Assembly: GCA_018003015.1 (NCBI GenBank)
Contig: JAGNEZ010000056.1
Coordinates: 1 to 41,462 of the forward strand
Direction: 5' to 3'
From: Phycisphaerae bacterium
GTDB lineage: Bacteria; Planctomycetota; Phycisphaerae; UBA1845; PWPN01
DNA: 41,462 nucleotides
Shown here: piece after piece, positions 1 through 41,462 of the stretch
Numbering within the stretch: position 1 is the stretch's first letter
How the letters are laid out: the number at the start of each line of letters is the position of its first letter
Notes under the pieces: model-generated
What the model saw: the letters and a program-made list of their open reading frames with translations, nothing else
What the model was told of the DNA's origin: nothing
Database searches by the model: none
Program-made: the position numbers and the translations under genes

Positions 1-84
1 TATGGTGAAATACTCGCTGTTGAGTCTAGTGCACTACTAACAGACGGAAGGCGCCGACCCTGTCGGGCGTGTGGAATCTCCGCC

Positions 85-101
85 GCGGGTGTTAAGCCCG
101 C
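85..101. repeat. REP-like GC hairpin
   Basis: GCGGG (85-89) pairs with CCCGC (97-101) around a 7-nt loop. GC stems of this look with a short TTAA-containing loop recur between genes in planctomycete genomes as far as I recall; only one clear copy is seen here. It may be a REP-type element or part of an upstream terminator. Confidence 0.3.
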
Positions 102-214
102 AGGGTTCCGTGGGAATCAAGGCTAGTCTGATAATGAAGATGGACCGATCGTGAGTTCGGGCAGGCAGTTGATTTGCCGATACTATCCCAGGCCTGCAAT
201 GGTCCCCCGGGCCC

Positions 215-243
215 TTCATCACGGTCCCGCAGGTGGTTATAAT
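215..243 (+). promoter_or_regulatory. Possible sigma-70 promoter for the CotH-type gene
   Basis: A perfect TATAAT (238-243) lies 17 nt after a weak -35, TTCATC (215-220). Transcription would begin near 250 and leave a leader of about 180 nt before the GTG at 431. The -35 matches only about half the consensus, so the call rests on the -10. Confidence 0.35.
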
Positions 244-430
244 AACAGTGGTGCGGGGGGTCGGCTTGCCGGCCCGGCCGCTCAGGGCTACCTCAACAGA
301 GTCGCGGGTGGCGCCTCTCGGCGGGGAACGGACTGAATGGCAGTTATCCAGTACCTGACCACCGCGCTGGTCGCCCCGTTCAAAAAGCGTTCGAATACCT
401 CAGATCCGTCCGAGGGAAGGAGTTGTCACC

Positions 431-3400
431 GTGGTGCATTCGTCAAACTGGGTGAGATGGGGGATGGCCGTGCTGCTCGCCTTGTGCGGCTACGCTCCCT
501 CGCGGGTCCAGGCTGAGTCCTGTGGGTGTCGCGCCAGTGACTTCGATGACGACTTGGACGTGGACCAATCCGACTTCGCCCATCTCCAGATGTGCCTGAC
601 GGGCTATTCGGTTCTCAGCGACTCCGCTTGTGCCGACGCCGATTTGGATGGCAACAACTTGGTCAATGCCGAGGATCTGCGGGCCTTCATCGCGTGCATG
701 AGCGGGCCAGGGGTCGTACCCCAGGGTGGCGCCCTCGACAATTTCTTCATCAGTGAGTTTATTGCCTCCAACGGAACCGGTCTTGTGGACGAAGACGGGG
801 AGCATTCCGACTGGATCGAGATCTACAATCCCTGCATTCCTGGCGCCAACCTTGAGGGCTGGTATCTGACCGACGACGCCACGAATCTGACCAAGTGGCG
901 GTTTCCCTCCGTGATTGTGGGCAAGAACAAGTTCCTGATTATCTTCGCTTCGGGGAAGAACCGAAAAGACCCAAACGGCAAGCTGCATACGAACTTCAAA
1001 CTGGCCAACGAGGGGGAATATCTGGCCCTCGTCGCCCCCGACGGCGAGACCGTGGTGCAGGCATTCCAGCCAACCTATCCGGAGCAGTTGCCCAACGTCG
1101 CCTACGGCCTGGCCCAGGCCGCTTCGAAGTCGATTCAGAGCCGGTCCGAAGTAAAATACCATGTTCCGACCTCCGGCGACTCGAGCCTTGGAACCAGCTG
1201 GACCTCGCCCGATTTCGTTGACTCGACGTGGCAGGACGGAATCTCCGGCCTGGGCTTCAGCTCCGTGGCTCCTGCATTCAAGGTTGATGTCTACAAGGCG
1301 AACATCTCGACCTGCGACATGGCCACGGCCAAAGGCGTGATCACCAATACCTCGCAGCAGGAATGGGCCGCGACCGGCACCTCCCCGATCATCGATTTCT
1401 TCAACAGCGGCGGCGCCGGGAACTACAGCAATAACCTCGCCTTCCCGGGCATGGAGAACGGCGCCGACGTGGAAAACTACGTCGTGCAGGTCACCGGCAC
1501 CATCGTTATTCCGTCCATGGGTGAGTGGACCTTCGGCGTCAACAGTGACGATGGGTTCGAACTGACCCTGACCCGGGCGGGCACCGTCTTCGAGACCTCC
1601 TTCCCCGAGCCGCGATCCACTAGCGATACACTCGCGGTCTTCGAGATTACCGAGGTGGGGACCTACAACGTGAACCTGGTCTTCTACGAATGCGGGGGCG
1701 GTTCGGCCCTGGAGTTCTTCGCTGCCCCGGGCTCCTATGAGAGCTTCAACGCCGAAGCCTTCGATCTCGTGGGCGATACGGCCAGCGGCGGCCTGGCGGT
1801 CGGCGTTCTCGGCGGCGACATTGCGACTGACATCGGCGCGGAGATGCGCGACGTCAATTCGTCGGTCTGGGTCCGGGTCCCGTTCCAGGTCGACTCTCCG
1901 ACGTCATACGAGTTCATGGCCTTGAGAATGAAGTACGAGGATGGCTACGTGGCCTACCTGAACGGGAGGGAGATTGCCCGCCGAAACAGCCCCGGCACTT
2001 TGGCGTGGAACTCGGCTGCCGCTTCCGACCGGTCCATCACCGAAGCGGCCGAGTACGAGGAGATCGACGTCACCACCTTCATGCGCCATCTGGTCCCAGG
2101 ACAGAACCTGCTGGCGGTTCATGGACTCAATGATGCGGCCAACGACCCCGACTTCCTCGTGCTGCCCGAACTGGTCTTGGGCAACAACGTACTGTTGGCC
2201 CAGTATCTCTCCCCCCCGACGCCGGGAACATTCAACGTCGCCGGAGACGTCGATTTTGTCCGCTCGCTCGCGTTCAGCACGGAACACGGTTTCTTCAACA
2301 CCCCGTTCCAGCTGGCCATCACTACACCGACGCCCGACGTGGAAATCCGCTACACGCTCGACGGTTCCACACCCACCGAGTCCAACGGCACAGTCTACAC
2401 CGGCCCGATCACGATCAGCCAGACCAGCGTGGTCCGGGCGGCCGGCTTCAAGCTGGGCTACATCACCTCCCGGGTCACGACCCGGACCTACCTGTTCCTC
2501 GCCGACGTGGTCCAGCAATCGCCGAGCGAGCAGGCGCCCGGTCCAAACTGGCCGGCGCCGGGAAGCTCAGTCAACGGCCAGGACATGGACTACGGCATGG
2601 ATCCGACGATCCTGAATGACGCTCGTTACGCGAACCTGGTCGATGACGCCCTCCTGGCTATTCCGACCATTTCCATGGTCACGGATCTGGCCAATCTGTT
2701 CAGTTCCACCAAGGGGATCTACGTCAACGCCGGCGGTGACGGGCAGGCCTGGGAGCGCCCGGCCTCGCTCGAGCTGATCCATCCCGACGGTACCGAGGGC
2801 TTCCAGATCGATGCCGGGGTGCGCATCCGCGGCGGCTACAGCCGAAGCGGTAGCAACCCCAAGCATGCCTTCCGGTTCTTCTTCCGTTCCGAGTACGGAT
2901 CGGGCAAGCTGGCCTATCCGCTCTTCGGGGACGAAGGCGCTGCTGAGTTCGACAAGATCGACCTGGCTACGGCCCAGAACTACTCGTGGAGCTTTGAGTA
3001 CGGCACCAAGAACACGTTCCTGAGGGATTTCTTCTCCCGAGATACCCAGCGCGACATGGGCAAGCCCTACGCCCGCGGGCGCTACTATCACTTGTATATC
3101 AACGGCGTCTACTGGGGACTTTTCTACACCGACGAGCGCTGCGAGGCCGATTACGCGGCCACCTATTTCGGCGGCACCGACAACGATTACGACGTGATCA
3201 AGGTCGCGCCCGACAATGGTTACACCATCTATGCGACCGACGGCGATGTGAACGCCTACCACGAACTCTGGCTGATGTGCGGAGAAACCGGATCGAGCTC
3301 AGGTTACTACCCCACGGTCTCCAACGAGACGTACCAGCAGATTCGCGGCTGCAATCCTGACGGCACACGCAACCCCGCGTACAAGGTCCGGGTCGACATT

Positions 3401-5200
3401 GACAACCTCATCGATTACATCCTGTGCACGATCTTCGTGGCCGATCCGGACGGGCCGGCCGCCTGGGGCGGTGATTTCCCGAACAACTTCTTCGCCATCG
3501 GGGATCGCGCCGGGCTGATGGGCTTCCGATTCTTCCGTCACGACGCCGAGCATTCGATGGGGTGCTCGACCGGCGATCCGAACGAGCAGCGTACAGGTCC
3601 CTATATCGCCGGTTGGACGTTTGATCGCTTCAACCCGTGGCGCATTCACCAGGACCTGATCACTTGCACGGACTACCGCATCCGGTTCTCCGATCGCGTC
3701 TACCAGACGATGTTCGACAACGGCCCTCTGACCACCCAGAACAACCTCAATCGCCTCATCGCCCGTCGCGACCAGATCGATCTGGCGGTCGTCGCGGAAT
3801 CGGCCCGCTGGGGCGATTCCAAGGGTGAACCGCCGCGCAACAGGATCGATACCTGGCTCCCGGCAGTCAACTGGATCCTGAACAACTACCTCCCGAACCG
3901 TACCAGCGTCGTTGCCCAGCAACTTCGCAACAAGGGCTGGTTCAAGGATCCGCCAACGACGAGCGTTGCCGGCGGGAGCATACCCGTCGGTACCGAGGTC
4001 GTCCTTTCGAACACGAGTAGCCCGGGAACGATCTACTATACGCTCGATGGCATCGATCCTCGGCTGCCCGGTGGGGCGGTCGCACCAACCGCGCGCACCT
4101 ATCAGCCAACGACGACTTCGGTCACACTCGTCCCGAAAGGTGCCCGGTGGAAATACCTGGACAACGGCTCTGACCAGGGCACGGCGTGGTACGCGAAGAC
4201 GTTCGACGACAGCGCGTGGAAAGGACCACAGGCCGCTCGCCTGGGCTACGGAAACGACGGCGAGACCTCGCCCAAGCTCTCCTATGGACCGAGCGCCAGT
4301 AACAAGTACATGACCTACTACTTCCGAAGTACATTCGCCGTGGGCGACACGTCGAACATCACCGAGCTCAAGCTGAGACTGCTTCGCGATGATGGAGCGA
4401 TGGTCTACATCAACGGCACCAGAGTCCCGACCCCGCACTCGGTGGACAATATGCCCGATACCTGGAACTATCTGACCAGGGCCTCCTCCGCCGGCGAGGA
4501 GCAGACCTACTACGAGGCCAGTGTCAGCCCGACAATGCTCATTCCGAACACCACCAACACCATCGCGGTCGAGGTCCACCAGGTTGACCCTACGAGCACG
4601 GATCTCGGCTTCGACCTCGAACTCGTCGCCACCAAGGTCAGCACCACCTCGGACAAGATCATCATCAACACCAACACGCGGCTGATCGCCCGCGTCCTCA
4701 ACGGTGCGGAATGGAGCGCCGCCAAGGTGGCCGATTACATGGTCGGGCCCGCCAACCTCTACATCAACGAGCTCATGGCCGACAACAAGGTCACGCTTGA
4801 GGATCCCGACGAAGCCGGGGAGTTCCCCGACTGGTTCGAGGTCTATAATCCCAACCCCTTCCCAGTGAGCATGGGCGGTATGTATGTGACCGATATGCTC
4901 GGGTCACCGACCATGTGGAAGCTCCCGAATGATGTCATCATCCAGCCGGGCGAGTTCCTCGTCTTCTACGCGGATGAGGACACGGCCCAGGGGTCCACCC
5001 ACGTCGGCTTCAAGCTGAGCAACAACGGTGAAGCGGTTGGCCTGTATGACCGCGACGGCGTGACCCCCATCGATACCGTCAGCTTCGGCGTTCAGCTCAA
5101 GGACGTGTCCTACGGCCGCTATCCCGATGCGACCGGCGGCTGGGGGAAGATGGCCACACCGACGCCCTGGGGCCCCAACTCGACCCTCGTGGGCCAGTGA
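431..5200 (+). CDS. Secreted CotH-kinase / lamin-tail multidomain protein
   Basis: This 1589-residue extracellular protein starts at a GTG preceded by GGAAGGAG. A signal peptide (about 1-29) is followed by two Asp-rich EF-hand/dockerin-like loops (about 37-90), a lamin-tail domain (about 105-213), a beta-sandwich interrupted by a PA14-like insert (about 240-577; the GxxSDDGF signature is in the insert), a chitobiase/hexosaminidase C-terminal-like module with YTLDGSTP (about 623-687), and a CotH kinase-like domain (about 743-1135; conserved HDAEHSMG near 1037). A second YTLDG module, a second uninterrupted beta-sandwich and a second lamin-tail domain (about 1443-1570) complete it. CotH family members can phosphorylate secreted proteins; the other modules usually bind surfaces or glycans. 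No C-terminal sorting motif is obvious. It stands alone, with a terminator near 5352. The role is probably cell-surface or spore-coat-like protein modification or adhesion; the substrate is unknown. Confidence 0.85.
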   Translation: MVHSSNWVRWGMAVLLALCGYAPSRVQAESCGCRASDFDDDLDVDQSDFAHLQMCLTGYSVLSDSACADADLDGNNLVNAEDLRAFIACMSGPGVVPQGGALDNFFISEFIASNGTGLVDEDGEHSDWIEIYNPCIPGANLEGWYLTDDATNLTKWRFPSVIVGKNKFLIIFASGKNRKDPNGKLHTNFKLANEGEYLALVAPDGETVVQAFQPTYPEQLPNVAYGLAQAASKSIQSRSEVKYHVPTSGDSSLGTSWTSPDFVDSTWQDGISGLGFSSVAPAFKVDVYKANISTCDMATAKGVITNTSQQEWAATGTSPIIDFFNSGGAGNYSNNLAFPGMENGADVENYVVQVTGTIVIPSMGEWTFGVNSDDGFELTLTRAGTVFETSFPEPRSTSDTLAVFEITEVGTYNVNLVFYECGGGSALEFFAAPGSYESFNAEAFDLVGDTASGGLAVGVLGGDIATDIGAEMRDVNSSVWVRVPFQVDSPTSYEFMALRMKYEDGYVAYLNGREIARRNSPGTLAWNSAAASDRSITEAAEYEEIDVTTFMRHLVPGQNLLAVHGLNDAANDPDFLVLPELVLGNNVLLAQYLSPPTPGTFNVAGDVDFVRSLAFSTEHGFFNTPFQLAITTPTPDVEIRYTLDGSTPTESNGTVYTGPITISQTSVVRAAGFKLGYITSRVTTRTYLFLADVVQQSPSEQAPGPNWPAPGSSVNGQDMDYGMDPTILNDARYANLVDDALLAIPTISMVTDLANLFSSTKGIYVNAGGDGQAWERPASLELIHPDGTEGFQIDAGVRIRGGYSRSGSNPKHAFRFFFRSEYGSGKLAYPLFGDEGAAEFDKIDLATAQNYSWSFEYGTKNTFLRDFFSRDTQRDMGKPYARGRYYHLYINGVYWGLFYTDERCEADYAATYFGGTDNDYDVIKVAPDNGYTIYATDGDVNAYHELWLMCGETGSSSGYYPTVSNETYQQIRGCNPDGTRNPAYKVRVDIDNLIDYILCTIFVADPDGPAAWGGDFPNNFFAIGDRAGLMGFRFFRHDAEHSMGCSTGDPNEQRTGPYIAGWTFDRFNPWRIHQDLITCTDYRIRFSDRVYQTMFDNGPLTTQNNLNRLIARRDQIDLAVVAESARWGDSKGEPPRNRIDTWLPAVNWILNNYLPNRTSVVAQQLRNKGWFKDPPTTSVAGGSIPVGTEVVLSNTSSPGTIYYTLDGIDPRLPGGAVAPTARTYQPTTTSVTLVPKGARWKYLDNGSDQGTAWYAKTFDDSAWKGPQAARLGYGNDGETSPKLSYGPSASNKYMTYYFRSTFAVGDTSNITELKLRLLRDDGAMVYINGTRVPTPHSVDNMPDTWNYLTRASSAGEEQTYYEASVSPTMLIPNTTNTIAVEVHQVDPTSTDLGFDLELVATKVSTTSDKIIINTNTRLIARVLNGAEWSAAKVADYMVGPANLYINELMADNKVTLEDPDEAGEFPDWFEVYNPNPFPVSMGGMYVTDMLGSPTMWKLPNDVIIQPGEFLVFYADEDTAQGSTHVGFKLSNNGEAVGLYDRDGVTPIDTVSFGVQLKDVSYGRYPDATGGWGKMATPTPWGPNSTLVGQ

Positions 5201-5351
5201 TCAGAACCGGGGTCGCCGTCCGTCGCCCAGTCGCGCGGGCCTGAAGTCAATCCTGGACAACCCCTCGCCCCGGTTGGGGGAGAAGGGCTGTTTTGTCGGC
5301 GCTTGTCGTGCGACCGCGAGTGGGGTCGGGGAACACACACCGGCCAGGCGA

Positions 5352-5379
5352 GTGACGGTTCGGCCGTTCACGAGTTTTT
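5352..5379 (+). terminator. Intrinsic terminator downstream of the CotH gene
   Basis: The stem GTGA-CGG pairs with CCG-T-TCAC (one bulged T) around a TTCGG loop, and five T's follow at 5375-5379. It lies 150 nt after the stop of the CotH gene and before the cbiM promoter, so it fits the end of that transcript. Confidence 0.55.
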
Positions 5380-5386
5380 GGAGTGT

Positions 5387-5414
5387 GCGAGCGCTGCGGG
5401 GCGGGAGCGTTCGC
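5387..5414. repeat. Nine-pair GC hairpin
   Basis: GCGAGCGCT (5387-5395) pairs with AGCGTTCGC (5406-5414), with one G-T wobble. The ten-base loop is a perfect GCGGG duplication. It sits just after the terminator and before the cbiM promoter. It may add to termination; no T-run follows. Confidence 0.35.
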
Positions 5415-5465
5415 AGCGTTGCCGGTTCGGCGAACGAACGGTCTCCCGAGGACCACACGCCGGTT

Positions 5466-5495
5466 TTGCCTGCTGGCCGGCTTGTGTATTACAAT
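5466..5495 (+). promoter_or_regulatory. Sigma-70-like promoter of the ECF metal-uptake operon
   Basis: TTGCCT (5466-5471) and TACAAT (5490-5495) are separated by 18 nt, both near consensus. The predicted start near 5502 coincides with the first base of a perfect palindrome, and the leader to the cbiM ATG would be short (about 28-37 nt). Confidence 0.5.
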
Positions 5496-5501
5496 GCTGC
5501 C

Positions 5502-5516
5502 GGTCGTAATACGACC
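5502..5516. promoter_or_regulatory. Operator-like palindrome over the predicted cbiM transcription start
   Basis: GGTCGTA and TACGACC are perfect inverted arms around one central A. The site begins at the predicted +1 and ends before the Shine-Dalgarno, a classic place for a repressor to block a metal-uptake operon. The binding protein is unknown; it does not match the spacing of known NikR sites. Confidence 0.45.
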
Positions 5517-5529
5517 TGGAGCGACCCCG

Positions 5530-6531
5530 ATGCTGGCAATGCACATGGCCAATGAGCTGCTGACGCCCGGGGTGGCCCTGCTATTCATGGTCGTCTCGGC
5601 GGGCGTGCTCATGCTGGCATCGGCTCGCGTGGGGGCGTCCGTTCAGCAGGACAGGATCCCGCTGATGGGCGTGCTCGGAGCGTTCGTTTTCGCCGCCCAG
5701 ATGATCAACTTCCCGATCCTCCCGGGCACCAGCGGACATTTTGGCGGCGGCGTGCTCCTGGCCATTCTCCTTGGTCCGCATGCGGCCACGCTGGTCATGA
5801 CCTCCATTCTCATCGTGCAGTGCCTCATCTTCCAGGACGGCGGTCTGCTGGCCCTGGGAACGAATGTCTTCAACCTCGGGATCGCGCCTGCCTACCTCGG
5901 CTATGCCCTGTTCCACCTGCTGGCCGGTCCGCGGCCCTCCGGCGGCCGACTCTACGCGAGCGTCTTTGTCGCCACGCTGGTCGGTATGGTGGCCGGCGCG
6001 GCCATGGTGCCGGTCGAGGTTCGACTCAGCGGTCTCTTCGTGGCTCCAATGCACGAGTTCCTGTTGGCGATGATCGGGCTGCACCTGCTGGTCGGCTTGG
6101 GAGAGGCGATCATCACCTTCCTGGTCATCGGCTATGTGGTACGCGTACGACCCGGATTGCTCGGCCCGGTGGCCGATCGCGTCTCGGCCGCCACCGGCAA
6201 GATCGGTCTGAAGGGGGTGCTGGCATCGTTCGTCGTGGTGGCCCTCCTGTTGGGTGGCGTGGTGGCCCACTGGGCGAGCGAGGCACCGGATGCCCTCGAG
6301 TCCATCACCGCGGCCGGAGGCCACCGGTCGGCGATGGTGGCGGCGAATGAGAACGAGACGATATCCAGGGCGACCGCGTGGCAGGAAAGGACCGCCCCGC
6401 TGCCCGACTACCGGTGGACAAGCCTGAGTGGGGTCGCAGGAACGGCGGTGACGCTGGCCATGGTGTGGCTCGTTGGACGAGGGCTGGCGCGGCGGAGGAA
6501 AGAGGCTGAGGGAGTTGCAAGTCGTGAGTGA
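5530..6531 (+). CDS. cbiM: ECF transporter substrate-capture protein CbiM (Ni/Co), PDGLE tail fused
   Basis: The membrane S-component binds Ni2+ or Co2+ and passes it to the CbiQ/CbiO module. The protein is about 333 residues with seven to eight predicted membrane segments. Family marks are MHMAN at the N-terminus, GTSGHFGGG (the conserved metal-binding His), and QDGGLLALGTNVFN. The C-terminal third (about 225-325) carries a PDALE version of the PDGLE motif between two membrane helices, so the CbiN-like part is fused rather than encoded separately. GGAG at 5518-5521 favours the ATG at 5530, but in the family the MH pair is the true N-terminus, which would put the start at 5539. cbiQ follows after 72 nt. 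Whether nickel or cobalt is the substrate cannot be decided from sequence. Confidence 0.9.
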   Translation: MLAMHMANELLTPGVALLFMVVSAGVLMLASARVGASVQQDRIPLMGVLGAFVFAAQMINFPILPGTSGHFGGGVLLAILLGPHAATLVMTSILIVQCLIFQDGGLLALGTNVFNLGIAPAYLGYALFHLLAGPRPSGGRLYASVFVATLVGMVAGAAMVPVEVRLSGLFVAPMHEFLLAMIGLHLLVGLGEAIITFLVIGYVVRVRPGLLGPVADRVSAATGKIGLKGVLASFVVVALLLGGVVAHWASEAPDALESITAAGGHRSAMVAANENETISRATAWQERTAPLPDYRWTSLSGVAGTAVTLAMVWLVGRGLARRRKEAEGVASRE

Positions 6532-6539
6532 TGGGTGTC

Positions 6540-6600
6540 GTGCTGAGTTGAAGGTGCTGGGTGCTGGTTGCTGAGTGCCGACCGCTGACCGCTTCTATCA
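6540..6600. repeat. Degenerate GTGCTGAGT-type intergenic repeat
   Basis: Imperfect tandem units (gtgctgag, gtgctggg, gtgctggt, tgctgagt, accgctgacc) fill nearly the whole cbiM-cbiQ gap. A 14-base piece at 6575-6588 (GTGCCGACCGCTGA) recurs on the opposite strand at 37089-37102, also between genes. Such arrays occur in several bacterial genomes and often inflate false ORFs. Function is unknown. Confidence 0.55.
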
Positions 6601-6603
6601 TCC

Positions 6604-7350
6604 ATGCATCACCACTACATAGACCGGTTCGCCTACCAGGACTCGCCGATCCACCGGCTGGACGCCCGCGCCAAGATCCTGGCCGTGCTGGTTTACAGCA
6701 CGGTTCTGATCTCGCTGCCCCGGTATGTGATCCCGTCGGCGTGGTACGCCGTGTTGCCATTTGCCATGCTGGTTTGGGCGGGCGTGCCGCTGCGCTTCGT
6801 GGCCAAGCACACCCTCCTGGTGTCGCCTTTCGTGGTTTGCCTGGTGGCGTTCGCCCCGGTTTTCGACCGCTCCCCGGTGCGACTCGACGGAACATGGACG
6901 GTGGCCGGCGGTTGGGTGGCGGCCGCATCCATCCTGGTGCGGTTCGTGTTGGGCATGGCGGCGCTGATCGCCCTGGCGAGTACGACACGGTTCCCCGATT
7001 TGCTCCGCGGTCTGCGCCGGCTGGGTGTTCCGCACATCCTCGTTCTGCAACTGCAGTTCCTGTACCGCTACCTGTTCCTGCTGCTGGACCAGGCCATGCA
7101 CCTGCGACAAGCTCGAACGGCCCGCGATGCGGGAAAGGGACCGCTCGCCTGGCGATGGCGAGGCGGCGCCGGGCAGATCGGCATGCTCTTTGTCCGTACC
7201 CTTGAACAGGCCGACCGGACGCACATGGCCATGCTCGCCCGGGGCTATGACGGGACGATCCAGATGGTCCGGCCGGGGCGCTGGCGACAGCATGACTGGG
7301 CCTTCCTGCTGGCGACGATCGTGTATGTCACGGTGCTGCGTTGGTGGTGA
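6604..7350 (+). CDS. cbiQ: ECF transporter transmembrane component CbiQ
   Basis: This 248-residue membrane T-component couples CbiO ATP hydrolysis to the CbiM S-component. The start MHHHYIDRFAYQDSPIHRLD is typical of the family, even though no Shine-Dalgarno is seen in the repeat-filled gap upstream. There are about five to six hydrophobic segments, a first Ala-Arg coupling motif (LRQARTARD, about 163-171) and the second coupling motif MLARGYDG (about 210-217). Its stop (TGA, 7348-7350) overlaps an ATG by one base. It is clearly in one operon with cbiM and cbiO. Confidence 0.92.
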   Translation: MHHHYIDRFAYQDSPIHRLDARAKILAVLVYSTVLISLPRYVIPSAWYAVLPFAMLVWAGVPLRFVAKHTLLVSPFVVCLVAFAPVFDRSPVRLDGTWTVAGGWVAAASILVRFVLGMAALIALASTTRFPDLLRGLRRLGVPHILVLQLQFLYRYLFLLLDQAMHLRQARTARDAGKGPLAWRWRGGAGQIGMLFVRTLEQADRTHMAMLARGYDGTIQMVRPGRWRQHDWAFLLATIVYVTVLRWW

Positions 7351-7430
7351 TGGACCCGTTCACCCCCGAGCGGAGAACCGGAATGGAGGAAGTTGTCGTT
7401 GAGCTGCAGCTTCGGCGGGGAGGCCGGTGA
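7350..7430 (+). CDS. Possible 26-residue coupled ORF between cbiQ and cbiO
   Basis: A 26-codon frame starts at an ATG that overlaps the cbiQ stop (TGATG) and ends in a TGA that overlaps the first base of the cbiO ATG (again TGATG). It therefore fills the gap exactly. The predicted peptide is charged and soluble (rich in Arg, Glu, Val) and is not a CbiN. It may be translated only to carry ribosomes from cbiQ to cbiO, or may be chance. No homolog is recognised. Confidence 0.3.
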   Translation: MDPFTPERRTGMEEVVVELQLRRGGR

Positions 7431-8152
7431 TGCCTGAGTATCTGCTCGCGGCGGAGAGCCTGTCCTACCGCTATGATGACGGCACCTGCGCCTTGGACCG
7501 GGTCGATCTCGGCATTGCTCCGGGCGAGAAGCTCGGACTGATCGGACCCAACGGTTCGGGCAAGAGCACCCTGCTGCTTTGCTTGGGCGGGCTGCTCACC
7601 GGTCAGGGAGCGGTGAAACTGGACGGCCGTCCACTGACCCGCTCGGATTTCAAGGCCTCCCGCGGGCGAATCGGGCTGATCTTCCAGAGCCCCGACGACC
7701 AGCTCTTCATGCCGACGTTGGAGGAGGATCTGGCGTTCGGACCGATCAATCAGGGGCTTGACCAACACGCCGCCCACGAACGCGTCCATCAGGTAGCCGA
7801 CCGGATGGGCCTGGACGCCATGCTCGGGAGGGCCCCGCACCACTTGTCCATGGGTCAGAAGCGAAACGCCGCCATCGCGGCCGTCCTGGCCATGAGACCC
7901 GCGATCCTGCTGATGGATGAACCATCCAGCAATCTGGACCCTCGATCGCGGCGAAGACTGATCGAAGTCCTGGCCGATCTCGATACGGCCATGTTGATCG
8001 CCTCCCACGATCTGGCCCTGGTGGGCCGCCTCTGCCGGAAAGTCATGCTCATCGACGAGGGCCGGATGGTAGCTGACGGCTCGACGACCGAGATCCTCGG
8101 CAACGCCGAACTGATGGAAAGCCATGGATTGGAGCGGTGGACGACGCGGTAG
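7430..8152 (+). CDS. cbiO: ECF transporter ATP-binding protein CbiO
   Basis: The cytosolic ATPase of the Ni/Co importer has 240 residues from the ATG at 7430; GGGGAGG (7417-7423) lies 6 nt upstream, better placed than for the GTG at 7427. Walker A GPNGSGKST (about 38-46), Q-loop IFQSPDDQLF (about 83-92), signature LSMGQKR (about 139-145), Walker B ILLMDEPSSNLDP (about 160-172) and the H-loop SHD (about 190) are all intact. The Q-loop PDDQLF form is usual for ECF ATPases. It closes the operon; a convergent kinase gene ends 33 nt away. Confidence 0.93.
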   Translation: MPEYLLAAESLSYRYDDGTCALDRVDLGIAPGEKLGLIGPNGSGKSTLLLCLGGLLTGQGAVKLDGRPLTRSDFKASRGRIGLIFQSPDDQLFMPTLEEDLAFGPINQGLDQHAAHERVHQVADRMGLDAMLGRAPHHLSMGQKRNAAIAAVLAMRPAILLMDEPSSNLDPRSRRRLIEVLADLDTAMLIASHDLALVGRLCRKVMLIDEGRMVADGSTTEILGNAELMESHGLERWTTR

Positions 8153-8185
8153 GCGGTTGGCCGGTCGTGGATCTCGGCCTGGTGG

Positions 8186-11100
8186 TCATCCTCTTCGTGC
8201 GGCACTGGAAAGCTCCCCTTGGCCGGGGCGGGGACCGTCTCCCCTGGCCGCGACGGCCTGCCGCCAGAGTATCGCGGTCTTCTCAATCAGCTTGACCCGG
8301 TCGATCGGCTTGCTGACGTAGTCGTTGCAGCCGGCACGGATGCACTTCTCCCGGTCGGTGGCCATAGCGTGAGCGGTGAGGGCGATGATCGGTCCGGTGT
8401 GCCCGTGATCGCGCAGCCGGTGAGTGGCTTCGTAGCCGTCCATGATCGGCATCTGCATGTCCATGAGAACCACGTCGAACGGCTTGCCGCTGTTCCCGGC
8501 TGCGAGAGCCGCATCAATCGCCAGCCGCCCGTTCTCGACTACGGTGGTACTGGCCCCCGCCTTGTGGAGGATGTGGGAGATCAGGCGTTGGTTGTCCGGG
8601 CCGTCCTCGGCGATGAGAATCCTGCAGTCTCGCAGCGAATGGCTCCGGGCTTCATACTGGGCCCGTCGCTCCTCGGCGGTGACCACCGTGGCCGAGGCCG
8701 GATCGGCGATCATCCGGACCCCCTCGAGCGGACCCGTGGCAACACTGACCCGAAACTGAGTCCCAACCCCAGGCTGGCTTTCGACCACGACCAGGTCGCC
8801 GCCGAGCATCTCAGCCAGACGTTTGCTGATCGTCAGCCCCAGTCCGGTACCCCCGTACCGCCGCGTGGTCGAACTGTCCGCCTGCGTGAAGGGGTGAAAC
8901 AGCCGGCTGACCTCCTCGGCGGACATGCCGATGCCGGTGTCGAACAAGTCGAACTGCAGCAGGGGAACAGTGTGTTCGCTGTCCATGCCGATGACCAGCC
9001 GCACGTGGCCGAACTCGGTGAATTTGATGGCGTTGCCCGCAATGTTGATCAGGATCTGACGCAGACGGATGGGGTCGGTCTGGATCATCTCCGGGATCGC
9101 ACCGGCAAACTCGACCTCGAGCGAGAGCCCCTTGGCATTGGCCCTGACCCGCAGCAGCGAGATGACCTCGGCGACGATCTGGCAAGGCGAGCAAGACGCG
9201 TACTCAATACTCATCTTCCCGGCCTCGATCTTCGACAGATCCAGGATGTCGTTGATGACGCCGAGCAGATACTCACCGTTGCGGCGGATTGTCTTGAGGG
9301 CCTCGACCCGCTCCGGCGGCGCATCGGCCAGACTCCCGTTGTCCAGCAGGATTTCTGTGAAGCCGAGAATGGACGTCATCGGCGTACGTATCTCGTGGCT
9401 CATATTGGCCAGGAAATCACTCTTGGAACGACTGGCCGCCTCCGCCTCTCGGGTGGCCCGCTGGAGGTCGGCCTCGGTTCGCTTCCGCTCGGCATTGGTC
9501 AGAACCTGGGCGATCTGGTCGGCCATGACCCCCACGAAGACCGTCTCGTCACTGTGCCATTGGCGCTTCGGCCCGGTATGCCCGCACACCAGCGCCCCAA
9601 CCGCCTTGCCTCCGGCACGGATGGCCCCACTGAGAAGCGACGTGATCCCGTGAGGAATCAGAATCGCCTCAGCGAGTTCCCGGGTCCGAGAGTCCATCAG
9701 CGCGTCGACCGCGTCAATCGCCCGGGCGGAACGGAGCACATCGACCATGCGCCTGTATTGATCCGCGCGCAATTCCTCGCCTTTCAGGTGGGCGCGGTGA
9801 TCACGATCGAACAGATCGTGACATACGATTCGCTTCTGATCGTCGCTCAGAATCCAGACGCTCACACGGGAGACGCTGAGGGTGTCAGCGGTCAGCTCGG
9901 TGATCGCCTGGACGGCACCCGCGAAGTCGCCCCTGGTGACCGCTGCATGATTGACGATCCGAACAGTCGCGGCCTGCTGGGCTTGGATCCGGTCCAGCCG
10001 TGCGGCCTGTTCATCCTCGGCTTGCTTGCGAAGCGTGATGTTCGTCGCGATGCCAACGAACTGACTGATCGGCTGGTCGTCATGGCGGACGGGACTGAGG
10101 ACGATCTGCCAGACCGTCCCGTTCCCGTCCGGCTGCACATACCCGGCCTCGAGAGAGACTCTCTCGCCGAGCAGGACTCGTCGAACGCCCTCCTCGACCA
10201 CCGGCCGGGAGCGCTCGGCCCACAGGCCGGCGAACGGTCTGCCCAGCGTCTCGGCTTCCACCAGGCCCAGGGCAGTCAGACCGTTCCCGTTGATCGTCAG
10301 ACACTGTCCCTGGCCGTCGACCAGGAAGACACCGTTGGGCGAGCCCTCCACCAGGCTTCGGTGGCGGCGATCCGAAGCCCCAACCGCCAGTGCGGTATCC
10401 CGCGCATGCTGCTGGGCAACAAAGCGGCCGACTAACATGATCGCGATCAACAAGGTCGCGCCCATTGGAGTCAACCGGCCCTTGATGACGCTCCCTTGCC
10501 ATGCACGAGCGTCCCAGTTGATTTCCACGACGAACGGCTCAGGCCCGCCATCGGTCCAGTCGGAGAAAGGCACCCACGCGGTCGCCCAAACGCCCTCTCG
10601 GCCCGGTACGGGCTCGACGACGGACGGTTGATGCGATTCAAACGTACCCTCGAGTTGAGCGGATGCGGGTGAACAGACGCTTCCGGCCGGGCAACCACCT
10701 TCCGCAGAAGCCGGCTCAGAGTCAGCCAAGACCACGACCCGGCCACCCCTTCGCGAGAGCAGGCGAATCAAAGGGCAGCCGGAACTCGCTTCACGCAACA
10801 GCGCCAGCTGCTGCTTGGCAACGGCGAAGTCCGGGAGTGCGAAATCGGCGGGAGTGCCGGTGAGATGGCGGATCTTGCCGCGGTCAAGTGCGGCCGCCAC
10901 CAGTCTCCCCCGGTTGACTATGTCGTCGCACATCGATTGGCGGATTCGGATCTCCACGAGATGCGCACCGATCCAGCCGGCGACCAGGATCAGACTCAGT
11001 TCCAGGCCAAGCCAGGATCGACAAGCTCGCCCGATCCGGTCACGCGGCGCATCCTGGTCCATACAACGCAGATAGTGCCGCCAGATCGCCGCGACGACCA

Positions 11101-11725
11101 GAACGGCCAGCATGGCCCTCACCGCCTGAATCGGTATCCCCACCGTCTCCAGAAACGCAGCTTCGTTGAGGACGGTGGCGGGCAGGAATCCGACCCGGGG
11201 CGTCGCGAGAACCGAGGTGATGGCCAACGCACCTACGCCCAATCCGGCACCGGCCAGCCAACGACTTCGGGCACCGGCCCTGCCGGTCTCCTGGGCAAGT
11301 GCCAGGGCAGCCCACAGCCCGCCAATCATGTCGAGGGCGTAGCGGGTGGAACAACGCAGACCCGCCGGGCCAGCCACAACGCCAGAGAGGGCCAAGGCAA
11401 TCAGGGGGATGAGCACCCACTGTCCCGGACGGCGGCCGGTCGAGGTCGCCCAGGACGCTCGGCCAAACTCGGTCAGCGACAGACCCGCAGCCAGTGACGT
11501 CACCACGACGACGAGCAGGAGCGACGCATTCCTGTCCGCCCCAAAGATCAGCAACTCACTCCAATGCTGCAGCCCGGTGGCCAGGCCGTACACGGCCAGC
11601 CAGATCCAGGCCAGACCGGAGGCAGCCCGGCGGTGCAAGGCCAGGCAAAGGCACGCCAGCAGCATCTGGGACAGGCCGTGGACAAAGTGGATGTAATCCA
11701 GCTCTGTCGTGAACACCCGCGACAT
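8186..11725 (-). CDS. Membrane-bound hybrid sensor histidine kinase
   Basis: A 1179-residue two-component sensor. The frame stays open to 12106, but real protein begins at [18 protein letters not shown]: the 127 residues above it are Arg/Pro-rich without family resemblance. About eight hydrophobic segments lie in residues 1-250, then an extracytoplasmic region (about 250-420), one more helix (about 425-445), a PAS domain (about 460-590), a GAF domain (about 610-760), HisKA with phospho-acceptor His777 in SHEIRTPM, HATPase (N box [10 protein letters not shown] boxes DTGIGM and GGTGLGL) and a receiver with phospho-acceptor Asp1089 in [14 protein letters not shown] and conserved Lys in SKPI. GGAGG directly abuts the ATG and AAGGTG lies further up, so the start is not certain. 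No partner regulator is adjacent. The signal is unknown. Confidence 0.88.
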
Positions 11726-12167
11726 CCTCCAGTCACCTTGAAGCCAAAACGCTCGATGGGGAATTTGCACCCCGACGTTCTGTGATCGGTCAGTTCGCAG
11801 CCTCCATTGACGATTACCGCCCGCGATTTCATGGCTGCAAACGCGAGACGGCAACGGGCCGGGACGGGACGCGGTCTGGTAACCGAGCAACGCCCGATAT
11901 AGCCGGCTTGGCTGGAGTGACTCGTCAGGGGGGTGGCCATACGGCTGGTCAAAGACCCATGCCTTCATCCGCAGCAAATATGCTCTCGGCGAGCCGTGGC
12001 CGTACTCGTCGGGCGGAGGAATATGACCGGCACAGCGGCCTGGTAGCTGCCGCTCGCTGCGGGGACGATAACTGTGATTCCCCGGCCGACCGGCACCGAG
12101 TGGCAATCATGCCGGCCCCAGATGGATAGCCAGGTTGGGACGCAACATCTGGCAGCGTTCCGCTGGC
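11726..12167. other. Gap between kinase and cytochrome c' genes
   Basis: In this 442-base stretch the minus-strand frame of the kinase stays open but does not look like protein. I see no strong promoter and no convincing RNA. A GGGACGCAA string at 12137-12145 recalls part of the c-di-GMP-I aptamer, but its partner elements are missing and it is on the wrong strand for the flanking genes. Confidence 0.5.
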
Positions 12168-12674
12168 TCAAGGACGGAACAGCGTGTGGCAGGCGTTGCA
12201 GGTGGACTGCACGCGCTCGAGAGAACGCTTGGCCTCCGGGAAGTTCTTGTGCTTGGCCGCCTCCCCGACCGCGTTGGCCTGATCACGGAACTTGTCGACC
12301 AGACTCAAGTAAGTGGCCCGATCATTGGCGCTCAGGTTCAGGTCCTTACTGATCTCGGCCATACCGGAACTGGCCTGGGCCATGTTCGTTGCGACCTCGG
12401 AGAGCTGATCGGCGCGCCGCTGCTCTTCAACCGCACCCTGCTCAGATTCGGAGAGCGGATCGAAGGTGAGCTTGTGCATGAGATCCTTCAGCCGCTGGTT
12501 CTGTATGGCGTGCATGGCCGGCTTGCCGGTGTCCGCCAGACGCCGCTGATACCGTTGCTCCGCAGTCGGCCCGCATGAGGCGAGCGCCAGCACGATCAGC
12601 GCAAAACCGCCAACGCCGGCGGTAATCAGGGTGCGGCGGATGATCCGACGGGGAGACGGGAAGACCTCACGCAT
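12168..12674 (-). CDS. Lipoprotein-type cytochrome c'-like protein
   Basis: A 168-residue exported haem protein. The ATG at 12674 has GGAGGAG six bases upstream; an upstream TTG (12689) would swallow that site and is rejected. The N-terminus has Arg pairs, a hydrophobic run and the lipobox ALAS-Cys34, so it should be lipid-anchored. The body (about 40-155) is helical and charged. The only haem motif is CNACH at 159-163, five residues from the C-terminus, the position typical of the four-helix cytochrome c' family, which binds NO or CO or buffers electrons. It lies 150 nt downstream of the DUF1080-ThuA gene on the same strand. The haem axial Met/His side was not located. Confidence 0.72.
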   Translation of the reverse strand: MREVFPSPRRIIRRTLITAGVGGFALIVLALASCGPTAEQRYQRRLADTGKPAMHAIQNQRLKDLMHKLTFDPLSESEQGAVEEQRRADQLSEVATNMAQASSGMAEISKDLNLSANDRATYLSLVDKFRDQANAVGEAAKHKNFPEAKRSLERVQSTCNACHTLFRP

Positions 12675-12824
12675 GATCTGCTCCTCCAACCTGAGTCCCT
12701 AGAGATGACCCTGCCTGGCAACGACGCCAAGTTCCGTGTGGGCAGGTTATTCCATCCATCCTCAGGATTCAAGCGGTTCCCGGCTCCGGGCGTCGAATTC
12801 TGCTTGCCTGAAGCCATGCCGGGA

Positions 12825-14405
12825 TCAGCGAGATCGCCACCGGTCAAGCAACTTGCTGACCGAATTCTTGTCGAAGTCCTTGGGCTGCGGCTTGTCGAGC
12901 CCGGCCTCAAGCTGCTCGAAGGTCGGCGTCTTGGACGGTACTCCGTCGGCGGGGACTTCCAGACCCGCGACCCAGGCAACCGCGTTGAGCACGATCTTGC
13001 GGTAGTCGTCGTTCGCCCAGTTCCAATGGATATGCCCGCCGGTGAAGCCGAATCCCCGCCCACCGCCGGGTCGTTCGAAGACCCATGCCGTGTGCTCGGG
13101 CATGCCCTTGCGGGCTCGGACGTGCTGGTTTCCGCTGTGAAAGCCATCTGGCCGCTCGCGGGTGGCGTCCGGTGGAAGGGCCGTGAGAATCGGAGTGACC
13201 TCTTTCATGTCCTCCGGAAACCGCATGTGATAGTACCACTCGTCATCGATCGCGAACGGCCGGACACCGCGGGCGACGGGATGTCTTGGAAACTCCTTGT
13301 ACTCGGCCGTCCAGAAGGGATTGACCGACCAGAAACCTTCGAAGTAGCCCCCGATCCACTTGAGAAAGCGGTCCCCGGCTTCGCCCTTGGGGACCTCGAC
13401 CGCGTAGTGAAGACAGGCGAGGTTGACGCCCTTGTCGATCAGTGCCTGGACCTCCTTGAGATGAGGGATGATGGGTTGCCCGCCGCCACCGTCGGCGTAG
13501 ATGACCACAGCGTTGGCATTGTCGAAAGCCGTCGGCTCTTTGGGCCAACCGTTGTGGTAGACCGTGGCCAGGATGCCAGGCATGTTCTCGTTGAGCAGCT
13601 TGGCCAACAACGCGCAGCCGGCGTTGTGTTCGTGTTCGCCATAGCCGTGACTGGACGGGCCGGCGACGAAAACGACTTTCCTCCTACCCTCCAGGGGAAG
13701 CCGTTTCAGCAAAACCTTGCGGAACTGGACTTTCATTGGCGGACCGGCGTGGAGCTGCAGAGCGATGATGCCGCTGAACCTCCTCATCTCTCTGTCCTCG
13801 TCGGTGGTATCGGACATGACCTGTCCGTTGATCTCGTGGATGAGCCGGTTGCCGCAGGCCACGATCCGGTAGAGGTTCCAGTCCTCCTTCTTGATCCGTT
13901 CACCGAGTTTGGCCCGGTCACCGACTTGGCCAGTGACCTTCGGTTTGTGGTCTGCGCCGATCACGACCTTGTCGCCCCGCGGGGCGATGATGCCGCGGTC
14001 GCGCTCGGCGTAGTGGGCCCCCGTCCATTCATTGGCTGCGTCCACGTCCGCCTGGTAGCCGCCGACCACCCACTTGCCGACCTGGGGCATCTCGAAACTG
14101 CGATACTGGACGCCGCTGTTCCCGCCGAAGATGCGGAACTCGAGCCTGAGTTCGAAGTCATCAACCAGGCCACCTCGCCAGATGAGGAAGGTGTTCAGCT
14201 TGATCGGCTTGTCGGCCGTGGTCTGCCCCGTGATGGCTTCGTCCTCAACCCGCCAGAGGTCGGGATCACCATCCCAGCCGGCTAGTGTCTTGCCGTCGAA
14301 GATCGGCTTGAAGCCGTCATCCCCCGCCGCAGCTGCTGGGGCAGGGAATACGCTCAGCACGACGAGGCCGCAAAGTACTTTCAGGGCGAGAATCCTTGGG
14401 GACAT
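12825..14405 (-). CDS. Secreted DUF1080 (3-keto-disaccharide hydrolase) - ThuA fusion
   Basis: The 526-residue product starts at [10 protein letters not shown], with GGGAGG six bases upstream; the frame above that start is not protein-like. A signal peptide (about 1-27, cut after APAAA) is followed by a DUF1080 / 3-keto-glycoside hydrolase jelly roll (about 30-212: [42 protein letters not shown]) and a ThuA-like class I glutamine amidotransferase fold (about 215-480: [34 protein letters not shown]). Both halves are linked to oxidised-sugar use in planctomycetes and relatives. The Cys of true amidotransferases is not in the ThuA elbow. It acts outside the cytoplasm. Likely co-transcribed with the cytochrome c' gene; substrate not determinable. 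Confidence 0.85.
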
Positions 14406-14752
14406 CCGACACCTCCCTCGGGGTATTGGGGGACACACGACCGATATCGCACCATAAGCGTAGCGTCCGCCTGGTGAGGACGCAAAGAAGTGTTTTGGGG
14501 AAACCACGCCTTCACGATGCCATGACGACGAAGCCCTGAGTTGACCTTAAGTCATTTATTTGAAGTGTTTTACATGTTCTTGATGCGGCCGTCGCCCATC
14601 CCTCCCCTTCGTCCGGCAGCACGACGGACGCCTGCAATATCGGGCGGACAGGGTGGGTGGCCCCCCGATTCGCGCGGCTCGGCCAATGACCACCGAGAAA
14701 ACGCCGGACGACGAGGATAGGATTGATTAAGTCGCCGATGGGGGGGGGAAAG
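14406..14752. other. Intergenic region with an AT-rich island and a G9 run
   Basis: No gene is supported on either strand. An AT-rich island lies at about 14540-14585, in sharp contrast to the GC-rich surroundings; it may hold promoters for the divergent genes, but no clean -35/-10 pair with 16-18 nt spacing is seen. A run of nine G's spans 14740-14748, just before the ATG of the small frame at 14753. Confidence 0.5.
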
Positions 14753-14950
14753 ATGAGTCGTTTCATTCCATCAAATGTCATTGCTCACGCCGTCTGCCAG
14801 GCCGTCCGAATGACTCCCGAAGACCCCATGCCCACGGATCCCGCTGTCCACCTGTTTCGTCTCACCTATGGACTCACCGAATACGAACGCCTCGAAGTCA
14901 TGCGCATGGTACGGTGCATGATGGCATCCAGTAGATCCTCCAAGATCTGA
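14753..14950 (+). CDS. Small protein of unknown function (65 residues)
   Basis: The frame opens at an ATG four bases after a G9-A-A-A run that could act as a ribosome site. Composition and third-position GC look like those of real genes here. The protein has no signal peptide or membrane segment; its C-terminal half (about 35-58) is a probable amphipathic helix rich in Leu, Glu, Arg and Met. No family is recognised. It stands alone, with the convergent hydrolase gene ending 89 nt away. It could be a chance frame; an in-frame TTG at 14723 is less likely. Confidence 0.4.
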   Translation: MSRFIPSNVIAHAVCQAVRMTPEDPMPTDPAVHLFRLTYGLTEYERLEVMRMVRCMMASSRSSKI

Positions 14951-15038
14951 CCAACAGACAGACCGCGACGACCGGCTGCTCCGAGACGAATTTCGGTGGC
15001 TGGTTTTCTCTACCTTACCTCACAGTCCCCGGCATCGA

Positions 15039-16121
15039 TCAAGGTTCTGCCGCCCGGCTCTCGGGAGCTGTCGTGTTCGACTCGCCGGGTCGGCCGGTTT
15101 CCTCCGCCGGAGCCGTGGCCCCCGCCGGGAGCGGGAGATGCCGGGCAAGAAACTGATCGATCTTGTACCAGCAGTAATCGCTCACGCTCTGAGCAAGATC
15201 CATGGTGTGCGGCCATCCCGCGAGACGCACATATTCACAGGGAACATCGAGCTCCTTCAGCCTTGTCGCCAGGGCGTCGGCTTGCTCGATGGGCACGGTA
15301 TCGTCGATCGTGCCGTGCAGAATGAGCGTCGGCGGAGCATCCCTGGTCAGGTGGGTGAGCGGCGACGCTTGCCGGTACATCGCCTGAGCCTCCTGGTATT
15401 GCCTGCCGCCCATGAAGCTGACAACCACGGGCTGCGAGCGGGCGAACGGAGTGGTCAGGTCAGTGGGCCCGTAGAAGTTGATCACTGCTTGGACCCGACT
15501 GCTCGCTCGGGAATTCTCCCCGTCGCCTTCCAGCTCTGCGACCTTGGGTGAGTAACCCAGCATCATGGCCAAATGCCCCCCGGCCGATCCGCCCATGGCT
15601 GCAATCCTGTCCGGATCCACGTGCAGGACGTTCGCGTTGGCCCGCAACCAGCGCACCGCGCACTTGACGTCGTGCACGGCCGCCGGGTAGGGGGCCTGGC
15701 CCGAGAGCCGATAGGAGACAGTCGCGGCCACGTAGCCTCGCTCCGCAAGCTTGATGCAGTAGGGTCGATAGACGGAACGATGCCCGCTCTTCCAGGCCCC
15801 GCCGTGGATCAGCAGAATCGCGGGTACATTCCTCTCCAGTTTCCGTGGTTGGTAGAGATCGAGCTTCAACGAAATGTCGCCGACGCGGCCGTACTCCACG
15901 TCGGGCTTGACGACGACGTTGGCCGGCGTCAGCGCCAAGAGGTTGATGAGTCTGACTTCCCCGCGCCCGATGGCCGCCTTCACCTCTTCGGTCGAGGCAT
16001 AGCCCTTGGGAGGCGCCGGAGCCGATGTGGTCAGGGGGCGAGCCACCAGGCAGGTGGAGCCGGCAAGAACGATCCAACTGACCAAGCACAAACGCCGTGA
16101 AAGAGGCCGAGACGCGAGCAT
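15039..16121 (-). CDS. Secreted alpha/beta hydrolase (BD-FAE-like esterase)
   Basis: The 360-residue product starts at MLASRPLSRR with GAGGAGG nine bases upstream. The frame runs far upward to 17573, but that part is antisense to the permease gene and is not real. A signal peptide (about 1-30) precedes an alpha/beta hydrolase (about 70-330): oxyanion motif LIHGGAWKSG, nucleophile Ser in GGSAGGHLAMM, Asp in HGTIDDTVP and His in GWPHTMD complete the triad. The tail (about 332-360) is Ala/Pro/Glu-rich and disordered. The family covers acetyl-xylan/feruloyl esterases and general carboxylesterases. Substrate not determinable. Confidence 0.85.
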   Translation of the reverse strand: MLASRPLSRRLCLVSWIVLAGSTCLVARPLTTSAPAPPKGYASTEEVKAAIGRGEVRLINLLALTPANVVVKPDVEYGRVGDISLKLDLYQPRKLERNVPAILLIHGGAWKSGHRSVYRPYCIKLAERGYVAATVSYRLSGQAPYPAAVHDVKCAVRWLRANANVLHVDPDRIAAMGGSAGGHLAMMLGYSPKVAELEGDGENSRASSRVQAVINFYGPTDLTTPFARSQPVVVSFMGGRQYQEAQAMYRQASPLTHLTRDAPPTLILHGTIDDTVPIEQADALATRLKELDVPCEYVRLAGWPHTMDLAQSVSDYCWYKIDQFLARHLPLPAGATAPAEETGRPGESNTTAPESRAAEP

Positions 16122-16445
16122 GGTGGCGATCCTCCTCGCTGGACTCCGTCTGGGAGACACAGCTACCCATACGCGAGAAAGGGCCACCCGTCCAGCGGCG
16201 CAGGCCTTCCGCTCTGACGTTTGGATGCACGCCGCAGGACCCAGTCGTTCCGGCACAGTCCTCCCCATGAGCAAGATCCTCCCATCCTGCCCAATCGAGT
16301 CACGCCCGGAACAGGCCACCAGCCGGGTGAACAGCAGGCCGCCGAGCACCCTTCCGGCCATGACCCGATTCGTGGATGCCCACGATTCTCGATTGGGCCG
16401 CAACCACCACTTGCATTCCAACCCACCAGGGCCCAAGATGTCGCC
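16122..16445. other. Divergent intergenic region, hydrolase / permease
   Basis: These 324 bases separate two divergent genes and should hold both promoters. I see no well-spaced -35/-10 pair on either strand and no repeat. Open frames crossing it are extensions of the neighbours without protein character. Confidence 0.5.
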
Positions 16446-18047
16446 ATGAGCCAGTTCTTTGCCAGGAAACCGCTTCAGATGCTGATGGACGAGATGGCCG
16501 GCGAACACCGCCTCCGGCGAGTGTTGGGCCCCATTCAGCTCACTTTCCTGGGTATCGGCTGTATCATCGGGACCGGCATCTTCGTGCTGACCGGCGTGGC
16601 CGCTCATGATAAAGCCGGACCGGCCCTGATGCTGTCCTTCGCCGTGGCGGGAATGGCCTGCATCTTCGCGGCACTGTGCTATGCGGAATTCGCCTCCATG
16701 ATCCCGGTAGCCGGCTCCGCGTACACCTACGCCTACGCTACCCTCGGCGAACTGCTGGCCTGGATCATCGGCTGGGACCTGATCCTGGAGTACGGAGTGG
16801 CCTCGGCCGCCGTGGCCAACGGATGGTCGCATTACTTCCAGCAGTTCATCGGGATGTTCGGCCTCCATCTCCCATCTTTCCTGACCGTCGCTCCCTTTGA
16901 TTTCAGTCCGGAGACCGGTCTGCCCCAGATGACCCGCAGCCTCATCGATTTCCCCGCCATGTTCATCGTGGTGGCCATGACGATCCTCCTGGTCATCGGG
17001 ATCCGGGAAAGCGCGGGTTTCAACGCGATCATGGTGATCATCAAGCTGGCGGTTGTTCTTCTGGTCATTGTGGTTGGCTGGTCTTTCGTGAAACCGGAGA
17101 ACTGGCAGCCATTCGCTCCGTACGGCTACGGCGGACTGAGCTTCTTCGGTACCACGGTCTGGGGCGACGTGAGCAGGGGCGGCGAGCCGATGGGGATGAT
17201 GGCCGGAGCCGCAACCATCTTCTTCGCCTACATCGGCTTCGACGCGGTCTCGACGCAGGCGGAGGAGGCCCGTAATCCGCGGCGAGATGTCCCCATCGGC
17301 ATCATCGCCTCGCTGATCGTGTGTACCGTCTTGTACATCGGGGTGGCCGCCGTGCTGACCGGCATGGTGCGCTACGACCAGATCGAGATCAACGCCCCGG
17401 TGGCGGCGGCTTTCAAGCACGTCGGGTTGCGCTGGGCGGAGTTCGTGATCTCGCTCGGCGCCCTGGCCGGCATCACCTCGGTCTTGCTGGTGCTCATGCT
17501 CAGTCAGCCGCGGGTGCTGCTGGCCATGGCCCGCGATCGGCTCCTGCCGCCGGCCTTCTTCGCGGCGGTGCATCCCCGGTTCCGGACGCCGTGGAAATCC
17601 AGCATCGTCACCGGCATCTTCGTCGGACTGATGGCCGCCGTTCTGCCCCTGCGGATTCTGGCTGAACTGGTCAATATCGGGACGCTTCTGGCCTTCACCA
17701 TCGTGTGTGCGGCCGTTCTGATCATGCGCAAGACCCAGCCGAACGCCGAGCGGCCGTTTCGAGTGCCGTTCGCCCCCGTCGTCCCTGTGCTGGGCATGAT
17801 CATGTGCCTGCTGCTGATGTTCTCGCTGCCTTGGCAGAATTGGGTGCGGTTGGGCGTCTGGCTGGCGGTTGGCTTCATCATCTACTTCGGATACGGCCGC
17901 TACCGCAGTGTCCTCGCGCCCAACCTCGAGCGGCTCATCGGAACACAGGGGGTCTCAGGTAGCGGTTTCCCGGTCGCCGAGATCGAGCAGCCAACCGAAG
18001 ATCCTCCCCCCGGCCCCGCAGATGGCCCCCAGCCCCCACAAGCATGA
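16446..18047 (+). CDS. APC-superfamily amino acid permease
   Basis: A 533-residue inner-membrane transporter of the cationic amino acid transporter (YfnA-like) branch, with about 12-13 membrane segments. The start MSQFFARKPLQ is chosen because homology begins there (RVLGPIQLTFLGIGCIIGTGIF, the APC helix-1 signature GxGxxIGTGIF at about 31-43); no strong Shine-Dalgarno is seen, so the start is uncertain. Other marks are AEFASMIPVAGSAYTYAYATLGE (helix 3, shown by position near 80-100), and IGFDAVSTQAEEARNPRRDVP in the middle (about 262-282). The last 40 residues are Pro-rich and cytosolic. No metabolic partner genes are adjacent, so the substrate amino acid is open. Confidence 0.88.
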   Translation: MSQFFARKPLQMLMDEMAGEHRLRRVLGPIQLTFLGIGCIIGTGIFVLTGVAAHDKAGPALMLSFAVAGMACIFAALCYAEFASMIPVAGSAYTYAYATLGELLAWIIGWDLILEYGVASAAVANGWSHYFQQFIGMFGLHLPSFLTVAPFDFSPETGLPQMTRSLIDFPAMFIVVAMTILLVIGIRESAGFNAIMVIIKLAVVLLVIVVGWSFVKPENWQPFAPYGYGGLSFFGTTVWGDVSRGGEPMGMMAGAATIFFAYIGFDAVSTQAEEARNPRRDVPIGIIASLIVCTVLYIGVAAVLTGMVRYDQIEINAPVAAAFKHVGLRWAEFVISLGALAGITSVLLVLMLSQPRVLLAMARDRLLPPAFFAAVHPRFRTPWKSSIVTGIFVGLMAAVLPLRILAELVNIGTLLAFTIVCAAVLIMRKTQPNAERPFRVPFAPVVPVLGMIMCLLLMFSLPWQNWVRLGVWLAVGFIIYFGYGRYRSVLAPNLERLIGTQGVSGSGFPVAEIEQPTEDPPPGPADGPQPPQA

Positions 18048-18061
18048 TCAGGGTCGTCGCC

Positions 18062-18083
18062 CGGGTACCTTCCCCAGGTCCCG
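18062..18083. terminator. Terminator-like hairpin between convergent genes
   Basis: CGGG-T-ACCT pairs with AGGTCCCG (eight pairs, one bulged T) over a five-base loop, between the stops of the permease and the terC-like gene. No T-run follows on either strand, so if it works it may need Rho or serve as an RNA 3' end. Confidence 0.35.
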
Positions 18084-18112
18084 ATCAACCCTGGTGATGC
18101 CCGCACGTGACC

Positions 18113-19120
18113 TCAGACATGGGTGCCGGGGTCGTCCGAGCCCTGGTGACCCAAAGGCAATGGGGCCGGCCGCTGCTCGCTCAGCAGCGAAGCGGCAATC
18201 CCCACGACCAGGGCTCCACCGATGATCGCCAGCGAAGCCCCGGTCGGGATCTCGTACAGATCGGTCAGCAGCATCTTCACGCCGATGTAGGCCAGCAGAA
18301 ACACCAGACTGCTCTTGAGATACCGGAACTTGTGCATCAGGCCCGCCAGGGCGAAGTACAGCGACCGCAGGCACAGGATCGCAAAGATATTCGAGGTGAA
18401 GACGATGAACGGGTCTCGGGTGATCGCGAAGATCGCGGGGATCGAGTCGATCGCGAAGAGAACGTCCGTGCTCTCGATGACCAGCAGGCAAACGAACATC
18501 GGAGTGATGGCCCGCTTCCCGTCGAGGTGGGTGAAGAACCGCTGGCCCTCCATCTTCTTGGTCACCGGATACAACCGTCGGGCCAGACGCACAAGAATGT
18601 TGCGGTCCGGCTCAACCTTCTCCTCACCGGCGAACATCATCTTCACGGCGGTGGCCAGCAGGAGCACGCCGAAGACGTAGATGATCCAGTGAAACCTGGA
18701 GATCAGGGCGGCGCCGGCCAGGATCATGACGCCGCGCATCACCAGGGCTCCCATGATGCCCCAGAACAGCACGCGGTGCTGATGCACCGCAGGCACGCCA
18801 AAATAAGCGAAGATCAAGGCGATGACGAAGATGTTGTCCATACTCAGCGATTGCTCGACAATGTAGCCGGTGAAGAAGTCGAGGGCCGCCTGCCGGCCAG
18901 TGGTGACCACACCGTTGTGCTCCGCCATGCCCAGCCAGTTGTGTTGGTAGATGAAGTACACCGCCACGTTGAAGGCCAGCGCCAGGAACGCACACAGACT
19001 CGCCCAGCGAAGGGCCTCCCACGTGCCAATCGTGTGGGCCTTGCGGTTCAGCACGCCCAGATCAAGGGCGAGCATGACCAATACAAACAGAACGAAGCCG
19101 ATCCAAAGCCAAATCGCCAT
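18113..19120 (-). CDS. TerC/Alx-family membrane protein
   Basis: This 335-residue polytopic membrane protein has about nine hydrophobic segments and starts at MAIWLWIGFVLFVLVMLALD with GAGG five bases upstream. Family signatures are DLGVLNRKAH, EQSLSMDNIFVIALIF and ESTDVLFAIDSIPAIFAITRDP, with the acidic residues in both SMDN and STDVLFAIDS motifs that define TerC/Alx. Alx-type members export Mn2+ in E. coli, and others help metal loading of exported enzymes. The yybP-ykoY Mn riboswitch often upstream of this family was looked for in the 433-base leader and not seen. A tellurite role is only historical. Confidence 0.88.
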   Translation of the reverse strand: MAIWLWIGFVLFVLVMLALDLGVLNRKAHTIGTWEALRWASLCAFLALAFNVAVYFIYQHNWLGMAEHNGVVTTGRQAALDFFTGYIVEQSLSMDNIFVIALIFAYFGVPAVHQHRVLFWGIMGALVMRGVMILAGAALISRFHWIIYVFGVLLLATAVKMMFAGEEKVEPDRNILVRLARRLYPVTKKMEGQRFFTHLDGKRAITPMFVCLLVIESTDVLFAIDSIPAIFAITRDPFIVFTSNIFAILCLRSLYFALAGLMHKFRYLKSSLVFLLAYIGVKMLLTDLYEIPTGASLAIIGGALVVGIAASLLSEQRPAPLPLGHQGSDDPGTHV

Positions 19121-21221
<2,101 letters not shown>

Positions 21222-21268
21222 GCCCGCCCAGCTCTGTGAACGTGAATGAATGACCTGTTGACACACGA

Positions 21269-21286
21269 GGCCCGGTGCGACGGGCC
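21269..21286. repeat. GC hairpin in the groEL1-groES gap
   Basis: GGCCCG and CGGGCC make six perfect pairs around a six-base loop. It lies between groEL1 and groES, upstream of the AGGAGA ribosome site of groES. No T-run follows. It could be a processing or stability element that sets the ratio of the two proteins. Confidence 0.3.
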
Positions 21287-21309
21287 GTCTGACTCAGGAG
21301 AATGAGACG

Positions 21310-21609
21310 ATGGCAAAGGTGAATGTGAAACCTCTCGATGACCGTGTTCTGGTGTCCCAATGCGAGGCCGAAGAGAAAACCGCGGGCGGCATCGTTCTGC
21401 CCGATACCGCCAAAGAGAAGCCGCAGCGAGGGAAGATTGTGGCGACCGGGCCCGGTAAACTGCTCGACAGCGGCGAGCGCGGCAAGATGAGCGTGAGCAC
21501 CGGCGATGAGGTCTTCTACGGCAAGTACGCCGGCTCCGACGTCGAGATCGACGGCACGAAATACGTTATTCTTAAGGAAACCGATATCCTGGCGATCATC
21601 GATCGCTGA
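21310..21609 (+). CDS. groES: Co-chaperonin GroES
   Basis: The 99-residue lid protein caps GroEL rings. The whole length matches the family: N-terminal [10 protein letters not shown], mobile loop [20 protein letters not shown] (about 21-40) with the hydrophobic IVL contact for Gro[13 protein letters not shown] and the C-terminal [17 protein letters not shown] lies about eight bases before the ATG. It is the only groES in the window and is flanked by two groELs in the same direction, so it probably serves both. Confidence 0.96.
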
Positions 21610-21630
21610 CCGGCTCGTGGCAGACGCTGA

Positions 21631-23277
<1,647 letters not shown>

Positions 23278-23299
23278 GTCCGCGAGTTCAGGCCCTGCC

Positions 23300-23322
23300 C
23301 CAGTCGGCTCGCCGCCGACTGG
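23300..23322. terminator. Strong hairpin after groEL2
   Basis: CCAGTCGGC (23300-23308) and GCCGACTGG (23314-23322) form nine perfect pairs around a five-base loop, 22 nt after the groEL2 stop. There is no T-run, so it may be a 3' stabiliser or Rho-assisted end rather than a standard terminator. Two more hairpins follow: GGGCTC/GAGCCC at 23344-23360 and GCTCCGGG/CCCGGAGC at 23415-23445. Confidence 0.45.
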
Positions 23323-23467
23323 ATGCTCGGCATTGGTATGCTCGGGCTCCTGCAGAGCCCCGAACGCAGACGACGGACGGATCGAAAAGACCGAGACCAG
23401 CTGCCGTCCTTCGCGCTCCGGGCTCTGACTCCTGCGCCCCGGAGCAGGGGCCGTTCCAGATCAGGGC

Positions 23468-24634
23468 ATGGTTGTTGAGATGTCGTCGGTGGCCGAAAAA
23501 CGCGATTACTACGAGGTCCTCGGGGTGGCACGAGACGCCAGCCCCGACCAGGTCAAGAAGGCCTACCGACAGGCGGCACTCAAATACCACCCCGACCGCA
23601 ACCGCGAGGACCCCCAGGCCGAGTGCAAGTTCAAAGAGGCGGCCGAAGCCTACGAGGTCCTCTCCGATCCAGAGAAACGCCAACGCTATGACCGCTATGG
23701 CCACCAGGGGCTCGACCGCCAGGCCGTCCATGACTTCAGCGGAATGGGTGTCGATGACATCTTCTCCATGTTCAACGACATCTTCGGCGGCTCGATCTTC
23801 GGCGGCGGCTCCGAGCGAAGGGGCGGGGTCGACCTCGAACTCCAGGTCAGCTTGACGCTGGAGGAAATCGCCCAGGGGACGGAAAAAACCATCGAGTTCG
23901 AGCGGCACGACGTCTGCGAGCATTGCAGTGGCAGCGGCTCGGAGCCAGGCTCGCCGAAACGAAACTGCCCGACCTGCGGCGGATACGGGCAGGTGGAGCA
24001 GTCCACCGGTTTTGGGGCCTTGTTCGGGCGGGTCGTGACCGCATGTCCGGCCTGCCGCGGGCGGGGGATGGTCATCGCGACCCCGTGTCGCCGCTGCCGT
24101 GGGAGCGGCCGGGAGCGGAAACACCGGGTGCTCGCGGTTCAGATCCCGGCCGGAATCCAGGATGGCCAGGGTGTCCGCGTGGCCGGCGAAGGCGAACCAG
24201 GGGAGTCGGGCGGCCGGGGCAACCTGCACGTGTACGTCCGCCAGGAGCAGCACCCGTTCTTCGAGCGACGAGGCGACGACTTGGTCTGCCGCGTGCCAAT
24301 CAGCTTCCCACAGGCCGCCCTGGGAGCCAAGGTCGAGGTCCCTTCGCTCGACGGGCGGATCGAGCTGCGAATCCCGCCGGGGACACAGCACGGCCAGCTG
24401 TTCCGGCTGGCGGGCAAGGGCTTGCCCAGCCTGCGCGGACGGCGACCCGGCGACGAGATCGTTCAGGTCTGGATCGAGGTGCCCAAGACACTCAACAAAC
24501 GCCAGGAAGAGCTGCTCCGCCAATACGCCGCCAGCGAAGACCAGTCGGTGCTCCCGGAGTCAAAGGGCTTCTTCGACAAGCTGGCCGACTTCTTCTCAAG
24601 TGGTAAGGAGAATCGTGAACAGAAGGGTGACTGA
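23468..24634 (+). CDS. dnaJ: Hsp40 co-chaperone DnaJ
   Basis: The 388-residue J-protein stimulates DnaK ATPase and delivers substrates. J domain (about 10-75) with the catalytic HPD in KYHPDRN; Gly/Phe region (about 80-118: [19 protein letters not shown]); zinc-finger region with four CxxCxGxG units ([32 protein letters not shown]; about 153-218); C-terminal substrate/dimer domains. All type I features are present. The start is unclear: ATG at 23468, ATG at 23480 and GTG at 23489 are in frame, and the last gives the family-typical [12 protein letters not shown]. grpE follows after six bases. No dnaK is seen in the window. Confidence 0.94.
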
Positions 24635-24640
24635 TCGGCC

Positions 24641-25273
24641 ATGGGTAAGAAGGACAGCAAGATCGTGATTCCCAGCGAGGACGAGCTGAAGGCCTATGCG
24701 GGCAAGCTCGACGCCGGACCGCAGACTGCCCCCGCGCACACCACTCCCGAGCCGGCCGCCGCCGCGACGGGGGCGGTGGACGCCGCGACACCGCCGCCTG
24801 CGGGTGAGGAAGAACTCGCCCAGGCGGGCCCTCAATCCGAAGTCGAGCAGTGGAAGGACAAGTACCTGCGGTCCAAGGCCGAACTGGCCAACTACCAGCG
24901 CCGCTCGGAGAAGGACCGGGCGGAGGCCCTCCGCTACGCCAACGCCAGCTTCGCCAAGTCACTGCTGCCCACCATCGACAACCTCGAGCGAGTCCTGGAG
25001 GCGGGGCAAACCCACAAGGACAATACCGACGCCATTCTGGACGGCGTCAGGATGACACTTCAAGACCTGCTCAAGGTACTGGCCGAACATCAGGTCGAAC
25101 GCATCGAGGCGGAAGGGCTGCCGTTCGATCCCATGGTACACCAGGCCATGGTGCAACAACCCTCCGCGGATTGTCCCGACAAGACGGTACTGAAGGAGCT
25201 TGCGAAAGGCTATCGCCTTCTCGAGCGGGTGCTGCGGCCCGCCAAGGTGATCGTCTCCAAGGCCCCGGAATAG
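24641..25273 (+). CDS. grpE: Nucleotide exchange factor GrpE
   Basis: A 210-residue protein that releases ADP from DnaK. An acidic, Ala/Pro-rich disordered N-terminus (about 1-65) leads into the long coiled coil (about 70-130: EQWKDKYLRSKAELANYQRR) and the beta domain with the family signature (LPFDPMVHQAM, GYRLLERVLRPAKVIVSK). Its start lies six bases after the dnaJ stop, with GAGAA and GGTGA near the dnaJ end as ribosome site. Part of dnaJ-grpE-fmdB-yacG. Confidence 0.94.
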   Translation: MGKKDSKIVIPSEDELKAYAGKLDAGPQTAPAHTTPEPAAAATGAVDAATPPPAGEEELAQAGPQSEVEQWKDKYLRSKAELANYQRRSEKDRAEALRYANASFAKSLLPTIDNLERVLEAGQTHKDNTDAILDGVRMTLQDLLKVLAEHQVERIEAEGLPFDPMVHQAMVQQPSADCPDKTVLKELAKGYRLLERVLRPAKVIVSKAPE

Positions 25274-25283
25274 GGGAGAATAC

Positions 25284-25619
25284 ATGCCGACCTATGATTA
25301 CACCTGTTCGTCCTGCGAGCATGCCTGGGAACTGTTCCAGTCAATCACCGCTAAACCGATCCGCAAATGCCCTCAGTGCGGCCGCCAAACAGCCCGGCGA
25401 ATGATCGGCACAGGAGCGGGCATCCTCTTCAAGGGCTCCGGCTTTTACTGCACCGATTACCGCAGCGAGGGGTACGAAAAGGCGGCGAAATCGGAGTCGG
25501 ATTCCTCGGCCGGCAAAAGCAAGGGCGAGTCCGGTGGTTCCGGGGCAAAGGCGACTACCGAGTCAAAGTCCACGCCGACGCCTGAATCCAAGCCATCGAA
25601 GAAACCGGATGACAAGTAG
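25284..25619 (+). CDS. FmdB-family zinc ribbon protein
   Basis: A 111-residue protein. The N-terminal 45 residues are the FmdB/putative regulatory zinc ribbon: MPTYDYTCSSC and CPQCG supply the two Cys pairs that bind Zn. The segment LFKGSGFYCTDYRS (about 52-65) is also family-typical. The tail (about 68-111) is Ser/Lys/Pro-rich and disordered. Starts ten bases after grpE with GGGGAGAA before the ATG. The family is linked to regulation in Methylophilus but its true role in most bacteria is not known. Confidence 0.85.
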   Translation: MPTYDYTCSSCEHAWELFQSITAKPIRKCPQCGRQTARRMIGTGAGILFKGSGFYCTDYRSEGYEKAAKSESDSSAGKSKGESGGSGAKATTESKSTPTPESKPSKKPDDK

Positions 25620-25652
25620 CCGGCCGGAGATCGACCGGGAGGGTGGCTGGTT

Positions 25653-25856
25653 ATGCCTACGCTGCAATGTCCCATCTGTCAGCGACAGATTCGCTACTCC
25701 TCGCTCGAGGAAGTACCCTATCGTCCGTTCTGCGGCCAGCGCTGCAAGCTGATCGACCTCGGCAAGTGGCTGAACGAGGAATACCGCATCAGCGAGGAAG
25801 TGCCCGACGGGCATCGCCATCCACCGCAGGACAGAGCCCAGGCCCAGAAGGAGTAA
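25653..25856 (+). CDS. yacG: DNA gyrase inhibitor YacG-like zinc protein
   Basis: A 67-residue protein with the YacG zinc site: CPICQRQIRY and FCGQRCKLIDLGKWL carry the four Cys, followed by EEYRI. In E. coli YacG binds GyrB and blocks DNA binding. The start has GGGAGGG about nine bases upstream and lies 33 nt after the fmdB-like gene, the last gene of the chaperone block. The C-terminal 20 residues are charged and disordered. Confidence 0.88.
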   Translation: MPTLQCPICQRQIRYSSLEEVPYRPFCGQRCKLIDLGKWLNEEYRISEEVPDGHRHPPQDRAQAQKE

Positions 25857-25982
25857 TACCCGACGATCAGCCATCGGCCGGCGGCAACCCGCCGGGACTG
25901 GTCCCGTTGGCGTTTCTCCGTCTGGTCGACGTCCCTTCCAGGCCTCTCCGCCGCCGCCCCCTTTGTGCCTGCCCCCTACGTA

Positions 25983-26011
25983 TTGGCCTCGCCATGGCCG
26001 CGGCTTATAAT
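25983..26011 (+). promoter_or_regulatory. Sigma-70-like promoter of the envelope-protein operon
   Basis: TTGGCC (25983-25988) and a perfect TATAAT (26006-26011) are 17 nt apart. Start would be near 26018, leaving a leader of about 49 nt to the ATG at 26067. It gives the 26067-31641 genes their own promoter, separate from the chaperone block. Confidence 0.6.
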
Positions 26012-26066
26012 GCGGCCGGTCAATGACGGGCGATTTCTTTGGCGGCATGCATGGGAGGATGCTTTC

Positions 26067-27995
26067 ATGTCTGAACAAGTCAACGAGCTTCGCCGAATCA
26101 ACTGGTCGGAGTGTTTCCCGTTCACCCGGATCTTCCGCACCTTCGGGATGGCCAAGTCTCCCGGCAAGCTGGCGATGGCCCTGGCCGCGGTCCTGCTCAC
26201 CTGCCTGTGGGGCGGGATCCTGGACGGCCTGTGGTCATCCAAGCATCAGCCGTTGAGAAACGAAGTCGGGGCATTCAGTCAGGTCGCATCGCTTGATCAG
26301 TGGCGAGAAGGGAACCGCAAGGCGACCGTCCAGGCCCTTCGCCGCGTCTGCAACGAGGTTGGCGCAACCCTGCCGGTCAAGCTCGAAGAGGAATTCGCCC
26401 GGCAGCCGTCCAAAGTGATCAGCGATGTCCTCAAGGACATCAAGGCCAGGCACAAGAAGACGGTCGACGACTTGGCCGATCAGCTGGGCAAGGAGAAGAA
26501 CCTGACCCAACAGCAGAAGCGGGAACGAACCGCCGAGAAGACCAAACCCTTGGTGACTGCCTATGCTCAAGTGAGAAACCTGCGGCCTCGCGGCGTGTTC
26601 TGCGGTTTCGCAAGCTACGAGTGCCAGGTCGGGCGGCAGTTGATGTACGCCGCTCGGACGCTCAACTTCACCGGCGGTCTGCAAGCAGCCTTGTCGCCAC
26701 GCGGGTCCGGATCGAGTGGTCCGGCGTACCGGGACGTGGTGCCAGGAATGGCCAACGCCGCATTCGACCTCGCCCTGAACGCCGCCGACCGACCTCGAGA
26801 GCCGACCGCTGGCGGCTTCTTCACAGGGGTCCTCGATGACCAGGTGTTGGCCCGTGGCGAGGTCGGTGCCGTTCCGGCGGGCTATGGCGTCCTCCCGTGT
26901 GTGATTCTCGCCTTGCGCGGCGTTCAGTGGATGTGGTTGGAGCACACCCTGTACTTCTTCCTGTTCTGGATTCCTGCCCTGGTGATCTGGTCGCTGTTCG
27001 GCGGCGCCTTGAGTCGGATGGCGGCCCTGGATCTCGCTCGCGATGAGCAGATCTCGCCCAAGGCAGCCTTGTGCTTTGCCTGGCGAAAGCTGCTCGGATT
27101 CGTGTCCGCTCCGCTGGTCCCGATTGTCTTCATCGTCGCGATCGGCTTGGTCCACTTGCTGGGCGGCGCGTTCGGCTTCATTCCTTGGATCGGCGAGTTC
27201 ATCGGCGGCATCATCGCTGGCTTGGCCCTGGTGGGCGGCGGCCTCATGGCCCTTCTGGCGATCGGAGCGGTGGCCGGCGGCGGGCTGATGTGGCCAACGA
27301 TCGCGGCCGAGGGCTCGGATGGCTTCGATGCCATGAGCCGCAGCTACAGTTACATCTTCACTCGGCCTTGGCACGCGGCCTTCTACGCCGTGATCGCGGC
27401 TGTTTACGGGGCGATCTGCTATCTGTTTGTCAGGTTCTTCCTCTTCCTGGCCCTTCGGCTGGCCAGGGCATTTGTCGGGATGGGTATGGGCGTGTTCGCG
27501 GGCCTCCTGCAGTTCTGCGGTGCCGACGGAGCTGGCGATCGCTCAGCGGCCGGCGCGGCCTGGGCCCAGAAAGTGGATGTGATCTGGCCTGCGCCAACCT
27601 TCGCCAATCTGGCACCGGCCCGGATGCCATTAGGCGCCGATGGTTTGATGGAATCGGGCATGGCCTGGATGTTCCACATGTGGATGCTCCTGGTCGTGGC
27701 CTTGCTGTTCGCTTTCATGGTCTCGTTCTTCATGTCCGGCTCGACGGTGATCTACTTCCTGTTACGCCGGCACGTGGATGCCACGGATATCGACGACGTG
27801 TTTGTGGAGGAGGGCGAAGAGGGTGGCCAGCCATCGGCGAGCGGGTGCGCGAGCACCGCAACCGGGGGATCCGTCGCGGAACCGTCAAGCGGACCGGTCC
27901 CGAGCTCGGTGGAGTCGACCGGAACGCCAGGTCCGTCGACATCGACGGAACCGAAGCCGCCTGCCTCGGAACCGCCCGCCTCACCGCTGCCTTAG
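26067..27995 (+). CDS. Polytopic membrane protein of unknown function
   Basis: A 642-residue membrane protein; the ATG has GGGAGG eight bases upstream, and an open extension to 25965 runs across the promoter and is rejected. One helix lies near residues 36-56. A soluble region follows (about 60-300), with a Lys/Glu/Gln-rich coiled-coil-like stretch (about 130-170). About six helices fill 310-590, including Gly-rich ones. A conserved-looking motif SRSYSYIFTRPWHAAFY sits near 430. The tail (about 590-642) is acidic, then Pro/Ser-rich. It resembles planctomycete-only hypotheticals with the S-Y-Y-TRP motif; no function is known to me. First gene of a four-gene set. Confidence 0.75.
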   Translation: MSEQVNELRRINWSECFPFTRIFRTFGMAKSPGKLAMALAAVLLTCLWGGILDGLWSSKHQPLRNEVGAFSQVASLDQWREGNRKATVQALRRVCNEVGATLPVKLEEEFARQPSKVISDVLKDIKARHKKTVDDLADQLGKEKNLTQQQKRERTAEKTKPLVTAYAQVRNLRPRGVFCGFASYECQVGRQLMYAARTLNFTGGLQAALSPRGSGSSGPAYRDVVPGMANAAFDLALNAADRPREPTAGGFFTGVLDDQVLARGEVGAVPAGYGVLPCVILALRGVQWMWLEHTLYFFLFWIPALVIWSLFGGALSRMAALDLARDEQISPKAALCFAWRKLLGFVSAPLVPIVFIVAIGLVHLLGGAFGFIPWIGEFIGGIIAGLALVGGGLMALLAIGAVAGGGLMWPTIAAEGSDGFDAMSRSYSYIFTRPWHAAFYAVIAAVYGAICYLFVRFFLFLALRLARAFVGMGMGVFAGLLQFCGADGAGDRSAAGAAWAQKVDVIWPAPTFANLAPARMPLGADGLMESGMAWMFHMWMLLVVALLFAFMVSFFMSGSTVIYFLLRRHVDATDIDDVFVEEGEEGGQPSASGCASTATGGSVAEPSSGPVPSSVESTGTPGPSTSTEPKPPASEPPASPLP

Positions 27996-27999
27996 CTGG

Positions 28000-28012
28000 G
28001 CCGGTGACCGGC
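28000..28012. repeat. Short perfect palindrome after the membrane-protein gene
   Basis: GCCGGT and ACCGGC flank a single G, five bases after the stop codon. As RNA it could form a five-pair stem with a three-base loop. No T-run follows, and the rest of the 139-base gap to the next gene shows nothing clear. Confidence 0.25.
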
Positions 28013-28134
28013 GGGTGCGGAGTCGGGCTTCAGGACGCGAGACCGGCAACTGGGGGAAACTCGATTGGGTTTGACCAGGTTCGATCCCGCCGCCGGGGGG
28101 ACCGGCTGTGGATTTGATGGGGTGACGATTGGCA

Positions 28135-28824
28135 ATGGATTATGAAATCGCCAGGGGGAGCGGCAGGTGCACGGCAACGGCACGTGAATTGGCCGAAGGC
28201 GAGGTGTACTACGCGGTGCTGTTCGAGACGAATGAGGGATTCGAGCGGCGGGATTTCGCCTCCGATGCCTGGACTGGCCCGCCGGAAGGGCATTTCTGCT
28301 ACTGGCGGGCCAAGGTGCCGCCTCGGCATCGAAAGCCCAGCACGGTGGTTGTCGATCATGCCCTCCTGACCAGCTTCTTCTGTCGGCTCGAGGACCACAA
28401 GTCGGAGCTGCGTCAGCAGTTCCGCTTCGTGCTCGCGCTGCTCCTGATGCGCAAGCGGATTCTCAAGCTCGACGGCACGGTGCGAGAAGGCGACCGGGAG
28501 TCCTGGCGTCTCCGCCTGGTGGCCGATCAGAGTGAGCATCTGGTGCTCAATCCGCGGCTCAGCGACGAGCAGATCGAGCGGCTCAGCGCCCAGTTGACCG
28601 CGATTCTGAGCGGCGATGCCATGATGATTGAATCGTTGGTCAACGAGGAGGAACTTGGGCCGGCGGACTCGAACGGCGCGCTGCCGGTTGTCGCCGGTGA
28701 GGGCTCGGTCCCCGGTCCGAAAGCGGCTGCCGGTGGTGCAGATCGCCCGGATGAACCGGCCACGTCGCTCGATGCCGAGACCGACGTCGCTCCTGAAAGC
28801 GAGGACCCCGTTGCGCGCACATAG
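28135..28824 (+). CDS. Conserved planctomycete-type hypothetical protein
   Basis: A 229-residue soluble protein. The ATG at 28135 follows GGGGTGA; a TTG two codons earlier is in frame. The first 90 residues (DYEIARGSGRC, ELAEGEVYYAVL, WTGPPEGHFCYWRAKVP) resemble a planctomycete hypothetical family in which Cys pairs often form a zinc-finger-like head; here only a single Cys remains at each place, so zinc binding is doubtful. A helical middle (about 75-165) precedes a disordered acidic tail. The end overlaps the next gene by 14 bases. Function unknown. Confidence 0.7.
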   Translation: MDYEIARGSGRCTATARELAEGEVYYAVLFETNEGFERRDFASDAWTGPPEGHFCYWRAKVPPRHRKPSTVVVDHALLTSFFCRLEDHKSELRQQFRFVLALLLMRKRILKLDGTVREGDRESWRLRLVADQSEHLVLNPRLSDEQIERLSAQLTAILSGDAMMIESLVNEEELGPADSNGALPVVAGEGSVPGPKAAAGGADRPDEPATSLDAETDVAPESEDPVART

Positions 28825-29734
28825 GCTGGTCGGCGGAATCCTGCTCCTGGCCGGAGGCATCGCTGGGTGCCCCCCACGCGAGGTCATGCGCCCCACCCTG
28901 GCCCCGGATGCTCCCAAGGCCACGGTCATCGCTCGGGTCAATGAGAATGCCGACGCGATGGACTTCCTGCTGCGGGCCGGCGGCGTCTCCGCCACGGGCG
29001 AGTTCCTGCGCGAGGGTCATCGCGAGAGCTTCCACCTCACCGGTACGCTGCTCTATCGCAAGCCCATGAGTCTGTACCTCAAGCTGGAGCACATCGGCGG
29101 CAGTATCGAGGCCGGCTCTAACGAACAGGAGTTCTGGTTTTGGGAGAAGGTGGATTCTCCACGATACTCGTGGGGCATGCATGAGTATATGCCTGACGAC
29201 GCGGACACCGATATCCCCCTCCGCCCCGATCTGCTCGTCGAGGTGCTCGGTTTCGGCGGCTTGCCCGAGGATACCACCGGCCCCCAGGGCCCGCTTTTCT
29301 GGGTCGGCCCGCAGCATTGCGAGCTGATCTTCATGGATCGCGGCGAGGACGATCAGCTCTACATCACCAAGACGATCGACCTGGACCGCAACGAGCCTTT
29401 CTTGGTACGCTCCGTGGTGTTCTTCCGCTCAAATGGACGGCCGTGGATGCAGGCCAAACTGTCGGACTACCGCAAGGTCGAGGGTGGTGGCATCGTGATG
29501 GCCCCGCACAAGATCCGGATGGACTGGCTGCCCGATCGTGGCTGGCTTGAGCTCAAGTTCGACAACACCAAGCGGTTCGATAACGCCGCCGCCGAGAAGC
29601 GGTTCCGTTCGCCGCGCCAGCTCGGCTACGATTTGGGGCGGGAAGTCAGGGTGGATGGTCCTCGCGTGCTGCCCCGTCGGCCCGCGCCGGCGCCGGCCGC
29701 TACCCCTGCTCCTGAAGAGGCTGAGTCGTCCTGA
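28811..29734 (+). CDS. Lipoprotein with LolA-like features
   Basis: A 307-residue lipoprotein. The likely start is the TTG at 28811, six bases after GAGG, since residues 1-20 then form a signal peptide with the lipobox GIAG-Cys20. The frame extends to 28628 but that part is in the previous gene. The body (about 35-280: SATGEFLREGHRESFHLTGTLLY, SLYLKLEHIGG, FWFWEK, and later YRKVEGGGIVMAPHKIRMDW) suggests an open beta-barrel of the LolA/LppX or DUF4292 type that binds lipids; this is fold inference from pattern only. The tail is Pro/Ala-rich. It is coupled on both sides (14-base overlap upstream, TGATG downstream). Confidence 0.68.
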   Translation: MRAHRLVGGILLLAGGIAGCPPREVMRPTLAPDAPKATVIARVNENADAMDFLLRAGGVSATGEFLREGHRESFHLTGTLLYRKPMSLYLKLEHIGGSIEAGSNEQEFWFWEKVDSPRYSWGMHEYMPDDADTDIPLRPDLLVEVLGFGGLPEDTTGPQGPLFWVGPQHCELIFMDRGEDDQLYITKTIDLDRNEPFLVRSVVFFRSNGRPWMQAKLSDYRKVEGGGIVMAPHKIRMDWLPDRGWLELKFDNTKRFDNAAAEKRFRSPRQLGYDLGREVRVDGPRVLPRRPAPAPAATPAPEEAESS

Positions 29735-31641
29735 TGCCTTTGCCTGTGCTGCCATCGGTTCCTTCACGCATGGATCGGCTTGCTGCCGCATGCGCCCTTT
29801 CGGCACTTCTGGGCATGGCCGTCGGAGCCTCCGGCGCGGAGAAGACTCCCGCAACGAAGCTTATCGCGGCGGGCAATGACCGTGTCCTCTGGCTGGCCGT
29901 CGGTCAGTGGGACTCACAGGACAGAACCTACGTCTATCGCTTCGCCTTGCTGGATGAACTCGTGACCCCCATCCGCTCGGTGAGCAATCTAGCGCCGCAG
30001 CGAGGTCGCATCGATCGGTGGGCGGTGGCGGGCAAACGCCTTCACGTGTTCTACGGCAGAGATGCGGTGTTCAGGGCCGACGGCGCTCACTACAGCATCG
30101 AGTGGAGCGGCACTTCAGGACGATCGCAACAGTTCTCCGAGGCTGACCGGGAGCGTCCGTTGCCGGGTCCGGTGATGCCGGCCGCGGTGGCGGGTGAGTC
30201 CGCGGCCCGAGCCCCGCGCCTCTGGGCCCTGGTGACCGCCGAAACCGCCGCCGCGGTGGAAACCGGATGGATGCGGGATCAAGGTGGGGCGACTTCCCGG
30301 GCGGCGGAACAACCGGATCACGAGTCGCTTTCTCCGCCGCTGGCGGATTCCGCACCGACTCGAGAGAAGAGCAGTGAGGCCTTCTACCACCTGGTCCAGT
30401 ATGACGGCACTGAGTGGCGGCCCGGCTTCGCGGCGACGCCGCAGTGTCCCACCAGCGAGCGGGTGTGGCTGACACTGGTCGAGGATCGGTTCTACCTCCT
30501 GTGGCAGCGGCGGACCAGCGACCGCGTGATTCACTCCGCCTACTGTGAGCAGGATCGCTCGCGGTCGGGTGTGCCGCGATGGATTCAGGGACCCACCCTC
30601 TCGCTCGGACAGACGATCGTGAACGGCACGGCCCTGGTGATCAACCGCCGGCTGGTCTTTGAAGCGATGGTCGCTGCGGGCGAGGGAACCGACCGCCTGG
30701 TGTGCCGGGGTTGGTTGTGGCAGCCGTCCGCTGACGGCACGGGTGGTTGGACTCCGTTGCCCGCGCTGTCAGAACCTGCCGAGGTGAAATCCGAAGGTGG
30801 TGAAAGGAGTTCTAAGGTTCCTGAAAGCAAGCCCGGCGAGCTGCGGTTGCCACCCGGCTCGACGGTGAGCGGCAGCCGGGATCAGCTGGCCGTCGTTCGC
30901 CCGGTTGAGCAGGAAGCCGAGGTGGCTTTCTTCTCGCCTACTGCAGGCGGGCCGCCGAGTTCGGCCTTCAGGAGAGTACCCTTGGCCGCGGCGAATCCGG
31001 CCACTGCTGCCCGCCGCGGCCTGTATGACCTCATGGCCACCATGGTCGTTGTGGCCCTGCTCGCCCTGGTTTTCTGGCGGAGGCAGGAAAGCCTGGCCGT
31101 GCCGGTGCCCTTGCCGGTGGGCACCCTGGTGGCCGGACCCGGGAAGCGGGCCCTGGCCGCGGCCATCGACATGATCCCTGCGGCGGTCGTCGTGGCCGTG
31201 TTCTGGCGAGAGGACCTTTTCCCGCACCTGAGGCAATTGTGGGCCGCCTCGGCGGCCTACGTCGCGGGCCAGCACGATACCCTCGAAGCCCTGGTCACTC
31301 CGGACTCCCTGGTATGGGCCTGGGTGTGGTTCCGCCTCCTCTACGTGGGCTACTGCATCGCCTGCGAGATCATCATGCAGGGTACGCCGGGCAAGAAACT
31401 GCTCAGCTGCCGCCTGCTGACTGAAGACCTCGGAAGCCCGAACGGCGTCCAGGTGGTGATCCGCAATATCACCAAGCTGATCGAGCTGGAGCCGACTCTC
31501 CAGATCTGGCCTTTCATGCTGGTCATCTTCTTCACCCGCAACCGCCAGCGGTTGGGCGATCTGCTCGCTCGCACCATCGTCGTCGATCAGCAGTACGAGA
31601 GCCTCGAACCTCCCGAACAGGATCGCGAGGACGAGGGATGA
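29734..31641 (+). CDS. Exported sensor-like domain fused to an RDD membrane domain
   Basis: A 635-residue protein whose ATG overlaps the previous stop (TGATG); an in-frame ATG at 29770 would give a cleaner signal peptide (MDRLAAACALSALLGMAVGASG). Residues 40-420 form an extracytoplasmic region of repeated Trp-rich strands (VLWLAVGQWD, RLHVFYGRDAV, WRPGFAATP, RFYLLWQRR), propeller-like. A helix at about 430-450 precedes an RDD domain (about 465-625) with GKRALAAAIDMIPA (the R..A..D motif), GTPGKKLLSCRLL and RQRLGDLLARTIVVDQ. RDD proteins are thought to move small molecules or ions or to anchor complexes. Last gene of the operon. Confidence 0.75.
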   Translation: MPLPVLPSVPSRMDRLAAACALSALLGMAVGASGAEKTPATKLIAAGNDRVLWLAVGQWDSQDRTYVYRFALLDELVTPIRSVSNLAPQRGRIDRWAVAGKRLHVFYGRDAVFRADGAHYSIEWSGTSGRSQQFSEADRERPLPGPVMPAAVAGESAARAPRLWALVTAETAAAVETGWMRDQGGATSRAAEQPDHESLSPPLADSAPTREKSSEAFYHLVQYDGTEWRPGFAATPQCPTSERVWLTLVEDRFYLLWQRRTSDRVIHSAYCEQDRSRSGVPRWIQGPTLSLGQTIVNGTALVINRRLVFEAMVAAGEGTDRLVCRGWLWQPSADGTGGWTPLPALSEPAEVKSEGGERSSKVPESKPGELRLPPGSTVSGSRDQLAVVRPVEQEAEVAFFSPTAGGPPSSAFRRVPLAAANPATAARRGLYDLMATMVVVALLALVFWRRQESLAVPVPLPVGTLVAGPGKRALAAAIDMIPAAVVVAVFWREDLFPHLRQLWAASAAYVAGQHDTLEALVTPDSLVWAWVWFRLLYVGYCIACEIIMQGTPGKKLLSCRLLTEDLGSPNGVQVVIRNITKLIELEPTLQIWPFMLVIFFTRNRQRLGDLLARTIVVDQQYESLEPPEQDREDEG

Positions 31642-31826
31642 CGATCGCGGGGCCGAGCCCGTCGGCCGGAGAGCAGAATCCTCCCCCCTGGCGATCGCCC
31701 GGCCGATCGACGTCGCTGCCGGGGCGGAGAGCGCCACCTGGCGGACGACGTCGGGCCAGGATCACCGGTGCCGGCTGATCGGTTTGACCGGCCTGCTCGC
31801 CTGGTCGACGGTCACCTGCCCGCCAG

Positions 31827-32822
31827 TCAGCCTGGCCAGAGCAGTTCCCGACGGGCCCCGCGAAACACTCCCTCCCAGTCGAAGGCCGGGCCGGGATCGA
31901 CCTTGCCCTTGGATTCATGCCAGTGACCCATGAATCCGGAAAACGCGGCCTGCTCCTCGTTGGTGAACACGTCCATCCGAATGCTGCCGTCCGGATTCCG
32001 CGGCGCGTCGAGGGTCATCTTGGGAAAGATGCGGCGCATGGTCGCGACCAGCTTGATGAGGGCCGCGTACTGCTCGGGTGTATAGTCGTATTGCCAGACC
32101 TCGCGGCCGTTGATCGTGCCCTTGAGCAGTTCCTTGCGAGCGGGCCTGCCGACGAAGCTTGGCGTGCGAATGCCGGTCTCCTTGACCTCGGGCGGGAAGG
32201 TTGCCACCGGCCAGCCGTCGGCGCCGAGGCTGTACCATTTGTCGAGCGTGGTCTTGGACTTCTCCCCGTAGGCCCCGATGTTGGCGATCTCGACGCCGAC
32301 GCTCCGGTCATTGGCCGTGCCGGCATGCCATGCCCGCTCCTTCAGGTCGAGCGTCTGGTAGAGCGTTCCGTCCAGGTCGAGCAGGAAGTGCACGGAGAGC
32401 CCGCGCATGTCCTGTAGAACCTGAAAACACCTTCGAGAGGTTCCACAGACGTCGTAATGGAACACGAACTGGTCGACCTGCTCCTGGAGATTGGCCAGCG
32501 TCCAGCCCTCCCTGGCGACCTTGGCCTGGAGTTCGGCGGGCAGGTTTCGCCGGTCGCCGAAGCGGCTGGGGCTGTCCTTGTCGACCGGGTTGGTGGGCAT
32601 GATCTTGTCCGGCTCGAAATGGCGATGGGCTTCGTAGGCATCATAGCCGCCGGGATCCAGCCACAGCACCACCGGGGTACCGGCGTGGAAGAGCTGGCCG
32701 CAGACCACGATCTCGTCGCCGTGACGGTTGAGGTGGTCGCCGGGACGGATGCAGCCGGTGGCCGCGGTGAGCAGAAGCGTCATCCCTGCGATACCGACAC
32801 CGTGACTCAGTCCTAGACGCAT
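31827..32822 (-). CDS. N-acetylmuramoyl-L-alanine amidase (amidase_2) lipoprotein
   Basis: A 331-residue peptidoglycan amidase that cuts between MurNAc and L-Ala. The start is MRLGLSHGVG with GAGGAGG six bases upstream; the open frame above it is antisense to the next gene. The signal ends in the lipobox TAATG-Cys (about 24). Amidase_2/AmpD-like domain (about 115-330): zinc ligands in FVFHYDVC, RAWHAG and the KVDPGPAFDW motif (Asp), with the catalytic Lys before it; VGVEIANIG is also conserved. The insertion of about 60 residues between core strands is typical of bigger bacterial members. It is convergent with the RDD gene and divergent from the phosphoesterase gene. Confidence 0.87.
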   Translation of the reverse strand: MRLGLSHGVGIAGMTLLLTAATGCIRPGDHLNRHGDEIVVCGQLFHAGTPVVLWLDPGGYDAYEAHRHFEPDKIMPTNPVDKDSPSRFGDRRNLPAELQAKVAREGWTLANLQEQVDQFVFHYDVCGTSRRCFQVLQDMRGLSVHFLLDLDGTLYQTLDLKERAWHAGTANDRSVGVEIANIGAYGEKSKTTLDKWYSLGADGWPVATFPPEVKETGIRTPSFVGRPARKELLKGTINGREVWQYDYTPEQYAALIKLVATMRRIFPKMTLDAPRNPDGSIRMDVFTNEEQAAFSGFMGHWHESKGKVDPGPAFDWEGVFRGARRELLWPG

Positions 32823-32913
32823 GGTCAGCCTCCTCGGCGCCAAACCCACGGTCTCTTTCGGGCGCGCCGGTTGTATTTCAACCGCTCGGGGCCGTGATCG
32901 CAAGTCGGGCGAC

Positions 32914-32942
32914 TTGTGATTGGGGAGGCCGCCGCCTATGAT
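32914..32942 (+). promoter_or_regulatory. Sigma-70-like promoter of the phosphoesterase gene
   Basis: TTGTGA (32914-32919) and TATGAT (32937-32942) with a 17-nt spacer. Start near 32949 leaves about 33 nt to the ATG at 32982, which has GGGGAGG nine bases before it. Likely drives the phosphoesterase and epimerase-like genes. Confidence 0.55.
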
Positions 32943-32981
32943 GGGCCCGAAGTCGTCGTTCATTCGGGGAGGATCTCGGTC

Positions 32982-35168
32982 ATGACCAGTCTGCTCAAGT
33001 GGGGCCGACAGGGGTTCGTCCTGGCGGTCATGGTGTCCATGGGGTGGGCTTGGACGCCGACGGCCACGGTCGGCGCGGCGGTTGCGGATTTCGCTTTTCT
33101 GCAGATCAGCGATATCCACGTTTCGCCTCGGCCGGCAGGGGCTCGCAACGTGGCGGAGCCGGATCTCAGCGCGGAAGGATTGGCCTGGTTCGCCGAGCAG
33201 GCCGTCAGACCGCAGGTGCTCACCGCTCAGGGAATCACCACCCCGCCGCCCGCTTTTGTGCTGGCCACCGGTGACATCTGCGAGTACGGGGCCATCGCGG
33301 GGACTTGGGACGTCGTCGAGCGGTACTTCGCCGCGGTGAAGCTGCCCATCTACCTCACCGCCGGCAACCATGACTACACCTGGGCGGGCATCATGCCGAT
33401 CATCGCCAAGGCCTATGGCTACGATCATTACTCCTTCGACGAGTTCGGATGCCATTTCGTGTGCATCGAGACAGCCACGCCCCAGGAGCCGCTGCCGTGC
33501 ATCGATCAGCGAACGGTTGCCTGGTTGGCCAAGGACCTCAAGCCGGTGTCTGCCCATATGCCGGTGATCGTGTTCTGCCATCATCCGCCCTCCACGACGG
33601 AGTTTCCCCAGCCGCAGGATCCCGTGCGGCTGCAGGAAGCGCTGAGCGGGCACAACGTCGTTTTGCTGCTCATGGGCCACGGGCACGGCGTCCGTCACGA
33701 GAAGCTCGGTCCGATCGACTGCGTGATGGGCGGATCGACCTACGGCCCCAACACCGGCTATGGGATCGTGGCGGTGACCGACGGCGTGCTCCGCGTGGCA
33801 TACAGGTTCAAGGATGCGGCCAAACCGATGCAGACGCTGGTGGAGAAATCCCTTGCGGCTCCGAGACTCCCATCGGTTGAGATCGTGGATCCCGGACCGC
33901 AGACTCTCATCACCGGCCCGGCAATCGATATCTGCGCGCGTGCGCCGGTGGGCGGAGAACTCCGACTGACTGCCGCTCTCAATAATAACCACACGCAAGC
34001 CGTTCCGCTGGTACCGGCGGAATCCGTTTTCCGGGCCAGGTTGGCGGTGGGTGACCTGCTGCCCGGGGCCCACGTCGTACACCTCCAGGTCACGGCCGGT
34101 GCTCTCAAGCTGGATCGCCTGGCGTCGTTTGTCTATGCGCCGTCCGATTCGCCTGTGGGTGAGTGCCGAATCCAGCTTGACTCCGGCAGCAAGGCCCGGC
34201 CGCTTGCCGTCGGCGACGAGGTCATTGTCGCGGGCACCGATGGACGAATCGTGGCCGTCCGCGCGGGGGATCCGGCAGGTGGTCCGCGGATCGTCTTTGA
34301 CGGCAAATCGTCGATCTTGCACGAGCCGGCTCTGGCGGATGGCGTGCTGTACTTCGGCGCATCCGACCGGATGGTCCATGCCGTGAGTCTGGCCGGCAAG
34401 CACCTGTGGAAGACACCGGTCAAGGGCTGCGCCCTTGGGACGCCGGTCGTTGAGGGCGGCGTGGTGTACGTCGGAGATCTGGAAGGTGGTGTGACCGCGA
34501 TCGATCGCCAAGGCGGGGAGGTGAGATGGTCTAAGCCGCTGGCGGTGTTCAGTATTGAGATGCCGCTGAGGCTCCATGGCGGCGTGCTCTACTTTGGTGC
34601 CTGGGATGGTCATGTTTACGCGGTCGACGCCGCCACCGGCGTGCTCAAGTGGAAGGCGATTGGCCCGGCGGGCCAGAACCATCCCAAGCAGAAGAATCGA
34701 TACTACAGCCCGGCCGATTGCCCCGGCATTGTTGTCGGCGACCGGGTGTTCTTCACCGACCGGGCTTACCAGCTCGGCAGCTACTTGCTGGACGGCAAGT
34801 ACTTGGGAGACATCGCCGAGGATGTGGCCGCCATCGGACCCACCGAGGACGGCAAGGGTTTCTACGCTCGCGGGCTGGCCAAGGGATTGACCCGATACGA
34901 CGGGGCGGGTAAGCAAGTGTGGACTGAATCGGTGCCGATGGGCCGTTTTCCCTGCCCGCCGACGGAGGTGGGCGGCGTGGTCTACGCATGCTCCAATGTT
35001 GGCGTGCTCCGGGCTCATGATGGCGCGACCGGCCGGCTGCTCTGGGAGTATCAGGCCACGCCCGGCACTTACGTGATGGCCCCGGTGGCGGTCGATGACC
35101 AGGGACGAGCGATCGTGATCGGCATGGACGGTACACTGGTCCGTGTTGCGCCGGTCAAGCCACGATAG
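32982..35168 (+). CDS. Secreted metallophosphoesterase fused to a PQQ-type propeller
   Basis: A 728-residue exported enzyme. Signal peptide about 1-30. Calcineurin-type metallophosphoesterase (about 33-260) with every metal motif: ISDIHV (Asp, His), TGDICEYG (Asp), AGNHDY (Asn, His), CHHPP (His) and MGHGHG (His). A linker beta domain (about 300-395) leads to a beta-propeller of PQQ/WD40-like repeats (about 400-725): VIVAGTDGRIVAVRAG, VLYFGASDRMVHAV, VVYVGDLEGGVTAID, VLYFGAWDGHVYAVDA. The repeated W-x-G blade marks are seen, but the residues for PQQ binding were not tested. It probably hydrolyses phosphate esters or nucleotides outside the cell. The 47-nt gap to the next gene suggests one transcript. 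Confidence 0.85.
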   Translation: MTSLLKWGRQGFVLAVMVSMGWAWTPTATVGAAVADFAFLQISDIHVSPRPAGARNVAEPDLSAEGLAWFAEQAVRPQVLTAQGITTPPPAFVLATGDICEYGAIAGTWDVVERYFAAVKLPIYLTAGNHDYTWAGIMPIIAKAYGYDHYSFDEFGCHFVCIETATPQEPLPCIDQRTVAWLAKDLKPVSAHMPVIVFCHHPPSTTEFPQPQDPVRLQEALSGHNVVLLLMGHGHGVRHEKLGPIDCVMGGSTYGPNTGYGIVAVTDGVLRVAYRFKDAAKPMQTLVEKSLAAPRLPSVEIVDPGPQTLITGPAIDICARAPVGGELRLTAALNNNHTQAVPLVPAESVFRARLAVGDLLPGAHVVHLQVTAGALKLDRLASFVYAPSDSPVGECRIQLDSGSKARPLAVGDEVIVAGTDGRIVAVRAGDPAGGPRIVFDGKSSILHEPALADGVLYFGASDRMVHAVSLAGKHLWKTPVKGCALGTPVVEGGVVYVGDLEGGVTAIDRQGGEVRWSKPLAVFSIEMPLRLHGGVLYFGAWDGHVYAVDAATGVLKWKAIGPAGQNHPKQKNRYYSPADCPGIVVGDRVFFTDRAYQLGSYLLDGKYLGDIAEDVAAIGPTEDGKGFYARGLAKGLTRYDGAGKQVWTESVPMGRFPCPPTEVGGVVYACSNVGVLRAHDGATGRLLWEYQATPGTYVMAPVAVDDQGRAIVIGMDGTLVRVAPVKPR

Positions 35169-35215
35169 CGGTGATTGAAACGGAAGTTCCATGAGTTGAT
35201 TCAAGGAGAACGACG

Positions 35216-36055
35216 ATGCGAATTGGTGTGAACCTGATGCTCTGGACCGGATGCTACACGCCCAAGGACGTCAAACTCGTCGATAAGGTGGGGAAGCTGG
35301 GCTTCGATGGCGTCGAGTTCCCGATGTTCGACGCTGCCCAGGTGGACATAAAGGGTACCAAGAAGGCTCTGGAAGGAAACGGCCTGGGCGGCACGGTGTG
35401 CACCGTGCTGGTGACCGGTTCGTTCATCAGCTCGCGGACGGCCGATCGCAAGAAGGCCGTAGACCACGTCACCAAGGTGCTCAAGGTCAGCAAGGCAGTC
35501 GGCATGGAATCGGTGGCCGGCCCGTTGTACTCGCCGGTCGGCTATCTCACCGATCGCGGCCCGAATGCCGCCGAGTGGAAGAATGCGGTCAAGTGTCTCA
35601 AGCAGGTTGCCAAGGTGGCGGAGGATCTCGATCTGCCCATCGGCATCGAGGCGATCAACCGGTTCGAGACCTACTTCCTCAATACCCAGGCCGACGCGAC
35701 CAAGCTGTGCAAGGAGATCGGCAGCGACTACGTCGGGGTGCACTACGACACCTTCCACGCCAATATTGAGGAGCGCGATCCGGTTGCAGCCCTCAAGGCT
35801 ATCGGCTCCACGTGGCTCAAGCACGTGCACGCCTCGGAGAACGATCGCGGTGTCCCGGGCACCGGCCACGTGCCCTGGGATGAGACCTTCAAGACGCTCA
35901 AGGCTCTCAAGTACGATGGTTGGATCAACATCGAGAGCTTCCTGCCGGCCATCAAGGAACTTGCCCGGGCCGCGAGTATCTGGCGTCCGCTGGCCAGGAG
36001 CGGCGATGACCTGGCCACCCGCGGCCTCAAGTTCCTCCGCAAGTACGTGAACTAG
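35216..36055 (+). CDS. Sugar isomerase/epimerase, D-psicose/tagatose 3-epimerase-like
   Basis: A 279-residue TIM barrel (xylose isomerase-like, AP endonuclease 2 family). AAGGAGAA precedes the ATG. The four metal ligands of D-psicose 3-epimerases can be placed: Glu145 (EAINRFETY), Asp178 (HYDTFHANIEE), His205 (HVHASENDRGVPGTGHVPW) and Glu240 (NIESF). The pairing of DTFHxNIEE and ENxRxxPGxGxxxW is characteristic of the 3-epimerase branch, so it should interconvert ketohexoses or close relatives. No signal peptide, so cytosolic. Substrate specificity is inference. Confidence 0.84.
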   Translation: MRIGVNLMLWTGCYTPKDVKLVDKVGKLGFDGVEFPMFDAAQVDIKGTKKALEGNGLGGTVCTVLVTGSFISSRTADRKKAVDHVTKVLKVSKAVGMESVAGPLYSPVGYLTDRGPNAAEWKNAVKCLKQVAKVAEDLDLPIGIEAINRFETYFLNTQADATKLCKEIGSDYVGVHYDTFHANIEERDPVAALKAIGSTWLKHVHASENDRGVPGTGHVPWDETFKTLKALKYDGWINIESFLPAIKELARAASIWRPLARSGDDLATRGLKFLRKYVN

Positions 36056-36106
36056 TCCCTGCGGAGGCGGGATACCGGGAGAAGCAGCGGGGGCGCGACA
36101 GCATCG

Positions 36107-36155
36107 AAGGCAGGCGGGTGTCGTTCGAGGACGGGGCCCGCCTGCTTGGTCGTTT
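36107..36155. terminator. Terminator-like hairpin between convergent genes
   Basis: GCAGGCGGG (36110-36118) pairs with CCCGCCTGC (36137-36145), nine perfect pairs over an 18-base loop, followed by a T-rich stretch including TTTT at 36153-36156. It sits between the stops of the epimerase-like gene and mqnD and fits a plus-strand terminator. Confidence 0.5.
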
Positions 36156-36226
36156 TGGCTGTCTGGTTCGAGACTCTACAGATTCAGGGGCGGGACGTTG
36201 GCTCCACGGTTCTTTCGAGAGGGCGG

Positions 36227-37066
36227 TCAGATGAACTCGATGGGCCCGGTGTCGGGGACGAGGCCGGCTTGGTGGCCGCGGGAGAGTAGCTCGCGGATTG
36301 CCGCCCGACCGCGGTCGCCGTAGTCGAGCGTCCAGGCGTTGACATACATACCCACGAACCGGTCGGCGAGATCGTGACCCATGTCGCGGGCGTATTGCAG
36401 AGCGTGATCGACGGCCTCGCGGCGATGGTCGAGTGAGTACTGGATGCTGTTCTTCAGGATGGTCGCGATTTCCCGCATGGCCGGTCCGCCCAGGTCGCGG
36501 CGGATGACGTTGCCGCCGAGCGGCAGTGGATAGCCGGTCTGCTCCTGCCACCAGACGCCCAGATCCACCAGGCAGTGCAGCTTCTGGTTTGGGTAGGTGA
36601 GCTGGCCCTCGTGGATGACCAGTCCCGCGTCGGCCTTACCGGCAGCCACGTGGTCGAGGATCTGGTCGAACACGACCAGTTCGTATTCGAAGCGGCCCTT
36701 GCCCAGGAGTAGATTGAGGGCGAGGAACGCGGTGGTCATGGTGCCGGGCACCGCGATGCGCTTGCCCTTGAGCGTTTGCCAGTCGCCCGGTTGGCGGGCC
36801 ACAAGCATGGGACCGTACCCGTCACCCATGCTCGAGCCGCAGTTGAGCAGGGCATATTGGCCCGCCACGTAGGGATACGCATGAATACTGATCGCGGTGA
36901 CATGCAGTTCGCCGCGCAAGGCGCGCTCGTTGAGGGTCTGGATATCCTGCAGAATGTGCTCGAACCGCCACCGTCCGGCATCGACGAGGCCCTTGGCGAG
37001 CCCGTAGAACATGAACGCGTCATCCGGGTCGGGACTGTGGCCGAGAAGTAATTCATGGTTCCGCAT
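36227..37066 (-). CDS. mqnD: 1,4-dihydroxy-6-naphthoate synthase MqnD
   Basis: A 279-residue enzyme of the futalosine route to menaquinone, turning cyclic de-hypoxanthine futalosine into 1,4-dihydroxy-6-naphthoate. The protein has the periplasmic-binding-protein-like fold of MqnA/MqnD and the MqnD motifs LGHSPDPDDAFMFYG (about 8-22), CGSSMGDGYGP (about 76-86) and VIHEGQLTY (His about 144-152). MRNHELLLGHSPDP starts at 37066 without an obvious Shine-Dalgarno; the upstream 30 bases contain the CTGACCGCTGAT-type repeat. Lies 69 nt after acpS on the same strand. No other mqn gene is in the window. Confidence 0.93.
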   Translation of the reverse strand: MRNHELLLGHSPDPDDAFMFYGLAKGLVDAGRWRFEHILQDIQTLNERALRGELHVTAISIHAYPYVAGQYALLNCGSSMGDGYGPMLVARQPGDWQTLKGKRIAVPGTMTTAFLALNLLLGKGRFEYELVVFDQILDHVAAGKADAGLVIHEGQLTYPNQKLHCLVDLGVWWQEQTGYPLPLGGNVIRRDLGGPAMREIATILKNSIQYSLDHRREAVDHALQYARDMGHDLADRFVGMYVNAWTLDYGDRGRAAIRELLSRGHQAGLVPDTGPIEFI

Positions 37067-37077
37067 GGTATTAGGCA

Positions 37078-37102
37078 GCAGTCAGCGATCAGCGGTCGGC
37101 AC
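37078..37102. repeat. Intergenic repeat copy shared with the 6540-6600 array
   Basis: Imperfect GTCAGCGATCAGCGGTC units lie between acpS and mqnD. Bases 37089-37102 are the reverse complement of 6575-6588 (14 of 14). The same motif in two gene gaps 30 kb apart suggests a dispersed family rather than chance. Confidence 0.45.
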
Positions 37103-37135
37103 GGGACAGCCTCAACGTGGTTTTGTCGCCTTTGG

Positions 37136-37540
37136 TCATGAGCCGTCGCATCCTTCCTTTTCTCGGATTCCGATGGCCGTTGCGGCCGCGTAGTGTTCGG
37201 TGTGGGTGATGGAGACCAGGATGCGGACGATTCCCAGTCCGGCGGCCACACGTCCGCATTCGCCGGTCAGCGTGACCTGCGGCTGGCCGGCACGGTCGTT
37301 GAGGATCTCCATATCCCGCCAGGCGATCTTACCGCGCCAGCCGGTGCCGAGCACCTTGAGGATGGCTTCCTTGGCGGCGAATCGCCCGGCCACGGAGGGC
37401 ACCGCGTTCTTATATTGATGAACATACCTGGTTTCGGCGGGGGTGAGCAGGCGGTCGAGAAACCGGTCTCCGTACCGCTGCCAGATCCCCTGGATCCGCT
37501 CGCATTCCACCAGGTCGATACCTTGGGCGACGATCGTCAT
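37136..37540 (-). CDS. acpS: Holo-[acyl-carrier-protein] synthase AcpS
   Basis: A 134-residue enzyme that moves 4'-phosphopantetheine from CoA to Ser of ACP. Signature GIDLVECERI (about 7-16; Mg-binding Asp) and RFAAKEAILKVLG (about 53-65; Glu) are both present, as is SITHTEHYAAATAI (about 110-123). The ATG at 37540 lacks a strong Shine-Dalgarno. An inverted repeat sits 16 bases upstream (37556-37580). Length is normal for the family. It precedes mqnD on the same strand, so the two are probably co-transcribed. Confidence 0.93.
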   Translation of the reverse strand: MTIVAQGIDLVECERIQGIWQRYGDRFLDRLLTPAETRYVHQYKNAVPSVAGRFAAKEAILKVLGTGWRGKIAWRDMEILNDRAGQPQVTLTGECGRVAAGLGIVRILVSITHTEHYAAATAIGIREKEGCDGS

Positions 37541-37555
37541 GGCCGCCCTAGTCTA

Positions 37556-37580
37556 ACCTGACGCTGGTTGCCTGTCAGGT
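37556..37580. repeat. Inverted repeat upstream of acpS
   Basis: ACCTGAC (37556-37562) and GTCAGGT (37574-37580) are seven perfect pairs over an 11-base spacer. It ends 16 bases before the acpS ATG on the minus strand, so it may act as an operator or a leader hairpin. Confidence 0.4.
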
Positions 37581-37825
37581 AGCGGCCGCGGTCGCCCGAT
37601 CCAAGCCCATTTCGGAGGGGACACATGGTTGAGGGTCATGGTGTGATGATCGAGATACGGCGTCCCTCTTGCAGTCATCAGCTAGGGTTTCCCGCGACGG
37701 CGGTCGGGAAGAAGGCTCGCTGTCCTTCCTGAGGGCTCTTCACTTTTCAAACGGCGGCAGTTGTCGGTGAGCTGTGAGCGTCCGGGCGTCAGCGTTGGGC
37801 CGGGCAAGCCAGGCGCTGATGGCTG

Positions 37826-37943
37826 AATGGGTTTCTCAAACGAACCCATTGTCGCGGCTGCTGAACCGCGTTTTCAGCCCTGCCAGGGGCTTTTGCCCGG
37901 TCGTTCTCCCGGATTGCGGGGCGCCAAACGAAGCCATTGGCGC
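37826..37943. repeat. Cluster of four hairpins with a 15-base direct repeat
   Basis: Hairpins: AATGGGTT/AACCCATT (37826-37850, 8 pairs, 9-base loop), CGCGG/CCGCG (37853-37870), AGCCC/GGGCT (37876-37891, then TTT) and GCGCCAA/TTGGCGC (37921-37943, 7 pairs, 9-base loop). CAAACGAACCCATTG (37837-37851) and CAAACGAAGCCATTG (37925-37939) match at 14 of 15 and lie in the first and last hairpins at matching places. Looks like a structured interspersed element or a small RNA. Confidence 0.5.
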
Positions 37944-38156
37944 AGCCGGAAGGTTCCGACAATGACCTACTCAAGAACACCTCGTGTGTCCCGCGGATGG
38001 TCGGAGAATTGGGGCGGCGTAATCCTTCGCCTTCTTGGAGCGGGGTGGTGGAGCGGTGCGGTGGCGGGCATCAGTTGTTTAGTTTGGCTGAAGGAACGAC
38101 GAATGACGCCGACCCCAAGTCTGGCCTGGATTTCCGTCCGCGTGGAGCTGGCGGGC

Positions 38157-38184
38157 TTGCGGAGGGCGTTTGATCCACTATCAT
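38157..38184 (+). promoter_or_regulatory. Sigma-70-like promoter of uvrD
   Basis: TTGCGG (38157-38162) and TATCAT (38179-38184) with a 16-nt spacer. The start near 38191 leaves a leader of about 109 nt to the GTG at 38300. Confidence 0.4.
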
Positions 38185-38299
38185 GCAGACCGGTCGCGTC
38201 AGGGTTGCGCACGGCCGCGGTGCAGGAATCCGGACGGCGTAGACGGCCGGCCGTCACGACGTTGGAATCTCCACAAGGTCATGAAATGGCGGGGTTTGC

Positions 38300-40459
38300 G
38301 TGTCGCCGGACGAGCTACTGGAAGGATTGACCGAGCCACAGCGGCGGGCCGTGACTCACGGTAACGGACCGCTCCTGGTCCTGGCCGGGCCCGGCAGCGG
38401 CAAGACCCGGGTGATTACTCACCGGGCGGCTTACCTTGCCCAGACCGCCACGGATGCGTATCACCTTTTGGCCATCACCTTCACCAACAAGGCGGCCAAC
38501 GAAATGGCCTCGCGGCTTGACCGGCTTGGGGTCGGGGCGGGGATGACCTGCTCGACGTTTCACTCGCTCTGCGCCCGGCTTTTGCGGATGTACCACGATC
38601 GGGCGGGGCTCCAGCCGAACTTCACCATCTTCGACACTGCCGACCAGACGGCCGCCATGAAGGACGCCATCGGTCGGGCCAACCTCTCCACGGACCACTA
38701 CCCGGCCGCCGGCATCCTAAGCATCATCAGTCGGGCCAAGAACGACATGGTGACCGCTGACGAGATGCGGGTCAACGCGCGTGGATTCCGCGACGAGGTG
38801 TTTGCCGACCTTTACGTTGGGTACGACCAGATCCTGGCCGAGCAGAACGCCCTGGATTTCGACGATCTGCTGATCAGGGCAGCCCGCCTGCTGAGCGAGC
38901 ACCCCGACCTCCGCGACCAGCTTGAGGACCGCTATCGGTACGTGCTGGTGGACGAGTACCAGGATACCAACCGTGCCCAGTATCTGATCGCCCGGGGTTT
39001 GGCCCTCAAGGGCGCGAACCTGTGCGTGACCGGTGACCCCGACCAATCGATCTACAGTTGGCGCGGGGCTGACATCCACAACATCCTGCAGTTCGAGGGA
39101 GACTTCCCCAACGCGACGGTCGTCCGGCTGGAGCAGAACTACCGCTCGACACCGCGGATCCTCGCCGCCGCGGACGCGCTCATCGCGAACAACCACAAGC
39201 GTAAGGAGAAGGCCCTGTGGACGGAGAACGCCGATGGTCCGGCGGTCCGCGTGGGCGAGTGCGAAGACCAGCATGCCGAAGCCGGCTTCATTGCCAGGGA
39301 GATCCGTCGGCACGTTGAGGAAGGCGGGCGGTTCGGCGATGTGGCCATTTTCTACCGTATCAACGCGCTCTCGCGCAACCTGGAGATGGCCCTGCGCGGT
39401 GCACAGATACCCTACCAGATTGCCCGCGGGGTGGCATTCTACCAGCGGAGGGAAATCAAGGACGTCCTGGCCTATCTGCGGGTGGCAGCCAACCCGCGTG
39501 ACCAGGTGTCGCTCCTGCGAATCATCAACGTGCCTACTCGGGGTATCGGCAAGACCACGGTTGACCATCTGGTGGCGGCGGCTACCCGCACTGGCCAGAC
39601 CGTGCTTGAGGTTCTGGCCAAGCCCGATCAGGTGCCCGGCGTCTCCCGTGCCGAACGGCACCTGAAGTCGTTTGCCGTGTTGATGAGCGACCTGGCGACG
39701 ACTGTCCGTCACGGTTTGCTCAAGGATGCCGTGGAGTTCGTGGTTCGGAACAGTGGCCTGATTGCGATGTGGGACAAGGGCGAGGACAATGATGCCCTGG
39801 CCAACGTCGAGGAACTGATCAACGCGGCGGCCGAGTACGACCAGCAGCATCTCGACGGCAGCGGCTCGCTGACCGACTGGCTTCAGGGGATCAGCCTGGT
39901 GAGCGACGTGGACGCGATCGACGAGGAGAGCGGGGCGGTAACCATGATGACCCTGCACGCCGCCAAGGGGCTGGAGTTTGACACGGTGTTCCTGACCGGC
40001 CTGGAGCAGGGTCTGCTGCCTCATGAACGTAGTGCGATGGACTTGTTTGAGCTGGAGGAGGAACGCCGCCTGTGCTTTGTGGGCATGACCCGGGCCAGGC
40101 GCCGCCTGACCCTGACCCACGCCAGGTGGCGTGATTTTCGGGGGATGAGTGAGCGCCGGGCGAAGTCCCAGTTTCTCCACGAACTGCCCAAGCGCGGGAT
40201 CGAGAAGCTGCGGATCGACATCTCTGGTGCCGGGGCTGGGGAGGACGAAGAGCCGGACATGCCGGCGTCGTCGGTCGACTATCTGGCGTGGCGCAAGGGG
40301 CAACTGGTTCGGTCGGCGCGGTACGGCATTGGCCGGCTGCTCTGGATCCAGCCCCGCAACCGCCAGACGTATGCCGGGGTAAAGTTTACGTCGTTCGGCG
40401 AGAAGACACTGGTGTTGGAATACGCGAACCTGGAACTGGTGGAAGAAGAAGCGGACTAG
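38300..40459 (+). CDS. uvrD: ATP-dependent DNA helicase UvrD/PcrA
   Basis: A 719-residue superfamily 1A 3'-5' helicase for repair, replication restart and removal of stalled protein-DNA complexes. Motifs: Q motif LTEPQRRAV (about 10-18), Walker A LAGPGSGKT (about 27-35), ITFTNKAANEM (Ia), VLVDEYQDTNRAQ (II), VTGDPDQSIYSWRGAD (III), QNYRST (IV), TLHAAKGLEFDTVFLTG (V) and VGMTRARRRL (VI). The C-terminal 60 residues form the PcrA/UvrD tail (GIGRLLWIQPRNRQ, LVLEYANLELV) that contacts RNA polymerase in relatives. The start is a GTG with a weak GGCGGGG; length is normal. pgi starts three bases after the stop. Confidence 0.93.
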   Translation: MSPDELLEGLTEPQRRAVTHGNGPLLVLAGPGSGKTRVITHRAAYLAQTATDAYHLLAITFTNKAANEMASRLDRLGVGAGMTCSTFHSLCARLLRMYHDRAGLQPNFTIFDTADQTAAMKDAIGRANLSTDHYPAAGILSIISRAKNDMVTADEMRVNARGFRDEVFADLYVGYDQILAEQNALDFDDLLIRAARLLSEHPDLRDQLEDRYRYVLVDEYQDTNRAQYLIARGLALKGANLCVTGDPDQSIYSWRGADIHNILQFEGDFPNATVVRLEQNYRSTPRILAAADALIANNHKRKEKALWTENADGPAVRVGECEDQHAEAGFIAREIRRHVEEGGRFGDVAIFYRINALSRNLEMALRGAQIPYQIARGVAFYQRREIKDVLAYLRVAANPRDQVSLLRIINVPTRGIGKTTVDHLVAAATRTGQTVLEVLAKPDQVPGVSRAERHLKSFAVLMSDLATTVRHGLLKDAVEFVVRNSGLIAMWDKGEDNDALANVEELINAAAEYDQQHLDGSGSLTDWLQGISLVSDVDAIDEESGAVTMMTLHAAKGLEFDTVFLTGLEQGLLPHERSAMDLFELEEERRLCFVGMTRARRRLTLTHARWRDFRGMSERRAKSQFLHELPKRGIEKLRIDISGAGAGEDEEPDMPASSVDYLAWRKGQLVRSARYGIGRLLWIQPRNRQTYAGVKFTSFGEKTLVLEYANLELVEEEAD

Positions 40460-40462
40460 ATC

Positions 40463-41443
40463 ATGAACATGAAAGAGGCTTTGCGGTTGGACACTCCGTA
40501 TGTTCTGGACGACCGTCTTGGCGACCATCGCCTGACCCGGGCGGATCTGACCGACCTGGAACCGCAGGTGCGGACCATCCTGAAGGAGATTGCCTCCGAG
40601 CGCAAGCATGGCAAGCATCGTTTTCGCGATTTGCCGCAGCTCAGGCTTCAGGTGGAGGAGATCAAGGCGCTCGTCACCGACTACCGCCCCAGCACGGACA
40701 ACATGCTCGTGCTGGGCATCGGCGGGTCGGCCCTAGGCAACATTGCCCTGCAGACCGCCCTCAACTCGCCGATCTACAACCTGCTGCCCGACGACCGGCG
40801 TCGCGGTCCCCGGCTGTTTGTGCTCGACAACGTCGACCCCATAGCTTGCGAGGCGGTATTCCAGTATGCCGGTTGGGATTGGTCGCGCACCCTGGTCAAC
40901 GTGATCAGCAAGTCGGGTGAGACGGCTGAGACGTCGGCCCAGTTTCTCATCGTTCGCGACCGGCTGATCAAGGCCCTTGGCGAGAAGGCCGCTCGTGAGC
41001 GGATCGTGGTGACGACCGACGCCGCCCAAGGCACGATGCGCTCGATTGTAGAACGGGAGAAATACCGGTCATTGACCGTTCCTGACGGCGTCGGCGGGCG
41101 ATTCAGCGTGCTCTCGCCGGTGGGGCTGTTTTCCGCGGCCATGTGCGGCATCGACATTGAAGCCCTCTTGGCCGGGGCCGCTTCGATGGATGAACCGGTC
41201 AGTGATACCCACCCGGCCGAGAACATCGCCGCCCGGATCGCCATGATTCACTATCTTTACGAGCAGCGCGGCAAACCCATGCACGTCATGATGTCCTACA
41301 GCCAGCAGCTCAAGGATTTGGCCGACTGGTACCGCCAGCTTTACGCCCAGAGCCTGGGCAAGATCCGGCCCAACGCCGGCCAGTGCGTTCTCCCGGCGCA
41401 CGTGCCGCCGTTGGGCCGGATACTGACGAGGCTCTCGGCGTAA
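40463..41443 (+). CDS. pgi: Glucose-6-phosphate isomerase, 3' part missing or rearranged
   Basis: The enzyme interconverts glucose-6-phosphate and fructose-6-phosphate. The frame gives 326 residues against about 440-460 for this family branch. Sugar-phosphate motifs LGIGGSALGNIALQTAL (about 76-92), VISKSGETAETSAQF (about 148-162) and GGRFSVLSPVGLFSAAMCG (about 212-230) are intact. Family resemblance stops after WYRQLYAQSLGK (about residue 299); the remaining residues do not fit and the C-terminal catalytic region (GATDQHSQ and the Lys) is absent. From residue 287 on, the DNA is one arm of the end palindrome (41322-41462), so the stop at 41441 is probably not the true one. It lies three bases after uvrD. 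Confidence 0.8.
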   Translation: MNMKEALRLDTPYVLDDRLGDHRLTRADLTDLEPQVRTILKEIASERKHGKHRFRDLPQLRLQVEEIKALVTDYRPSTDNMLVLGIGGSALGNIALQTALNSPIYNLLPDDRRRGPRLFVLDNVDPIACEAVFQYAGWDWSRTLVNVISKSGETAETSAQFLIVRDRLIKALGEKAARERIVVTTDAAQGTMRSIVEREKYRSLTVPDGVGGRFSVLSPVGLFSAAMCGIDIEALLAGAASMDEPVSDTHPAENIAARIAMIHYLYEQRGKPMHVMMSYSQQLKDLADWYRQLYAQSLGKIRPNAGQCVLPAHVPPLGRILTRLSA

Positions 41444-41462
41444 AGCTGGCGGTACCAGTCGG
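41322..41462. repeat. Imperfect 70-base-arm palindrome at the window end
   Basis: Bases 41322-41391 match the reverse complement of 41393-41462 at 58 of 70 places, with virtually no loop. The outer 26 bases match perfectly and mismatches gather toward the centre. The left arm is coding pgi sequence, so the right arm is an inverted copy of it. A foldback joint at a contig edge is the simplest explanation. Confidence 0.8.

Follow-up and report, generated by a model that had tools for sequence, protein, structure and literature searches.

A gene pair conserved in Planctomycetota encodes a soluble protein of a new family and a predicted lipoprotein with a LolA/LolB-type fold

A stretch of 41,462 nucleotides from a Phycisphaerae bacterium (contig JAGNEZ010000056.1), the window of this study, contains four consecutive genes, here named A to D, and raises the question which of them belong together and what they contribute to the cell envelope. 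An earlier note had described them as one operon for lipid or lipoprotein handling or for envelope stress. The four reading frames and their coordinates proved right (Table 1), and no Rfam match was obtained between positions 25000 and 33000. A TTG at 28129 is also possible instead of the ATG start of B, and the TTG start of C, with GAGG 8-9 nt upstream, has an alternative in the ATG at 28772, with which the B/C overlap would grow from 14 nt to 53 nt. D starts on the stop codon of C (TGATG, 1 nt of overlap), and A ends approximately 139 nt before the B ATG without overlap. The last three genes do overlap as had been described, but fixed ratios of their products are not shown by such overlaps, which suggest translational coupling of B with C and of C with D.

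Table 1. Genes and sites of the locus, in window coordinates
Feature	Position	Strand	Basis
Sigma-70-type promoter TTGGCC-17-TATAAT, 5' of gene A	25983..26011	+	scan; box recurs in relatives
Gene A: polytopic membrane protein, 642 aa, no Pfam/NCBIfam family, family-restricted	26067..27995	+	
Gene B: soluble protein, no known family, phylum-wide	28135..28824	+	
Gene C: predicted lipoprotein, LolA/LolB fold, TTG start, overlaps B	28811..29734	+	
C acylation-site Cys codon, lipobox IAGC, +2 Pro	28868..28870	+	sequence; invariant Cys
C Ile76 codon (mature numbering), beta3-beta4 hairpin tip	29093..29095	+	DSSP of model, column composition
Gene D: exported propeller-like domain and C-terminal RDD membrane domain	29734..31641	+	

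The four genes do not constitute one conserved operon: gene A was found only in the family of the source organism (10 of 13 genomes), a clear intrinsic terminator lies between A and B in two relatives (L031 and L033), B, C and D occur without A in genome G001 (locus L035), and A and BCD are located on separate contigs in G011 (loci L029/L030). The distance from A to the downstream gene B ranges from 40 to 283 bp. The near-consensus promoter proposed for A was recovered by a scan that returned two sites in an 8.4-kb stretch versus 0.7 +/- 0.8 in shuffles, a result that is weak alone. A TATAAT box with a 16-bp-spaced -35-like hexamer is also present 50-110 nt upstream of A in L027, L031 and L034, three relatives with only 44-48% identity in their A proteins. 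The box is found upstream of A in the sister genome L039 as well; given this recurrence in diverged relatives, the promoter goes beyond chance. A TGGAGGA ribosome-binding site 8-12 nt upstream of A is kept in relatives, too. In agreement with the polytopic nature ascribed to the A protein, hydropathy revealed a hydrophilic stretch of about 210 residues with one hydrophobic segment ahead of it and the others, of about nine in total, behind it. Nothing significant was obtained with Pfam and NCBIfam, and one weak match to DUF7847 came from an A homologue. A is a family-specific neighbour, has its own promoter and probably forms a separate transcription unit.

The comparison across Planctomycetota, which had been proposed as a check of the locus, kept B and C together and left A and D aside. 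C directly follows B in 77 of 80 loci on genome contigs, two of the three exceptions being contig ends, with a median gap of 8 bp, and the two genes overlap or abut in 41 of 105 B-C loci, a total in which 11 loci are counted twice. B was identified in 234/294 Planctomycetota genomes, and among 40 distant loci from across the phylum 18 have C next to B; the pair is retained throughout Phycisphaerae and in families f31, f72 and f81, against a background of otherwise changing neighbours. Of the 77 B-C loci on genome contigs at the class level, 37 contain D. The deeply conserved core is therefore the B-C pair only. A search of plasmids with C yielded no match. The earlier suggestion of a planctomycete-specific system fits everything found here.

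B lacks any hydrophobic segment, in line with its description as a soluble protein, and appears to be composed of a degenerate zinc-ribbon-like N-terminal domain, an alpha/beta C-terminal domain and an acidic tail. Nothing significant was found in Pfam, NCBIfam or PDB sequences, and B is a new family, distributed nearly phylum-wide and nameless in Pfam and NCBIfam. Its model (pLDDT 78.6) had no Foldseek match at E <= 0.001, and no clear match to a solved structure was seen for the C-terminal domain. Residues 4-74 align weakly with LIM domains (Z of about 5; 5.0 over 56 residues), and distant homologues, for example those of L074-L076 and L109, possess the CxxC...CxxC pattern of LIM/treble-clef zinc ribbons; B of the window, however, keeps one of the four zinc-ligating Cys. 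The D protein contains a signal-like segment (16-34), a transmembrane segment (429-447) and an RDD domain (PF06271; E 7e-12, 46.3 bits versus a gathering cut-off of 24.1) that recurs in all 33 D homologues, and was thus rightly regarded as an exported RDD membrane fusion. It differs from the RDD family in that the C-terminal RDD domain is fused to an exported propeller-like domain of about 400 residues, whose profile matched the lectin CV39L (E 1.7e-6) and a Kelch protein (E 0.004).

For C, lipobox, sequence profile and model point to a lipid-anchored LolA-like protein, as had been supposed. It carries a signal peptide and a lipobox, MRAHRLVGGILLLAGGIAGC (IAGC, with Pro at +2), and the Cys predicted to be acylated is invariant in the alignment of 75 homologues. 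In a lipobox survey, Asp at +2 occurred in only 2 of 93, so that C, like a LolB, is predicted to carry a lipid anchor without +2 Asp. The -3/-2 residues appeared non-canonical in 27/93 by a simple lipobox rule, a count that is partly due to the choice of a wrong Cys under this rule.

The AlphaFold2 model of C (pLDDT 90.5, pTM 0.84) comprises one LolA-like domain over residues 15-264 and adopts the LolA/LolB half-barrel. The best VIA-align match was the LolB of Porphyromonas gingivalis (LolB-PG, 9tpm) with Z 18.8, 2.9 Å and 220/236 residues aligned, followed by the LolA_like protein 3bk5 (Z 17.4), the DUF1329 protein 4z48 (Z 16.2) and LolA3; E. coli LolB (1iwm) scored Z 13.9 and LolAs up to 13.9. 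As these second to fourth matches trail LolB-PG by 1.4-3.0 Z, the fold alone does not separate a LolB-like protein from other lipid carriers of the LolA superfamily. Foldseek placed the model with LolA-superfamily chains at E 5e-9 to 1e-7, and the C sequence profile matched 3bk5 (E 8e-6) and 9tp6 (E 4e-5) in the PDB. A hydrophobic residue at the tip of the beta3-beta4 hairpin marks LolB and is absent from LolA3 (PMC13103446, PMC11885536). In C, Ile76 lies between strands 68-75 and 78-84 at the position of E. coli LolB Leu68 and LolB-PG Leu77, and the column is occupied by Leu (41), Phe (21), Ile (5) or Met (2) in 69 of 73 homologues. Judged by the hairpin geometry of the model, this residue is probably exposed.

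C shares with LolB-PG and with LolB1/LolB2 of Flavobacterium johnsoniae, which were added to the LolBs in 2025-26 (PMC11885536, PMC13103446), the half-barrel with an enlarged sheet, the N-terminal acylated Cys (predicted in C), the hydrophobic Leu/Phe on the beta3-beta4 loop and a sequence not recognisable as proteobacterial LolB. In contrast to these proteins, C belongs to another phylum, is about 12% identical to them, is known from sequence and model, and is encoded next to B (and D) instead of a LolA gene, in a genome with no recognisable cognate LolA. Deletion of LolB-PG caused no growth phenotype (PMC13103446). Proteobacterial LolB (PF03550) has the fold, the lipid anchor and the hydrophobic hairpin tip in common with C, but C is larger (288 versus about 186 mature residues), and E. 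coli lolB is encoded together with ispE. Neither C nor its 75 homologues matched PF03550 at E 0.01, and hhalign of the C profile with the single E. coli LolB sequence was not significant. The superfamily relatives LolA_like (PF17131, 3bk5) and DUF4292 (PF14125) were matched weakly by nine (best 6.5e-7) and seven (best 6.1e-6) of 75 C members, respectively; C of the window itself matched neither family and differs from them by its lipid anchor and LolB-type tip.

To our knowledge, planctomycetes are not known to have LolB, and canonical LolB (PF03550) was detected in only 2/199 planctomycete genomes, both times weakly. The source genome has no PF03550 match and no recognisable PF03548 LolA or PF17131, and a recognisable partner for C is therefore missing, though a diverged LolA may be present. 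In the phylum sample, none of the 24 genomes in which B and C adjoin had LolA, as against 54 of 199 overall (hypergeometric 3e-4, a statistic that ignores ancestry). Given that LolA is found in 25/101 genomes of the class, no pattern of strict replacement emerges, and replacement of LolA by C is not claimed. Relatives of C in other planctomycetes do adjoin LolA genes: in L190, three C-like lipoproteins precede a LolA-like gene (score 23.4, cut-off 23.6), and in L191/L192 a C-like gene, a MacB/FtsX permease, an ABC ATPase and a LolA-domain gene lie side by side. The LolC/E model TIGR02212 proved unsuitable for tracking the Lol transporter, as it matched 13 of 14 control genomes, mostly under its cut-off.

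We propose with moderate confidence that the B-C pair is the functional core and that C acts as a LolB-like acceptor of lipoproteins, with a presumed outer-membrane location, cargo and direction of transfer. The half-barrel cleft of C would take lipoproteins, or another acylated lipid, from a periplasmic carrier and hand them on to the membrane; the hydrophobic tip residue would enter the bilayer or the cleft of the carrier, as it does in the LolBs of E. coli and Bacteroidota. B is probably translated together with C in many genomes and would work in the cytosol, where it perhaps helps to make or regulate C or its cargo. D would have joined the pair later in part of the class, contributing an inner-membrane RDD domain and a periplasmic propeller-like domain. 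Lipid or lipoprotein handling is thus the best reading for C. The proposal competes with a possible but doubtful alternative in which C, as has been proposed for LolA_like/DUF1329 proteins beside exporters, is a LolA-superfamily carrier of a non-lipoprotein lipid (phospholipid, hopanoid or other amphiphile) that the RDD domain of D exports or flips. This would agree with the nearly equal fit of 3bk5 and 4z48, with the presence of D in part of the loci and with the lack of a recognisable LolA in the source genome. However, such carriers are usually soluble or not lipid-anchored, we know of no shown lipid-flipping role of RDD, D is missing from half of the B-C loci, and LolA3 does not have the hydrophobic tip of C (PMC13103446).

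It appears unlikely that B and C merely share a loose housekeeping neighbourhood, with unrelated functions and adjacency owing to common expression: B has no adjacent C in 22/40 distant loci, where its neighbours vary (flagellar motor, dcw/mur, rnc, folD), but an overlap or a spacing near 8 bp is retained in all the clades named above. The envelope-stress role, in which C would sense mislocalised lipoproteins like RseB/MucB, is the weaker part of the earlier suggestion and very improbable. The N-terminal domains of RseB/MucB share the C fold (Z 6.6-7.7), and a sigma factor and anti-sigma-like pair is located upstream of B in L102, L105 and partly L096. Yet the fold match (Z 7-8) is far below that to LolB (18.8), C is single-domain without the C-terminal beta domain of RseB, the sigma-linked loci lack C, and no sigma or anti-sigma gene accompanies B-C in the family of the source organism.

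Under the preferred reading of C as a LolB-like acceptor, a lipid-anchored protein of LolB fold would make Planctomycetota the third group with LolB-like receptors. It is a more tentative idea that planctomycetes own a LolB-type outer-membrane insertion module of C and its dedicated soluble partner B, in which C completes lipoprotein delivery without a canonical carrier in lineages that, like the present one, have no recognisable LolA, and to which D adds an inner-membrane and periplasmic part in some of the class. The planctomycete envelope is unusual, and C, with a fixed partner over much of Planctomycetota, is a testable candidate for placing lipoproteins in its outer membrane.

All four genes, which encode a membrane protein (A), a soluble protein (B), a LolA/LolB-fold lipoprotein (C) and an RDD fusion protein (D), were confirmed at the positions proposed in an earlier note. 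The B-C overlap is 14 nt, provided that C starts at a TTG codon with a GAGG ribosome-binding site; C and D share one base (TGATG), and there is no overlap between A and B. Comparison lends support to the promoter proposed before A: relatives with A proteins only 44-48% identical also have a TATAAT box and a weak -35 element at a distance of 50-110 nt before A, and in most members TGGAGG precedes the start of A.

Features of the gene cluster and its flanks
Feature	Position	Strand	Properties
Chaperone block	19536-25855		groEL-groEL-dnaJ-grpE-fmdB-yacG, directly upstream of A
Gene A	26067-27995	+	about nine hydrophobic segments (hydropathy)
Gene B	28135-28824	+	no hydrophobic segments
Gene C	28811-29734	+	19-residue signal peptide ending IAG-C
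Gene D	29734-31641	+	signal-like segment, one TM segment, RDD domain
Downstream gene	32916-35168		secreted fusion of a metallophosphoesterase and a PQQ/BamB-like propeller

The assumption that A-B-C-D form one conserved transcription unit did not hold. The A-B gap ranges from 40 to 283 bp across relatives and contains textbook intrinsic terminators oriented with A at two loci (L031 and L033), a further locus (L035) has B-C-D without A, and in one genome A adjoins groEL-groEL-dnaJ-grpE-fmdB (L030) with B-C-D on a separate contig (L029). It is therefore more plausible to regard A as a gene adjoining the chaperone block and having a promoter of its own. A is present in 10 of the 13 genomes of the family of the window organism, was not detected outside this family in the loci examined, and had no match in the family search. 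Since the groEL to yacG block is retained beside A in several relatives (L028, L030, L033, L034, L038 and L039), the functional home of A may be this protein-quality-control block rather than B-C-D.

The order A-B-C-D is kept in the close sister genome and in six other genomes of the family, and C occurs in 12/13 family members. Of 294 planctomycete genomes, 234 carry B (134/155 among those of good quality), as a rule in one copy. Scanning named genomes with the B profile yielded 80 loci. Nearly all bear the label Planctomycetota or that of one of its classes; one is labelled "uncultured bacterium" and one Alphaproteobacteria. The latter locus (L155) carries a typical planctomycete B-C-D cluster with approximately 81% identity over 1.7 kb to a Phycisphaerae locus (L154) and probably stems from a mislabelled or misbinned genome. 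C is the next gene after B at 77 of these 80 loci, two of the three exceptions being contig ends, and D follows B-C in 37 of these 77. In a phylum-wide draw of 40 loci, C adjoins B in 18 (class Phycisphaerae; families f31, f72 and f81). The B-C gap has a median of 8 bp, with overlapping or abutting genes in 41 of 105 loci, 11 of which are counted twice. According to these counts, B-C is the evolutionary core, D a common and A a local addition; what remains of the proposed undescribed four-gene system is thus a conserved B-C pair with an optional D. A distant planctomycete (L196:671-6842) shows the order cyclodeaminase, zinc-ribbon-type B, TIM-barrel protein, C, an opposite-strand gene and D, which suggests that B, C and D are long-standing neighbours. 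In one lineage, B without C adjoins a sigma-70-type factor and an anti-sigma-like protein (L102, L105); an anti-sigma-like gene also stands beside B at L096.

The B model (pLDDT 78.6) has two parts. Residues 4-74 weakly resemble LIM-type zinc ribbons (Z 5.0), in agreement with a CxxC...CxxC pattern in distant homologues, of which window B retains only one cysteine. The C-terminal domain contains a conserved FRFVLALLLMRKR motif and gave no clear match in the fold search. In D, the RDD domain (46 bits, cut-off 24) is terminal in 33/33 homologues, and profile comparison of the exported part gave matches to a propeller lectin (1.7e-6) and to a Kelch protein (0.004).

Window C itself had no family match; among 75 homologues, nine matched LolA_like (PF17131; best 6.5e-7) and seven DUF4292 (best 6.1e-6). 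Against the PDB, the C profile found 3bk5 (8e-6) and Porphyromonas gingivalis LolA3 (9tp6, 4e-5). The AlphaFold2 model (pLDDT 90.5) was closest to P. gingivalis LolB (9tpm; Z 18.8, 220/236 residues, 2.9 A), followed by 3bk5 (17.4), DUF1329 (16.2) and LolA3 (15.8); E. coli LolB scored 13.9, LolAs up to 13.9, and RseB/MucB trailed at 6.6-7.7. Because the second to fourth matches score close to 9tpm, we applied the features that set LolB apart from LolA, an acylated N-terminal Cys and a hydrophobic beta3-beta4 loop tip (PMC13103446, PMC11885536). C carries both: its predicted acylation Cys is invariant in the alignment, and at the tip of the hairpin formed by strands 68-75 and 78-84, 69 of 73 homologues have L, F, I or M; E. 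coli LolB and LolB1 likewise have Leu there, and LolB2 has Phe. Proteobacterial LolB (PF03550) is essentially absent from 199 planctomycete genomes (two weak matches), and C was rejected as a member because it failed the sequence test. We file C outside PF03550, in the LolA/LolB superfamily, as a candidate for LolB-like function. The chances that C has such a role appear about even; for C, the evidence backs the lipoprotein-handling idea of the earlier note and narrows it to this role.

Weaker relatives of C in other planctomycetes neighbour a LolA-domain gene. In a distant planctomycete (L190:2421-6607), three consecutive C-like lipoproteins precede a LolA-like gene (PF03548, 23.4 bits, cut-off 23.6). 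At L192:169-5428 and L191:1657-7006, a C-like lipoprotein adjoins a MacB/FtsX permease, an ABC ATPase and a gene whose 564-aa product ends in a LolA domain (Pfam check on L192 and L190), possibly a planctomycete Lol-type operon. These LolA neighbours are an independent line of context for lipoprotein trafficking, although permease/ATPase sets of this kind serve other exports too.

LolA was found in 25 of 101 genomes of the class, with none in the order of the window organism among the matches listed; in its own genome, profile searches recognised no LolA, nor any by PF17131. Either the carrier is too diverged for detection or C does both jobs, in which case it would resemble the bifunctional LolA proposed for Caulobacter (PMC11784454).
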